Shown here: in pieces, positions 1 through 64,000 of the stretch
Position numbering within the stretch: the first letter of the stretch is position 1
How the letters are laid out: each line of letters opens with the position of its first letter
NCBI GenBank assembly: GCA_021205455.1
Contig: JAJPXL010000045.1
Span: 1-64,000 of the forward strand
Direction: 5' to 3'
Source: Clostridiales bacterium
GTDB taxonomy: Bacteria > Bacillota > Clostridia > Oscillospirales > Oscillospiraceae
DNA length: 64,000 bases
Program-made: the position numbers and the translations under genes
Notes under the pieces: generated by a model
Databases searched by the model: none
What the model was told of the DNA's origin: nothing
What the model saw: the letters and a program-made list of their open reading frames with translations, nothing else

Positions 1-165
1 TAAGGAGAACAGCCCCACCGGGATAGCAAACGCGGTATTTCCTTCAAAGAACCATATCTAAGGAATATCACCCCCGCCGGGAGGGCAAAACGTGCATCCT
101 TCCAAGACCCTTGCCTGAGGAACGCCCACCCCATCGGGAGGGCAAAGCAAAGAAACACCCCCCAG
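1..165. repeat. Degenerate tandem repeat, about 58-bp unit, at least 3 copies, probably continuing left of the window
   Basis: Repeated core AGGA(n)CCCC(a/g)(c/t)CGGGA(g/t)(g/a)GCAAA at about 3, 61 and 118, spacing 57-58 bp. Confidence 0.6.
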
Positions 166-313
166 CGGCGCCTTCCACCTTTACATAGATTTTACATAAC
201 TTTACCTGAATTTAACAAAACGCTGGTCGCAAACTTTACACAGGGACGGTACAATATAACTGTAATCAAAAAATCTGTAAAAAAGCATCAAAGAAAAGGC
301 GGATGGATGCAGG

Positions 314-2062
314 ATGAGTATTTTTAACGTATTTTCCCTGTTGGGCGGTCTGGCCATGTTCCTGTTCGGCATGGACATCATGGGCAAGGCCCTGGAAAAG
401 CAGGCAGGCAGCCAGCTGCAAAGCATTTTGCGGCGGATGACGGATAACCCGGTGAAGGGGCTGCTGCTGGGCCTGGCGGTGACGGCGGTGATTCAGTCCT
501 CCTCCGCCACCACGGTCATGGTGGTGGGCTTTGTCAACAGCGGCATTATGGAGTTGAGCCAGGCCATCGGCGTTATCATGGGGGCTAACGTGGGCACTAC
601 AGTGACCTCCTGGATTCTCTCCCTGGCCGACGTCCAGGGGGACAGCTTCCTGGTGCAGCTGATGAAGCCCACCAGCTTCTCCCCCATTCTGGCCTTTATC
701 GGCATTGTGCTGTATATGACAGGCTCCGAGAAGAAGCGGAACATCGGCGTGATTCTGCTGGGCTTCGCCATCCTGATGACGGGGATGTCCACCATGTCCA
801 GCGCGGTGGAGCCGCTGGGTGAGGTGGAGGCCTTTACCAACCTGTTCGTCATGTTCCAGAACCCGGTGCTGGGTATGCTGGTGGGTGCGGCGCTGACCGC
901 CGTCATCCAGTCCTCCTCCGCCAGCGTGGGCATTTTGCAGGCCCTGACCACCACCGGCGCGGTGACCTTCGGCAGCGCCATCCCCATCATCATGGGTCAG
1001 AACATTGGCACCACCGTCACCGCCATGATCTCCAGCGTGGGGGCAAACAAGAACGCCCGCCGGGCGGCGCTGGTGCACCTGTACTTCAACGTCATCGGCT
1101 CCGTGGGCTTCCTGATCATCTTCTACGCCCTGAACGCCATCTTTCACTTCTCCTTCATTGACAGCAGCATCGACAAGGCGGGCATCGCCCTGGTGCATAC
1201 GGTGTTCAACGTGACGGCGACGGTCTGTATGCTGCCCTTCACCAAGGGCCTGGAGAAGCTGGCCTATCTGACGGTGCCGGAGGACGAGGAGAAGGACGAG
1301 TTCCAGCTGCTGGATGAGCGCTTCCTGAACACGCCGGCCCTGGCCCTGGAGCGGGGACAGACCCTGGCGAAGGATATGTCGGAGCTGGCCCGGCAGGGCT
1401 TCCTGCAATCCCTGTCCCTGGTGGAGCACTGGGATGAGGAGATCGCCGCCTCCGTCAGCGAGAAGGAGGCCGCCATCGACTTGTATGAGGACAAAATCGG
1501 CACCTATCTGGTGAAGCTGTCCAGCCGCAGCATGAACGTGGAGGACAGCCACACGGTCAGCTTCCTGTTCCACGCCATCAGCGACTGGGAGCGCATCGGC
1601 GACTACGCGGTGAACATCAAGCTGGCGGCCAGCGCCCTGCGGAAGAACGAGCTGACCTTCTCCCCGGAGGCGCTGGAGGAGCTGCAGGTGCTGGAGAACG
1701 CGGTGCAGGAGGTGCTGGACCGCACCATCGCCGCCTTTGCGGAGACGGACTACAAAAAGGCCAAGGAGATCCCGCTGCTGAACCTGGTGGTGAACGACAT
1801 CGTAAAGGAGTGCAAGGAGCACCATGTGGAGCGGCTCCAGTCGGGCGCCTGCTCCGTTCAGGCGGGCATCCGCCTGGGCGACCTGCTGACTGACCTGCAG
1901 CGGGTGTCCGGCCACTGCGCCAACATCGCCATCGACATGATCGAGGTGCAGCAGGACTCCTTCCAGCGTCACGCCTACCGGGAGGAGGCCAGGACCAGGG
2001 AGAACTTTATGAACCGATATAATCACTACCGGGAGCAGTTCGGCTTGACGGGGGACGATTGA
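314..2062 (+). CDS. Na/Pi cotransporter family protein with C-terminal PhoU-like domain
   Basis: Two QSSSA(T/S) repeats (AVIQSSSATTVMVVG, AVIQSSSASVGILQ) typical of NptA/PF02690, plus helical PhoU-like C-terminus. Confidence 0.93.
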   Translation: MSIFNVFSLLGGLAMFLFGMDIMGKALEKQAGSQLQSILRRMTDNPVKGLLLGLAVTAVIQSSSATTVMVVGFVNSGIMELSQAIGVIMGANVGTTVTSWILSLADVQGDSFLVQLMKPTSFSPILAFIGIVLYMTGSEKKRNIGVILLGFAILMTGMSTMSSAVEPLGEVEAFTNLFVMFQNPVLGMLVGAALTAVIQSSSASVGILQALTTTGAVTFGSAIPIIMGQNIGTTVTAMISSVGANKNARRAALVHLYFNVIGSVGFLIIFYALNAIFHFSFIDSSIDKAGIALVHTVFNVTATVCMLPFTKGLEKLAYLTVPEDEEKDEFQLLDERFLNTPALALERGQTLAKDMSELARQGFLQSLSLVEHWDEEIAASVSEKEAAIDLYEDKIGTYLVKLSSRSMNVEDSHTVSFLFHAISDWERIGDYAVNIKLAASALRKNELTFSPEALEELQVLENAVQEVLDRTIAAFAETDYKKAKEIPLLNLVVNDIVKECKEHHVERLQSGACSVQAGIRLGDLLTDLQRVSGHCANIAIDMIEVQQDSFQRHAYREEARTRENFMNRYNHYREQFGLTGDD

Positions 2063-2126
2063 TTCTGTAAAATGTGAAGGGACTGCTAGTAGAGCAGGAA
2101 CCCTAAAACCGAAAACCTCACTTTTC

Positions 2127-2196
2127 TGTAGGGGCGGCCCCTGGCCGCCCGGGGGGAGCAGGCGGTTGCGACGGGCGGCCGAGGGCCGCCCCTACA
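2127..2196. repeat. REP-like palindromic intergenic element
   Basis: TGTAGGGGCGGCCCCTGGCCGCCC ... GGGCGGCCGAGGGCCGCCCCTACA; 24-bp arms with 2 mismatches. Confidence 0.6.
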
Positions 2197-2352
2197 CACA
2201 CACTTGCAAAAAGCGGAACCATGTGCCCTGTCTGAACAGCGTCACAGGCAGTTCCGTCGGCATTTTGTGATGGCCGAATCCAGTGAAGTTTTAGTTTTTA
2301 CGTTCTGCTGGCCACTAACTGCTAACCACTACTCACTAAAGGAGCATTTCAC

Positions 2353-3045
2353 ATGATAGCCATAGTAGAAGACGACGAGAGCATTGCCGCCTTAGAACAA
2401 TACGCCCTGCGTTCCAACGGCATGGACGCGGCCATCTACCACGACGGGACGGCCTTCTTCCGGGCGCTGGAGACATCGCTGCCGGAGCTGGTGATTCTGG
2501 ACGTCATGCTGCCCGACCTGGACGGCCTGATGATTTTGCAGCGCCTCAGGGAGAACCACGCCACCCGGAAGATTCCGGTGATGATGGTGACGGCCAAGGG
2601 CAGCGAGGTGGACATCGTCCAGGGCCTGGACGGCGGCGCGGACGATTACCTGACCAAGCCCTTCGGCATTATGGAGTTCCTGTCACGGGTGAGGGCGCTG
2701 CTACGCCGGACGGGACGGGAGCAGGGGGGCAAGACGCTGGCCTTCGGCCCCATCGCCATGCAGGAGGACCGCCATCAGGTGACGGTGGACGGCCACCCCG
2801 TAGAGCTGACGCTGAAGGAGTACGAGCTGCTGCGGCTGTTCCTCCAGTCCCCGGAGACGGCCATCACCCGGGACGATATGATGGACCGGGTGTGGCGCAG
2901 CGAGTACTCGGTGGAGAGCCGGACGGTGGATATGCACATCCGCTCCCTCCGGCAGAAGCTGGGGGACGCGGGCCAGTACATTCAGACGCTCCGCAAGGTG
3001 GGCTATATCCTGACCGACCGGGAGAGCGCCGGACAGGGAAGGTGA
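2353..3045 (+). CDS. OmpR/PhoB-family response regulator
   Basis: Receiver domain (VEDDES, DVMLPDLDG, KPF) and winged-helix C-terminus (RTVDMHIRSLRQKLGD). Confidence 0.93.
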   Translation: MIAIVEDDESIAALEQYALRSNGMDAAIYHDGTAFFRALETSLPELVILDVMLPDLDGLMILQRLRENHATRKIPVMMVTAKGSEVDIVQGLDGGADDYLTKPFGIMEFLSRVRALLRRTGREQGGKTLAFGPIAMQEDRHQVTVDGHPVELTLKEYELLRLFLQSPETAITRDDMMDRVWRSEYSVESRTVDMHIRSLRQKLGDAGQYIQTLRKVGYILTDRESAGQGR

Positions 3046-3049
3046 GGGT

Positions 3050-4408
<1,359 letters not shown>

Positions 4409-4426
4409 AATCCTGCATATCTGTCC

Positions 4427-4459
4427 ACAGGGGCCGCTTCTGCGGCCCCTGTATTTGTT
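4427..4459 (+). terminator. Rho-independent terminator after the kinase gene
   Basis: ACAGGGGCCGC-TTCT-GCGGCCCCTGT followed by ATTTGTT. Confidence 0.7.
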
Positions 4460-4727
4460 GCGGAATTATGAACTAAAAATGCGAAAAATCCGTAAAAGCG
4501 CGAAGAATCCGGCCCTAGTTTCGGCAAAAGGAGCGGGAAAGGCGTCTCTGCTCTGGAGAAAGTGACCGCCACTGGCGGATAGCCTTGCAAGACCGCCCCG
4601 TTTCGGGGGCAAATCGCCCAGTCTGACCGGAAAGCCCCTGAAACGGCGGCGATTCGGAAGAAAAAGACGGGTCTGTGACAAAAAATGGCATTCTGCAAGT
4701 GAAAAAAGCCAAAAATGCAATTTTACC

Positions 4728-4755
4728 TTGACAAATGATAACAGGGTAGTATAAT
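4728..4755 (+). promoter_or_regulatory. Sigma-A type promoter of the peptide ABC transporter operon
   Basis: TTGACA - 16 bp - TATAAT. Confidence 0.75.
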
Positions 4756-4796
4756 AAAGTACATGGAATTTGTTCTTGCTTTGCAGTGGACGCGCG

Positions 4797-4847
4797 AGGG
4801 AAATGCGCATGCGCATTTCCCTGCCTGGGGTACCCCCAGGCAGGGAA
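4797..4847 (+). promoter_or_regulatory. 5' leader with two overlapping perfect hairpins
   Basis: AGGGAAATGCGCATGCGCATTTCCCT (26-bp perfect palindrome) overlaps TTCCCTGCCTGGGG-TAC-CCCCAGGCAGGGAA (14-bp stem); TTCCCT is shared by both. Confidence 0.6.
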
Positions 4848-4927
4848 GGGGCAGTGCAGGTTGAATGGAGCTTCTGCGCGAACAGGGGGTAGGTTCCAAA
4901 TCAAAAAAAGAAAAGGAGTCATCAGCA

Positions 4928-7288
4928 ATGAAGAAAATGAGAAGGATGCTCGCCCTGATACTGGCGCTGGCCATGGTATTTTGCCTGACAGCCTGCGGCG
5001 GCAGCAGCGACAGCGACAGCGGCACTACCAGCAGCGGAGGCGACTCCTCCAGCGAGGAGAGCAGCAGCTCCGACGCCAGCGGCAGCGGCACCACCGCCGA
5101 GGTGGCGGAGAGCGGCAGCTACACCTACAGCTACTCCACCAGCGCCCCCTCCACCTGGTCCCCCACGGACTGGCAGAACGAGGTCGAGAGCGATGTCCAG
5201 GGCTACACCATGGTCTACTTCTATGACTTTGTCATCAATGAGGCCCAGGACGGCTATGACATCGTCTGCGAGGCGGCTTCCGCCATGCCTGAGGACGTGA
5301 CCGCCGACTACGCCGGCAACGAGACCTACGGCGTCCCCGCCGATGCCACTGAGGGCTATGCCTGGACCATCACCCTGAACGAGGCCATGTGCTGGGAGGA
5401 CGGCACCCCCATCACCGCTGATGATTACATCTACACCCTGCAGCAGTTCCTGAACCCTGAGATGAAGAACTACCGCGCCTCCTCCTTCTATGAGGGCACT
5501 GTGGGCCTGGCCAACGCCTATAACTATTACAACAGCGATAAGGTGGGCGAGATGGGCTACACCACCTCCCTGGCCGACCTGGGCTATACCAGCATTGAAG
5601 AGGCCGAGGCTGACGGCTACACCAACTTCGGCGTGGACATCTACAACTTCTGGGCTGTCACCGCTGAGGACGGCTCCACCATCGTGGACATCACCGATGA
5701 GACCCTGATCCGCGACGAGGCCGTGGAAGAGGGCGAGGACGGCGACTATATCTCCGCCGCCGAAATCTATGACTACCTGGTGAACTACTACACCTCCGAC
5801 CTGCCCGACTACGTCTATGTGGGCGAGGCCATCGAGGCCGCCAGCTGGGACGACGTGGGCGTTATCAAGAATGACGACTACTCCCTGACCTTCATCCTGA
5901 CCAACCCCACCACCGAGTTCTACATCTGCTACTCCATGCAGATCGGCCTGGTGAACGAGGAGCTGTATGAGGCCTGCAAGACCCAGACCGGCGACATCGT
6001 GAAGTCCTCCTACGGCACCACCGCCGACAGCTATATGTCCTATGGCCCCTACAAGATCGAGTCCTATCAGGCGGACAAGGAAATGCGCCTGACCAAGAAC
6101 GAGAACTGGTACGGCTACACCGACAGCAACCACGAGGGCCAGTATCAGACCACCGACATCTATGTTCAGTACATCGACGAGCCTGCCACCAGCCTGTCCC
6201 TGTTCCTCCAGGGCAATCTGGATGAGTACAGCGTCGGCACCACCGACATGGAGACCTACGCCAACAGCGACTATATCTACTACGCCCCCACCACCTTCGC
6301 CTATGTGTTCACCTTCAACACCGATGAGGAGAGCCTGAAGAGCGAGGACGCCGACGGCGTGAACCACTCCATCCTGTCCATCAAGGACTTCCGTGAGGCC
6401 ATCTCCCTGTCCCTGGACCGTCAGTCCTTCGTGACCCAGTGCCTGGCCGGCTCTGATGCGGGCTATGGCCTGATCGACTATGTATACGTCTGCGACCCCG
6501 ACACCGGCGAGCTGTACCGCAACAGCGAGTACGCCATTGAGGCTCTGTGCGAGCTGTACGGCGTGGAGGAGGAGAGCCAGATTACCGGCTACGACAAGGA
6601 AGCCGCTGCTGAGCTATTTGAATCCGCCTATGCCCAGGCCATTGAGTCCGGCCTGATGAGCGAGGGCGACCGCATCGAGCTGGACTATCACGTCTATGCC
6701 GATACCGAGAACAACCAGAACCGCGTCAACTTCCTCCAGTCCTCCATTGAAGCCGCCACCGAGGGTACCTCCCTGGAGGGCAAGATCACCATCAACCTGC
6801 TGGTGGATGAGGACTATTACAACAACTGCATGGCCGGCCTGTGCGACATCGCCTTCACCGCCTGGGGCGGCGAGGACATGAACCCCTACGCCATGATGCA
6901 GTGCTATGTTGACCCCACCTACAACCTGGTCTACGGCTATGACGGCACCACTGAGATGCTCACCATCACCGTGGACGGCGAAGAGCTGACCATGAGCGCC
7001 TATGACTGGTACAAGGAGCTGGTGGAAGGCACCTACGCCACCGCCGACTCCGACACCCGCAACCAGATCCTGGCCGGTATGGAGAAGGGCATCCTGGAGT
7101 ATTACGGCATGGCGCCCCTGGCCTATCTGAACGACGCCGTGATGTACTCCCAGCGCATTGTCCTTGGCTCCGACACCTATGTCAACTCCCTGGTGGGCTT
7201 CGGCGGTATCCGCATGATGACCTACACGATGGACGACGCCGAGTGGGCGGAATACTGCGCTTCGCAGAACAACCAGCTGACTTACTAA
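4928..7288 (+). CDS. Oligopeptide ABC transporter substrate-binding lipoprotein (SBP_bac_5 type, enlarged)
   Basis: Lipobox LTACGG; SBP_bac_5-like features (GPYKIESYQADKEMRLTKNENWYG); 786 aa; followed by opp permease genes. Confidence 0.88.
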   Translation: MKKMRRMLALILALAMVFCLTACGGSSDSDSGTTSSGGDSSSEESSSSDASGSGTTAEVAESGSYTYSYSTSAPSTWSPTDWQNEVESDVQGYTMVYFYDFVINEAQDGYDIVCEAASAMPEDVTADYAGNETYGVPADATEGYAWTITLNEAMCWEDGTPITADDYIYTLQQFLNPEMKNYRASSFYEGTVGLANAYNYYNSDKVGEMGYTTSLADLGYTSIEEAEADGYTNFGVDIYNFWAVTAEDGSTIVDITDETLIRDEAVEEGEDGDYISAAEIYDYLVNYYTSDLPDYVYVGEAIEAASWDDVGVIKNDDYSLTFILTNPTTEFYICYSMQIGLVNEELYEACKTQTGDIVKSSYGTTADSYMSYGPYKIESYQADKEMRLTKNENWYGYTDSNHEGQYQTTDIYVQYIDEPATSLSLFLQGNLDEYSVGTTDMETYANSDYIYYAPTTFAYVFTFNTDEESLKSEDADGVNHSILSIKDFREAISLSLDRQSFVTQCLAGSDAGYGLIDYVYVCDPDTGELYRNSEYAIEALCELYGVEEESQITGYDKEAAAELFESAYAQAIESGLMSEGDRIELDYHVYADTENNQNRVNFLQSSIEAATEGTSLEGKITINLLVDEDYYNNCMAGLCDIAFTAWGGEDMNPYAMMQCYVDPTYNLVYGYDGTTEMLTITVDGEELTMSAYDWYKELVEGTYATADSDTRNQILAGMEKGILEYYGMAPLAYLNDAVMYSQRIVLGSDTYVNSLVGFGGIRMMTYTMDDAEWAEYCASQNNQLTY

Positions 7289-7309
7289 TCGTCACCTTGC
7301 TGTAAACAG

Positions 7310-7342
7310 GCGGGCGGGGGCAGGGTTCCTGCTCCCGCCCGC
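7310..7342 (+). terminator. Intercistronic hairpin (attenuator or mRNA stabiliser)
   Basis: GCGGGCGGGGGCAGG/CCTGCTCCCGCCCGC, one mismatch, between the SBP and permease genes. Confidence 0.5.
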
Positions 7343-7427
7343 TCTGTATAAGAGCCGCAGAACCTGCAGAATGGAGCCTGCGGCCCGCCCAGACAAGGCA
7401 AGTCAGCCCTCGTGAAAGGGGAGAACC

Positions 7428-8396
7428 ATGGCAAAATATGTTGCGAAAAGAATCGCCCTGATGCTGGTCAGCGGATTTATCATTATGACCATGCTGTTTG
7501 TGCTGATCCGTATGCTGCCCAACCAGGTGCAGGCGGTGCAGGGCGGCTATGACCAGGCCGTGAAGGATATGCGGGAGGCCTGGGGCTATAATAAACCGAT
7601 CATGGTGCAGTACGGCATCTTCCTGAAGAACGTGTTCACCGAGTGGAACTGGGGCTTCTGCACCACCGTGGGCACCTATTTGCAGGACGTGACGGAGTAC
7701 CTGGCCAGCAAGCTGCCGGCCACCATTTACATCAACGTGGTGTCCATCGTCATTTCCATCCCGCTGGGCGTCATCTTCGGCATCGTCGCCGCCATCTTTA
7801 AGAACAGGTGGCAGGACCAGGTGCTGAACGTGTTCATCATGTTCTTCATCTCGGTGCCCGCCTTTGTGTACGCCTTCCTGCTGCAATACTATGTGGGCTT
7901 CAAGCTGGGCTGGTTCCCGCTGGTCATGGAGGGCGGTACGGATTACTTTTCCCTGTCCATGCTCCGATCGGCGGTCATGCCCATCCTGGCCATGAGCTTC
8001 GGCACCATCGCCGGAGATATGCGCCTGGTGCGGGCGGAGCTGACGGAGACGCTGACCAGCGACTATATGCTGCTGGCCCGCACCAAGGGCCTGAGCTACC
8101 GCCAGGCCACCATCCGCCATGCCCTGCGGAACTCCATGGTGCCGCTGCTGCCCACCTTCATGGCGGATGTCATCTATGTGGTCTCCGGCTCCATGATTAT
8201 CGAACAGATTTTCTCCGTGCCGGGCATCGGCAAGACCTATTTGCAGTCCATCACCATGAAGGACTACTCTGTGTTTATGTGCATCAGTATGTTCTATGTG
8301 GCCATCGGGCTGGTGTCCGAGCTGCTCTTCGACCTGAGCTACGGCATCATCGACCCCCGCATCCGTATGGGAGGAGGCAAGAACAATGAGCTATAA
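7428..8396 (+). CDS. Peptide ABC transporter permease (OppB/DppB type)
   Basis: BPD_transp_1 signature region (AELTETLTSDYMLLARTKGLSYRQATIRHALRNSMVPLL). Confidence 0.92.
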   Translation: MAKYVAKRIALMLVSGFIIMTMLFVLIRMLPNQVQAVQGGYDQAVKDMREAWGYNKPIMVQYGIFLKNVFTEWNWGFCTTVGTYLQDVTEYLASKLPATIYINVVSIVISIPLGVIFGIVAAIFKNRWQDQVLNVFIMFFISVPAFVYAFLLQYYVGFKLGWFPLVMEGGTDYFSLSMLRSAVMPILAMSFGTIAGDMRLVRAELTETLTSDYMLLARTKGLSYRQATIRHALRNSMVPLLPTFMADVIYVVSGSMIIEQIFSVPGIGKTYLQSITMKDYSVFMCISMFYVAIGLVSELLFDLSYGIIDPRIRMGGGKNNEL

Positions 8397-9879
8397 GCCA
8401 GAGCAATTTGAGCCCTACATGGATATGGACGACAGCGGCTTCGTCCTCGTCCAGGACCAGGAGCGCCTCCACGACAAAAAGCTGGAGACCAAGCCGGTGG
8501 GCTTCTTCCGGGACGCCCTCCACCGGTTCAGCCGGAACCGGGGCAGCGTCATCTGCGCCGTCGTCATTGTGATTCTGGCCCTCTACGCCATCATCGCCCC
8601 CATCGTTTCCCCTTATGGGGCCAACAGCTATGACGGCTACTACTCCTACTCCCTGCCCAAGAACGAGCTGTTCGTGGACCTGGGCATTCAGTTCTGGGAC
8701 GGCTGCTCCGACCAGACCATGAACCAGCAGACCTATGACTATTACAGCGCCATCCCCGGCGCCATCGTCGAGGTGTACGACGTGTACACCGCCACGGTGG
8801 ACGCGGGCCGCGAGGTCACCTACTATGACGTTCGGCTGGACTCCTACGCCAAGGTGGGCTATGTGACGGTGCTGCTGACCGCCTCCGAATATGAGGACGC
8901 CCTGGCCTACGAGGAGGAGACCGGTATCCAGCTGTTCTACCCCGTGGTGGACACCGACCAGGTGGAGAATCAGGCGTATAAGAACGACCCCAACGCCTGG
9001 TACCTCCACAACTCCAAGGGCGTGGCCCAGCGGGACGAGGACGGCAACCTGCAAAACATCTACCTGACCGATGAGGACAGCGAGGACGGCTACGCCTACT
9101 ACGTCAGCAAGATGAACGGCAGCCAGTACCAGTGCCGGGTGCTGTACTCCGAGTGGTACTACTACCAGCATGGCGTCTACGCCTCCTTCATCTTCGGCGC
9201 GGACAACTTCGGCTATGACATCTGCGCCCGTCTGGCCCTGGGCGCCCGTCTGTCCCTGGTGCTGAGCGTGCTGGTGGCGTCGGTGTCCCTGCTGATCGGC
9301 ATCGTCATCGGCTCCCTGGAGGGCTACTACGGCGGCTGGTTCGACCTGCTGATGGAGCGGGTGAAGGACATCCTGTATGAGGTGCCTACCGTGGTCTTTA
9401 TGTCCCTGTTCCAAATCTACCTTGCCCAGAAGCTGGGGCCTGTGGTGACGCTGTTCTTCTGCTTCATCTTCTTCAACTGGATCGGCACGTCCTCCACGGT
9501 GCGTGCCCAGTTCTACCGGTTCAAGGGGCAGGAGTACGTCCTGGCGGCCCGCACCCTGGGCGCGAAGGACCGGCGGCTCATCTTCCGGCACATCCTGCCC
9601 AACGCCGCCGGATTCATCATCACCACCTCCGTCCTGTCCATCCCCAGCGTCATCTTCACCGAGGCGAACATGACCTACCTGGGCATCGTCAATTTGCAGT
9701 CCAGCACCCTGACCAGCGTCGGCACCATGCTGAACAACGGCCAGTCCACTCTGTCCACCTATCCCCACTGCATCTTCTTCCCGGCAGCGTTCATTTCCAT
9801 CCTGCTGATTTGCTTCAACATCTTTGGTAACGGCCTGCGGGATGCCTTCAACCCGTCCCTGCGGGGCGCAGATGAATAA
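8386..9879 (+). CDS. Peptide ABC transporter permease (OppC/DppC type) with large extracytoplasmic insertion
   Basis: N-terminal TM, about 190-aa hydrophilic segment, then canonical permease core (EYVLAARTLGAKDRRLIFRHILPNA); 497 aa. Confidence 0.9.
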   Translation: MSYKPEQFEPYMDMDDSGFVLVQDQERLHDKKLETKPVGFFRDALHRFSRNRGSVICAVVIVILALYAIIAPIVSPYGANSYDGYYSYSLPKNELFVDLGIQFWDGCSDQTMNQQTYDYYSAIPGAIVEVYDVYTATVDAGREVTYYDVRLDSYAKVGYVTVLLTASEYEDALAYEEETGIQLFYPVVDTDQVENQAYKNDPNAWYLHNSKGVAQRDEDGNLQNIYLTDEDSEDGYAYYVSKMNGSQYQCRVLYSEWYYYQHGVYASFIFGADNFGYDICARLALGARLSLVLSVLVASVSLLIGIVIGSLEGYYGGWFDLLMERVKDILYEVPTVVFMSLFQIYLAQKLGPVVTLFFCFIFFNWIGTSSTVRAQFYRFKGQEYVLAARTLGAKDRRLIFRHILPNAAGFIITTSVLSIPSVIFTEANMTYLGIVNLQSSTLTSVGTMLNNGQSTLSTYPHCIFFPAAFISILLICFNIFGNGLRDAFNPSLRGADE

Positions 9880-9893
9880 GGGAGGCTGAGGAC

Positions 9894-12005
9894 ATGGAAC
9901 AGAAAATTTTAGACGTGCGCAACCTGCGCATTTCCTTCCGCACCAACAGCGGCACGGTAAAGGCCGTGCGGGACATCAGCTTCAGCGTCAACAAGGGCGA
10001 GACCCTGGCCATCGTGGGCGAGTCCGGCTCCGGCAAATCGGTGACGGCCAAGGCCATCCTGGGCATCCTGGCCAAGAACAGCATCGTCGAGGGCGGCGAG
10101 ATCATCTATGACGGCATGGACCTGCTGAAGCTGTCCGAGGAGGAGTTCAACCAGCTTCGGGGCAATCGCCTGTCCATGATTTATCAGGACCCGCTGAGCA
10201 GCCTGGACCCCATCATGCGCATTGGCAAGCAGATGACCGAGGCCACCCTGATCAACGGCAAGACGGCCCACAAGCACGGCAAGAAGAACTTTGACGGCAA
10301 GGTGAAGCAGCTAGGCGGGGCTATGAAGGCCGCCGGCATCCCCGGCGGGGAAGCGGACAGAATCATCTCCGTCCTGACCAAGCTGGTGCCCATCGGCAGC
10401 AAGCTGCGGGTGGACTATCGCAACGCCAGGGACTATGCGGAGTCCGCCGTATTCTCCTGTGAGCAGGTGGAGGTCGCCGCCAAGAAGCAGGACAACGCCC
10501 TGCTGGAGGAGGAGGTCAAGTACCTGAAGGAGCGGGTGGACGGCGCGCAGAATCCCTACCTGCTGCCGGACACGGCGGCGGTGGAGCAGCTGAAAAACGG
10601 CCTCCCCGAAACGGTGAACCAGCTGGAGCAGCTGCTCCAGGCGGCGATAGACCGGGAGGAGCCGGACTACTACGCCATCGCCCACGCCCAGCTGAACGGC
10701 GGGGCCCCTGCCTTCAACCCGGACGATGTGGCGGGCTGGAACCGGACGCTGCGCACTGCGGCAGACAAGGACTACTCCGGTGAGCTGGTGCAGGCGGTTT
10801 CCCAGGCCATGCGCCACAGCGCGGAGGAATACCTCCCCAAAAAGCAGAAGGTGCTGGAGCTGCTGGAGCGGTATCTGCCCCTCTTCCGGGCGGAGAAGCT
10901 GGACACTGCGGCCTGCAAAAAGGCCGTGGATGAGATGAGCAAGGCGGTGGCCGCCTCCATCGACCCGCTGCCCACCATCAAGGACTCCGCCGCTCACACC
11001 TTCGGCTCCACCATGGCCTACTCCCTGAAGCGGTACACCAAGGGCATCCCCGACAACGCCAGGGAGCTGAAACGGGTGGAGAAGGATACCGCCAAGTACG
11101 AAAAGGACATCCAGCGCAAGACCAACGTCCCCAAGGTGATCCCCGCGGTGCTGGTGGATTTGGATTTGACCCGAAATACCATGCTGCTGGCCATGGAGGA
11201 GCTGCAAAGCGACTATCAGGAGCAGATTCGCTCCTTCCCTCAGCACGACTTTGACCGTGACGCCCACACCATGATCACCTGGCTGGAGGAGCAGGGGGAC
11301 GCCATGGTGACCAAGGTCACCAAAAAGCAGGCCTATGACAAGGCCATCCGCATCATGGAGGACGTGGGCATCGCCGAGCCGCGGAAGCGGTTCGACCAGT
11401 ATCCCTTCGAGTTCTCCGGCGGTATGCGCCAGCGCATCGTCATCGCCATCGCCATGGCCGCCAACCTGGACATCCTGATTTGCGACGAGCCCACCACCGC
11501 CCTGGACGTGACCATCCAGGCCCAGATTTTGGAGCTGATCAACGACCTGAAGCGGAAGCGGAACCTGACCGTCATCTTCATCACCCATGACCTGGGCGTC
11601 GTGGCCAACATTGCGGACAAGGTGGCGGTGATGTACGCCGGCAAGCTGGTGGAGTACGGCACCGTGGAGGACGTGTTCTACGAGCCGGCCCACCCCTACG
11701 CCTGGGCGCTGCTCAGCTCCATGCCCGACCTGGACACGGCGGAGCGGCTGGAGTCCATCCCCGGCACGCCGCCCAACATGATTTATCCCCCCAAGGGAGA
11801 CGCCTTCGCCGCCCGGAACAAATACGCCCTGGCCATCGACTTTGAGGAGCAGCCCCCCAGGTTTGACCTGTCGGAGACCCACTGGGCTGCCACCTGGCTG
11901 CTGCACCCCAAGGCCCCCAAGGTGGAGGTTCCCCACATCGTCACAGAGCGCATTGCGCGCATGAAAAAACTGGAAGAGGAGGCCCGGCAGAATGACAGAG
12001 AATAA
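9894..12005 (+). CDS. Peptide ABC transporter ATPase (OppD type) with about 350-aa insertion
   Basis: Walker A GESGSGKS, Q-loop MIYQDPLSSLDP, signature FSGGMRQR, Walker B ILICDEPTTALD; extra segment between Q-loop and signature. Confidence 0.92.
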   Translation: MEQKILDVRNLRISFRTNSGTVKAVRDISFSVNKGETLAIVGESGSGKSVTAKAILGILAKNSIVEGGEIIYDGMDLLKLSEEEFNQLRGNRLSMIYQDPLSSLDPIMRIGKQMTEATLINGKTAHKHGKKNFDGKVKQLGGAMKAAGIPGGEADRIISVLTKLVPIGSKLRVDYRNARDYAESAVFSCEQVEVAAKKQDNALLEEEVKYLKERVDGAQNPYLLPDTAAVEQLKNGLPETVNQLEQLLQAAIDREEPDYYAIAHAQLNGGAPAFNPDDVAGWNRTLRTAADKDYSGELVQAVSQAMRHSAEEYLPKKQKVLELLERYLPLFRAEKLDTAACKKAVDEMSKAVAASIDPLPTIKDSAAHTFGSTMAYSLKRYTKGIPDNARELKRVEKDTAKYEKDIQRKTNVPKVIPAVLVDLDLTRNTMLLAMEELQSDYQEQIRSFPQHDFDRDAHTMITWLEEQGDAMVTKVTKKQAYDKAIRIMEDVGIAEPRKRFDQYPFEFSGGMRQRIVIAIAMAANLDILICDEPTTALDVTIQAQILELINDLKRKRNLTVIFITHDLGVVANIADKVAVMYAGKLVEYGTVEDVFYEPAHPYAWALLSSMPDLDTAERLESIPGTPPNMIYPPKGDAFAARNKYALAIDFEEQPPRFDLSETHWAATWLLHPKAPKVEVPHIVTERIARMKKLEEEARQNDRE

Positions 12006-13218
12006 TCAGGAGGTCCTTCTGAGGGTGGAACACCTCAAGCAGTACTTCGGCAAGAACGACTTCAAGGCGGTGGACGATGTCAGCTTTGAAATCAAAAAGG
12101 GCGAGGTCTTTGGCCTGGTGGGCGAGTCCGGCTGCGGCAAGACCACCACGGGCCGCTCCATCATCAAGCTGTACAACTGCACCGGCGGCAACGTCTGGTT
12201 CAAGGGGCAGCGCATCTGCGCAGGCACCCGGGACTATAACGACGCCATCAAGGCGAAGAAGAAGGAAACCTCTGAGAAGCTGAAGGCGCTGAAAGCCCAG
12301 GGCGGCGACCAGGCGGAGGAGGCCCGGCTCAGGCAGGAGCTGGACGCCTTCGTGGCCAGGCAGAAGGAGGAAATCGACAAGGCCAGGGATGACCAGAAAA
12401 ACTGCGACAAGAAGTATCGCGCCCGCCGCACCCAGGAGCTGAAGGAGGAGTACGCCCAGCGTATCGCCGCCGAGCCGGAGCGTTCGGCGGAGCTGAAGGC
12501 CGAGCTGGACAGGGAGCTGAAAGCCCTCCCCCCGCGGCTGGTCACCCAGATTCAGATGATTTATCAGGACCCGGTGGCCTCCCTGGATCCCCGTATGACG
12601 GTCAGCGAAATCATCGCGGAGGGGCTGGTCATTCAGGGCGTCAAAGACAAGCAGTATATCCAGGAGCGGGTGTACGAAATGCTGGAGACGGTGGGCCTGG
12701 TGCGGGAGCACGCGGAACGCTATCCCCACGAGTTCTCCGGCGGCCAGCGCCAGCGCATCGGCATCGCCAGGGCGCTGATCATGAACCCGGAGCTGATCAT
12801 CGCCGACGAGCCGATTTCCGCCCTGGACGTGTCCATTCAGGCCCAGGTCATCAACCTGCTGAACGACCTGCGGGAGCAGATGGGACTGACCATCATGTTC
12901 ATCGCCCACGACCTGTCCGTGGTGAAGTACTTCTCCGACCGCATCGGCGTCATGTACTTCGGCAAGATGGTGGAGCTGGCGGAGTCCGACGAGCTGTTCC
13001 GCCACCCCCTGCACCCCTACACCAGGAGCCTGCTGTCCGCCATCCCGCTGCCCGACCCCCACTATGAGCAGCGCAGACGGCGGGTGAAGTACAACCCCAC
13101 CCTGGACCATGACTATGGAGAGGAGCAGCCCACCCTGCGGGAGATCCTCCCCGGTCACTTCGTCAGCTGCAACCAGGCGGAATTTGAGCAGTACCAGGCG
13201 GAGATCGCCAATGGCTAA
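11992..13218 (+). CDS. Peptide ABC transporter ATPase (OppF type) with charged helical insertion
   Basis: Walker A GESGCGKTT, FSGGQRQR, LIIADEPISALD; about 95-aa K/E-rich insertion before the Q-loop. Confidence 0.92.
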   Translation: MTENNQEVLLRVEHLKQYFGKNDFKAVDDVSFEIKKGEVFGLVGESGCGKTTTGRSIIKLYNCTGGNVWFKGQRICAGTRDYNDAIKAKKKETSEKLKALKAQGGDQAEEARLRQELDAFVARQKEEIDKARDDQKNCDKKYRARRTQELKEEYAQRIAAEPERSAELKAELDRELKALPPRLVTQIQMIYQDPVASLDPRMTVSEIIAEGLVIQGVKDKQYIQERVYEMLETVGLVREHAERYPHEFSGGQRQRIGIARALIMNPELIIADEPISALDVSIQAQVINLLNDLREQMGLTIMFIAHDLSVVKYFSDRIGVMYFGKMVELAESDELFRHPLHPYTRSLLSAIPLPDPHYEQRRRRVKYNPTLDHDYGEEQPTLREILPGHFVSCNQAEFEQYQAEIANG

Positions 13219-13612
13219 CTGGAAGCGCGACCTGATTTCCTTCGGGATCGGCTGCATCGTCATTGTGCCGGTGGCCTTCTGGCAGATGTCCTTCCAGGAG
13301 GACAGCGTCCTGGGGATGCTGCTCTCCTGGTCCAACGCCTGCTTCCTTGCCGCCGTGATGTGGGGCGGGCTGGGGATTCTGACCTGGATTGCTGCCTTCG
13401 GCGGCTTCGATGCGGCCAGGTTCCTGGGCCGCACCTTCCGGCGGAAGTGGTCCAAGGCAGCCCGGGAGGAGAAGAAGCAAAGCTACTATGACTACACGGT
13501 GGAGCGGCAGAAGAAGCGGAAGGGCGGCGTCGCCTCCTTCCTCCTGCTGCCGGGCGCGGTCTACCTGGCCGCCGCCGCCGTGCTGACGGTCCTGTTCCTG
13601 GTGATGGAGTAG
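13211..13612 (+). CDS. Small hypothetical membrane protein, terminal gene of opp operon
   Basis: ATG at 13211 overlaps the end of oppF; several hydrophobic segments. Confidence 0.7.
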   Translation: MANWKRDLISFGIGCIVIVPVAFWQMSFQEDSVLGMLLSWSNACFLAAVMWGGLGILTWIAAFGGFDAARFLGRTFRRKWSKAAREEKKQSYYDYTVERQKKRKGGVASFLLLPGAVYLAAAAVLTVLFLVME

Positions 13613-13638
13613 GCAGGACGGCCATCCCATGCGTGAGG

Positions 13639-13677
13639 ACACCCCCAGATGCGGCAAGCCGCATCCGGGGGTGTTTG
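13639..13677 (+). terminator. Terminator of opp operon
   Basis: ACACCCCCAGATGCGG-CAAG-CCGCATCCGGGGGTGT + TT. Confidence 0.7.
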
Positions 13678-13828
13678 CAGTTTGGACGGCGGTACCGGGC
13701 GGCGATGGGGAGCGCGGCCCCTCCCCCGGCGGAGAATATTCCGTTTTTGCACTTGTTTCTCCCCCGCAGAACGTTTATACTATAAGGTATCAGCCGAAGC
13801 TGAACTGACAGAAAAGGAAGGAACCAGG

Positions 13829-14938
13829 ATGAAGGTTGTATTGGAGCACCTGACGAAGCAGTTCCCGGCCCGGGGCAAGAAGTCTGCCGAGGTGACCGCG
13901 GTGAATGATTTGACCTTTGAGATTCCGGACGGCAAGCTGGTGGGCCTGCTGGGGCCCTCCGGCTGCGGGAAGAGCACCACGCTGTTTATGATATGCGGCC
14001 TGCAAACGCCCACCGCCGGGAAAATCTATTTCGGTGAGGACGATGTGACCAACCTTCCCCCGGAGAACCGGGGGGTGGGGGTGGTCTTTCAGAACTACGC
14101 CCTGTACCCCCACCTGACGGTGCGGCAGAACATCCTGTTCCCGCTGCAAAACTTCAAGGGGAAGGACAAGCTCTCCAAGGTGGAGATGGACAGCCGGGCC
14201 CAGGAGGCGGCCAGGCTGGTGCAGATCGAGGACCTGATGGACCGGAAGCCCAGTGAGCTGTCCGGCGGCCAGCAGCAGCGGGTGGCCATCGCCCGGGCCA
14301 TGGTGAAGATGCCCAGGGTGCTGCTGCTGGACGAGCCCCTGTCCAACCTGGATGCCCGCCTGCGGCTGCAAACCAGGGAGGAGATTCGCCGCATCCAGAA
14401 GCAGACCGGTATCACCACCATCTTCGTGACCCACGACCAGGACGAGGCCATGAGCATCTCCGATGAAATCGTGGTGATGAGGCTGGGGGTGGCCCAGCAG
14501 ATCGGCAGGCCCCAGGCGATTTATGACGACCCGGTGAACCTGTTCGTGGCGAAGTTCCTGGGGACGCCTCCCATCAACACCTTCCGGGGCCGGGTGGCAG
14601 GCGGCAGGCTGTACATCGGCGAGGACGCCGTGCTGGCGCTGGACGGCGTGGCCGACCAGGAGGTCTCCGTGGGCATCCGCCCGGAGGGCTTCGTGCTGCG
14701 GGAGGACGGGCCGCTGCATTGCCACCTGTCCGGCGTCGAGGTGATGGGGCGGGATGTCAGCATCCTCTCCACCAACCCCCAGTCGGACAACCCGACGGTG
14801 CGGACCATCATCAACGCGGAGAGCCGGGTGGACACGGCCAGCGACACGGTGCGCTTCGGCCTGAAGCCCGCCAAGGTACTGCTGTTCCACCGGGAGACAG
14901 AGGAGCGCATCCGGTTCCAAAACGGACAGGCGCTGTGA
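13829..14938 (+). CDS. Sugar ABC transporter ATP-binding protein (UgpC/MsmK type)
   Basis: Walker A GPSGCGKST, LSGGQQQRVAIARAMV, LLLDEPLSNLDA, C-terminal TOBE-like domain; promoter TTGTTT-17-TATACT at 13753-13781. Confidence 0.92.
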   Translation: MKVVLEHLTKQFPARGKKSAEVTAVNDLTFEIPDGKLVGLLGPSGCGKSTTLFMICGLQTPTAGKIYFGEDDVTNLPPENRGVGVVFQNYALYPHLTVRQNILFPLQNFKGKDKLSKVEMDSRAQEAARLVQIEDLMDRKPSELSGGQQQRVAIARAMVKMPRVLLLDEPLSNLDARLRLQTREEIRRIQKQTGITTIFVTHDQDEAMSISDEIVVMRLGVAQQIGRPQAIYDDPVNLFVAKFLGTPPINTFRGRVAGGRLYIGEDAVLALDGVADQEVSVGIRPEGFVLREDGPLHCHLSGVEVMGRDVSILSTNPQSDNPTVRTIINAESRVDTASDTVRFGLKPAKVLLFHRETEERIRFQNGQAL

Positions 14939-14980
14939 CAGACGGAGAACCGGCCGGCGAACCGGCAAGTGAGGAATACA

Positions 14981-15871
14981 ATGGAAAAAAATAACAGGAA
15001 GGCGTGGCTCTACCTGCTGCCGGCGATTTTGTTTCTGGCGGCATTTATGGTGTACCCGCTCATCGACGTCTTTATCTACTCCTTTGAGGAGGGGTACAAC
15101 TTCGCGTCTCAGACCTACTTTGACGTGGGGCTTTATAACTTCTCCTATGTGCTGCACGACCCCTACTTTTTGCAGGCGCTGAAAAACACCCTGCTGATGG
15201 TGGTGATCACGGTGCCCATCTCCACCGGGCTGGCGCTGCTGATTTCGGTGGGGCTAAGCTCCATCACGGCGCTGCGGAAGCTGTATCAGACCATCTACTT
15301 CCTGCCCTATGTGACCAACACCCTGGCGGTGGGGCTGGTGTTCATGGTGCTGTTCCAAAAGACGGCCTACACGGACGGCCTGGTGAACCTGCTCATCAAC
15401 TGGTTCGGCGGGGAGTCGGTGGACTTCATCGACGGGCCGTACTGGGCCAAGATGATGGTGCTGTGCATTTACATCATCTGGGTGGTGCTGCCCTTTAAAA
15501 TCCTGCTGCTGACCAGCGCCCTGTCCTCCGTGGACGAGAGCTACTACAACGCGGCCCGGGTGGACGGCACCTCCAGCTTCCGCACCTTTTACAAAATCAC
15601 CCTGCCCATGATTTCCCCCACCATCTTCTATCTCATCATCACCGGCTTCATCGGCGCGTTTAAGGAGTACAGCGACGCGGTGGCCCTGTTCGGCACCGAC
15701 CTGAACGCCGCAGAGATGAACACTATCGTAGGCTATGTGTACGATATGCTGTACGGTGACAGCGGCGGCTACCCCTCCTACGCTTCGGCGGCAGCGGTGA
15801 TTCTGTTCGCCGTTGTGCTGACCATCACCTGCATCAACCTGCTCATCAGCAGGAAGCACACCTACTATTGA
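14981..15871 (+). CDS. Carbohydrate ABC transporter permease (MalF/UgpA type)
   Basis: Six-TM permease with EAA-like loop (DESYYNAARVDGTSSFRTFYKITLPMISPT). Confidence 0.9.
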   Translation: MEKNNRKAWLYLLPAILFLAAFMVYPLIDVFIYSFEEGYNFASQTYFDVGLYNFSYVLHDPYFLQALKNTLLMVVITVPISTGLALLISVGLSSITALRKLYQTIYFLPYVTNTLAVGLVFMVLFQKTAYTDGLVNLLINWFGGESVDFIDGPYWAKMMVLCIYIIWVVLPFKILLLTSALSSVDESYYNAARVDGTSSFRTFYKITLPMISPTIFYLIITGFIGAFKEYSDAVALFGTDLNAAEMNTIVGYVYDMLYGDSGGYPSYASAAAVILFAVVLTITCINLLISRKHTYY

Positions 15872-15903
15872 GCCTACCGGCAGAAAGGCAACGGGTGATT
15901 CCC

Positions 15904-16779
15904 ATGAAACAACCGATTGATTATGAACAGGTGCGGCGGCGGGCGGCCGCCAGGAAGCGGGTCACGCATGGGGTGATTTATGTGCTGCTGAGCCTTTGGG
16001 CTGTGGTGGTGCTGTTCCCCTTCTACTGGATGCTGCTGACCTCGGTGAAGAGCTACAGCGAGTATAACGGGGAGGCCATCCCCAAGTTTTACACGCTGGC
16101 CCCCACGCTGCAAAACTATGTGGATGCGTTCAGCGAGGTGCCGCTGCTCCGATACCTGCTCAATACGCTGATTTTCACCGTGGCGACCACGGCCATCATG
16201 CTGGTGGTCAGCGTACTGGCGGCTTTCGCCTTTGCGCGGCTGTCCTTCCGGGGGAAGGACGTGGTGTTCACCCTGTTCCTCTCCCTGATGATGATACCCA
16301 ATGAGCTGGTGGTTATCACCAACTTCTCCACCATTACGAACCTGGGCCTGCGCAACAGCTTTCCGGGGCTGATTCTGCCCTCCGTCACCTCCATCTTTTA
16401 CATCTACCTGTTAAAGGAGAACTTTGCCCAGGTGCCGGACTCCATGTACTACGCCGCCAAGGTGGACGGCACCTCCGACCTGAACTATCTGCTGAAGGTG
16501 ATGATCCCCATTTGCAGGCCCACGCTGATCACCGTCGGCATTTTGAAGGTCATCGAGTGCTGGAACTCCTACGTCTGGCCCCGGCTCATCACCGACGACG
16601 AGGCGTACTACCTGGTGTCCAACGGGATTCAGGAGATTCGGGAGAACGGCTTCGGCCGGGAGAACATCCCCGCCATGATGGCGGCGGTGGTGGTGATTTC
16701 CGTGCCGCTGGTGGTGCTGTTCCTGATTTTCCGGGAGAAGATCATGTCCGGCGTGTCAAGAGGGGGAACGAAAGGGTGA
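15904..16779 (+). CDS. Carbohydrate ABC transporter permease (MalG/UgpE type)
   Basis: EAA loop PDSMYYAAKVDGTSDLNYLLKVMIPICRP; start assigned at ATG 15904. Confidence 0.9.
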   Translation: MKQPIDYEQVRRRAAARKRVTHGVIYVLLSLWAVVVLFPFYWMLLTSVKSYSEYNGEAIPKFYTLAPTLQNYVDAFSEVPLLRYLLNTLIFTVATTAIMLVVSVLAAFAFARLSFRGKDVVFTLFLSLMMIPNELVVITNFSTITNLGLRNSFPGLILPSVTSIFYIYLLKENFAQVPDSMYYAAKVDGTSDLNYLLKVMIPICRPTLITVGILKVIECWNSYVWPRLITDDEAYYLVSNGIQEIRENGFGRENIPAMMAAVVVISVPLVVLFLIFREKIMSGVSRGGTKG

Positions 16780-18371
16780 AACAGACAGGAAAATGGAAGC
16801 GGCTCCTGCTGCCGCTGCTGCTGGCGGCGCTGCTGCCCCTCAGCGGGTGCCATGGCTCCAAGGGGCTGGACGCCTTCGAGGTGCCGGAGGAGTTCGACAC
16901 CTCCAGGGACTATGAAATCACCTTCTGGGCGAAGAACGACACCAACAAGACCCAGACCGCCATCTATCAGCAGGCCATCGAGGACTTTCAGGAGATTTAT
17001 CCCAACATCACGGTGACGCTGCGGCTGTACACCGACTATGGCGACATCTACAACGACGTTATCACCAACATCTCCACCAACACTACCCCCAACGTCTGCA
17101 TCACCTACCCCGACCACATCGCCACCTACATGACGGGGGAGAACACGGTGGTGCCGCTGGACGACCTGTTTGCCGATGAGAAGTACGGCTTGGGGGGCAG
17201 CGAGGTACTGTATGACTCGGTGACGGAGGAGGAGATCATTCCCCAGTTCCTGGAGGAGTGCGTCATCGAGGGGCAGCATTACGCCATCCCCTATATGCGC
17301 TCCACCGAGGCCTGCTACATCAACAAGACCTATGTGGAGGCCCTGGGCTACACCCTGCCGGAGACGCTGACCTGGGACTTCATCTGGGAGGTGTCCGAGG
17401 CGGCCACGGCCAAGGCGGAGGACGGCACCTACCTGGTGAACGGCCAGGAGGTGATGATCCCCTTCATCTACAAGTCCACGGACAACATGATGATTCAGAT
17501 GCTCCAGCAGCTGGGAGCCGGGTATTCTGACAGCGACGGCAATATTCTGCTGTTCAACGACACGACGAAGGACCTGCTCTACACCATCGCGGACCATGTG
17601 TCCACCGGGGCCTTCTCCACCTTTAAGGTTTCCGGGTATCCCGCCAACTTCCTGAATGCGGGCCAGTGCATTTTCGCCATCGACTCCACGGCAGGGGCCA
17701 CCTGGATGGGCAGCGACGCCCCCCTGTCCGACATCAGCGAGGACAAGGTGGTGGAGTTTGAGACGGCGGTGATGGCCATCCCCCAATTTGACACGGAGAA
17801 TCCCCAGATGATTTCCCAGGGGCCGTCCATCTGCATCTTCAACAAGTCGGACAGCCAGGAGGTGCTGGCGTCCTGGCTCTTCGCCCAGTACCTGCTGACC
17901 AATGACGTGCAGATCGCCTACGCCGAGACGGAGGGCTACGTCCCCGTCACCACAAGGGCGCAGAACTCCGAGGAGTATCAGGACTACCTCTCCCGCAGCG
18001 GGGAGGACAATTCCACCTATTACGAGGTGAAGATTCAGGCGTCCCAGCTGCTGCTGGACCAGGTGGACAACACCTTCGTCACCCCCGTGTTCAACGGCTC
18101 CGCCTCCCTCCGGGACTCGGCGGGGCAGCTGATCGAGAACGTGGTAAAGTCCGTCCGGCGGCAGGAGACGGTGGATGAGACATATATGGAGGAGCTGTTC
18201 AGCGACGTCACCTCCCTCTACCGGCTGAGCCTGGAGAGCGAATCCGCCTACGGCAAGGAGGAGCTTGGCCCCCTGCCGCCCATGGCGGTGGGGCTGCTGG
18301 TGGGCCTGGCAGTGGTGTGGATTCTGATTCTGATTTACGTCATATGGGACGCCAGAAAGCGGAAAAAATGA
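16776..18371 (+). CDS. Extracellular sugar-binding lipoprotein with C-terminal TM anchor
   Basis: GTG start at 16776 overlaps the upstream stop; lipobox LPLSGC; SBP_bac_1-like body; C-terminal MAVGLLVGLAVVWILILIYVIWDARKRKK. Confidence 0.85.
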   Translation: MKQTGKWKRLLLPLLLAALLPLSGCHGSKGLDAFEVPEEFDTSRDYEITFWAKNDTNKTQTAIYQQAIEDFQEIYPNITVTLRLYTDYGDIYNDVITNISTNTTPNVCITYPDHIATYMTGENTVVPLDDLFADEKYGLGGSEVLYDSVTEEEIIPQFLEECVIEGQHYAIPYMRSTEACYINKTYVEALGYTLPETLTWDFIWEVSEAATAKAEDGTYLVNGQEVMIPFIYKSTDNMMIQMLQQLGAGYSDSDGNILLFNDTTKDLLYTIADHVSTGAFSTFKVSGYPANFLNAGQCIFAIDSTAGATWMGSDAPLSDISEDKVVEFETAVMAIPQFDTENPQMISQGPSICIFNKSDSQEVLASWLFAQYLLTNDVQIAYAETEGYVPVTTRAQNSEEYQDYLSRSGEDNSTYYEVKIQASQLLLDQVDNTFVTPVFNGSASLRDSAGQLIENVVKSVRRQETVDETYMEELFSDVTSLYRLSLESESAYGKEELGPLPPMAVGLLVGLAVVWILILIYVIWDARKRKK

Positions 18372-18469
18372 GAAAAGGTATTGACTTGTCCGGCGGAATT
18401 GAGTAAACTAAGTATGCTCAACAACCAACGCCCATTACTCCGTGGATAGACGGAGAGAAAGAAGTGTGC

Positions 18470-19333
18470 ATGATGAAAAAATTTGTAGCAATGCTGTTGG
18501 CCCTTTCCATGGTGTTTGCCCTGGCCGGCTGCGGCTCCTCCTCTGACGAAGGCTCCTCCAGCGACGGGGCGGCCTCCTCCAGCACGGCGGACGCTTCCGC
18601 CGCTGAGGAGAGCGAAGTCGATTCTGAGGACGAGGCCGGTTCCGAGAGCCAGGCAGAGGCCGAAGGCTCCGCCTCCGAAGCGGCGGCGGAGAGCGCCAAG
18701 TCCGAAGGCGTCATGACCTACGCCGAGTACATCGCGGCGGACGTGGACACGGAAGTCGTCATCGAGACCTACGTCCAGGCCAAGCAGTCCTGGTGGGAGG
18801 ATCAGGCCACCGTCTACACCCAGGATGAGGACGGCGCTTACTTCCTGTACAACATGACCTGCTCTGAGGAGGACTATGAGAAGCTGACTGTTGGCACCAA
18901 AATCAAGGTCACCGGCTACAAGTCCGAGTGGTCCGGCGAGGTGGAGATCATTGACGCCACCTTTGAGATCGAGGAGGGCAGCTACATTGCCGAGCCTCTG
19001 GATGTCACCGACCTGCTGGGCACCGATGAGCTCATCGACCATCAGAACGAGTACGTCTCCTTCACCGGCATGACCGTGGAGGACTCCGGCGACGGCGCGG
19101 CCTTCCTGTACAGCTGGGACGGCTCCGGCACCGACGGCGACGACCTGTACTTCAACGTCTCCCTGAACGGCGAGACCTACACCTTTACGGTGGAGTCCTA
19201 TCTGTGTGACAACACCACCGATGTCTACGCCGCTGTCACCAACCTGCAGGTGGGCGACGTCATCGACATGGAGGGCTTCCTGTACTGGTATGAGGGCGTG
19301 AATCCCCACATCACCTCTGTGACGGTGCAGTAA
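18470..19333 (+). CDS. Hypothetical lipoprotein, possibly two OB-fold-like modules
   Basis: Lipobox LAGCGSSS, Ser/Ala/Glu-rich linker, then two similar beta-rich segments each with (V/D)GxxxxxxGxxxW-like pattern. Confidence 0.7.
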   Translation: MMKKFVAMLLALSMVFALAGCGSSSDEGSSSDGAASSSTADASAAEESEVDSEDEAGSESQAEAEGSASEAAAESAKSEGVMTYAEYIAADVDTEVVIETYVQAKQSWWEDQATVYTQDEDGAYFLYNMTCSEEDYEKLTVGTKIKVTGYKSEWSGEVEIIDATFEIEEGSYIAEPLDVTDLLGTDELIDHQNEYVSFTGMTVEDSGDGAAFLYSWDGSGTDGDDLYFNVSLNGETYTFTVESYLCDNTTDVYAAVTNLQVGDVIDMEGFLYWYEGVNPHITSVTVQ

Positions 19334-19351
19334 TTCCATCCCAAACAACAT

Positions 19352-19387
19352 AAGGGCCAGGGCCGCAGCTTGCGGCCCTGGCCCTTT
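19352..19387. terminator. Convergent terminator
   Basis: AAGGGCCAGGGCCGCA-GCT-TGCGGCCCTGGCCCTT. Confidence 0.7.
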
Positions 19388-19406
19388 GCCATTGTGGGAC
19401 GGGTTT

Positions 19407-19750
19407 TCACTCCAAATCCTGAATGTTCATCCGGTCCATCATCTTCTTCCGGCGGAACTTCTCCCGGCAGCCGAAGTAAATGCCCAGCAGCACGATGGTG
19501 GGGATGTTGCCCACCAGAAAGGCGACTGCCACCCCCACGAACCACTCCACCAGGGAAGCCTCTGCCCCAATCAGGCGCAGCACCACCACCAGGGTGGCCG
19601 CCAGCGCCCCACCAGGGTCAGCGCCGACAAAATCAGCCCCGGCGCCCGGCTCTCCCGCCGGGACAGGAAGATTTGCAGGGCGATACCGCCCACTACTACG
19701 ATGAGGAACAGAACCAATGTGCTGATGACGTATACACTTGAGCTTGTCAT
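19407..19750 (-). pseudogene. Small membrane protein gene split by a 1-nt frameshift
   Basis: Frame from ATG at 19750 gives MTSSSVYVISTLVLFLIVVVGGIALQIFLSRRESRAPGLILSALTLVG then shifts at G4 tract 19607-19610; the other frame continues ALAATLVVVLRLIGAEASLVEWFVGVAVAFLVGNIPTIVLLGIYFG. Confidence 0.7.
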
Positions 19751-20085
19751 ACCGAGTCCTCCTTTGTTGTGCTGCCCTGGGTGGCGGTCTCCCCGCTCCG
19801 GGCGCTTTTGTAGGCGGCGATCAGGATTTTCGCCGTGCCGAAATCCAGCTTCTCCTCCACCGCCAGGCGCTTGACCAGGGCGATGTAGGGGTCGCCCTCC
19901 GTGTGCTCACTGATTTGAATCTTCTGAATCAGCCGGTCCAGCCGCAGCCGGACGGTGGGATAGCTGACGCCGTACTGCCGGGCCATCTCCTTCAGCGAGC
20001 CGGAGGCCAGCAGGAACTTCTTGATGAAGGTCACGTCCTCCTCCTCCAGCTCCGCCATCCAATCCGGCACAAGCTCGATTGCCAT
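19747..20085 (-). CDS. DUF2089-like helix-turn-helix protein
   Basis: FIKKFLLASGSLKEMARQYGVSYPTVRLRLDRLIQKI; ATGA overlap with 19407-19750; stop at 19747. Confidence 0.8.
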   Translation of the reverse strand: MAIELVPDWMAELEEEDVTFIKKFLLASGSLKEMARQYGVSYPTVRLRLDRLIQKIQISEHTEGDPYIALVKRLAVEEKLDFGTAKILIAAYKSARSGETATQGSTTKEDSV

Positions 20086-20112
20086 GTGGTATCCCCTCCT
20101 TTCATTTTCTTT

Positions 20113-20141
20113 AGTATAGGCTTAAATAAAATTAAAGTCAA
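20113..20141 (-). promoter_or_regulatory. Promoter of the DUF2089-like gene
   Basis: On minus strand TTGACT - 17 bp - TATACT in AT-rich region. Confidence 0.7.
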
Positions 20142-20183
20142 TCCTTAATTTAAATCTTAAGAAAATTTTAATACTTGACGCAG

Positions 20184-20214
20184 CAAGGCCCTCCGGCAGC
20201 GCCGGAGGGCCTTG
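20184..20214 (-). terminator. Hairpin downstream of pfkA
   Basis: CAAGGCCCTCCGGC-AGC-GCCGGAGGGCCTTG; weak U-tract. Confidence 0.5.
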
Positions 20215-20228
20215 TATGCTATTCGGGT

Positions 20229-21266
20229 TTAGTAGGACTGGGTCATGGCGGTCAGCACGGCCTGCTCGTCCGGGTTCAGTTGGTTCTGCTTTTGCAGCCC
20301 TTCCACCATGTCCACGTCGTACACCTTGCCGCTCTCGTGGACGATGATGCGGTTGGTGCCGCCTTCGGCCAGTACGTTCACCGCTTTATAGCCCATGCGG
20401 GTGGCGGTGACGCGGTCGCGGGCGGTGGGGCTGCCGCCCCGCTGGACGTGGCCCAGCACGGTGACGCGGGGGTCCAGGCCCAGCTCGCTGCGAATCAGCT
20501 TGGCCACCTGGTCGCCTGCGCCGCCCACATTCTCGCCGCTGGAGTCGCTGCTCACCTTCTGCGTGGCCCCTTCGGCCACCACCACCATGAAGTGGGTGCG
20601 TCCGGCCAGGCGCGCGCCGCGAATCTTCTCGGCAACGTGCTCCTCAAAGTCCCAGGGCTCCTCCGGCACCAGCACGGCGGTGGCGCCGGTGGCGATGCCC
20701 ACATACAGGGCCAGATTGCCCGCGTGGTGGCCCATCACCTCGATGATGGAGCAGCGCTCGTGGGACTGCATGGTGTCCCGCAGCTTGTCGATGGCCTCGA
20801 TGGCGGTGTTGGCGGCGGTGTCGTAGCCGATGGAGTAGTGGGAGCAGCCGATGTCGTTGTCAATGGTGGCGGGGATGCCCACCACGGCGATGGGATACTC
20901 ATTGCTCAGCGCCAGCGCGCCGCTGAAGGTGCCGTCGCCGCCGATGCAGACCAGGCCGTCCAGCCCCAGCAGCTTGCAGGTGCGGTAGGCCATGGCCCGG
21001 CCCTCCTTGGTGCGGAACTCCTCGCTGCGGGCGGTGTAGAGGATGGTGCCGCCCCGGTTGATGATGTGGGCCACGCTGGAGGCGTCCATCCGCATCACGT
21101 CGCCGTTGATGAGGCCGCTGTAGCCCCGGCGGATGCCGACGCACTCAATGCCCCGGTACATGGCCGTGCGCACCACGGCCCGAACGGCGGCGTTCATGCC
21201 GGGGGCGTCGCCGCCGGAGGTCAGAACGCCGATGCGTTTCACTTTGTTTTCAAATTGCGGTTTCAT
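20229..21266 (-). CDS. pfkA: ATP-dependent 6-phosphofructokinase
   Basis: GVLTSGGDAPGMNAAVRAVVR, GGDGTFSGA, PATIDNDI, GHVQRGGSPTARDR. Confidence 0.96.
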   Translation of the reverse strand: MKPQFENKVKRIGVLTSGGDAPGMNAAVRAVVRTAMYRGIECVGIRRGYSGLINGDVMRMDASSVAHIINRGGTILYTARSEEFRTKEGRAMAYRTCKLLGLDGLVCIGGDGTFSGALALSNEYPIAVVGIPATIDNDIGCSHYSIGYDTAANTAIEAIDKLRDTMQSHERCSIIEVMGHHAGNLALYVGIATGATAVLVPEEPWDFEEHVAEKIRGARLAGRTHFMVVVAEGATQKVSSDSSGENVGGAGDQVAKLIRSELGLDPRVTVLGHVQRGGSPTARDRVTATRMGYKAVNVLAEGGTNRIIVHESGKVYDVDMVEGLQKQNQLNPDEQAVLTAMTQSY

Positions 21267-21354
21267 GTCAGATCCCTCATTTCTGTTGACTGGCCCCGGA
21301 GTGCGGCAGCGCCGCCGGTGCCGGGGCTATTCTGAATGGTGGTTTCCGGCACTA

Positions 21355-22755
21355 TTATACCTGATTCTTCCCGATTCTGCAACGGGGAGATGATTCGATT
21401 TCCACTGTTTTTGCTGAACGGAGCAGCTCCGCCGCCCGCCGGTTCAGGGCCTGGGCCTCGTTGGGAAGCTGCTCTGCCTGCACCTCGGCCAGCAGCTGCT
21501 CCAGCACACGGCCGATTTCCGGGCCGGAGGCCCCCAATTCCATCAATTCCCTGCCGGAGATCTTCAAATCCTGCCGGGACAGGCAGAAGCCCTCGGCCAG
21601 CAGCTGCTCCAGCAGGGCCTTCGCCTCCGCCAGGTCCCGGGTGTCTGACTGGGCGTAGGCGGGGGACTTCGCCCTGTCGTCCGCCTGGATGACCTCCATG
21701 AGCAGCTCCGCCCGCCGGGGGCCAAGAGCCGCCAGCATTCTGCCTACGGAGGCGCGGCTGACATGGTGGAGCCGGTCGTGCCAGGCGATCAGCAGCACCA
21801 CGTCCTCCTTCGTCCGGTTGTCGCAGTGCAGACGGGTCAGGGCGGCCTCCGCCAGCTCGGCGCTCCGCTGGGGGTGCTTGTGGAAGTGGCCTACCCCGTC
21901 CTCGTCCACGGTGTAGCAGTCCGGCTTGCCGCAGTCGTGAAACAGCATGGCCAGCCGCAGCACCGGCTCCTGGCGGACGGCGGCGACGGCGTGGGCGGTG
22001 TGCTCCCACACGTCGTAGCAGTGATGGGGGTTGTTCTGCGGGTGGCCGAACATGGGCCGCAGCTCCGGCAGGAACTGGGCCAGCAGCTCCCGGTAGTCCA
22101 GCAGCAGGGGCAGCACCTGAGCGCCGCACAGGAACGCCTTCAGCTCCGCAAAAATCCGCTCCCGGGCGATGCAGTCCAGCCCCGCCCGCTGCCGGAGCAT
22201 GGCCGCCCCCGTCTCCGGGTCGATGGCGAAGCCCAGCTTCGCGGCGAACCGCAGCGCCCGCAGGATGCGCAGCGTGTCCTCCCGGAACCGCTCCTCCGGC
22301 GCGCCCACGCAGCGGAGGACGCCGCTGCGGAGATCCGCCTGCCCGCCGAAGGGGTCCACCAGCCCCACCTGGGGGTTGTAGGCCATGGCGTTGATGGTGA
22401 AGTCCCGGCGGGACAGATCCTCCTCCAGGGTGCGGACGAAGCGCACCTCGTCCGGGTGCCGGTGGTCGGCGTAGCCGCCCTCGGTGCGGTAGGTGGTGAT
22501 CTCATACCCCGCGCCCTGGTACAGCACCAGCACTGTGCCGTGCCGGATGCCCGTCCGGTGAACCGTGCAGTCGGAAAAGCAGGCGATCGTCTCCTCCGGC
22601 AGGGCGGAGGTGCAGATGTCCCAGTCGCTGGGGGTCTCGCCGCGCAGCGCATCCCGCACGCAGCCGCCCGCGACGAAGGCCTCGTGGCCCTGGGCCTGCA
22701 GCCGTTCCAGAAGGGCGGCAACCTCCAAGGGCAGCCTGAATTCCAACCTGTTCAC
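21355..22755 (-). CDS. cca: CCA tRNA nucleotidyltransferase with HD domain
   Basis: FVAGGCVRDALRGETPSDWDICTSA, RRDFTINAMAYNP, HD motif FHDCGKPDCYT. Confidence 0.92.
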   Translation of the reverse strand: MNRLEFRLPLEVAALLERLQAQGHEAFVAGGCVRDALRGETPSDWDICTSALPEETIACFSDCTVHRTGIRHGTVLVLYQGAGYEITTYRTEGGYADHRHPDEVRFVRTLEEDLSRRDFTINAMAYNPQVGLVDPFGGQADLRSGVLRCVGAPEERFREDTLRILRALRFAAKLGFAIDPETGAAMLRQRAGLDCIARERIFAELKAFLCGAQVLPLLLDYRELLAQFLPELRPMFGHPQNNPHHCYDVWEHTAHAVAAVRQEPVLRLAMLFHDCGKPDCYTVDEDGVGHFHKHPQRSAELAEAALTRLHCDNRTKEDVVLLIAWHDRLHHVSRASVGRMLAALGPRRAELLMEVIQADDRAKSPAYAQSDTRDLAEAKALLEQLLAEGFCLSRQDLKISGRELMELGASGPEIGRVLEQLLAEVQAEQLPNEAQALNRRAAELLRSAKTVEIESSPRCRIGKNQV

Positions 22756-22810
22756 CTCTTTCCTGCGGCATTCCCTCCGCTTCTCATTCCGCAGCAGGGG
22801 GCGTTAAGGC

Positions 22811-23992
22811 TCAGTCATGCTCCCCCTGGTCGCTCTGTTGTGTGTCGTTTGTATCCGTTGCGCCATAAAATTCGCCAAATATGGTCTGGATGGTCTCCTT
22901 AATGGTGTCCACCAGGGTGAGCGGCTCCTCCGGCTCCTCCTGGCAGGTGACGGCGCAGCTGTCCACGGCGTCCCCCGCCGTGGCGGTGACGGTGCAGGTG
23001 CCCGCTCCTACCCAGGTGAGGACGCCGTCCTTGACGGTGGCGACGGTCTCGTCGCTGCTGCTCCAGACGATGCTGCCGCTGTAGTTGGAGGGCAGGGCCT
23101 GGGCGGTCAGGGTGGCGGAGGTGTTGGCCGCCAGGGTGGCCTTGTGGTAGTTCAGCGTCACAGAGGTGGCCTCCACCTTGCCGCACTGAATGGTGCATTG
23201 GGCGGTCAGCTCCCCGGCGGCGGCGGTGATCACCGCCTCGCCCTCTCCGGTCCAGGAGACCAGCCCGCCGTACACCACGGCGACGGTCTCGTCGCTGCTG
23301 CTCCAGGTCACGGTACCCTGCCAGCTGGCGGGGTCCACCGTGGCGGTCAGCTGCACGGAGCCGTTGCCGGACAGGGTGCACTCCGTCTCGCTCAGGGTGA
23401 TGGAGGTGGCCGATGGGGCCAAAATCGTCAGATAGGCGGAGGCCTGGGCGGTGTTCCCCGCGCTGTCCGATACGGAATACTTCACCAGGTAGGTGCCGGT
23501 GCTCTCCGTGTCCACCTGGCTGGCGTCCACCTTGACCCGCGACAGCAGGTCGCCCTCTGCGGCGTCCACCGCCGTCACGGTGGACAGGTAGTCGATCTCA
23601 TCCTCCAGGTAGACGGAGAAGGAGGTGACCTTCAGCACGGGGGCGGTGGTGTCCCTGGCCAGAACGGACACCTGGCACTCCGTCTGCCGCCCGCTCTCGT
23701 CGGTGGCGGTCACGGTGACGGTGTAAGTGTTCGCCTCGTTGAATACGGTGCTTTTCCCGTCCTCGGCGGGCTCCCCGCCGGACAGGGCCAGTGTGACAGC
23801 GCCGTTGCCGGTGACGGAGCGCACCAGGGAATAGACTGACAGGGTCTCCCCGCACTCCACCTCCGTGCTGGTCACGCACTCCAGCACCGGGGGCCGGGAG
23901 CCTTGGTACCAGTTCCAGGCGTAAATGCCGGCTGCCGCCAGCAGGGCCACGGCGGCCAGACTCAGCAGCAAGATTTTCACGCTGCGCCTCAT
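22811..23992 (-). CDS. Secreted/membrane-anchored protein with Ig-like (Big_2-type) repeats
   Basis: N-terminal TM, repeated ATVDPASWQGTVTWSSSDETVAVV / AQALPSNYSGSIVWSSSDETVATV modules. Confidence 0.85.
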   Translation of the reverse strand: MRRSVKILLLSLAAVALLAAAGIYAWNWYQGSRPPVLECVTSTEVECGETLSVYSLVRSVTGNGAVTLALSGGEPAEDGKSTVFNEANTYTVTVTATDESGRQTECQVSVLARDTTAPVLKVTSFSVYLEDEIDYLSTVTAVDAAEGDLLSRVKVDASQVDTESTGTYLVKYSVSDSAGNTAQASAYLTILAPSATSITLSETECTLSGNGSVQLTATVDPASWQGTVTWSSSDETVAVVYGGLVSWTGEGEAVITAAAGELTAQCTIQCGKVEATSVTLNYHKATLAANTSATLTAQALPSNYSGSIVWSSSDETVATVKDGVLTWVGAGTCTVTATAGDAVDSCAVTCQEEPEEPLTLVDTIKETIQTIFGEFYGATDTNDTQQSDQGEHD

Positions 23993-24066
23993 CGTACTGC
24001 CCTCCCTTCTCTCTCTCTTTGGTTGGTACGTCGATGCGCTTGGGTTGTGAAGGGGCGAACCGTCCT

Positions 24067-25083
24067 TTACTGGACGGTATAGGCCCACAGATTTTTGATT
24101 TGCCCGGACAGCTGGCTCCAGGTCCAGGTCTGGCTGCTGCGCTCCCTGCTGTTGGGGTCGTTCAGGGTGAATACCCCGTCCTCATAGCCGGTCAGCACGA
24201 TATAGTGCCCGTCCGAGGTAAAGTCCCCGGGGCCGACAGAGCAGATGATCGGCTCCCCCGCGGCGATATGCTCCGCCACGATGCTCTCGCTCAGGGTCAG
24301 TTCGGTGGCCTCGATACCGAAATGCTCACAGCCCTCGCTCATCAGCGTCCAGGCGGTGCCGCTGCCCTCTACGTAGTAACCGGCGCTGTCCGCCCAGGCG
24401 GCCACCGCGCCAGGGTCCCAGTCGGTGTCCCCCGTCAGGTACAGGGCCACCATGGCGATGCAGGTGGGGCCGCAGCCGGTGTACCCCACCAGGCCGCTGC
24501 CGTAGGTCTCATAGCCCCAGCGGGTGTCCCATTGCAGCAGGAGGGGCACTGTCTCGCTTTTGGCCTCCGCCGACAGGTCGATGGTCTGGGTCACGTCCTT
24601 CAGGGTGACGTACTGGGCCACATAGTCCATTGTCTCATGGTTGTTCAGGGCCAGGCGGATCAGCCGCTCCGGAATTTCGTCATAGTGGGCCAGGATGGTG
24701 TAGACCTGGTCATACTCGTCCTTGAGCTGGTAGAGCTGGCCGGCATAGCCGGTGTCGTTGGCGTAGGCGGAGATGTCCACCGTGGTGTCATACTCCGTTT
24801 CCGGCGCTGCCTCGCTTCCTTCGGAATCCTCGTCGGTGTTCCCAACGGCGGCGTCCCACACGCCCCGGATGAAGGTCAGGTAGTACGGCTCCGATTCGGC
24901 GTCGGAGGCCTGCTGAGCCTCTATGTCCGCCTGGATGGAGCGCACCACGGCGGCAACGCCGTTCCAGGTGATCATCAGCGCAAACACCACCGCCAGGGCA
25001 AAGACGGCCGCCTCCAGGACGCTCCAGGGTTCCTTTCTGATTTTGGGGTAGCGTGCGTGCTTACGCTCTGTCTTGTTTGCCAT
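24067..25083 (-). CDS. Membrane-anchored C39-like cysteine peptidase
   Basis: YTGCGPTCIAMVALYLTG, GHYIVLTGYEDGVFTLNDPNS; N-terminal TM. Confidence 0.85.
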   Translation of the reverse strand: MANKTERKHARYPKIRKEPWSVLEAAVFALAVVFALMITWNGVAAVVRSIQADIEAQQASDAESEPYYLTFIRGVWDAAVGNTDEDSEGSEAAPETEYDTTVDISAYANDTGYAGQLYQLKDEYDQVYTILAHYDEIPERLIRLALNNHETMDYVAQYVTLKDVTQTIDLSAEAKSETVPLLLQWDTRWGYETYGSGLVGYTGCGPTCIAMVALYLTGDTDWDPGAVAAWADSAGYYVEGSGTAWTLMSEGCEHFGIEATELTLSESIVAEHIAAGEPIICSVGPGDFTSDGHYIVLTGYEDGVFTLNDPNSRERSSQTWTWSQLSGQIKNLWAYTVQ

Positions 25084-25422
25084 GCTGCGCTCCTTTGTGC
25101 CGATCCGGACGGGCAGGCGACCCTTCGGTGGAAGCCTCGCCGTGGCCGCACTGTAACAGGATAGTCCGCCGGGTTCTACCCGAACGGAGCCATAATCATA
25201 CGGTATATGCCGACATTATAACAGATTTGTTCCGCAAAGGCAATGCCACTTGTTCCTTTTTCAACTAAATTTCGTTGGAAGGGCGCCGCCGGCCGTCGAA
25301 ACGGCGGGCCTCCCTCAATAAAATTTCCAAACAAAGACAAACTTGCATTGCAATCCGCCGCTTTTAATGGTAAAATAACTTTAAGATGAATGAGTTTGCC
25401 CTGGGAAGAGGAGCGATGCACC

Positions 25423-25962
25423 ATGGGAAACCGACTGAGCCGCTACCGGACGCTGCTGCGGAAGGCGCACTTTGCCGTCATGCGGAACGGCTTCCGCCGG
25501 GCGGACTACCTGCGGAAGCACCAGGTGTTGCAGGAAATCGGGCAGCACGTCTACTACTACTCCCGGAACTACCCCGACGACCCCAGGCTGCTGAAGCTGC
25601 ACAACAACGTGGTCATTGCCACCGGCGTCCGCTTCATCTGCCACGACCGAATCGACATCCTGCTGTCCGGCCTGTATGACCGGCATTATACGAAGTCCTA
25701 CGGCTGCATTGAGGTGATGGACAATGTGTTCATCGGGGCGGATGTCAGCATCCTGCCCAACGTCCGCATCGGCCCCAACGCCGTCATCGGGGCGGGGGCC
25801 ATCGTCACCAGGGACGTGCCGCCGGGCACGGTGGTGGCCGGTGTGCCCGCCCGGGTGATTGGCAGCTTTGACGAGCTGGTGGCCGCCCGAAAGGACACCC
25901 TCCACCCGGAGAGCGGCGAGGCGGCGCTGTGGGCCGTCTTTGACCAGGCCCGTCAGGACTAG
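25423..25962 (+). CDS. Hexapeptide-repeat acyltransferase
   Basis: Left-handed beta-helix repeats (NVFIGADVSILPNVRIGPNAVIGAGAIVTRDVPPGTVVAGVPARVIG). Confidence 0.9.
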   Translation: MGNRLSRYRTLLRKAHFAVMRNGFRRADYLRKHQVLQEIGQHVYYYSRNYPDDPRLLKLHNNVVIATGVRFICHDRIDILLSGLYDRHYTKSYGCIEVMDNVFIGADVSILPNVRIGPNAVIGAGAIVTRDVPPGTVVAGVPARVIGSFDELVAARKDTLHPESGEAALWAVFDQARQD

Positions 25963-25974
25963 AGAAGGAGCGCT

Positions 25975-26676
25975 ATGGAAGCAATACTGTCCTCCGGCCT
26001 GGAGGCCCTGGGCCTGCCCACAGATGGGGCGGCGGCCCTGGCCCGTTATGGTCGGCTGCTGCAAGCCCAGAATCAGGTGATGAACCTGACCGCCATCACC
26101 GAACCGGAGCAAATCGCCCGGCTTCATATGCTGGACTGCGCCGCCCTGGCCGCCCATGTTCCCCTGGCGGGGGCGAGGGTGCTGGACGTGGGCTCCGGCG
26201 CAGGGTTTCCCGGCATGGTGCTGAAGCTCGTCGTCCCCGACTGCGACATGACCCTGCTGGACGCCCTGGAGAAGCGGATGCGCTGGCTGGCGTCCATCGC
26301 CCCGGCACTGGGGGCGGCGGACGTGGTCTGCCTCCACGGCCGGGCGGAGGAGCTGGGCCGGTCCCCGGACTTCCGGGAGGGCTTCGACGTGGCGACCTCC
26401 CGGGCGGTGGCCGACCTGTCCGTCCTGGCGGAGCTGAGCCTGCCCTTCGTCAAGGTGGGGGGCCTGTTCGTGGCCATGAAGAGCGTGGACAGCCGGGCGG
26501 AGGTGGACAGGGCCGCCCACGCCGTCGCCGTTTTGGGCGGGCGGCTGCTGCCCGCGGTGGATTACACCATCCCCGGCACCGACATCACCCACCGGCTGGT
26601 GCGGGTGGAGAAGGTGCGCCCGACCCCAGGGCAGTATCCCCGCCGGTTTGCCAAAATCAGGAAAGCGCCGCTGTAG
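25975..26676 (+). CDS. rsmG: 16S rRNA (guanine527-N7)-methyltransferase
   Basis: NQVMNLTAITEPEQIARLHMLDC, VLDVGSGAGFPGMVLK, TSRAVADLSVLAEL. Confidence 0.93.
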   Translation: MEAILSSGLEALGLPTDGAAALARYGRLLQAQNQVMNLTAITEPEQIARLHMLDCAALAAHVPLAGARVLDVGSGAGFPGMVLKLVVPDCDMTLLDALEKRMRWLASIAPALGAADVVCLHGRAEELGRSPDFREGFDVATSRAVADLSVLAELSLPFVKVGGLFVAMKSVDSRAEVDRAAHAVAVLGGRLLPAVDYTIPGTDITHRLVRVEKVRPTPGQYPRRFAKIRKAPL

Positions 26677-26815
26677 GAGGGGAAGCTGCCCCCTCGGCGA
26701 AGGGGATTGCCTTTGAACTGGAAAAAAATTCCTGAGAAGTTTGGGAAATTTGGTAAAGAGGGGTTGCAATCCTGCCTGGAAATATGGTAAACTGTACAAT
26801 ACAGGAGAATGCAAA

Positions 26816-27553
26816 ATGGGTATTTCAGTTGTGATCACATCGGGAAAAGGTGGAACGGGAAAGACGACTGTGACCTGTGGCATTGCCTCCGCATTGGCAG
26901 AGCTGGGGAAGCGCGTCCTGTGTGTGGACGTGGACATTGGCCTCAGGAACCTGGACGTGACCTTGGGGCTGGCTGACCGCGCTCTGATGGATTTCAGCGA
27001 CGTTATCGCCGGACGCTGCCCGCTGGAGGCGGCGGTGTGTGAGCATCCCACCCTGAAGGGGCTGTATCTGCTGAACGCGCCGGTGACGCTGCCCGCCGCC
27101 CGGGTGACGGAGCAGGGGATGCGGGACCTGATCGACAACGCCCGGCTCTGGTTTGACTATGTGCTGATCGATTGCCCTGCCGGCATCGGCTCCGGCTTCC
27201 GGCTGGCGGTCTGCGCCGCCGACCAGGCCATTGTGGTGACGACCACAGAGCCCACCTCCCTCCGGGACGCCCAGATGACGGTGGCCCAGCTGCGGGGGTA
27301 TGAGATCCCCATCCACCTGGCGGTGAATCGGGTGAACAAGCGGCTGATGCGCAGGCTGCGCACCAGCATTGACGATGCCATGGATACGGCGGGGCTGCCG
27401 CTGATCGGGGTCATCCCGGAGGATGACCGGGTGATTGAGCTGTGCGCCAGGGGCGAGCTGGTGATTCTCCACAGCCGCAGCGGCGCAGCCAGAGCCTATC
27501 GCAACATAGCAAGCCGCCTCAACGGGCGGCGTACCCCGCTGATGCGGATATGA
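26816..27553 (+). CDS. minD: Septum site-determining ATPase MinD
   Basis: Deviant Walker A SGKGGTGKTTVTCGIA, DVDIGLRNLDVTLGL, C-terminal RLNGRRTPLMRI. Confidence 0.9.
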   Translation: MGISVVITSGKGGTGKTTVTCGIASALAELGKRVLCVDVDIGLRNLDVTLGLADRALMDFSDVIAGRCPLEAAVCEHPTLKGLYLLNAPVTLPAARVTEQGMRDLIDNARLWFDYVLIDCPAGIGSGFRLAVCAADQAIVVTTTEPTSLRDAQMTVAQLRGYEIPIHLAVNRVNKRLMRRLRTSIDDAMDTAGLPLIGVIPEDDRVIELCARGELVILHSRSGAARAYRNIASRLNGRRTPLMRI

Positions 27554-27607
27554 CGGAACAGTTGAAGCGTCCTCCCTCACCGGGCCGGAAGAAAGGAGCC
27601 TATCCCA

Positions 27608-28024
27608 ATGAATATTGCCCTCATTTCAGATGAAAATAAGCAGGAGCTGATGGTGCAGTTCTGCATCGCCTACTGCGGCATCCTTGCCAAGCACACCATC
27701 TGCGCCACCAGCACCACCGGACGTATGGTGGCGGAAGCCACCGGTTTGAAGGTGCAGCGGTTCCTCTCCCATGACCAGGGGGGCTGCCAGCAGATCGGGG
27801 CCCGCATCGCCTATAACGAGCTGGATATGATCTTTTTCTTCACCGGGCCGGATAATGACGACTACCTGGATGATTTGAAATATATTTGCCACCTGTGCGA
27901 CATCAACAATGTGCCTGTCGCCACCAACATCTGCACCGCCGAAATGCTGATTCAGGGTCTGAACCGGGGCGATTTGGACTGGCGGGAGATGATGTACCCC
28001 AGGACGAAGAACGTGCTGGCCTGA
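27608..28024 (+). CDS. mgsA: Methylglyoxal synthase
   Basis: TTGRMVAEATGLKVQRFLSHDQGGCQQIGARIA, MIFFFTGPDN, NNVPVATNICTAEMLI. Confidence 0.93.
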   Translation: MNIALISDENKQELMVQFCIAYCGILAKHTICATSTTGRMVAEATGLKVQRFLSHDQGGCQQIGARIAYNELDMIFFFTGPDNDDYLDDLKYICHLCDINNVPVATNICTAEMLIQGLNRGDLDWREMMYPRTKNVLA

Positions 28025-28039
28025 TGACCGACAAAAGAA

Positions 28040-28071
28040 AAGCCTCAGCTTGCCAAGGCAAGCTGAGGCTT
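28040..28071 (+). terminator. Hairpin after mgsA
   Basis: AAGCCTCAGCTTGCC-AA-GGCAAGCTGAGGCTT, perfect. Confidence 0.7.
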
Positions 28072-28108
28072 GAATACTGTCAGGGAAACCGGGGCGGGCG
28101 ACGGCGCG

Positions 28109-28705
28109 CTATAGCAGACACGCCACAATGCCGATGACCAGCAGCAGGCTGCCCGCAGCGCACAGCGCCCAGTCCGCCGCCCCGTCGGCGGCGCACAGCC
28201 CCAGCGACCAGCTCCACCGCGAGGGGTACAGCAGCCGCACCCCCTTCCGGTTGAGCAGGTCCAGGAGGATGTGGGAGGCCATGGCCACGAAGAAGGCGGC
28301 CGCCAGCGGCTCCGCCCCCCGCCAGACGCAGAACGTCAGCAGGGCCAGCCCGGCCAGGGAGTGCATGAAGGAGCGGTGGGGCTGGGTGGCCCCAAAGACG
28401 CACAGCCCCAGAAACAGCACCGCCCAGGCCGCCATCTCCTGCGCCCCGGCGTACCGCAGCAGGAATCGCTCAATGCGCAGCTGGAAAACAGTGTTCAGCG
28501 CCCAGCCCAGCAGCATGGCGGCCCCGACGGTGGAGACGATGCGCACCAGCTCCCTGTGGGAGGTGGAGGTGGTCACGTCCACATCGGGGATGACGCTACC
28601 CACCGCCGCCGCGCCCAGGCACAGCACCAGGGTGCGCGGAGCGTCTGGGTGGAGCAGGCAGAGGGCCAGCGCCTCCCCGCAGACGAGATGAGTTTTTCCG
28701 GTCAT
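28109..28705 (-). CDS. YdjM-family membrane-bound metal-dependent hydrolase-like protein
   Basis: MTGKTHLVCG...GSVIPDVDV...HRSFMHSLAGL...ASHILLDLLNRKGVRLLYP. Confidence 0.88.
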   Translation of the reverse strand: MTGKTHLVCGEALALCLLHPDAPRTLVLCLGAAAVGSVIPDVDVTTSTSHRELVRIVSTVGAAMLLGWALNTVFQLRIERFLLRYAGAQEMAAWAVLFLGLCVFGATQPHRSFMHSLAGLALLTFCVWRGAEPLAAAFFVAMASHILLDLLNRKGVRLLYPSRWSWSLGLCAADGAADWALCAAGSLLLVIGIVACLL

Positions 28706-28819
28706 TATGGCGGCCTCCAGGATACAAATACCCCCTTTTCCTGCGGATTCAAACGAATTCGACTAAAATAAGTGGGGAACGTTCAGAAGAGTGGAAAAAT
28801 GTGGTTTTCCGCAAAATAG

Positions 28820-28848
28820 TTGCAACGCCGGGAAAAATGCTATATAAT
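28820..28848 (+). promoter_or_regulatory. rpe promoter
   Basis: TTGCAA - 17 bp - TATAAT. Confidence 0.7.
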
Positions 28849-28917
28849 GGGGCAGGTCGCCGCAGGCAGAACGCTGCTGCCTGGAAGCGAACGGAGACGA
28901 AAGGATGTAGAAAGAGT

Positions 28918-29568
28918 ATGAAACTGAGCCCTTCCATACTTGCCGCCGACTTTGCCGCCCTGGGCGCGTGCTGCCGCACCGTGCTGGACGCAGGCGCGGA
29001 TATGATACACTTTGACGTGATGGACGGTCACTTTGTGGACAATCTGAGCTTCGGCCTGCCGGTGCTGCAGAGCCTGGACAAGGCCCTGCCCGACGCGGTG
29101 TTCGACGTTCATCTTATGATAACCAACCCGCGGCGTTATGTCAAGGCCTTCGCGGAGGCCGGAGCAGATTGGATCACCTTCCATGTGGAGGCGGAGGACA
29201 GCATCCCGGACACCATCCGGGCCATCCGGGCGGCGGGCTGCAAGGTGGGGCTGTCCTGCTCCCCGGGCACGCCGGTGGAGGTTATGCTGCCCTGGCTGAG
29301 CCAGATCGACCTGGCCCTGGTCATGGGGGTGCAGCCCGGCCAGGGGCAGCAGACCTTCCTGCCGGGGACTGAGCAGAAAATTGCCGCCATCCGGGCGGAG
29401 CGGGACCGCCTGGGTCTGGCGCTGGAGATCAGCGTGGACGGCGGCGTGAACCTGGACACCACCGGCCCTCTGTGCAAGGCCGCCGGAGCGGACATCCTGG
29501 TGGCCGGCTCCGCCGTGTTCAACGCGCCGGACGTGGCGGCGGCGGTGCGGGCCTTTCAGGCGCTGTGA
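28918..29568 (+). CDS. rpe: Ribulose-phosphate 3-epimerase
   Basis: LSPSILAADFAAL, HFDVMDGHFVDNLSFG, FDVHLMITNP, EISVDGGVN. Confidence 0.95.
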   Translation: MKLSPSILAADFAALGACCRTVLDAGADMIHFDVMDGHFVDNLSFGLPVLQSLDKALPDAVFDVHLMITNPRRYVKAFAEAGADWITFHVEAEDSIPDTIRAIRAAGCKVGLSCSPGTPVEVMLPWLSQIDLALVMGVQPGQGQQTFLPGTEQKIAAIRAERDRLGLALEISVDGGVNLDTTGPLCKAAGADILVAGSAVFNAPDVAAAVRAFQAL

Positions 29569-29577
29569 GGTGGCGCG

Positions 29578-30270
29578 ATGATACACACCGTACTGTTTGA
29601 CATTGACGATACCCTGTACAGCTACACCAGGGCGGACGCGGTGGCCTTCCCGGCCCTGGCCGCCTATGCCCGGGAGCGGTTTGGCGTCTCCTATGACCGC
29701 TTCTATGACCTGTACTGGGCGGCCTATCGGGAGCAGATTCGCCGGGTGGGCCATGAGTGCGGGGCCACCCACAGCCGCGTGTTGCGGTGCCAGATCATGC
29801 TGGAGTGGCTGGATCAGCCCCTGACCTATGCCCGTGAAATGGAAGGGCTGTATTGGAACACCCTGCTGGATGCCATGGAGCCGACCCCCGGCATGGAGGA
29901 CTGCCTGAAAACGTTGAAAGCCCAGGGCGTTCGCCTGGGCATCGGCACGGACCTGACCGCCGGCTGGCAGCTGGCCAAGCTGGAGCGGCTGGGGTTCCTG
30001 CCCTACTTCGATTTCATGGTGTGCAGCGAGGAGGCCGGCGCGGACAAGCCCGCCCCCCGGTTCTTTGCCCTGTGCCTGGAAAAGGCGGGGTGCGCGCCGG
30101 AGGAATGCCTCTTTGTGGGGGACAACCTGCGCCGGGACGTGCAGGGCGCCGACCGGGCGGGGATGCACGGAATATGGTTCCAGCCAGACGACGGGAAGGC
30201 AGCCGGTGTGGACGGGATACTCCGCATCCGGTCCATGGCCGAGCTGCCCGCCCTCGCGGAAACCCTTTGA
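29578..30270 (+). CDS. HAD-superfamily hydrolase (YjjG-like)
   Basis: FDIDDTLY, IGTDLTAGWQLAKLERLG, GADKPAPRFF, FVGDNLRRDVQGA. Confidence 0.88.
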   Translation: MIHTVLFDIDDTLYSYTRADAVAFPALAAYARERFGVSYDRFYDLYWAAYREQIRRVGHECGATHSRVLRCQIMLEWLDQPLTYAREMEGLYWNTLLDAMEPTPGMEDCLKTLKAQGVRLGIGTDLTAGWQLAKLERLGFLPYFDFMVCSEEAGADKPAPRFFALCLEKAGCAPEECLFVGDNLRRDVQGADRAGMHGIWFQPDDGKAAGVDGILRIRSMAELPALAETL

Positions 30271-30626
30271 TGCGGGGCGGTTTCCCCGCCCTTTGCCTGA
30301 CGCAGCCGAAGGGAATGGAATAAAAAGTTGTGAAAACACGTTGTTATCAGCGGATACAGCCACTCTTTTTAAAAAATGGAAAGGGTAGCCATTCGTTGTT
30401 TTGCCAGAAAGCTGTCGCATTTGTTTTTTCTTTTTGTGAAAAAATTTCCCGTGCATTTCTTGCAAAAACGGTCGGATTGTGTTATGATAATTGCGCTGAG
30501 GGTGAAACGGCTGTGCGGGTTCTGCAATCGCATTACCAGAAACACAGAAGGACATCTTCTTTTTTGAAAACGCCTGAGTGATGCATTCGGGCGTTTTCTT
30601 TTATGTTCTGTTTGCTGCAGCGCCTC

Positions 30627-30923
30627 CTACAGAATCATGACGGCGGTGACCACCGCTGCCAGAATCATGGCGGCGGAGGCTGCTAGGTCCAGGCTGTCCC
30701 GCAGCCGGGCGATGGTGTGCCACCTGCCCGCGGGAGCGGCGTGCTCCTGAGAGGCGGGGGCTTCCGGCTCCTCCGGCTCCGCCAGCAGAGCCTGCTGGGC
30801 GGCCAGCTTTTCCTTATATTCCTCAAAATCAATGACGTTATCTTCGTGGCGGATGAAACTCCGGGTGGTAAAATAAATGGTTTCCGTGGCAGATCCTCCA
30901 ATCTGGTTCCAACGCAAGAACAT
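30627..30923 (-). CDS. Small single-TM protein, predicted LexA-regulated
   Basis: ATG at 30923 (inside proximal SOS box), AGGAA upstream, acidic/coiled region then C-terminal TM (LDLAASAAMILAAVVTAVMIL); 98 aa. Confidence 0.65.
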   Translation of the reverse strand: MFLRWNQIGGSATETIYFTTRSFIRHEDNVIDFEEYKEKLAAQQALLAEPEEPEAPASQEHAAPAGRWHTIARLRDSLDLAASAAMILAAVVTAVMIL

Positions 30924-30973
30924 TTGTTCTATTTCCTGGTTCCTATAATAGCACATATGTTCGATTTGCGCAA
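30918..30973 (-). promoter_or_regulatory. Promoter with two LexA/DinR-type SOS boxes
   Basis: Minus strand: TTGCGC - 17 bp - TATTAT (30973-30945); box 1 GAACATTTGTTC (30918-30929), exact match to GAAC-N4-GTTC; box 2 CGAACATATGTGC (30951-30963) in the spacer. Confidence 0.65.
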
Positions 30974-31009
30974 GAGGTTTTTTCCGATTTTTCGACAAAA
31001 TTTTCCGGC

Positions 31010-31132
31010 TCAGGCGGCATCCTCCTCCAGTTCCGCCAGCGCCTCGCCGAGATTGTCGGCGGAGAACAGGAACGCTCCAAACTGATCGTACACTTCCACA
31101 TGGCCTCTGACATAACAGATTCTTACTTGCAT
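31010..31132 (-). CDS. 40-aa hypothetical protein, below the ORF-track length cutoff
   Basis: MQVRICYVRGHVEVYDQFGAFLFSADNLGEALAELEEDAA; preceded by AAAGGAGG SD and TATACT -10 on the minus strand. Confidence 0.6.
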   Translation of the reverse strand: MQVRICYVRGHVEVYDQFGAFLFSADNLGEALAELEEDAA

Positions 31133-31380
31133 GGCGGTTAGCCTCCTTTTGTTTGATGAAACCAGTATAGCATGGAAGGTGTCCAATAATCTGGACAGCG
31201 TTGCCGTTGGGAGAAGTTTTTCAGGGGGGTTCCTGAGATGAGGCCCTTTGGAGGGAATAGGGGCGGCCCTCGTTCCAAATCGTTTACGCTTTGTTTCCCC
31301 TTTGTTCCCGCATTGTTCTTGCTTTTTCCGGTGCGGAGGGGGTATAATGGCCCAAACACCCTTCCAGGAGAGTTATTAGA

Positions 31381-31872
31381 ATGAAACGAACTGCCTTCCG
31401 CGTGATACATATGATATTCCGCGTCCTCTTTACCTTCTTCGTCCTGTGGGCCATCCTCTTTATCTTCCAGAACAGCCTGGAGTCAGGGGCCCTGTCCTCC
31501 AGCCGCAGCGCGGAGTTCACCGCCATGCTGAACGCCGTCCTGGGCAGGCTGGGTATTTCCGCCCTGTCTGAGGCAATGGTGCGGAAGCTGGCCCATTATG
31601 CGGAGTTCGCCCTGCTGGGCTTCCTGCTGATGCTGTGTGTGCGGGTCTACACCCCCCGCTATGTGCGCTACAGCTGCTGGCCGCTGCTGATTGGTATGTG
31701 CGTGGCCAACCTGGACGAGACGATTCAGATTTATGTGGATGGGCGCAACAGCAGCGTCATTGACGTGTGGATCGACTTCAGCGGGGTTTGCGGCGGACTG
31801 CTGGCCGGATTCCTGGTGTGTATCCTGCTGAGCCTGATTCTGTCCACCTTCGGGCTCAGACGCAAGCGATAA
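31381..31872 (+). CDS. VanZ-family membrane protein
   Basis: RKLAHYAEFALLGFLL, DETIQIYVDGRNSSVIDVWIDFSG. Confidence 0.9.
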   Translation: MKRTAFRVIHMIFRVLFTFFVLWAILFIFQNSLESGALSSSRSAEFTAMLNAVLGRLGISALSEAMVRKLAHYAEFALLGFLLMLCVRVYTPRYVRYSCWPLLIGMCVANLDETIQIYVDGRNSSVIDVWIDFSGVCGGLLAGFLVCILLSLILSTFGLRRKR

Positions 31873-31889
31873 CGGCTCCTCAAAACAAA

Positions 31890-31929
31890 ACACCGCCCTC
31901 TGTCAAGGACAGAGGGCGGTGTGCGTTTT
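31890..31929 (+). terminator. Terminator of the VanZ gene (bidirectional)
   Basis: ACACCGCCCTCTGTC-AAG-GACAGAGGGCGGTGT GCGTTTTT. Confidence 0.8.
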
Positions 31930-31951
31930 TGTTCTTTTGTAAGGGGGCGTT

Positions 31952-33457
31952 TTACTCTGCGCCCTGCTTCACCGCTTCGGCGGCCTCCTCCTGGATGTCC
32001 TCCCAGTTGGAGAGCATGGGTTCCACGTCCTCCTTGCCCCTGATCTTCCGGTCCACATAGTTCTTCGTCAGCTTGTACACCAGGGGGGAGAGGGCCAGCA
32101 CGCCGATCAGGTTGGGGATCATCATCATGCCGTTCAGGGTGTCCGCAATATCCCAGGCCAGGTTGTCGCTCATGACGGCGCCGCCGAAGATGGCCACCAC
32201 GAACACCACCCGGTACACGATGGTGTACTTCTCGCCAAAGAGGAACTCGCAGGCCTTGGTGCCGTAATGGCTCCAGCCCAGCACGGTGGAGAAGGCGAAC
32301 AGCATAATGGCGATGGCCACGAAGGCCGCGCCGATCTGCCCAAAGTGCATGGAGAAGACGGTGCCCACCATATTGGCCTTGGTCAGCTCCACGCCCTCGT
32401 ACTCGGTCAGGACCACGCCGGTGTCCAGGTCCACCAGGCCGGAGGACAGGATGGAGAAGGCGGTGAGGGTGCAGACCACGATGGTGTCCGCAAAGACCTC
32501 AAAGATGCCCCACATACCCTGGCGCACAGGCTCCCGCACGTTGGAGTTGGAGTGTACCATGACGGAGGAGCCGAGGCCCGCCTCGTTGGAGAAGACGCCC
32601 CGCTTCATGCCCTGCTCGATGGCCAGGCGGATGCCGGAGCCAACGATGCCGCCGCCGACAGCCTTCATGGCGAAGGCACCCTTGAAGATGGCGGTGAACA
32701 CCGCGCCGAACTGGCTGATGTTGGTGCAGAAAATCACGACGGAGCCCAGGATGTACAGCACCACCATGAAGGGGACGATTTTCTCCGTCACCGAGGCGAT
32801 GCGCTTCAGGCCGCCCACAATGACCAGCCCCGCCAGCACCAGCACCACCACGCCGGTGACGGCAGTGGGGACGCCGAAGGCGGACTGCATATTGCCGGAG
32901 ATGGAGTTCACCTGGGTCATGTTGCCGATGCCGAAGGAGGCCAGGAAGCAGAATATGGAGAACAGCACCGCCAGCACGGAGCCCAGACCCTTGCAGTGCT
33001 TCTTGGCGCCCAGGCCGTCCCGCAGGTAGTACATGGCGCCGCCGGACCACTCGCCGTTCTGGTTCTTCCGGCGGTAGTAGATGCCCAGCACGTTTTCGGA
33101 GTAGTTGGTCATCATGCCGAAGAAGGCGATGATCCACATCCAGAACACGGCCCCGGGGCCGCCTACGATGATGGCCCCCGCCACGCCCACGATGTTGCCG
33201 GTGCCAACGGTGGCCGCCAGGGCGGTACACAGCGACTGGAACTGGGAGATGGACTTGTCCTTGGTGTGGCCTACCACTTCTTTATCCTGGAAGATGGCGC
33301 CGATGGTCATCTTCATCCAGTGGCCGATGTGGGTGATCTGGAAGAACTTCGTCAGGAAGGTCATCAGTATGCCCACTGCGGCCAACAGGATCAGGGCAGG
33401 CCAGCCCCAGACCACGTTGTTGACAGCGCTGTTGATGTTGGTAATCAGTTCAATCAT
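31952..33457 (-). CDS. AGCS-family Na+:alanine/glycine symporter
   Basis: TVGTGNIVGVAGAIIVGGPGAVFWMW, FSNEAGLGSSVMVHS; true start ATG at 33457, the longer ORF runs through riboswitch leader. Confidence 0.93.
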   Translation of the reverse strand: MIELITNINSAVNNVVWGWPALILLAAVGILMTFLTKFFQITHIGHWMKMTIGAIFQDKEVVGHTKDKSISQFQSLCTALAATVGTGNIVGVAGAIIVGGPGAVFWMWIIAFFGMMTNYSENVLGIYYRRKNQNGEWSGGAMYYLRDGLGAKKHCKGLGSVLAVLFSIFCFLASFGIGNMTQVNSISGNMQSAFGVPTAVTGVVVLVLAGLVIVGGLKRIASVTEKIVPFMVVLYILGSVVIFCTNISQFGAVFTAIFKGAFAMKAVGGGIVGSGIRLAIEQGMKRGVFSNEAGLGSSVMVHSNSNVREPVRQGMWGIFEVFADTIVVCTLTAFSILSSGLVDLDTGVVLTEYEGVELTKANMVGTVFSMHFGQIGAAFVAIAIMLFAFSTVLGWSHYGTKACEFLFGEKYTIVYRVVFVVAIFGGAVMSDNLAWDIADTLNGMMMIPNLIGVLALSPLVYKLTKNYVDRKIRGKEDVEPMLSNWEDIQEEAAEAVKQGAE

Positions 33458-33516
33458 TGGGAATCCTCTCTTTCCGTTTCTGCATCCTCGCCTCCGCCCG
33501 CCGGGTCGCGGACATT

Positions 33517-33546
33517 GAAAAAGGACAGACCCCCAAAGGTCTGCCC
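33517..33546 (-). terminator. Riboswitch expression-platform terminator
   Basis: Minus strand GGCAGACCTTTGGGGGTCTGTCCTTTTTC just upstream of the AGCS start. Confidence 0.65.
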
Positions 33547-33610
33547 TCAAGCGACAAACTGAACCTGGCGCGGAGGGCGACGCCCTCCCCATCCTGACGG
33601 ATGCTGCCGT

Positions 33611-33790
33611 TTCCGCTCTGTCCTTTTGCCTGAGAGATTTGCAAGGGCTTCCGCCCCGCATTGCACCTTCGGCCTCCGCGTCTTGCGCGGACTTCTCCAG
33701 AGTGCCATCCGCTTACAGTCCCGGCCTCCCCCTTGAGGCCCCTGAGAGTGTTACTCCTTCGGCAGGCGGCGGGGCAACGGTATGCCGCCC
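33611..33790 (-). ncRNA. Glycine riboswitch (gcvT family), tandem-like
   Basis: Minus strand CCGAAGGAGTAACACTCTCAGG ... CTGGAGAAGTCC...GGCCGAAGGTGCAATGC...GCAAATCTCTCAGGCAAAAGGACAGAG; upstream promoter TTGAAA-17-TATAAT. Confidence 0.85.
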
Positions 33791-34065
33791 TGTTTCCTGC
33801 AAGCATCTTCTGGCTATATGGGTCATTATACGCCCGCCACGGTATTTTTTCAACCGTTTTTTCGGCGGAACGGATTTTTTTCTGTTTTCCACAAAGGGAC
33901 GGGGAGAATGGGCGGCCTCTTTTGTCCGTCTGCGTCAAAAATGCAGGAAAGCGCCTCCGAAGTTGCATACGATTTTTTTCGCGAAAGCGTCAGTTTGCTC
34001 TTGTCAACTGCCGCCAAATCCGATACAATAGAAGGCGATTTGAGATAGATAAGGTGTGTGTCACT

Positions 34066-35334
34066 ATGGAAAAGGTACCTTTCGTCAATCAGGCCCAGCT
34101 GGAGGCCATCTGCGCCCAGTACCCCACCCCCTTCCATCTGTACGATGAGGCGGGCATCCGGGCCACCGCCCGGGCCGTCCGGGAGGCGTTTGCCTGGAAT
34201 CCGGGGTTTCGGGAGCATTTCGCGGTAAAGGCCACCCCCACCCCTCAGATTCTGGACATCCTCCGGGAGGAGGGCTGCGGCGTGGACTGCTCCTCCCTGA
34301 CCGAGCTGATGATGAGCGAGCGCTGCGGCTTCCAGGGGGAGGAGATCATGTTCTCCTCCAACGACACCCCCGCTGAGGAGTTCGTCAAGGCCGCCCAGCT
34401 GGGGGCCGTCATCAATCTGGACGACTATACTCACATTGACTTCCTGGAGAAGACCATCGGCTATATTCCGGAGACCATCTCTTGCCGCTTTAACCCCGGC
34501 GGCGTGTTCCAGCTGGGGGAGAGCAAGGAGGGCTTTCAGGTCATGGACAGCCCCGGCGACGCCAAGTACGGCTTCACCCGGCTCCAGCTCTTTGACGGCT
34601 TCCAAAAGCTGAAGGCCATGGGGGCCAAGCACTTCGGCCTCCACGCCTTCCTGGCCTCCAACACCATCTCCAATGACTACTACCCCGCCCTGGCCGGTCA
34701 GCTCTTCCGGCTGGCGGTGGAGCTGGAGCGGGAGACCGGCTGCGACATCGACTTCATCAACCTCTCCGGCGGCGTGGGGGTGGACTATCGCCCGGAGCAG
34801 CCCGCCAACGACATCTACGCCATCGGCGAGGGGGTGCGGCAGCAGTATGAGGCCATCCTGGTCCCCGCCGGGATGGGGGATGTCCGCATCCTCACCGAGA
34901 TGGGCCGGTATATGCTGGCCTCCCACGGCTGCCTGGTGACCCGGGCTATCCACGCCAAGCACACCTATAAGGAGTATATCGGGGTGGATGCCTGCGCCGC
35001 CAACCTGATGCGCCCTGCAATGTACGGCGCGTACCACCACATCACCGTCATGGGCAAGGAGGATTGGCCCTGTGACCACAGGTATGACGTGGTGGGCAGC
35101 CTGTGCGAGAATAACGACAAGTTCGCCATCGACCGGATGCTGCCCCGCATCGACACCGGCGACCTGCTGGTGATTCACGACACCGGCGCCCACGGCTTCT
35201 CCATGGGCTACAACTACAACGGCCGCCTCCGCTCGGCGGAGCTGCTGCTCCAGGAGGACGGCAATGTGCGGATGATTCGCCGGGCCGAGACGCCGGAGGA
35301 CTACTTTGCCACCCTGATCTGGGATAAGGATTGA
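34066..35334 (+). CDS. lysA: Diaminopimelate decarboxylase family protein
   Basis: PLP fold-III: YDEAGIRATARAV, FAVKATPTPQIL, HAFLASN, NLSGGVGVDY, GAHGFSMGYNYNGRLRSAELLL. Confidence 0.85.
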   Translation: MEKVPFVNQAQLEAICAQYPTPFHLYDEAGIRATARAVREAFAWNPGFREHFAVKATPTPQILDILREEGCGVDCSSLTELMMSERCGFQGEEIMFSSNDTPAEEFVKAAQLGAVINLDDYTHIDFLEKTIGYIPETISCRFNPGGVFQLGESKEGFQVMDSPGDAKYGFTRLQLFDGFQKLKAMGAKHFGLHAFLASNTISNDYYPALAGQLFRLAVELERETGCDIDFINLSGGVGVDYRPEQPANDIYAIGEGVRQQYEAILVPAGMGDVRILTEMGRYMLASHGCLVTRAIHAKHTYKEYIGVDACAANLMRPAMYGAYHHITVMGKEDWPCDHRYDVVGSLCENNDKFAIDRMLPRIDTGDLLVIHDTGAHGFSMGYNYNGRLRSAELLLQEDGNVRMIRRAETPEDYFATLIWDKD

Positions 35335-35360
35335 CGGAAAACAGAAAAAGCTTCAAAAAT

Positions 35361-35398
35361 CACGGGTGTATCGCCGAAGAAACGGCGATACACCCGTG
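35361..35398. terminator. Convergent terminator
   Basis: CACGGGTGTATCGCCG-AAGAAA-CGGCGATACACCCGTG, perfect 16-bp stem. Confidence 0.75.
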
Positions 35399-35428
35399 TT
35401 CTGTTTGCGGCCCGGCAGCGGCCATGCC

Positions 35429-36868
35429 TTACGTCAGCGTAAAGGAGTGAAAGTCGATTGCGCCTGCGCCGCGATACCGGAAGTACAGGGGCTTCACGCC
35501 GTCCCCTATGGTCATCCGGGCCTGATACTCGGTGTAGTCCTTTGTGGGTTTCATGGAGATGCTGGCGGCGATGGTGCGAAACGTGGGGGTGTCGGACACC
35601 TGCATCGTGCCGCCGTCCCCTTTCACCCGGACGGCGACGCCGGTGACGCTCCGCAGGTCAAAGTACTTGAATCCGGCCACCGCGCCTGCCCTCATGTTGG
35701 CGATGTACTGGTCGCCGTCCTCCTCCCGGTCTTTGCCGGTCTGGGTGAAGTAGGGGTGATTTTTCAGGGCCTTCTTCGGGTTGCTGCCGTCGTAACGGCC
35801 TACGCCGTCCCTGCTCCACAGGTTGCAGGCGATTCTGGCCTCGTACCGGCCCACGCCCCGCAGCGGGCCGCCGTTCAGGCCGCAGCTGGTGACCTCCGCC
35901 TGTTGGAAAGAGCCGTCGGGATTCTGCACCAGCTTCTCCGCGCAGGCCTGGCGGGAGTAGGAGTGCCGGTTGGTCTGCCGGTGGTAGAAGATGTACCAGT
36001 CCTCGCCCAGGTGGAGCATCCCGCCGTGGGTGTTGCCCAGGTAGTTGGTGCCCTTTGTCTCGTCCTCGTTGCCGTCCAGGAACAGGTCGCCCTGGCTGAC
36101 CAGCGTGCCGCCGTAGACAAAGCCACCGTCCGGCCGGTGGCTGGTGGCGTAGCACAGCTCATGGTTGTGCCGGGAGGAGTAGACGAAGATATAACGGTCG
36201 CCGTCCTTCCGGATGGAGCTGGCCTCGAAGAACTCATGGTTGGGGAAGGAGCCCGGCCCCTCCTTGGGGAACAGCAGCTTTGGCTCTGTCTTGATGGTCA
36301 CCATGTCCTGCTCCAGCTCCAGCACTACGCCGCCGTCGTTGCGGAGCTTCCGGAAGCCGGAGGCCACAGCAGGCACCGGGGTGTAGAAGCCGGAGTACAG
36401 CCACACCCGTCCGTCCTCGTCCGCCAGAACGCCGGGGTCGAAGGGCAGCTGATCGCCGGCGCGGCGGCCCCAGATGGTGCCGTCCGGATAATGGACGTGG
36501 CCCAGGAACTGATACTGCCCCGCCGGGGTGTCGCAGACGGCCACCCCCATCATGCCCATGAAATCGTAGGCGTAATACAGGTAATACCGCCCGTCCGGCC
36601 CCTGGCAGACGTCCGGCGCAAAGAGCAGGCGGATACCGAGCTTGTTCTTTGGATCCTGGTTCTTCCGGAAAATGACCCCTTCGTTTCGCCAGTCGCTGAG
36701 GTCGTCCACCGGAGCGGACCAGCAAACATAGTCGTTCATGCAGAAGATGGGCGCGTTGAATCGGTCGTGGGAGCCGTAGACATAGACACGGTCCCCAAAC
36801 ACATGGGGCTCGCCGTCCGGGATGTACTCCCAGGAGGGCAGGTAGGGGTTGTATACTTGTTGTTTCAT
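35429..36868 (-). CDS. Glycoside hydrolase family 43-like protein
   Basis: Five-bladed propeller-like start NPYLPSWEYIPDGEPHVFGDRVYVYGSHDR, APDVCQGPDGRYYLYYAY; start ATG 36868. Confidence 0.85.
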   Translation of the reverse strand: MKQQVYNPYLPSWEYIPDGEPHVFGDRVYVYGSHDRFNAPIFCMNDYVCWSAPVDDLSDWRNEGVIFRKNQDPKNKLGIRLLFAPDVCQGPDGRYYLYYAYDFMGMMGVAVCDTPAGQYQFLGHVHYPDGTIWGRRAGDQLPFDPGVLADEDGRVWLYSGFYTPVPAVASGFRKLRNDGGVVLELEQDMVTIKTEPKLLFPKEGPGSFPNHEFFEASSIRKDGDRYIFVYSSRHNHELCYATSHRPDGGFVYGGTLVSQGDLFLDGNEDETKGTNYLGNTHGGMLHLGEDWYIFYHRQTNRHSYSRQACAEKLVQNPDGSFQQAEVTSCGLNGGPLRGVGRYEARIACNLWSRDGVGRYDGSNPKKALKNHPYFTQTGKDREEDGDQYIANMRAGAVAGFKYFDLRSVTGVAVRVKGDGGTMQVSDTPTFRTIAASISMKPTKDYTEYQARMTIGDGVKPLYFRYRGAGAIDFHSFTLT

Positions 36869-37008
36869 GGATTCCTCTCCTGTCTCTGTGTGTAGTCCCG
36901 GCGGCTGAACGCTGACAGCGCTCCAACCGGGCAATGGGAAAAGGCCGCCGCCCTTGCGAGCGGCGGCCAAGGGGCCGCAGAGGGAAGCAGCCCCCTGTGG
37001 TTGGCGCG

Positions 37009-39246
37009 TTAATAGGTCAGGCCGAAGTTCAGCTCATAGTAGTTGCCCACGGCGTCGCGGTAGGCGTAGGCCTTGCCGTTCTCGTCCTTCAGCGCGTCGG
37101 GGATGTACTGGTCCTTGTCGTAGCCGGGGACATCGTTGGGGCTGACACAGACGCCGTCCTTGCCGACGGCCAGCACCGCGTCGTTCTTGGGCAGGGTGAT
37201 GGGCAGCTTGCCGGTGGGGGAGAAGCGGCCGAACATCACGTCCAGGGTGGCGGAGGGGTAGGTGTCGAACCCGGCGGTGAGGGCGTCGGCATAGCGCTCC
37301 ACGTTGCCCACCATCCAGGCCAGCGGGAAGTTGATGTTGGCGATGACCTTGCCGCTGTTTGCGTGAACTGCCGCCGCAATTTCGGGGATGCGGTTCGCGC
37401 CGGAGAGGGTGGTCTCCAGGTGGGTGGTGTCCAGGGGGCAACCCTTCTCGTCCACATCGGGGACGGTCTTACCCTCGCAGATGTCGATTTCCAGATAGCC
37501 GGGGGTGGCACTGAAATAGTTGCCAGAGGAGGGGCTGACCATCAGGATGGCGTAGTCCGCCTGGGCGGGGTCGTCGGTCAGGGTGCAGTCGCCTGCCACC
37601 ATCTCCTTCAGGGCGGCGGTGGCGGCGGTGGCGTCGCCCTTGGCGAAGGCCTCCACATAGACCTGCTTCCCTGCCAGCTTCTCCGCCGTCAGGGGCAGCA
37701 CGTCCTGGTTCTTCAGCAGGACGACGCTCTTCCGGTGGGTCAGGGCGGCTTCGTCCCAGTCGGCCTGGTTGGCCACCACCTGCACTGCGTTGGCGGGGTC
37801 GGCGTAGGGATTCTCGAACATCCCCTGCTGGAACAGCTCGGTCAGGGTGCGGGAGACGGCCCGGTTCAGGCTCTCGTCGGTCAGCACCAGGTCTTCCTTT
37901 TTAAAGCCCTCGGGCACGGGATGGGTGTCATAATAGCCGTTGGTGGCCCGGTCATAGGCCTCCCGGCCCACCTCGTTGTCGAACAGGCCGCTGATGACGT
38001 CCACGCCGGACTGGGTGACGGCGTAGCCCACCCGCTCGGGCAGGTCCAGGGCCTCTACGCCCCAGCTCATGTTGTGGACGATGCCGGTGTCGGAGTTGAT
38101 GTAGCCGTCGAAGCCCATCTGCCCCCGAAGCACCTTGTCAATGAACACCTTATTGTAGGCGAAGCCGTAGGGGTTCAGCTCGATGGGGTCGCCGTTCATG
38201 TCGGTCTGAGGGGCGCTCTTGGCGGCGGCGGGCTTGGAGTAGTAGGGCATGATGGAGGCGGCGTGGTACTTCACGGCGGGCTGGAAGGTGGGGATGTGGT
38301 ACTTCTGGAGGGAGCCCTCCGTGGCGTAGACGTTCCACTGGCCTGCGGCGTAGTGGGGGTCGAAGCCGTTTTCACGGGCGCCGCCGCCGGGGAAGTGCTT
38401 CACCGTCATGGAGACGCCGTCGGGGGTGACGCCGTCCTCGCTGCCCTGGATGCCGGGGATGAGCCGCTCAAAGATGGCGGTGATCAGCTCTGGGTCCTCG
38501 CCGAAGGTGCCGAAGGTGCGCTGCCAGCGGGGGTCGGACACCACGTCGGCCATGTACATATAGCCCTTTTTCAGACCGCAGGCGTTCCACTCACGCCGGA
38601 CGCAGTCGGCAAACTTGTCGATGATGTCCAGGCTGTCGCCCTTGACGGCGGCGGCGATGCCCAAGGTGCCGGGCCAGGTGGCAAAGACGCCGGAGGCGTC
38701 GTTCATGCCAAAGACCACCTCGCCGTTTTCATTCCGGGAGTTGGAGGCCACGCTGACGGGGACAAAGTGGTCGCACTGCTCCGCCACGGCGTGGAGCTGG
38801 TTCAGCCAGTCCGCCATGTCGTCCGGCGTGGCGTTGGCCCGCAGGATCAGGTGGCGGGAGAACCAGTCTTTGATCAGCGTGGTGGTGCCGGGCAGGTGCT
38901 GCTCCCCGAAGATGGTCTTGCCGTTCATCTCTGCGTCGTCCAGCAGGCCGGATTCGTCGGTGACGAACTGGTGGTCAGGCACCGGACAGGGGTACTTGGG
39001 CCCCATGCGCCAGTCCGAGATGAACAGCTGGGCGATCTTCTCGTCCACCGTCAGGGTCTGGACGTAGGCCGCGGCCCGCTCCGCCGGGGACAGCCGCCAG
39101 TCGTTCACCGGCGTGACCTGGCCGGAGCCGTCGATATCCTTAAAGTACAGCCCGTCCTGCTCGATAACGTCCCGGGAGACAGTGCCGATGGTGGGGCCGT
39201 TGGGGTTCTGGTAGCGTTTGACCTGGTCGCTTGCTTTTTGGCTCAT
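37009..39246 (-). CDS. Glycoside hydrolase family 3 (canonical domain order)
   Basis: TVKHFPGGGARENGFD, GFDGYINSDTGI, HRKSVVLLKNQDVLPL. Confidence 0.85.
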   Translation of the reverse strand: MSQKASDQVKRYQNPNGPTIGTVSRDVIEQDGLYFKDIDGSGQVTPVNDWRLSPAERAAAYVQTLTVDEKIAQLFISDWRMGPKYPCPVPDHQFVTDESGLLDDAEMNGKTIFGEQHLPGTTTLIKDWFSRHLILRANATPDDMADWLNQLHAVAEQCDHFVPVSVASNSRNENGEVVFGMNDASGVFATWPGTLGIAAAVKGDSLDIIDKFADCVRREWNACGLKKGYMYMADVVSDPRWQRTFGTFGEDPELITAIFERLIPGIQGSEDGVTPDGVSMTVKHFPGGGARENGFDPHYAAGQWNVYATEGSLQKYHIPTFQPAVKYHAASIMPYYSKPAAAKSAPQTDMNGDPIELNPYGFAYNKVFIDKVLRGQMGFDGYINSDTGIVHNMSWGVEALDLPERVGYAVTQSGVDVISGLFDNEVGREAYDRATNGYYDTHPVPEGFKKEDLVLTDESLNRAVSRTLTELFQQGMFENPYADPANAVQVVANQADWDEAALTHRKSVVLLKNQDVLPLTAEKLAGKQVYVEAFAKGDATAATAALKEMVAGDCTLTDDPAQADYAILMVSPSSGNYFSATPGYLEIDICEGKTVPDVDEKGCPLDTTHLETTLSGANRIPEIAAAVHANSGKVIANINFPLAWMVGNVERYADALTAGFDTYPSATLDVMFGRFSPTGKLPITLPKNDAVLAVGKDGVCVSPNDVPGYDKDQYIPDALKDENGKAYAYRDAVGNYYELNFGLTY

Positions 39247-39621
39247 AGTACAGTCCTCCTTGCTGGCCGGGGTGCCGTTCCGGCCTCGTTGATTGGTATG
39301 GCAGGTTTCCTAAAATCGGAAGTTCATATTAAAACCTATTTTATATTCTACCACAATCAGCATGGATACGCCATGATTTTCTTGCCAGGTTTTAGCACTT
39401 TTTACTGATAATTCCCCTGGAATCCCGCCCGGACGGGCGGCGGAGCGCAGACGGCGTTCCCGCCGGTTTCCCGTTCCACTGGTGCGCCGAATGCGAAAGA
39501 AAACCGACCGAATACGCGATGTGTGATTGACTTTAACGTAAGATGGTGCTATATTTGCCGTTGAGCGGGACAGGTGCGCACCGTCTGCGGGAAAATTTTG
39601 AAGTATCAAGGAGGAAACAAT

Positions 39622-42519
39622 ATGCTAACGATTAATATGTCTGATGTCATTGACGTAGCAAAGTCGGCTTCCGGCTATCTGATTGCGCTTGGCATCATAC
39701 TCGTGCTCGGCATCGTTGCCATGATTCTGTGCAGGAAATGGGACAAGGCCAAAAAGTTCATGGTCCGTGCCCAGTCCGGCGCGATTATGATTCTGGCGCT
39801 GGTGCTCATTATCAACCTGATTTGCGTTGGCCCCATGTCTTCGCTTCTGGCGCTGGTCTCCGGGGAAGGAACCATCAGCGACGAATCCGTAGAGGAAGCC
39901 AGTGCATTGTGCGTTGATTTGGCGGAAGAGGGCATCGTTCTGGAGCAGAATGATGACGACCTGCTGCCGCTCAGCAGCGGCTCCAACCTGAACGTGTTCG
40001 GCTGGGCCTCCATTGACCCGGTTTACGGCGGCACCGGCTCCGGCGCACTGTCTGATGCAATGGAGAAGGTCACCCTGCTGGAGGGCCTGGAGAGTGCCGG
40101 ACTGAACCTGAACACCGAACTCAGCGATTTTTACAGCAGCTACTGTGCAGAGCGGCCGGAGCTGGGCTATGGCGACCATTACTGGACGCTGCCGGAGCCT
40201 CCCGCAGATACTTATACGGATGAGATGATTGAAAACGCCAAGGAGTTCTCCGACACGGCGATGATCGTCATCTCCCGAATCGGCGGCGAGTTTGCCGACC
40301 TGCCCACCGATATGGCGGTCACCAGAGAGGACGGCTCCCTGGAGCATTACGAGGACAACTCTGACGAGTATCTGGACTTCCCGGACGGGACCCATTACCT
40401 GTCCCTGAGCCAGACGGAAAAGGACATGATCGAGCTGGTCTGCGCCAACTTCGACAATGTCATCCTGGTCTACAACAGCGCGAACACGCTGGAGCTGGGC
40501 TTTGTGGACGATTATGAGCAGATCAAGAGCGTAATCTGGTGCCCCGGCCCCGGCCAGACCGGCTTCACCGCTCTGGGCGAAATCGTGACCGGCGCTGTGA
40601 ACCCCTCCGGCAAGGCCACCGATACCTTCGTCTATGACCTGACGGCAACCCCTTATTTCAACAACATTGGCGAGTTCGCTTACACGAATGCAGACGAATT
40701 TAGCTATGAAGCCACGGGCACGTTTACCTATGGCACCACCGTCCCCCACTTTGTAGACTATGTGGAGAGCATTTATGTGGGCTATAAGTTCTACGAGACC
40801 GCCGATGAGGAGAACCTGATCGACTACGATTCCACTGTGCAGTATCCCTTCGGCCACGGCCTGAGCTACACCACCTTCGAGCAGACGATGACCGACCTGG
40901 AGGTAGCTGCCGACGGCACCATCAGCTTTGACGTTACCGTGACCAATACCGGCACCGTTGCGGGCAAGGATGTCATCGAAGTGTACTACACGCCTCCCTA
41001 TTACAATGGCGGCATTGAGAAGGCCACCGCCAACCTGGTGACCTTCGCCAAGACCGACACTCTGGAGCCTGGGGCCTCCGAGACGGTTTCCCTCAGCTTC
41101 AACGCGGAGGACATGGCCTCCTATGACACCTACGGCGCTGGCTGCTATGTGCTGGAGGCCGGGGAGTACACCATCTCCATCAACTCCGACTCCCACACCG
41201 TTCTGGACTCCTTCACCTACGCTGTGGACGAGACCATCACCTATGATGTGAACAACCCCCGCAGCACCGATGAGGTGGCCGCCGTCAATCAGTTCGACTT
41301 CGCCGAGGGCGACGTGACCTACCTCTCCCGTGCAGACGGCTTCGCCAACTACGCCGAGGCCACCGCAGCCCCCGCCAGCACCGAGCTTGGCGAGGAGTAT
41401 GTGGAGACCTTTATCAACAACTCCAACGCCTATGAGTATGTGGCATCGCTGGCCACCGGCGACGAGGAAATGCCCACCACCGGCGCAAGCAACGGCGTCA
41501 CCCTGTCCGACCTCCGTGGGCTGGACTATGACGACCCCCTGTGGGACGAGCTGCTGGATGAGATGACCGTCTCCGACATGAACAGCCTGATTTCCCTGGG
41601 CGGCTACCAGACGACCTCTGTTTCCTCCATCGGCAAGGTGCAGACCATCGACTGCGACGGCCCCGCCTCCATCAACAACAACTTCACCAGCGTTGGCTCC
41701 GTGGGCTTCCCCTCCGCAATCGTGATTGCCAACAGCTGGAACGCCGACCTGGCCCTGGCCTTTGGCGAGAGCATCGGCAAGATGGCGGATGAGATGGACG
41801 TCTCCGGTTGGTACGCCCCCGCCATGAACATCCACCGCTCCGCCTTCGCAGGCCGGAACTTTGAGTATTACTCCGAGGACGGTGTGCTGTCCGGTGTGAT
41901 GGCTGCCAACGCTGTCATCGGCGCGGAGGAGTACGGCGTGTATGGCTACATCAAACACTTTGCTCTGAACGATCAGGAAACGGCCCGCGCCCAGATGCTT
42001 TGTACATGGGCCGACGAACAGTCCATCCGTGAAATCTACCTGAAGCCCTTTGAGATTGCCGTGAAGGACGGCGGTGCAAAGGCTGTTATGACCGCCATGA
42101 ACTATGTCGGTGTGCAGTGGGCCAGCGGCTGCTATGAACTCTGCACCACCGTACTGCGGGATGAATGGGGCTTTGTAGGCTTCGTAGAGACGGACTATTT
42201 CCGGGACAGAGGCTATATGAATGCCGACCAGTGCATTGCGGCGGGCACTGACCTGATGCTGGCCCCCATGGACGTGGTGACCAATAATATCAATGACCAG
42301 ACCTCCGCATACAGCCTCCAGAATATGCGCACCGCCTGCCACAACATCCTGTATGTCACGGTGAACAGCCGGGCCTACGCCGAGGAAAACCTGGATGAAG
42401 GCATGGCCGGCTGGCAGATCGCCCTGATTGCCGTTGACGTCATTGTGGGTGTGATCGTGCTGGGTTGCGAGGTGCTCATCTTCAAGGGCTACAAGAAGCG
42501 CAAGACAAACGCGAAGTAA
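39622..42519 (+). CDS. Membrane-anchored GH3 with permuted domain order
   Basis: N-terminal TM; GH3_C-like EEGIVLEQNDDDLLPLSSGSNLNVFG and fibronectin-like FGHGLSYTTFEQ first; GH3 barrel GYIKHFALNDQETAR...GFVGFVETDYF at the C-terminal half; C-terminal TM. Confidence 0.85.
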   Translation: MLTINMSDVIDVAKSASGYLIALGIILVLGIVAMILCRKWDKAKKFMVRAQSGAIMILALVLIINLICVGPMSSLLALVSGEGTISDESVEEASALCVDLAEEGIVLEQNDDDLLPLSSGSNLNVFGWASIDPVYGGTGSGALSDAMEKVTLLEGLESAGLNLNTELSDFYSSYCAERPELGYGDHYWTLPEPPADTYTDEMIENAKEFSDTAMIVISRIGGEFADLPTDMAVTREDGSLEHYEDNSDEYLDFPDGTHYLSLSQTEKDMIELVCANFDNVILVYNSANTLELGFVDDYEQIKSVIWCPGPGQTGFTALGEIVTGAVNPSGKATDTFVYDLTATPYFNNIGEFAYTNADEFSYEATGTFTYGTTVPHFVDYVESIYVGYKFYETADEENLIDYDSTVQYPFGHGLSYTTFEQTMTDLEVAADGTISFDVTVTNTGTVAGKDVIEVYYTPPYYNGGIEKATANLVTFAKTDTLEPGASETVSLSFNAEDMASYDTYGAGCYVLEAGEYTISINSDSHTVLDSFTYAVDETITYDVNNPRSTDEVAAVNQFDFAEGDVTYLSRADGFANYAEATAAPASTELGEEYVETFINNSNAYEYVASLATGDEEMPTTGASNGVTLSDLRGLDYDDPLWDELLDEMTVSDMNSLISLGGYQTTSVSSIGKVQTIDCDGPASINNNFTSVGSVGFPSAIVIANSWNADLALAFGESIGKMADEMDVSGWYAPAMNIHRSAFAGRNFEYYSEDGVLSGVMAANAVIGAEEYGVYGYIKHFALNDQETARAQMLCTWADEQSIREIYLKPFEIAVKDGGAKAVMTAMNYVGVQWASGCYELCTTVLRDEWGFVGFVETDYFRDRGYMNADQCIAAGTDLMLAPMDVVTNNINDQTSAYSLQNMRTACHNILYVTVNSRAYAEENLDEGMAGWQIALIAVDVIVGVIVLGCEVLIFKGYKKRKTNAK

Positions 42520-42652
42520 CGGACGGAATTCCTCCTTTCCGTCGATTCCCAACCGGGCAGGGCGGCGGCTTCCAGCTGTCCTGCCTCTCCAGACGCGCAC
42601 ACCAGCCAGCGGATGCTTCCCAATTTCCTCTGACTGACACGGGTATTGCGCG

Positions 42653-42689
42653 GAAAGGCATTCACATTTTGTGGATGCCTTTCATTTTT
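42653..42689 (+). terminator. Terminator after GH3
   Basis: GAAAGGCATTCACA-TTT-TGTGGATGCCTTTC + ATTTTTC. Confidence 0.7.
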
Positions 42690-42753
42690 CTCTTTCCGAA
42701 ATCAACGTTTCATGTTATACTAGATAAAATCGGAAGTGAAGGGGTGAGCGGTT

Positions 42754-43467
42754 ATGCATACGGCGATTGTGGAGGACGAGCGGTTAGAGGCGGAACGGTT
42801 GAAGCAATACTGCGCCGACTATGAGGCGGCAACCCGGTGGCAGATTGCGGTTGATTGCTTTTCCGACCCGGTGGCCTTCCTGGAGCAGTACAGCCCCACC
42901 TTTGACCTGGTGCTGCTGGACATTCAGATGCCGGGCATGAACGGGATGCGGCTGGCGGAGCGCCTCCGGGAGCTGGACAGCGATGTGCTGATCGTATTCG
43001 TCACCAACATGGCCCAGTACGCCGTCCAGGGCTACCAGGTGGCGGCGCTGGATTTTATCCTGAAACCCATCTCCTACTTTCAGTTTTCCAAGATGATGGA
43101 TCGGGTGTTCCGCTGCCTGGAGCAGCGCAGGCCCGCCAGCCTGATCGTGACCTCCAAGCGGGACACTTACCGCATCCCCGTCGGCCGCATCTGCTACATT
43201 GAGTCGCAGAATCATAAGCTGTTCTTCCACATGGAGGACAGCGTGCTGGAGGCGTGGACGGCCCTCTCCGCCGTGGAGGAGAGCCTGCCCCCGCACCTCT
43301 TCTCCCGCATCAATATGGGAACGCTGGTAAATCTGGGGAAGGTCGTCGGCGTGCGGAAGGACAACGTGCAGCTCCAGTCCGGGGAGGAGCTGCCCATCGC
43401 CCGCCGCAGAAAGAAAGAGTTTTGTGCAGACCTGGCCTATTATTATGGAGAGAAGTCCTATGTTTGA
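42754..43467 (+). CDS. LytTR-family response regulator
   Basis: Receiver DLVLLDIQMPGMNGMRLAE; LytTR region TSKRDTYRIPVGRICYIESQNHKLFFHM. Confidence 0.92.
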   Translation: MHTAIVEDERLEAERLKQYCADYEAATRWQIAVDCFSDPVAFLEQYSPTFDLVLLDIQMPGMNGMRLAERLRELDSDVLIVFVTNMAQYAVQGYQVAALDFILKPISYFQFSKMMDRVFRCLEQRRPASLIVTSKRDTYRIPVGRICYIESQNHKLFFHMEDSVLEAWTALSAVEESLPPHLFSRINMGTLVNLGKVVGVRKDNVQLQSGEELPIARRRKKEFCADLAYYYGEKSYV

Positions 43468-44812
43468 CCTGATGACATTATTTTCTTCCTATAAGATTCA
43501 GTTCGCGCTGGAGCTGATGGCGGCGCTGGCCATCGTCACCGGTTCCCTGAAGCGGCGGAGCCACTTCGGGTGGCGGGTGCTGCTGGGGGCGTTAGGCGTG
43601 CTGGCGGTGGCCGCGCTGCTGCCGGTGCTGTGGAGCAATGCGGCGTATATGTCCCTGCTGTTCCTGGTGATTTTCGTCTCCAGCCTGGTGGCCCTCCACT
43701 TCTGCTTCCAGGAGCCGGTGGAGAACCTGTTCTTCTGCGGCCTGCTGGCCTACACCGCCCAGCACCTGGCCTATCAGACCTATAACTTCCTGGTGACCAT
43801 TAGCGGGCTGAGCAGGTACGGCGATATGTATCGGGGCTCCACCCTCAGCGACGCCACCCCCCTGGCCCTGCTGCTCTACGCCGTCAGCTATGTGCTGATT
43901 TACTGGGGCATCTGGGTGCTGGTGTCCTACCTGATTTACAGCGAGGAGAATCTGGACATCGGCGGCTTCTCCGCCCGCCTGGGGCTGTCCTTCGTCATCG
44001 TGCTGGTGGACGTGGTGCTGAACGCGGTGCTGGTGTTCCATGTGGACGCCGATGCGGCGCTGCCGCTGGTGGTGGAGGCTGTGGTCTATGTGCAGAGCGT
44101 GCTGTGCTGCGCCCTGGCCATGGCGATTCAGTTCACCCTGCTGCAAAAGGAGTCCGCCGTCCACGAGGCCGCGGAGATCAAACGGCTCTGGCAGCTGGAC
44201 CGGGCCATGTACGAGCGCTTCCGGGAGAGCAACGAGATGATCAACATCAAATGCCACGACCTGAAGCACCAGATCCAGGCCCTGCGGCAGAGCGGCGGCG
44301 CCCTCAACCATGAGGCGCTGGATGAACTGGAGCGGGAGATCTCCGTCTACAGCCGCAAAATCGAGACGGGCAACCAGATCCTGGACACCATCCTGGAGGA
44401 GCAGAACGTGCAGTGCGAGCGGGAGCATATCAGCTTCATCTGCGTCGCCGCAGGCAGCGAGCTGGACTTTCTGTCCACGGAGAGCCTGTGCTCCATCTTC
44501 GGCAACGCCATCAGCAACGCCATCGAGGCGGTGAAGAAGGTGGACGACCTGGAGAAGCGGGTCATCCACCTGGACGTGTCCCGCCAGCGGGATATGATTT
44601 TCATCCACGTGGAAAACTACTGCGTGGACGCGAATCAGCTGGTGTTCAAGAACGGCCTGCCCCAGACCACCAAGGAGGACAAGGACTGCCACGGCTTCGG
44701 GATGCGCTCCATGCAGCTGATGGCGGAAAAGCTGGGGGGCGGACTGTCCGCCCATATCCAGGAGGATATGTTCCACCTCAACATTTTCCTGCCAGTGACG
44801 GAAATGTTGTGA
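43460..44812 (+). CDS. GHKL-domain sensor histidine kinase (AgrC-like)
   Basis: Six or more TM segments, INIKCHDLKHQIQALRQ, FGNAISNAIEAVKKV, GFGMRSMQLMAEKLGG. Confidence 0.9.
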   Translation: MFDLMTLFSSYKIQFALELMAALAIVTGSLKRRSHFGWRVLLGALGVLAVAALLPVLWSNAAYMSLLFLVIFVSSLVALHFCFQEPVENLFFCGLLAYTAQHLAYQTYNFLVTISGLSRYGDMYRGSTLSDATPLALLLYAVSYVLIYWGIWVLVSYLIYSEENLDIGGFSARLGLSFVIVLVDVVLNAVLVFHVDADAALPLVVEAVVYVQSVLCCALAMAIQFTLLQKESAVHEAAEIKRLWQLDRAMYERFRESNEMINIKCHDLKHQIQALRQSGGALNHEALDELEREISVYSRKIETGNQILDTILEEQNVQCEREHISFICVAAGSELDFLSTESLCSIFGNAISNAIEAVKKVDDLEKRVIHLDVSRQRDMIFIHVENYCVDANQLVFKNGLPQTTKEDKDCHGFGMRSMQLMAEKLGGGLSAHIQEDMFHLNIFLPVTEML

Positions 44813-44862
44813 AAAGGGCGAGTTTAATTCATTTGGCTGGAGGAAGTTTGGCTATTTTGCTA

Positions 44863-44892
44863 TTGACGGCGAGCAATCTGATTTGCTATGAT
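44863..44892 (+). promoter_or_regulatory. Promoter upstream of the HPr-like gene
   Basis: TTGACG - 18 bp - TATGAT. Confidence 0.6.
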
Positions 44893-44981
44893 AATCATAC
44901 TTACATTACCATGCGCTGATTTTGTTTCGGCAATGGAAGGAATGTACGTTGACTTAGGGGACCTTGGGGAGGATATTCACA

Positions 44982-45245
44982 ATGACGGTGAAAGAAGTTA
45001 CGGTTAAAAACGAAAAAGGCCTCTGTACGGAGTCCGCTTCCTATTTTATTCAGCGAGCAAATGAATATATCAGCTCCATCTGGGTGGAGCAGGATGAGCG
45101 CCGGGTGAACGCCAAGAGCCTGCTTGGGGTCCTGTATATGGGCATCATGTGCGGCGCCACCATCCGTCTGATCGCCCACGGCCCGGATGAGAAGGAAGCA
45201 ATCGAGGGCCTGGTTGAAATCCTGGAGGATCGGGCCGACGACTGA
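44982..45245 (+). CDS. HPr-family protein lacking the active-site His (Crh-like)
   Basis: GLCTESASYFIQRANEY aligns to HPr GIHARPATVLVQTASKY; VNAKSLLGVLYMGI retains the Ser46 region. Confidence 0.85.
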   Translation: MTVKEVTVKNEKGLCTESASYFIQRANEYISSIWVEQDERRVNAKSLLGVLYMGIMCGATIRLIAHGPDEKEAIEGLVEILEDRADD

Positions 45246-45280
45246 GCAGTCTGCCTGGCCTTCCGATGCGCAAACTGGAA

Positions 45281-45307
45281 AAGCACCGCGGCGCGGTGCT
45301 TTTTTTC
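45281..45307 (+). terminator. Terminator after the HPr-like gene
   Basis: AAGCACCGCG/CGCGGTGCTT followed by T-run. Confidence 0.8.
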
Positions 45308-45323
45308 TACCGGTGACAGAGCA

Positions 45324-47180
45324 ATGACAAAGGATGAACTGAAGGAAAAGGCCCACTCGCTGCCCTTACAGCCGGGGGTCTATATTATGATGGACCGCTC
45401 CGGCGAAGTGATTTATGTGGGTAAGTCCCGGGCGCTGAAGAACCGGGTCAGCCAATATTTCAACAACCTGGCCAGCCACAACAGCAAGACCCGGGCTATG
45501 GTCAGCCAAATCGACCACTTTGACTATATTCTGGCCGACAGCGAGTTCGAGGCCCTGGTGCTGGAAAACTCCCTCATCAAGCGGCACAAGCCCAAGTACA
45601 ACATCCTGTTGAAGGACGATAAGGGGTACCCCTACATCCGCCTGACGGTGAAGGACACCTACCCCCGCTTCTCCCTGGCAGGGCGGGTGGCCCAGGACGG
45701 GGCGAAGTACTTCGGCCCCTACGGCAGCCGGGGCAGCAGCTATGAAATCATCAAAACCGTCTCCGCCGCCCTCCGCCTGCCCACCTGCAAGAAGCAGTTC
45801 CCCAGGGACATCGGCAAGGAGCGGCCCTGCCTGAATCACCATATCGGCAGCTGCGACGGCTGGTGCCAGGGGGAGCCGAACCAGGAGGAGTACCAGCTCC
45901 GCATCCAGCAGGCCATCCGGCTGCTGGAGGGCAAGTTCAGCCAGGTGGAGCAGGAGCTGGAGGCGGAAATGCAGAAGGCGGCGGAGGAGCTGCGCTTTGA
46001 AAACGCGGCGGAGCTGCGGGACAGGCTCCGTGCCATCCAGCTGCTGGGCACAAAGCAAAAGGTGGTGGCCGGGGCCCGTGCGGACACCGATGTGGTGGGA
46101 TACTACCGGGGGGACGCCAAATGCGGCTTCGTGGTGCTCCACTTCCTGGAGGGCGCGCTGGCGGAGCGGGAGACCCGCCTGCTGGCCACCCCCATGGAGG
46201 AGGATGACGGGGAGATCCTCTCCGCCCTGCTGAACCAGACCTATGGGGAGCGGGGCAACCTGCCCAAGGCGATTTACCTGCCCCTGGAGCCGGTGGCCCG
46301 GGAGAGCATGGAGCAGTGGTTCTCCGAGAACGGCGGGCATAAGGTGGAACTGCTCCTCCCCAAACGGGGGGAGAAGGTGCGGCTGGTGGAGATGGCCTGC
46401 AAGAACGCCCGGGACGAGGTGGAGCGGGCCACCACGAAGGAGGAGCATCAGAACAAGCTGCTGGAGCTGTTCGGCAATCTGCTGGGGCTGGAGGATACCC
46501 CCCGCCGATTTGAGTCCTACGACATCTCCAACACCGGCAGCGCGGACATCGTGGCCTCCATGGTGGTGTTCCAGGACGGGAAGCCGCTGAAATCGGCCTA
46601 CCGCCGGTTCCGCCTCCGGGATATGGACGGGCCGGACGACTACGCTTCCCTGGACCAGGTGCTGACCCGCCGGTTCCAGCGGTATCTGGACGGGGACGAG
46701 AAGTTCGCCCCCCTCCCCGATGTGATTCTGATGGACGGCGGCCTGGGCCAGGTCCATGTGGCGGTGCAGGTGATGGAGCGGATGGGCCTTTCCGTCCCCG
46801 TGTTCGGCATGGTGAAGGACGACCGGCACCGCACCCGGGCGCTGGTGGCTCCGGACGGCCGGGAAATCGGCATCCAGCAGAACCAGAACATCTTCGCCCT
46901 GGTGGGCCGGGTGCAGGAGGAGGTTCACCGCTTCGCCATCACCTACCACCGGGAGAGCCATGCGAAAAGCACGGTGGCCTCGTCGCTGGAGACCATCCCC
47001 GGCGTGGGGGAGGCCCGGCGCAAGGCGCTGATGAAGCACTTTAAAACCATGAAGGCCATCCGGGCGGCCAGCTATGAGGAGCTGTGCCAGGTGGTGCCGA
47101 AGCCAACAGCGCTGGCAGTCTGGCAGCGGTTCCATCCGGCGGAGGACGTGACGGAGGGCGATACGACAAAGGAGGAATGA
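45324..47180 (+). CDS. uvrC: UvrABC system protein C
   Basis: GIY-YIG LPLQPGVYIMMDRSGEVIYVGKSRALKNRVSQYF; ETIPGVGEARRKALMKHF HhH. Confidence 0.96.
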   Translation: MTKDELKEKAHSLPLQPGVYIMMDRSGEVIYVGKSRALKNRVSQYFNNLASHNSKTRAMVSQIDHFDYILADSEFEALVLENSLIKRHKPKYNILLKDDKGYPYIRLTVKDTYPRFSLAGRVAQDGAKYFGPYGSRGSSYEIIKTVSAALRLPTCKKQFPRDIGKERPCLNHHIGSCDGWCQGEPNQEEYQLRIQQAIRLLEGKFSQVEQELEAEMQKAAEELRFENAAELRDRLRAIQLLGTKQKVVAGARADTDVVGYYRGDAKCGFVVLHFLEGALAERETRLLATPMEEDDGEILSALLNQTYGERGNLPKAIYLPLEPVARESMEQWFSENGGHKVELLLPKRGEKVRLVEMACKNARDEVERATTKEEHQNKLLELFGNLLGLEDTPRRFESYDISNTGSADIVASMVVFQDGKPLKSAYRRFRLRDMDGPDDYASLDQVLTRRFQRYLDGDEKFAPLPDVILMDGGLGQVHVAVQVMERMGLSVPVFGMVKDDRHRTRALVAPDGREIGIQQNQNIFALVGRVQEEVHRFAITYHRESHAKSTVASSLETIPGVGEARRKALMKHFKTMKAIRAASYEELCQVVPKPTALAVWQRFHPAEDVTEGDTTKEE

Positions 47181-47183
47181 CCC

Positions 47184-47735
47184 ATGCGGGTGATTACTGG
47201 TACGGCCAAGGGCCGCAAGCTGGGGGAACTGACGGGGAGCGATACCCGCCCCACCTACGACCGGGTGAAGGAGGGCATCTTTAACACCATCCAGTTTGAC
47301 ATCGAGGGGCGGAACGTTTTGGACCTGTTCGGCGGCACCGGGCAGCTGGGCATCGAGTGCCTGAGCCGCGGGGCGGCCAGGTGCGTCTTTGTGGACCAGC
47401 GGCGGGACGCGGTGAAGCTCATCAAGGAGAATCTCCGGGCCACGGAGCTGGAGCGGAACGCCACTGTGCAGCTGGGGGACGCCATCGCCTACCTGAACAC
47501 CACAAGGGAGCGGTTCCACCTGATTTTCCTGGACCCGCCCTATGACTCCGGCCTGCTGGAGGCCGCGCTGAAAAAAATCGCATCAATTGACATTCTGGCG
47601 GAGAATGGTATAATTGTCTGTGAAAGCAGGTATGAGCAGAAGCTGCCGGAGCTGCCGGAGCCGTATACCAGAAGCCGGGACTATAAGTACGGCAAAATCA
47701 AGGCGACCTTTTACCGGAAGGAATCCCAGGGCTGA
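47184..47735 (+). CDS. rsmD: 16S rRNA (guanine966-N2)-methyltransferase
   Basis: MRVITGTAKGRKL, RPTYDRVKEGIFNTIQ, LDLFGGTGQLGIECLSRGA, LIFLDPPYDSG. Confidence 0.94.
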   Translation: MRVITGTAKGRKLGELTGSDTRPTYDRVKEGIFNTIQFDIEGRNVLDLFGGTGQLGIECLSRGAARCVFVDQRRDAVKLIKENLRATELERNATVQLGDAIAYLNTTRERFHLIFLDPPYDSGLLEAALKKIASIDILAENGIIVCESRYEQKLPELPEPYTRSRDYKYGKIKATFYRKESQG

Positions 47736-47775
47736 GGCCCTGTTCCATGAAAAAAGATAAATTGGGGGAATTTGT

Positions 47776-48387
47776 ATGGCAAACAGTGTAAAAGATTTAT
47801 TGAACCAGCTCTATCAGATGATCGACGACGCCAAGAGCAGCTTCAACGGTTCCTGCAAAATCGACCGGGATAAGGCGCTGGATATTTTGGACGAAGTGCG
47901 CAACAAATTCCCCGTTGAGGTGGAGCAGGCCCGGAAGATGGTGGCCACCCGGACGGAGTACCTGAACCAGGCCCAGTCCGAGGCGGAAAAAGTGCTGCGC
48001 CAGGCCCAGGAGGAGTCCGCCCGCATCCTGCGCCAGGCGGAGGAGGAGGCCAACCGCATGGTGGACCAGAGCGAGGTCCAGGTGCGCATCAACGCCAAGG
48101 TCAATGAGGTGCTGCGGGACACCGAGAAGCGCACCAAGGAGATGGTGCGCCAGGCCCAGGAGCGGGGGCAGGAAATCGCCGCCCAGACGGAGAAGCAGAC
48201 CGCCGAGGTCAAGACCGCCACCAACACCTATTGCGACGACAGCCTGCGCCACAGCGAGGAGGCTCTGACCCAGGCTCTGGCGGAGATTCGCCAGGCCCGT
48301 GTTCGGTTCAACCAGATCTCCGGGGCGGGCGGACAGCCCCAGACCCCGAAGAAGGTGCCCTACGATGCGGAAAAGGACGAGGCGTAA
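47776..48387 (+). CDS. Coiled-coil ATPase-subunit-like protein
   Basis: Long Q/E/A-rich coiled coil (AEKVLRQAQEESARILRQAEEEANRMVDQ); no TM. Confidence 0.75.
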   Translation: MANSVKDLLNQLYQMIDDAKSSFNGSCKIDRDKALDILDEVRNKFPVEVEQARKMVATRTEYLNQAQSEAEKVLRQAQEESARILRQAEEEANRMVDQSEVQVRINAKVNEVLRDTEKRTKEMVRQAQERGQEIAAQTEKQTAEVKTATNTYCDDSLRHSEEALTQALAEIRQARVRFNQISGAGGQPQTPKKVPYDAEKDEA

Positions 48388-48416
48388 GCCGCCCTGCACA
48401 GCTCTTCACCAGAAGC

Positions 48417-48454
48417 AAGCTGCCGGTCACACAGGTGACCGGCAGCTTTTTTGC
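48417..48454 (+). terminator. Terminator
   Basis: AAGCTGCCGGTCAC-ACAG-GTGACCGGCAGCTT + TTTT. Confidence 0.8.
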
Positions 48455-48458
48455 GCTG

Positions 48459-49091
48459 TTAGGGATGTTGTTCCCTGGCTGCCGGCCCGCGCGCGATGGC
48501 GAGGGCCGCCGCCTGGATACCCGCCGCGATAAGGGGTAGCGGCAGGGAGGGAGCGACGGGGCGGTCAAGCACCTGCTCACTGGCGTAGGGCACATGGAGG
48601 AAGCCGCCCTGCACGGCGGGGTACCGCGCCTCCAGCAGCCGTAGCAGGTGGTACATGGTGCAGTTGCAGACGTAGGTTCCCGCCGAGCAGGACAGGGCGG
48701 CGGGGATTCCGGCGGCCCGAATGGCCGCCACCATCTCCTTCACCGGGACGGTGGCGAAGTAGGCGGCCGGGCCCTCCGGACAGATGGGGACGCCGCCATA
48801 GGAGACACCGGCATTGTCCGGCAGGGCGGCGTCCTTCCAGTTGAGGGCCGCCAGCTCCGGGGTCAGGCCGGTGCGTTCGCCGGCCTGGCCGACGCAGAGC
48901 ACCGCATCGGGGCGTACCTCCTCCACGGCTTGAGCCAGCAGCCCGGCCACCTGGTCATAGGCCACCGGCAGCCGCCGCCTGACCAGGCGCACCCCCTCCG
49001 CCTGGTCGGGGAGCAGGGTTAGCGCCTCCCAGGAGGGGTTGACGGTGTCCGCCCCGAAGGGGGCGAAGCCGGTCAGCAGGATGGTTTTCAT
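48459..49091 (-). CDS. pcp: Pyroglutamyl-peptidase I
   Basis: LLTGFAPFGADTVNPSWEAL, GQAGERTGLTPE, SCSAGTYVCNCTMYHLL, FLHVPYASEQV. Confidence 0.94.
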   Translation of the reverse strand: MKTILLTGFAPFGADTVNPSWEALTLLPDQAEGVRLVRRRLPVAYDQVAGLLAQAVEEVRPDAVLCVGQAGERTGLTPELAALNWKDAALPDNAGVSYGGVPICPEGPAAYFATVPVKEMVAAIRAAGIPAALSCSAGTYVCNCTMYHLLRLLEARYPAVQGGFLHVPYASEQVLDRPVAPSLPLPLIAAGIQAAALAIARGPAAREQHP

Positions 49092-49120
49092 AGGCTCACT
49101 CCTTCCGTTCAGATGAGAAA

Positions 49121-49158
49121 AAGCCCTCCGGCAGAGGATTCCCGCCGGAGGGCCTTTT
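49121..49158. terminator. Bidirectional terminator
   Basis: AAGCCCTCCGGC ... GCCGGAGGGCCTTTTT, A/T tracts on both sides. Confidence 0.7.
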
Positions 49159-49168
49159 TGGGTTGACG

Positions 49169-49738
49169 TTACTGGGCCGCCTTCTGCTCCTCAGCGGGGG
49201 CGCGGCTTGCCTGAACCTTGTCAAAAATCCAGGTGACCAGCAGCACCACCAGCACGGCGAACAGGGTGGACAGCAGACGGAATGCACCGTACCAGATGCG
49301 GGCGGTGGAGTTCAGGGTGCAGGCCACCAGAATCAGCGTCACACAGCCGATGCGGGCATTGATGTACGGCACTCCGGCCAGCTTGCACAGGAACAGGGTC
49401 AGCAGCACGCCGGCCACGATCATCAGCATCTCCACCCAGTCGTTGCCGATGACGCAGTCCAGGGCGATGATGACGATGGCGACAACGCCGCCGATGGCGG
49501 TGATGATGAGACGGTTGATGCCTGCCCTCAGGCTGACCTTGGTGTTATCCTGACAGCACAGGAAGCAGGAGATGCAGCAGGTCATCTTTTGGAGAATCTC
49601 CAGGGAATAGTTCCCCCAGGTGAACTTAATGCCTGCCACGTCGGCCAGCAGCATGGCGGCGGTGTAGCAAATCAGGACGCTGACAGCCATGCGCACGTCC
49701 AGCAGGGTGATAGTAGCTTTCTCTTTTTCGGGCTTCAT
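49169..49738 (-). CDS. FUSC/ArAE-like membrane protein
   Basis: DVRMAVSVLICYTAAMLL ... SLRAGINRLIITAIGGVVAIVIIAL pattern of aromatic-acid-exporter-like proteins; start ATG 49738. Confidence 0.7.
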   Translation of the reverse strand: MKPEKEKATITLLDVRMAVSVLICYTAAMLLADVAGIKFTWGNYSLEILQKMTCCISCFLCCQDNTKVSLRAGINRLIITAIGGVVAIVIIALDCVIGNDWVEMLMIVAGVLLTLFLCKLAGVPYINARIGCVTLILVACTLNSTARIWYGAFRLLSTLFAVLVVLLVTWIFDKVQASRAPAEEQKAAQ

Positions 49739-49957
49739 GGTATGTTTCTCCTCCGTTTTTTCGTCACCCAACCGGCAGGAACCTGTTGGCGGCGACAAAT
49801 GGGGAGTATCGCACGAACAGAAACCGTTTCAAGCACGTCGGGCAGTATTCTGCCCCCGGCCCTCAGGCCGGGGTAAGCAGCGTTCCGATAGCAGGGATTT
49901 GGGGGCGTTGCCGCCCGCCGCACTCCCTTACAGTGCCTGCGTGAGAGAGAGATGGAA

Positions 49958-51169
49958 TTACAGGGCCTTGACGATCTCGGCGGTGTCCATGGCGATCATC
50001 AGCTCCTCGTTGGTGGGGATGACCAGCACCCGCACCTTGGAGCCTTCGCCGGAGATGTCCACCTCGTCACCGCGGAGCTGATTCTTCTCTTGGTCAATGG
50101 GGGCGACGCCCATGAACTCCAGGCCGGAGGTCATCTCCGTGCGGAGGGTGGGACTGTTCTCACCCACGCCGGCGGTAAAGACGATGGCGTCCACCCCGCC
50201 CATGGCGGCGGCATAGGAGCCGATGTACTTCTTCACGTCATAGCAGAACATCTGCTTGGCCAAGGCGGCGCGGTGGTTGCCCGCGGCGTCGGCAGCGTCC
50301 AGGTCCCGGAAGTCGGAGGAGACGCCGGAGACGCCGGCCATGCCGGACTTCTTGTTCAGGATGTTCATCATGCCCTTCATGTCCACATCGTACTTGTTCA
50401 TGATGTACTCCATGATGCCGGCGTCCATATCGCCGGAGCGGGTGCCCATGGGCAGGCCGGCCAGGGGGGTCAGGCCCATGGAGGTGTCCACGCTCTTGCC
50501 GTTCTTCACGGCGCAGATGGAGGAGCCGTTGCCCAGATGGCAGGTGATGATTTTCAGCTCCTCGATGGGCTTGCCCAGCATGGCGGCGGCCCGGGCGGAG
50601 ACGAAGCGGTGGCTGGTGCCGTGGAAGCCGTAGCGGCGCAGCTTGTCGTTCTCATAATACTCATAGGGGATGGCGTACATATAGGCCACTTCGGGCATGG
50701 TCTGGTGGAAGGCGGTGTCAAACACGGCCACCTGGGGCACGTCCTCCCCCAGCACGGCGGTGCAGGCGTTGATGCCGATGATGTTGGCGGGGTTGTGCAG
50801 CGGGGCCAGGGGGTTGCAGGCCTCCACAGCCTTCATCATGTCCGGCGTGATCAGGGCGGAGGCGGCGAAGGACTCTCCGCCGTGGACGACGCGGTGGCCC
50901 ACAGCGTCAATCTCACTCATGGAGGAGAGAACGCCGTTCTCAGGGTCTACCAGCGCGTTCAGCACAGCCTGAATGGCCTCGGAATGGGTGGGCATGGGGA
51001 TGTCCACGGCGTTCTGGGGGGCCTTGCCCTCCACGGCGGGCTTATAGGTAAATTTGCCGTCAATGCCGATCCGCTCGCACAGGCCCTTGGCCTTCAGCAC
51101 GCCGGTCTCGGGGTCCAGCAGCTGATATTTTAAGGAAGAGCTGCCAGCGTTGATCACCAGAATATTCAT
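49958..51169 (-). CDS. ackA: Acetate kinase
   Basis: MNILVINAGSSSLKYQLL, VGHRVVHGGE, HLGNGSSICAVKNGKSVDTSMGLTPLAGLPMGTRSGD. Confidence 0.97.
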   Translation of the reverse strand: MNILVINAGSSSLKYQLLDPETGVLKAKGLCERIGIDGKFTYKPAVEGKAPQNAVDIPMPTHSEAIQAVLNALVDPENGVLSSMSEIDAVGHRVVHGGESFAASALITPDMMKAVEACNPLAPLHNPANIIGINACTAVLGEDVPQVAVFDTAFHQTMPEVAYMYAIPYEYYENDKLRRYGFHGTSHRFVSARAAAMLGKPIEELKIITCHLGNGSSICAVKNGKSVDTSMGLTPLAGLPMGTRSGDMDAGIMEYIMNKYDVDMKGMMNILNKKSGMAGVSGVSSDFRDLDAADAAGNHRAALAKQMFCYDVKKYIGSYAAAMGGVDAIVFTAGVGENSPTLRTEMTSGLEFMGVAPIDQEKNQLRGDEVDISGEGSKVRVLVIPTNEELMIAMDTAEIVKAL

Positions 51170-51342
51170 GTTTGAATCGACTCCTTTACATCTTTTGCAG
51201 CTTGCATGGGGCATATGGCTTGTGTTATACTCATACAAGGTTATATGCAAGACTATTATACAACGTTTCTAAAAAAGGAACAAGCAATTTTTGCTAAAAA
51301 GTCAGGACAGAAGGGCAACTTTTTTTGCGGCGGTGATGGGAT

Positions 51343-52530
51343 ATGGAAATTGTTGGCATTGTGGCGGAGTTTGACCCCTTCCACCGGGGCCATACGTGGC
51401 TGCTCCGGCAGGTGCGGGAGGCCTTTCCGGGGTGCACCGTCGCGGTGGCCATGAGCGGCAGCTTCACCCAGCGGGGGAGCGCGGCGGCGCTGGCCAAGCA
51501 GGACAGGGCCGAGCTGGCGCTGACCGGCGGGGCGGACCTGGTGGTGCTGCTGCCCGTCACCTTCGCCTGCGCCTCCGCCGAGCGGTTCGCCCGGGGCGGG
51601 GTGGCGCTGCTGCGGAGGGTGGGTATCACCGTGCTGGCCTTCGGCAGCGAGTGCGGCGACCTGCCCCGCCTCCAGCGGGCGGCGGACGCCCTGGAGACGG
51701 AGGACTATCGCCAGAGGCTGAAAACAGAGCTGGCCGGAGGCGTCTCCTTTGCCGCCGCCCGGGAGCGGGCGGTGGCCCAGCTCATCGGGGACGGGGCGGA
51801 GGTGCTCCGCCAGCCCAACGACCTGCTGGCGGTGGAGTACCTCCGGGCCCTGCGGGGCACCGGCATCCGCCCCTTCCCCGTCCGGCGATGGGGGGCGGCC
51901 CACGGCAGCGATGCGCTGGACGGGGCGGTGGCGTCCGCCTCCGCCCTGCGGGGGCTGCTGTATCAGGGGCGCTTCCGGGAGGCGACGGAGAAGATGCCCG
52001 CCGAGGCGGGGGAACTGCTGCTGAGCTTCGCCCAGGCGGGCAGGCTCCCCGCCGACCAGCGCCGGTGCGACAGAGCCATTCTCGCCGCCCTCCGCCAGGC
52101 CACGCCGGAGGACTTCGCCCGCCTGCCCGACGTGTCGGAGGGGCTGGAGCACCGGCTGTACCGGGCGGCCCAGGAGGCGGCCTCCCCGGAGGACTTCTGC
52201 GCCCGGGCCAAGACGAAGCGCTACGCCTACGCCCGCCTCCGGCGCATCCTGCTCTGCTGCTGGCTGGGCATCGCCAGGGAGGACTGCCCGGACGAGCCGC
52301 CCTTTTTGCAGGTGCTGGCCATGGATGAACGGGGGCAGACGCTGCTCCGGCCGCTCCGGGGCCGGGACGGCCCGCCCCTGATCGTGCGGCCGGCCGCGGG
52401 GAAGAAGCTGACCGGCCCGGCGGGGGAGCAGTTCCGGCTGGAGAACCGGGCGGACGACCTGTGGGGCCTCTGCCTGCCGGAGCCGCTGCGGGGCGGCTGG
52501 AGCTACCTGGAGGGGATGCGCAGGCGCTGA
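51343..52530 (+). CDS. tmcAL: tRNA(Met) cytidine acetate ligase family (YlbM-like)
   Basis: GIVAEFDPFHRGHTWLLRQVRE, VAMSGSFTQRGSAAALAKQDRAELAL, GADLVVLLP. Confidence 0.88.
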   Translation: MEIVGIVAEFDPFHRGHTWLLRQVREAFPGCTVAVAMSGSFTQRGSAAALAKQDRAELALTGGADLVVLLPVTFACASAERFARGGVALLRRVGITVLAFGSECGDLPRLQRAADALETEDYRQRLKTELAGGVSFAAARERAVAQLIGDGAEVLRQPNDLLAVEYLRALRGTGIRPFPVRRWGAAHGSDALDGAVASASALRGLLYQGRFREATEKMPAEAGELLLSFAQAGRLPADQRRCDRAILAALRQATPEDFARLPDVSEGLEHRLYRAAQEAASPEDFCARAKTKRYAYARLRRILLCCWLGIAREDCPDEPPFLQVLAMDERGQTLLRPLRGRDGPPLIVRPAAGKKLTGPAGEQFRLENRADDLWGLCLPEPLRGGWSYLEGMRRR

Positions 52531-52652
52531 TTTGGTGAGAGAAATCCTGCATTTAGCGCAAAAAATCGGTTCCCATTTCCTTCCTGATGTGGTATACTAT
52601 TTAATAATCTGTCTGTTTGTGCTTCTGAGAAACATATATGGGAGGGAACAGT

Positions 52653-52970
52653 ATGAAAAATAAAGTCACTGTCACTGTCGCAGGCCGGAACTACATTCTG
52701 TCCAGCGAGGACAATACCGCCTATGTGGAGAAGGTGGCCGCCTATGTGGACGCTCAGATGTCGGAGCTGCAAAGGGATTCCAGGGCCTCCGCCCTGGATG
52801 TGGCGGTGATGACCGCCCTGAACGTGGCCGACAACTATTACCATGCCGTTGCCTCCAATGAGGACCTGCGCCGTCAGCTGAAAGAGGCCCTGGACGAGAA
52901 GGGCAAGCTGGACAGCCAGCTCAGCGAGGCCAAGCGGGAAATCGTCCGGCTGCAGCTGGGCAAGAAGTGA
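52653..52970 (+). CDS. zapA: Cell division protein ZapA
   Basis: KNKVTVTVAGRNYILSSEDNTAYVEKVAAYVDAQM, ALDVAVMTALNVADNYYHA. Confidence 0.88.
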   Translation: MKNKVTVTVAGRNYILSSEDNTAYVEKVAAYVDAQMSELQRDSRASALDVAVMTALNVADNYYHAVASNEDLRRQLKEALDEKGKLDSQLSEAKREIVRLQLGKK

Positions 52971-52983
52971 GCGTTCCCCGCCG

Positions 52984-55074
52984 ATGATGGAGCTGCTGTC
53001 GCCTGCCGGCGGGCAGGAGTCGGTCGTTGCCGCCGTGCGCAGCGGGGCGGACGCCGTCTATCTCGGCTCCGGCAACTTCAACGCCCGCCGGGGCGCGGCC
53101 AACTTTGACGACGCCGCCCTGAGGGAGGCGGTGGAGTTTTGCCATCTCCGGGGGGTGAGGGTCTACCTGACCCTGAACACTCTGCTGGGGGACGGAGAGC
53201 TGGAGGAGGCGGCCCGGCTGGCCGCCTATGCCAGCGCCCTGGGCATTGACGCGGTGCTGGTGCAGGACCTGGGGGTGGCCGCCGTGGTGCGGCGGGTGGC
53301 CCCGGATCTGCCCCTCCACGCCTCCACCCAGATGACCGTTCACTCCCTGGACGGGGTTCGGGCTGCCGCCGACCTGGGCATGACCAGGGTGGTGCTGAGC
53401 CGGGAGCTGTCCAGGGACGCCATCGCCCACATCTGCGCCCACAGCCCGGTGGAGATCGAGGTGTTCGTCCACGGGGCGCTGTGTATGTGCTACTCCGGCC
53501 AGTGCTTCCTCTCTTCCGTCATCGGCGGACGTAGCGGCAACCGGGGGATGTGCGCCCAGCCCTGCCGCCTCCAATACGGCTGGGGCAGGCGGGCGGACGG
53601 TTATCCCCTGTCCCTGAAGGACATGAGCCTGGCGGAGCATTTGCAGGAGCTGGAGGAGATGGGGGTGGCCTGCGCCAAAATCGAGGGCCGGATGAAGCGG
53701 CCGGAGTATGTGGCCATCGTCACCCGCATCTACGCCGCCGCCCTGAGGGAAAAACGCAGCCCCACCCCGGCGGAGCTGGAGCAGCTGCGGCTGGCCTTCT
53801 CCCGTCAGGGCTTTACGGACGGGTACTACCGGGGCCGCACCGGCCCGGAGATGTTCGGCGTCCATGAGAAGGAGCCCCTGCCGGAGCAGCTGTTCGCTGA
53901 GGCCCGGAAGGGCTATCAGCGGGAGGTGCCGTTGGTGCCGGTGCGCCTGTCCGCCTGTGTGCAGGCGGGGAAGTCTGTCACCGTCACGACGGAGGATGAG
54001 GACGGCCACCGGGCCGCCGTCACCGCCCCGCCGCCGGAAGCCGCCCTCCATCGCCCCGTCACGGCGGCGCAGCTGGAGGGGCAGCTGGCCAAGACCGGCG
54101 GCACCCCCTATGCCTGCCAGAGCGTCCGGGCGGAGGTGGAGGAGGGGCTTTCCCTGCCCATCTCCCAGATGAACGCCCTGCGCCGGGGTGCGCTGGAGGA
54201 GCTGTCCCGTCAGCGCATCGCCCCGCCGAAGCGGCGGACGGGGGCTTATGCCCCCTGCCCGAAGGTGGAGAATCGGGCGGAAGAGTGCCAGTTCACCCTG
54301 TCCTGCGCTAGGGCGGAGCAGGTGACGGAGGCGCTGCTGGCCCTGTGCCCTGCGCTGATTGCCCTGGACCTGGAGGCCATGCTCCAGGCGGAGGGCCAGG
54401 TGGGCCGGATGCAGGCCCTGGGCATTGCCCCTGCGGTGACGCTGCCCCGCATTTTGTGGGACAGGGAGCGGGAGGGCTGCCTGAGGCAGCTCGCCACCCT
54501 CCGCAGCTGGGGGGTGGACACCGCCTATGCCTCCACCCTGGCCGGGCTGGCGCTGGCGAAGGAGGCCGGCTTCCCGGTGGTGCGGGGGGACTTTGGCCTG
54601 GGGGCCTATAATTCCGAGACCCTTTTGGAGCTGAAACGGCTGGGCTTTGCCTCCACGGTGCTGTCCTTTGAGCAGCGGCGGGAGCGGGTGCGGGACCTGT
54701 CCAAGTGCTTGGACACGGAGCTGCTGGTCTATGGCCGCCTGCCGCTGATGATTACGGAAAACTGCATCGTGAAAAACCACACCGGTCGGTGTGTGGAGGG
54801 CTGCCGACAGGCCCCCACCCTGGTGGACCGGAAGCGAATGCGCTTCCCGGTGGTGCGGGCCTACGGCTGCCGGAACGAGATTTTGAACGCCGTTCCCCTG
54901 TTCCTGGCGGACAAGCCGGAGGTTTATACCCATGTGGGGCTGTGGGCGGCCCGGCTGCGGTTTACCACGGAGACGGGGGCGGAGTGCGCCCATATCCTGG
55001 GCCGCTACCTGGGCCAAAACGGAGACAGCCCGGAGGCCTACACCCGCGGCCTCTACTTCCGCGAGGTGGAGTGA
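52984..55074 (+). CDS. U32 family peptidase
   Basis: MELLSPAGGQESVVAAVRSGADAVYLG, EVFVHGALCMCYSGQCFLSSVIGGRSGNRGMCAQPCR. Confidence 0.94.
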   Translation: MMELLSPAGGQESVVAAVRSGADAVYLGSGNFNARRGAANFDDAALREAVEFCHLRGVRVYLTLNTLLGDGELEEAARLAAYASALGIDAVLVQDLGVAAVVRRVAPDLPLHASTQMTVHSLDGVRAAADLGMTRVVLSRELSRDAIAHICAHSPVEIEVFVHGALCMCYSGQCFLSSVIGGRSGNRGMCAQPCRLQYGWGRRADGYPLSLKDMSLAEHLQELEEMGVACAKIEGRMKRPEYVAIVTRIYAAALREKRSPTPAELEQLRLAFSRQGFTDGYYRGRTGPEMFGVHEKEPLPEQLFAEARKGYQREVPLVPVRLSACVQAGKSVTVTTEDEDGHRAAVTAPPPEAALHRPVTAAQLEGQLAKTGGTPYACQSVRAEVEEGLSLPISQMNALRRGALEELSRQRIAPPKRRTGAYAPCPKVENRAEECQFTLSCARAEQVTEALLALCPALIALDLEAMLQAEGQVGRMQALGIAPAVTLPRILWDREREGCLRQLATLRSWGVDTAYASTLAGLALAKEAGFPVVRGDFGLGAYNSETLLELKRLGFASTVLSFEQRRERVRDLSKCLDTELLVYGRLPLMITENCIVKNHTGRCVEGCRQAPTLVDRKRMRFPVVRAYGCRNEILNAVPLFLADKPEVYTHVGLWAARLRFTTETGAECAHILGRYLGQNGDSPEAYTRGLYFREVE

Positions 55075-55102
55075 CCGGCCCGCAAAAATGAGGTTGATTG
55101 CT

Positions 55103-55552
55103 ATGGAACTGAAACTCAAAGCGCTTTCCGATAAAATCGGCCGGGAGATCCCCGTGCCCTATTACGCCAGCGCCGGGGCCGCCGCCATGGACCTCCACGC
55201 CTGCATGGACGAGGCTGTGACCATCGCCCCCGGCCAGCGGGCCACCATCCACACCGGCTTTGCCATCGCCCTGCCGGATGCGGGGTATGTGGCGCTGATT
55301 TTCGCCCGCAGCGGACTGGGGGCGAAGTACGGCATCGCCCCCGCCAACTGCGTGGGCGTCATTGACAGCGACTACCGGGGGGAGATTATGGTCTGCCTGT
55401 CCAACTCCGGCGACGCCCCCTACACCGTCCGGCCGGGGGACCGTATCGCCCAGATGGCGATTCTCCCCGTGGCCCAGGCCCAGGTTCGGCTGGTGGACGA
55501 TTTGGACGAGACGGCGCGGGGCGCCGGCGGCTTCGGCTCCACCGGAAAGTGA
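55103..55552 (+). CDS. dut: dUTP diphosphatase
   Basis: SAGAAAMDLHA, ARSGLGAKYGIAPANCVGVIDSDYRGEI, GDRIAQMAILPV, RGAGGFGSTG. Confidence 0.95.
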   Translation: MELKLKALSDKIGREIPVPYYASAGAAAMDLHACMDEAVTIAPGQRATIHTGFAIALPDAGYVALIFARSGLGAKYGIAPANCVGVIDSDYRGEIMVCLSNSGDAPYTVRPGDRIAQMAILPVAQAQVRLVDDLDETARGAGGFGSTGK

Positions 55553-55595
55553 CGGAAACGGGCAATTAAGGTTCAGTTAAGAAGGTAAGCGTATT

Positions 55596-56168
55596 ATGAA
55601 GTTGATTTTAGCATCCCAGTCCCCCCGCAGGAAGGCCCTGCTGGAGCAGATGGGATTTCAGGACTTTGAGGCCATCCCCGCCCAGGGGAAGGAGGAGGCG
55701 GACCCCGCCCTCCCGCCGGAGGAGTATGTGGAGCGCCTTGCCCTCCACAAGGCCCAGGAGGTGGCGGCGAACCAGGGGGAGGACGCCGTGGTCATCGGCG
55801 CGGACACCGTGGTGGTGCTGGACGGCCACATTCTGGGCAAGCCCAAAAACGCGGCGGAGGCGCTGCAAATGCTGACCGCCCTGTCCGGCCGCAAGCATCT
55901 GGTGCATACCGGCGTGGCCGTGATTTGTGGCGACGAGGTGGAGCTGCGCCACGAGACCACCAAGGTCACCTTCTGCACCCTGACCCAGCGGGAGATGCTG
56001 GCCTACATCGCCACCGGCGAGCCCATGGACAAGGCCGGAGCCTACGGCATCCAGGGCCGGGGTGCCCTCTTTATTGACAAGATAGAGGGAGATTATTATA
56101 ATGTAGTTGGGCTGCCCATCAGCTGCCTGAACCGTATGCTGGGCCGCTTTGGGGTGCAGTCCATCTGA
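55596..56168 (+). CDS. maf: Maf family nucleotide pyrophosphatase
   Basis: LILASQSPRRKALLEQMG, VIGADTVVVLDGHILGKPKN, GAYGIQGRGALFIDKIEGDYYNVVGLPI. Confidence 0.96.
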   Translation: MKLILASQSPRRKALLEQMGFQDFEAIPAQGKEEADPALPPEEYVERLALHKAQEVAANQGEDAVVIGADTVVVLDGHILGKPKNAAEALQMLTALSGRKHLVHTGVAVICGDEVELRHETTKVTFCTLTQREMLAYIATGEPMDKAGAYGIQGRGALFIDKIEGDYYNVVGLPISCLNRMLGRFGVQSI

Positions 56169-56236
56169 CCATCGCAGAACAGCAGTGATCGTCTGATGCG
56201 GGCGCACAGTCGTTTCGCAGGAAAGGACGTTTTACC

Positions 56237-57076
56237 TTGAAGAATTTTTTCCAAAAACACGGCATTTGGGTGCTGATTGCGGCGCTGTTCCTCACCGCCG
56301 GCCTGACCCTGGGCAGCGCCGTGGTGCCCAACTTCACCGCGCCGCTGACCAACCTGGTGGGGGTCGTAGCTACGCCCTTCCGCAATGCGGCCAACAGCTT
56401 CTTCTCCTGGGTGGAGGATGTGTACGACTACGCCTTCCGCTATGAGGAGCTGCAGCAGAAGGTGGCCGACCTGGAGCAGGAGGTGGCCGAGATGCGGGAG
56501 GAGAACCGGGAGGCCCAGGACGCCCTGGACGAGAACGAGCGCCTCCGTGAGCTGCTGAACCTGGCGGAGAAGCGGAGCGATATGGTTTTTGAGGACGCCA
56601 CCGTCACCGGCCGCTCCACCACCAGCTGGGAATCCACCCTGACGCTGAACAAGGGCTCCTCCTCCGGCGTGGCGGTCAATCAGTGCGTCATCACGGAGAC
56701 GGGCAGCCTGGTGGGCGTTGTGGCGGAGGTGGGCACCAACTGGTGCACCGTCGTCACCATCATCGACCCGGATATCAGCGTGGGCGCGGTGGTCTACCGC
56801 ACCAATGATTCCGCCATGCTGGAAAGCGACCTCTCCACCATGAGCGCGGGCAAATGTATGCTGACCTACCTCTCCTCGGAGGCCCAGCTCATCGCCGGGG
56901 ACGAGGTTTTGACCTCCGGCGAGACGGGCATCTACCCCTCCGGGCTGTTGATTGGAACGGTGGACGAGGTGCGCACCGACTCTGCCGGAATTGAGAACTA
57001 CGCCATCATCACGCCCGCTGTGACCTTCAGTGAGCTGAGCGAGGTCTTTATTGTAAAGGAATTTTCCGCCAGCTGA
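56237..57076 (+). CDS. mreC: Rod shape-determining protein MreC
   Basis: N-terminal TM, coiled coil, beta domain GSLVGVVAEVGTNWCTVVTIIDPDISVGAVV; TTG start. Confidence 0.92.
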   Translation: MKNFFQKHGIWVLIAALFLTAGLTLGSAVVPNFTAPLTNLVGVVATPFRNAANSFFSWVEDVYDYAFRYEELQQKVADLEQEVAEMREENREAQDALDENERLRELLNLAEKRSDMVFEDATVTGRSTTSWESTLTLNKGSSSGVAVNQCVITETGSLVGVVAEVGTNWCTVVTIIDPDISVGAVVYRTNDSAMLESDLSTMSAGKCMLTYLSSEAQLIAGDEVLTSGETGIYPSGLLIGTVDEVRTDSAGIENYAIITPAVTFSELSEVFIVKEFSAS

Positions 57077-57090
57077 AAGGGGGCCCTGCT

Positions 57091-57600
57091 ATGCTGCGCA
57101 GTCGCGGCAGCCTGATGAAGTGGACGCTGTACATCCTGGCGTTTTTTCTGCTGTTTTTTCTGGAGTGCTGTGTGTTCAACCGGTACCCCATTTCCGGCGG
57201 CGTGCCCCTGCTGGCCCCGCTGGCGGTGATCACGGTGGCCTGCCTGGAGGGCAGCTTCTCCGGCAGCCTGTTTGGGCTGGCGGTGGGCATCCTCTGCGCC
57301 CTGGTCTATTACCGCATCGGCGGCGTGATGATTCTGGCCTGCACCCTGTTGGGGGTGCTGGCGGGCATCTTTGCCGATAAGATCGGGCGCACCATCGTGG
57401 GCGTCCTGGTCAGCGATGTGGCGGGCATCGTACTGTTAGAGGTGTTCCTGGTCTGGCTGCGCCACACCTTTTACCTCATCGAGCTGGACACCCTGCTGGC
57501 CATCGCCGTGCCGGAGGGGCTGTACACCCTGATTTTTGCCCTGCCCAGCTACCTGCTCTTCTGGTGGGTACACCAAAGGTGCCAGCCGAAGGCGGACTGA
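57091..57600 (+). CDS. mreD: Rod shape-determining protein MreD
   Basis: Small polytopic protein between mreC and PBP2. Confidence 0.85.
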   Translation: MLRSRGSLMKWTLYILAFFLLFFLECCVFNRYPISGGVPLLAPLAVITVACLEGSFSGSLFGLAVGILCALVYYRIGGVMILACTLLGVLAGIFADKIGRTIVGVLVSDVAGIVLLEVFLVWLRHTFYLIELDTLLAIAVPEGLYTLIFALPSYLLFWWVHQRCQPKAD

Positions 57601-57668
57601 CCCATACCCCATAAGGAGGCGGACGCCTCCGAGCCGCGTTTTCTGATTTTCTAGTTTGAGGTATCCCA

Positions 57669-59744
57669 GTGGAAGGTAAAAAATTTGTAACCCGAACCGT
57701 ATGCATCATCGTAGCCCTGGTGCTGGTATTTGTCTACTTCTTCTATCTGCTGTACGACGCCCAGGTGGTCAACGCCATCACCGATTCCACCTCCACCGAC
57801 CTGAGCCTGACCTCCTCCTCCGAGACGGTGGAGGCCGCCAGAGGGAACATTTACGACCGGTATGGTCGGGAGCTGGTGACCAACACCACCATCTACAACG
57901 TGGAGCTGGACATCGACAGCATGGGCACCGAGGCCGAGCAGGCCGCCACCGTGGTCAAGCTCATCGAGCTCTGCGAAGAGCAGGGGCTGGAGTGGAACAA
58001 CAGCGAGTTCCCAGTGGAGTACGATGCGGACAGTGGCAGCTTTGTCTTTACCACAGATACGCCCTATGTGGTGGTTTCCAACGGCACCTACACCGCCACC
58101 AGGCTGAATACCCTGTGCCAGAACATGGGCTGGGGCACCACCGGCACCAGCGCCAACACGCTGATTCGCCAGATGTGCAACACCTTCAGCATTGACGGCA
58201 GCCTGGAGCCGGAGCGAAAGCTGGAGATCTTGGGGGTGCTGTACTCCGCCCTGCTGCGCTCCGGCGTGGACCAAATCGTCTGGACGGACTACTACTTCCT
58301 GGAGGACGTGGATTTCTCCTTCATCAGCGTGGTGAAGGAGGAGGGGCTGGACGGGGTCAACATCGTGGCCACCACGGAGCGCTCCTATAATACCGACTAT
58401 GCCGGCGTCCTGCTGGGCCAGGTGGGCGCCATCTCCTCTGAGAGCTGGAGCGAGAATAAGGAGACCTACCTGGCGGAGGGCTACAGCATGGACTCCATCA
58501 TCGGCCTGTCCGGTGTGGAATCCGCCTTTGAGGAGTACCTCCGGGGGACGGACGGCACAAAGACGGTGACGAAGGACGCGGACGGCAACATCGTCTCCGA
58601 GGAGTACACGGAGGAGCCCCAGGCGGGGAACAACGTCACCCTGACCATTGACATCAAGCTCCAGGAGGCCGCCGAGGAGGCCCTGGAGAAGTATACCGAG
58701 AGCATCAATGACGGCGCCGGCGGCAGCGCCGCCGTGGTGGTGGACATCAACACCGGCGAGATTCTGGCCAGCGCCTCCTGGCCCACCTTCTCCGCCGCCA
58801 CTTATACGGAGGACTATGAGGAGCTGTCAGAGGATGAGCTGCTGCCCCTCTACAACCGGGCGCTGCTGGGCACCTACGCCCCAGGCTCCACCTATAAGAT
58901 CTGCTCGGCGGTGGCGGGCCTCAGCTCTGGGGCCATCACCACCTCCACCACCTTTGAGTGCAACTACAGCTTCCAGTATTACGACTGGGTGTACCACTGC
59001 TGGTACAAAAAGGGCCACGGCACGGAAAACGTGGCGGACGCCGTGCGGGATTCCTGCAACGTGTTCTTCTACAACCTGGCCGACCTGGTGGGCATTGACA
59101 CACTGACGGACTACGCCCAGCAGTTTGGCCTGGGCGTCTCCACCGGGGTGGAGCTGACGGAGAGCACCGGCGTCAACGCCGGACCGGACTATTCCGAGTC
59201 CGTGGGTTCCACCTGGACCCTGGGCCAGGTCATGTCCGCCGTCATCGGCCAGAGCGACAACCAGTTCACCCCTTTGCAGCTGGCCAACTATATCGCCACC
59301 TTCATCAACGGGGGCACCCGGTACTCCGCCCACTTCCTGAAGAGCGTGAAATCCTATGACAACAGCGAAATCGTCACCAGCGTAGAGCCCACCGTCCTGA
59401 ACACGGTGGAAATCAGCGACGACGCCTACGCCGCCATCAAAAAGGGCATGGGCGAGGTCATCGACGCGGATAACATCACGGACTTTGACACCCTCCGTTC
59501 CTGGGGCATCGATGTGGGCCTGAAAACCGGTACCGCCCAGCTGGGCAATACGGGGCTGTACAACGCCGTCATCGTGGCCTTTGCCCCCTATGACGATCCG
59601 GAGATTGCCATCTGCACCGTGGTGGAGAAGTCCCCCAGCCAGGGCGCTGATACGGCCATGATCGCGGCGGCGATTCTGGAGTACTACTTCTCCGACGACG
59701 CCACCCTGGAGCGGGTCAATGCGGAGAACGCGCTGATCAATTGA
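57669..59744 (+). CDS. mrdA: Penicillin-binding protein 2 (transpeptidase)
   Basis: GNIYDRYGRELVTN, SxxK GSTYKICS, SDN motif, KTGTAQLG; GTG start. Confidence 0.93.
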   Translation: MEGKKFVTRTVCIIVALVLVFVYFFYLLYDAQVVNAITDSTSTDLSLTSSSETVEAARGNIYDRYGRELVTNTTIYNVELDIDSMGTEAEQAATVVKLIELCEEQGLEWNNSEFPVEYDADSGSFVFTTDTPYVVVSNGTYTATRLNTLCQNMGWGTTGTSANTLIRQMCNTFSIDGSLEPERKLEILGVLYSALLRSGVDQIVWTDYYFLEDVDFSFISVVKEEGLDGVNIVATTERSYNTDYAGVLLGQVGAISSESWSENKETYLAEGYSMDSIIGLSGVESAFEEYLRGTDGTKTVTKDADGNIVSEEYTEEPQAGNNVTLTIDIKLQEAAEEALEKYTESINDGAGGSAAVVVDINTGEILASASWPTFSAATYTEDYEELSEDELLPLYNRALLGTYAPGSTYKICSAVAGLSSGAITTSTTFECNYSFQYYDWVYHCWYKKGHGTENVADAVRDSCNVFFYNLADLVGIDTLTDYAQQFGLGVSTGVELTESTGVNAGPDYSESVGSTWTLGQVMSAVIGQSDNQFTPLQLANYIATFINGGTRYSAHFLKSVKSYDNSEIVTSVEPTVLNTVEISDDAYAAIKKGMGEVIDADNITDFDTLRSWGIDVGLKTGTAQLGNTGLYNAVIVAFAPYDDPEIAICTVVEKSPSQGADTAMIAAAILEYYFSDDATLERVNAENALIN

Positions 59745-59770
59745 TCGTGCAGGATTGATAGAGAAGTGAT

Positions 59771-61672
59771 TTGAAAAAACTGAGCGAAGGATTGATTCCA
59801 GTGTCTGACACCCCCATCTACAACTCTCGTGACCGGAACTATAAGACCCCCTATGGAGCGGTGCCCTCTGGTACAACGGTGCAGTTCACCCTCCGTCCGC
59901 CTCGGACAGAGGGTTTTTCCCGGGCGACCCTGTTGGCGTGGTTTGAGTTCCAGGGCAACCGGCTGGTCACCGTTCCCATGCCCTGGACGGCCGCCGAGGG
60001 AGGGCGCGACCTCTTCACCGGCGCCCTGGACACCGCCGATTATGTGGGCCTGGTCTGGTACAAGTTCCGCCTGGAAGGGTTGAACGGCAAATTCGTGGAG
60101 CTGGACACCCATCAGCTCACTGTTTACGACGGCAGCGAGCAGGTGCCCGACTGGTTCGGACAGGGGATGTGCTATCAGATCTTCCCGGACCGGTTCTACC
60201 GGACGGAGGTGCCCGACCCCACCGGCATGGTGGGAGGCCGCACCGTCCATCAGAGCTGGGACGAGGCCCCGGAGTACGATAACGGCCAGCACCCCGCCGG
60301 GGAGCCGGTGGTGACGAACCGGGACTTCTTCGGCGGCAGCCTGAAGGGGGTGGAGGCGAAGCTGGACTATATCGCCTCCCTGGGGGTGGAGACCATCTAC
60401 TTCTGCCCCATCTTTGAAGCGCCGGAGAACCATCGCTATGGTACGGCGGATTACACGAAGATCGACCCCATGCTGGGCACCAATGAGGAGTTTACCGCCC
60501 TGTGCGAGGCGGCCCATAAGCGGGGGATACGGGTGATTCTGGACGGCGTCTTTAATCACACCGGCTACACCTCCCGCTACTTCAACGGCGACGGCTATTA
60601 TCCGGAGCCGGGGGCGGCCCAGTCCCAGGACTCCCGCTATTACGACTGGTTCGACTGGAAGCACTGGCCGGATGACTATGACTGCTGGTGGGGGGTCCGC
60701 ACCCTGCCCGCCGTGAACGAGAGCAGCCAGGGGTACCGGAACTTCATCTTTGCCGGGGAGGATTCCATCGTCCGCCGCTGGCTGCGGGCCGGCGCGGACG
60801 GCTGGCGGCTGGATGTGGCCGACGAGCTGCCGGACGACTTTGTGGAGGGCATCCACGCCGCCGCCCGGGCGGAGAAGCCGGACGCCGCCGTCATCGGCGA
60901 GGTCTGGGAGGACGGCACCACCAAGGTGGCCTACGGCGTCCGCCGCCGCCACCTGCTGGGGAAGCACCTGGACGGCCTGATGAACTATCCCTTCCGCACG
61001 GCGCTGATCAACTTCCTGCTGGGGGGCCAGGGCGAGGCGTTCCGGGACAAGATGGAGACGCTGCGGGAGAACTATCCCCCCTTCGCCTTCTACTCCGCCA
61101 TGAACGCCCTGGGCACCCACGACACCCTGCGCATCCTGACCTACCTGGGTGTGGGCAGCGACATGGGCCAGCAGACCAAGGACTGGCGGGCAAGCTATGT
61201 GATGACCGACCAGCAGCGGGAGCGGGGCACCGCCCTGCTGAAGCTGGGGGCTATGGTGCTGTTCACCTTCCCCGGCGCGCCCACCGTGTACTACGGGGAC
61301 GAGGCGGGCATGACCGGCTTTGAGGACCCCTTCAACCGCGGCCCCTATCCCTGGGGGAAGGAGGACCGGGACCTGCTGCAATGGTACCGGACCCTGGGGA
61401 ACCTGCGGAAGACCGCCCCCGCCCTACGGCAGGGGGAGCTGTCTTGGGGCAGCTGCAAGGGCCACAGCCTGAGCTTCCTGCGCACCGAGGGGCGGGAGGT
61501 ATACGCCACGGCGGTGAACGCGGGCAACGCGGTGGAGGAGATTACCATCCCCTGGGGCAGCTCCTTTGCGGTGGATGTGATGCGGGGGACCGTGGTGCAG
61601 GCCCAGCAGGGGGCGCTGCATCTGCTGCTGCCGCCCATGAGCGGCGTGATTTTAAAGTCCGTCTCCATGTAG
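59771..61672 (+). CDS. Glycoside hydrolase family 13 (alpha-amylase/neopullulanase-like)
   Basis: MCYQIFPDRFYR, VILDGVFNHTG, GWRLDVADELP, VIGEVWED, MNALGTHDT. Confidence 0.93.
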   Translation: MKKLSEGLIPVSDTPIYNSRDRNYKTPYGAVPSGTTVQFTLRPPRTEGFSRATLLAWFEFQGNRLVTVPMPWTAAEGGRDLFTGALDTADYVGLVWYKFRLEGLNGKFVELDTHQLTVYDGSEQVPDWFGQGMCYQIFPDRFYRTEVPDPTGMVGGRTVHQSWDEAPEYDNGQHPAGEPVVTNRDFFGGSLKGVEAKLDYIASLGVETIYFCPIFEAPENHRYGTADYTKIDPMLGTNEEFTALCEAAHKRGIRVILDGVFNHTGYTSRYFNGDGYYPEPGAAQSQDSRYYDWFDWKHWPDDYDCWWGVRTLPAVNESSQGYRNFIFAGEDSIVRRWLRAGADGWRLDVADELPDDFVEGIHAAARAEKPDAAVIGEVWEDGTTKVAYGVRRRHLLGKHLDGLMNYPFRTALINFLLGGQGEAFRDKMETLRENYPPFAFYSAMNALGTHDTLRILTYLGVGSDMGQQTKDWRASYVMTDQQRERGTALLKLGAMVLFTFPGAPTVYYGDEAGMTGFEDPFNRGPYPWGKEDRDLLQWYRTLGNLRKTAPALRQGELSWGSCKGHSLSFLRTEGREVYATAVNAGNAVEEITIPWGSSFAVDVMRGTVVQAQQGALHLLLPPMSGVILKSVSM

Positions 61673-61768
61673 CCTGATGGCATCAACTTTAAGATGAAAT
61701 CTATCCTGGGTTGCGGAGAATAACGCAGCCGTACAGTCAGATTTCCTCAACCAAAGAATAACAAAATT

Positions 61769-61800
61769 GCCGCCCGTTCCGCTTCAACGGAACGGGCGGC
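61769..61800. repeat. Inverted repeat
   Basis: GCCGCCCGTTCCG-CTTCAA-CGGAACGGGCGGC, perfect 13-bp stem. Confidence 0.7.
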
Positions 61801-61953
61801 AGTCTCACCAGTGAGAAGGCACATCGTCTGTTGCCTGATAGACCACTTGAAAACGAGACAAGACGCAAGCCGGTTGCCTGATACGGGGAGATTCTCAAGA
61901 GGGGACCACAGGTCCCCCTCTTCATACACTATGAATTATTGTTCTATACGAAA

Positions 61954-61993
61954 GGAAACGACGGTCAACTGAATTCAGTTGACCGTCGTTTCC
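61954..61993. repeat. 40-bp perfect palindrome
   Basis: GGAAACGACGGTCAACTGAATTCAGTTGACCGTCGTTTCC. Confidence 0.9.
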
Positions 61994-62218
61994 CTTCCTG
62001 CTTATACAGATTCTGCCGGTTCCTGCCTTAACCACAGAGAAGGTGGGAACATCGTGTCCTGCTTCGTTTTGACAATGAGGTGCCCGATGCAAATAATCAT
62101 TGAAGCGACCGTGGCAGAGAAGCAGCCCAGCATCAGCATGGAGGCACAAATCAGGCAATCATGCGCATACCCGGAAACGGGGGGTGCCAGCGCATGGGTG
62201 GCTCTGCGCCACTCAAAG

Positions 62219-62251
62219 GGCACTGTCCGGAGTGCCGGACAGTGCCTTTTT
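62219..62251. terminator. Terminator downstream of the aldo/keto reductase; strongest T-run on + strand
   Basis: GGCACTGTCCGG-AGTG-CCGGACAGTGCC TTTTT. Confidence 0.75.
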
Positions 62252-62267
62252 GATTGACAATATCGGC

Positions 62268-63224
62268 TTACACCCTGTACAGCCAGTCCGCTTCTTCCGG
62301 CGTGAGATTCAGTTCCGCCGCGTCCAGGCTTTGCCCCAGCATCTCCGTATTCTCCGCGCCGACGATGGCAACCACGGGCAGCCGGTTGAAGATGATGTGC
62401 GCCAGCCCCACCGCGGGGATGGAGGCGTGCTTTTCCTCCGCCATCTGCTGCACCCGGGCCAAGCGCTTCATGTTCTCCGCAGAGCCGTAGGATTCCCGGA
62501 GGCTCGCCGGCATGGCGTCCAGCCCCTGCGCGTCCACCCGGGCGAAGAAGCCCTGGGCCTGGGAACTGAAGGCAAAGACGGGGATATGCTTCTCGGTATA
62601 ATAGGCGTATTTGTCGGGGGTCATCATCAGGGAACCGAACTGGGCGAAGTATTTATCCTCCGATGCGGCCAGGGACATACCAATCTGGCTGCCGCCGATG
62701 ACGCTGCTCCCCTTGCCCTCGGCGTACTCCACTGCCGCCTTCACGCGGTAGGTGTCGTAATTGGAGACACCCACCCGCCTGGCCTTGCCGGACTTGACGA
62801 TGTCCTCCATGATGTCCACGATTTCCTCAATCGGCACCTCCGGGTCATCCTTGTGAATCCAGTACATATCCAGGTAGTCCGTGTGCAGCACCTTCAGGCT
62901 GTGCTCCAGGTCGGACAGGATGCACGCCCGGTTGACCCGCTTCACATCGGGGGCGTCCGAAGTCGGATGGCCGCCCTTGGAGCAGACCATCAGCTTGCTG
63001 CGGTTGCCCCGGGATTGCAGGTATTCGCCCACCATTTCCTCGGAGTGGCCGTCGCCGTAGGCTCTGGCTGTGTCGATGGTGTTGCCGCCCCTGTCGATAA
63101 AGTAATCGTACAGCCGGAATTTCTCCTCTGTGGAGAGCCGCTCCATGCTCATGGACGACCCCATGGCAATTCTGGAGAACTTCATGGCAGAGCCGTTCGC
63201 GTCCTTCAATTCAATGTAAATCAT
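62268..63224 (-). CDS. Aldo/keto reductase
   Basis: GGNTIDTARAYGDGHSEEMVGEYL, DYLDMYWIHKDDPEVPIEEIVDIMEDIVKSGKARRVGVSNY. Confidence 0.93.
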   Translation of the reverse strand: MIYIELKDANGSAMKFSRIAMGSSMSMERLSTEEKFRLYDYFIDRGGNTIDTARAYGDGHSEEMVGEYLQSRGNRSKLMVCSKGGHPTSDAPDVKRVNRACILSDLEHSLKVLHTDYLDMYWIHKDDPEVPIEEIVDIMEDIVKSGKARRVGVSNYDTYRVKAAVEYAEGKGSSVIGGSQIGMSLAASEDKYFAQFGSLMMTPDKYAYYTEKHIPVFAFSSQAQGFFARVDAQGLDAMPASLRESYGSAENMKRLARVQQMAEEKHASIPAVGLAHIIFNRLPVVAIVGAENTEMLGQSLDAAELNLTPEEADWLYRV

Positions 63225-63260
63225 TGCAGTTTCCTCCTTGCTTTGTTGGCGGTACGTTCC

Positions 63261-64000
63261 TTACATACCCTGTTCCTGGCGAATCTTCTCCAACTCCGGC
63301 TCAAACTCCTTGTGCTTCTTGTCCAGGTCATAGAAGCTCATGGCAACAAAGATCAGCGCCAAGCTGAGCAGAGGAAGCCCGCCCCAAACGAAGTTGATGG
63401 CGCTCATGGCGGAGGCGGTCTGGGTCGCCGCGCCGCCGAGGTAGCTGGAGGCGCCCAAGATGCCCGCAATCAGGGAGCTGGCAATGCCGGAGCCGATCTG
63501 GCAGGCCAGCGAGAAGCTGGCCATGATAACGCCGGCGTTGATGGACCTCGTCTTGACCGTCAGCTCGTCCACAATATCCGGCTGGGTGGATTGAATCATG
63601 CACCCCACAAAGCCGCCGCCGAAGCCTGCAATCACCATGCCGATGACCATCATAGAGGCGGTGCTGGGCGCCAGGAACCGCAGGGCGACGCCAACTGCCG
63701 CAATGCCGATGCCAATCAGCGCAATGGGACGCTTGCCCAGCCTGTTCGCCAGAGACGGTACGACCAGAGGAGAGACCAGACCGGCAACGCTGTAAGCGGT
63801 CATCGCCAGGCCCATGATTGTGAAGTTTCCATTCATTTGGTAGGTGATGTAATAGGTCATGGTAGACATCAGCGAAATGACGTAGAACAGGTTCCCGAAG
63901 CAGAACAGCAACTCCACAACAAAGTTCTTGGTGGTAATATAGGCTTTCAGGTTCTTCAGCAGGGAGCCGTTGCTGCCGGGCTTCCTGGCCGCCTTGCCCG
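63261..64000 (-). CDS. MFS/GPH-type sugar transporter, N-terminus outside the window
   Basis: Frame stays open to the window edge (GKAARKPGSNGSLLKNLKAYITTKNFVVELLFCFGNLFYVISLM...); multiple TM. Confidence 0.88.
   Translation of the reverse strand, partial: GKAARKPGSNGSLLKNLKAYITTKNFVVELLFCFGNLFYVISLMSTMTYYITYQMNGNFTIMGLAMTAYSVAGLVSPLVVPSLANRLGKRPIALIGIGIAAVGVALRFLAPSTASMMVIGMVIAGFGGGFVGCMIQSTQPDIVDELTVKTRSINAGVIMASFSLACQIGSGIASSLIAGILGASSYLGGAATQTASAMSAINFVWGGLPLLSLALIFVAMSFYDLDKKHKEFEPELEKIRQEQGM

Follow-up and report, generated by a model that had tools for sequence, protein, structure and literature searches.

A candidate family of LexA-controlled, tail-anchored membrane proteins in Oscillospiraceae, with a possible second input of the WYL type

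A short gene on the minus strand of the window, that is, the whole 64-kb stretch of DNA that was analyzed, encodes a small protein with a single hydrophobic segment at its C terminus and is preceded by two LexA-type boxes that are conserved together with the protein across genera. On the evidence of its own sequence and that of its relatives, we regard control of this transmembrane (TM) protein gene by LexA as very probable. As for the role of the protein, our favored proposal, which we hold with as much doubt as confidence, is that it is a DNA-damage-induced, tail-anchored membrane checkpoint effector, most likely an inhibitor of cell division, and that it probably receives a second, WYL-type input.

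Promoter, operator and start codon

The initial annotation had described a good promoter with a LexA-type box in its spacer, followed by an exact GAAC-N4-GTTC site over the predicted ATG. Every one of these elements is found on the minus strand, between 30973 and 30918, as follows.

30968..30973, minus strand: -35 element TTGCGC, from the sequence and comparison with relatives
30951..30962, minus strand: LexA box 1, GAACATATGTGC, which fills the -35/-10 spacer and is kept in relatives
30945..30950, minus strand: -10 element TATTAT, from the sequence and comparison with relatives
30918..30929, minus strand: LexA box 2, GAACAAATGTTC, kept as DNA in relatives

The 17-nt spacer between TTGCGC and TATTAT holds CGAACATATGTGC, which contains box 1, and box 2 includes the ATG of a 98-aa open reading frame (ORF). 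The -35 element of this promoter, initially described as good, is weak, with three of six positions matching the consensus. This weakness explains why the promoter is not among the matches listed by a consensus promoter scan. At the -35 position, distant relatives have TTGACA. Box 2 is the sole exact GAACN4GTTC in the window, where allowing up to one mismatch gives 12 matches against 19 expected, no excess over chance. Exact sites are likewise not enriched genome-wide (16, against 22 for a reversed control), and the case for LexA sites therefore rests on conservation.

The comparison with relatives also relocates the start of the gene, the features of which are listed here.

30627..30887, minus strand: coding sequence of the predicted tail-anchored protein, 86 codons plus stop, with a start conserved in relatives, from aligned homologues
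30627..30923, minus strand: 98-aa ORF from the ATG inside box 2, open, as initially annotated
30894..30899, minus strand: Shine-Dalgarno sequence GGAGGA, 6 nt ahead of the conserved start codon
30630..30686, minus strand: C-terminal TM helix, residues 68-86 of 86, from hydropathy, within an AlphaFold helix spanning residues 55-85

The start shared by relatives is an ATG behind GGAGGA (METVYFTTR), 12 codons downstream of the ATG in box 2, and the start initially predicted was misplaced by that distance. Among the six closest relatives, four have GAACAAACGTTC as box 2, the box being retained while its ATG is gone. Selection therefore acts on box 2 as DNA, which makes it an operator in the leader rather than a start site. 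At the conserved start, this assembly reads ACG (30885-30887) and every aligned relative ATG, so the copy in the window may yield little protein or be in decay. The ACG could come from an error in the assembly or mark an allele that is decaying, and the ATG in box 2 may provide a substitute start in this genome.

Architecture of the protein

By hydropathy, the protein has a single strongly hydrophobic segment of 19 residues, at the very C terminus, which is preceded by about 65 hydrophilic, conserved residues. The AlphaFold model is of low confidence (pLDDT 65, pTM 0.28) and was used for the C-terminal helix only. Homologues keep a constant layout while their sequences drift to about 25-45% identity. 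They start with M-x-T-[IV]-Y, and [NK]V[IV]D[FL]xxYR comes next. A linker rich in acidic residues and proline then leads to a basic patch and to the TM helix, with which the chain ends. Since positive charges precede the helix, the N terminus is predicted to be inside, which would place about 65 residues in the cytoplasm and almost nothing outside the membrane. This predicted cytoplasmic segment is more conserved than the helix. Searches of Pfam, NCBIfam, PHROGs and PDB sequences gave no credible match to the protein, and there was no Pfam match to LysM.

Operator and protein are conserved together

We gathered 35 homologues by protein similarity alone and scanned the 260 bp upstream of each for LexA-like sites with at most one mismatch. 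At least one site is present upstream of 34 of the 35, and at least two upstream of 32. In controls, these figures are 12.6% and 0.9% for dinucleotide shuffles, and 6.4% and 1.2% for genomic windows. Twin sites before 32/35 homologues, as opposed to about 1% of controls, rule out the reading that the sites are there by chance. Measured from start to start, the boxes lie 24-25 bp apart in most lineages; the distance is 33 bp in the group to which the window belongs and 19 bp in the sister group.

The reverse search, done with the twin-site pattern only in 201 genomes of the family, returned 29 promoter-like hits, 28 of which precede a small protein of the same kind (counting one cut by a contig end and two of 41-42 aa with uncertain kinship), and one a radical-SAM gene. 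The two short proteins, at L102 and L103 in genus g67, lie behind a promoter combining twin LexA sites with a GTCC motif (see below) and are nearly all TM helix, with a basic N terminus. They may represent the family in minimal form.

Homologues were found, at the thresholds used, in 14 of 32 genomes of the genus and in 22 of 251 genomes of the family, spread over 11 genera. Relatives thus span 11 or more genera, all within one family (records titled Oscillospiraceae/Clostridiales). The matches of an order-wide profile search, in which 12 candidates per genome were scored and distant members may be missed, are confined to the same family. The ORF is under purifying selection, with dN/dS values in the closest group of 0.08-0.59 over all pairs (mostly 0.15-0.4), and of 0.17-0.59 for the window's own gene against its relatives. 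Gene neighborhoods compared, with crude ORF calls, in the window and 11 regions of other genomes revealed no widely conserved neighbor. The initial annotation had made its reading depend on boxes and ORF being kept in relatives, and this is what we find across genera.

LexA and other SOS-type sites in the genome

The initial annotation had also pointed to lexA, wherever it lay in the genome, as bearing on its reading. The genome of the window (2.67 Mb in 175 contigs, 98.9% complete) encodes one LexA above the curated cut-off, which is full-length (C48:4291-4893) and shows, as judged by eye, an AG cleavage site and the catalytic Ser and Lys. Upstream, lexA carries a box of its own of the same type, CGAACAAATGTTTG, and an exact site of this type also lies upstream of ruvC. 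Another exact site, accompanied by a twin, lies upstream of a radical-SAM gene, at the promoter of which twin LexA sites are present in this genome as in other members of the genus (L106 at G000:C149:38063-38093, L162, L166). Its product, a radical-SAM protein with helix-hairpin-helix (HhH) motifs, is a putative DNA repair protein. Upstream of recA (L182), no LexA-like site with at most one mismatch was found within about 800 bp.

Sites of this type were also seen in what may be mobile elements. The promoter of a gene resembling that of a prophage terminase small subunit (L014, G000:C146:17009-17020) has the LexA-type site GAACAGATGTTC, which suggests a prophage under SOS control. Promoters of XRE-family regulators (L160 and L163) hold clusters of GAACN4GTTC-like sites, and these regulators may be mobile-element repressors with LexA-like operators.

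A second promoter-like motif and its link to WYL regulators

A second promoter-like motif just upstream had been missed in the initial account of the locus. It stands ahead of a gene encoding a 40-aa protein, and the end of that gene is separated from the LexA promoter by about 35 bp.

31164..31196, minus strand: motif GTCC-N8-GGAC-N11-TATACT, from a genome motif search, ahead of the 40-aa gene
31010..31132, minus strand: 40-aa gene (MQVRICYVRGHVEVYDQFGAFLFSADNLGEALAELEEDAA), on the same strand as the TM protein gene and just upstream of it

When half-sites with at most one mismatch are counted, 13 of the 35 homologues gathered independently by protein similarity have GTCC-N8-GGAC-N10/11-TANANT in their leaders, compared with 0.2-0.3% of controls. 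Besides 31164-31196 in the window, genome searches found the motif across the family at loci L114-L142 and L184-L208. It lies upstream of genes for WYL-type regulators in three genomes, G094, G066 (two sites) and G228. Pfam confirmed WYL for the G094 and G228 proteins, and WCX as well for the former. Other genes preceded by the motif are addB and those for a UvrD-type helicase, BrxA (BREX), DUF2397 and a Cas3-like HD-helicase, the Cas3_HD Pfam match of which is below cut-off. The proteins of about 40 aa, which are conserved in many genera and encoded behind this motif, share WVRGHVEVYDxxGxFxFSADxxxEA and matched no Pfam family; apart from the window, they are encoded at L115, L122, L128, L132, L133, L135, L188, L189, L200, L202 and L208. 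At L208, the motif is followed by a 40-aa gene, a gene for a 59-aa protein with a C-terminal TM segment and a gene for a WYL-type regulator, an order that associates motif, WYL factor and TM protein.

Judging by these gene associations, a WYL-WCX factor probably acts at the GTCC-N8-GGAC motif, which suggests a candidate WYL-controlled, LexA-independent damage or defense regulon in the family, marked by this motif.

Discussion

The kind of system described here is known. Small division inhibitors that have a single TM segment and are induced in the SOS response occur widely and are unrelated to one another (PMC13396833, PMC6851548). As in YneA (Bacillus/Listeria), SosA (Staphylococcus), DivS (Corynebacterium) and ChiZ/Rv2719c (Mycobacterium), the protein in the window is small, single-TM, LexA-regulated by our reading and poorly conserved between lineages. 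The known Gram-positive inhibitors have an extracellular C terminus, most with LysM, which is present in YneA and ChiZ (PMC6851548) but absent here. Moreover, in these four proteins the TM segment is followed by an extracellular C-terminal part, whereas here it occupies residues 68-86 of 86 and the bulk of the protein is predicted to be cytoplasmic. We therefore rejected membership in the YneA, SosA, DivS and ChiZ families on account of the reversed layout and the lack of LysM, and the near absence of predicted residues outside the membrane counts against the same mode of action. Unlike sosA, which adjoins lexA, the gene in the window does not.

A dual LexA and WYL input, as proposed here, has a precedent in mycobacterial rv2719c, which is under LexA. 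The same gene has input from a WYL factor, PafBC (PMC8151990). Caulobacter has SidA, a LexA-regulated small TM protein that may be likened by description to ours, and DidA, which has 71 aa and a single TM segment and is controlled by the WYL factor DriD. The two inputs act there on two separate genes (PMC4211646), whereas in our case a single gene seems to receive both. The associated regulator resembles PafBC, DriD and BrxR in being WYL-WCX, with a PafBC-type C-terminal architecture, and in the presence of the motif before repair-type and BREX genes. It differs in that the motif, to which binding is deduced from gene association only, is a symmetrical GTCC-N8-GGAC, 10-11 nt ahead of the -10 element.

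In our proposed mechanism, two LexA dimers, one bound to box 1 and the other to box 2, immediately downstream of the transcription start, would keep the promoter shut in undamaged cells, and RecA-driven self-cleavage of LexA would open it. The C-terminal helix would then insert in the cytoplasmic membrane, leaving in the cytoplasm the segment of about 65 residues with (M)ETxYFTTR...NVIDFxxYKxK, and helix and tail would together engage the divisome, imposing a transient division block that gives time for repair. A WYL-WCX factor at GTCC-N8-GGAC would probably act on the gene through read-through in the window, and in many of the relatives it would do so directly. We infer division arrest because SOS-induced small TM proteins repeatedly block late division steps, often via FtsW (PMC13396833, PMC6851548, PMC4211646). 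Findings that count against the checkpoint proposal are the patchy occurrence of the family, the ACG start of the copy in the window, the near absence of residues predicted outside the membrane and, in the genome of the window, a WYL gene that has no exact copy of the second motif.

The strongest conservation lies in the predicted cytoplasmic N-terminal segment and not in the helix, and the second motif is also found ahead of BREX, cas3-like, DUF2397 and addB genes. Both points would suit an adaptor or regulator that is anchored in the membrane, is controlled by LexA, serves repair or phage defense with no direct effect on division, and might for instance recruit or restrain a cytoplasmic partner via its conserved NVIDFxxYKxK segment. 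The protein is however very short and fast-evolving, down to forms of 41-42 aa that are mostly helix, which a membrane inhibitor fits better, and we consider the adaptor unlikely, if still a serious contender. Being a small, SOS-controlled (as predicted) membrane protein with a strongly hydrophobic helix, it could also be a membrane-depolarizing peptide that induces dormancy after damage, like TisB. TisB lacks a long conserved hydrophilic domain, in contrast to the stretch ahead of the helix here, and this possibility, against which the good Shine-Dalgarno sequence in relatives also argues, is the most improbable of those weighed. No antisense regulator was noticed, short of a systematic search, which likewise speaks against it.

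It could finally be that the family is indeed under LexA while the window's own copy is decaying or untranslated, as its ACG start might indicate. The frame, both boxes and the Shine-Dalgarno sequence are nevertheless intact, dN/dS against relatives is as given above, an in-frame upstream ATG is available, and a single-base error is possible in a metagenome assembly, which together leave decay improbable. Returning to the checkpoint effector, its fullest version, in which two damage circuits of Oscillospiraceae, LexA/RecA and a PafBC/DriD-like WYL factor at GTCC-N8-GGAC promoters that repair and phage-defense genes also have, converge on one tail-anchored protein, which arrests division from the cytoplasmic face of the membrane, is offered tentatively, as a possibility we would rate below its negation.

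Gram-positive SOS checkpoint proteins have been described in Bacillus, Listeria, Staphylococcus, Corynebacterium and Mycobacterium, and our literature search on Oscillospiraceae with LexA and the SOS response found nothing. What appears to be new is the family, with its layout, and the second promoter motif that is shared with other genes. Co-conservation of operator and protein defines a candidate checkpoint family with a layout opposite to that of the known ones, and the shared GTCC-N8-GGAC motif suggests that these gut bacteria have a second, LexA-independent and WYL-controlled response to damage or in defense.
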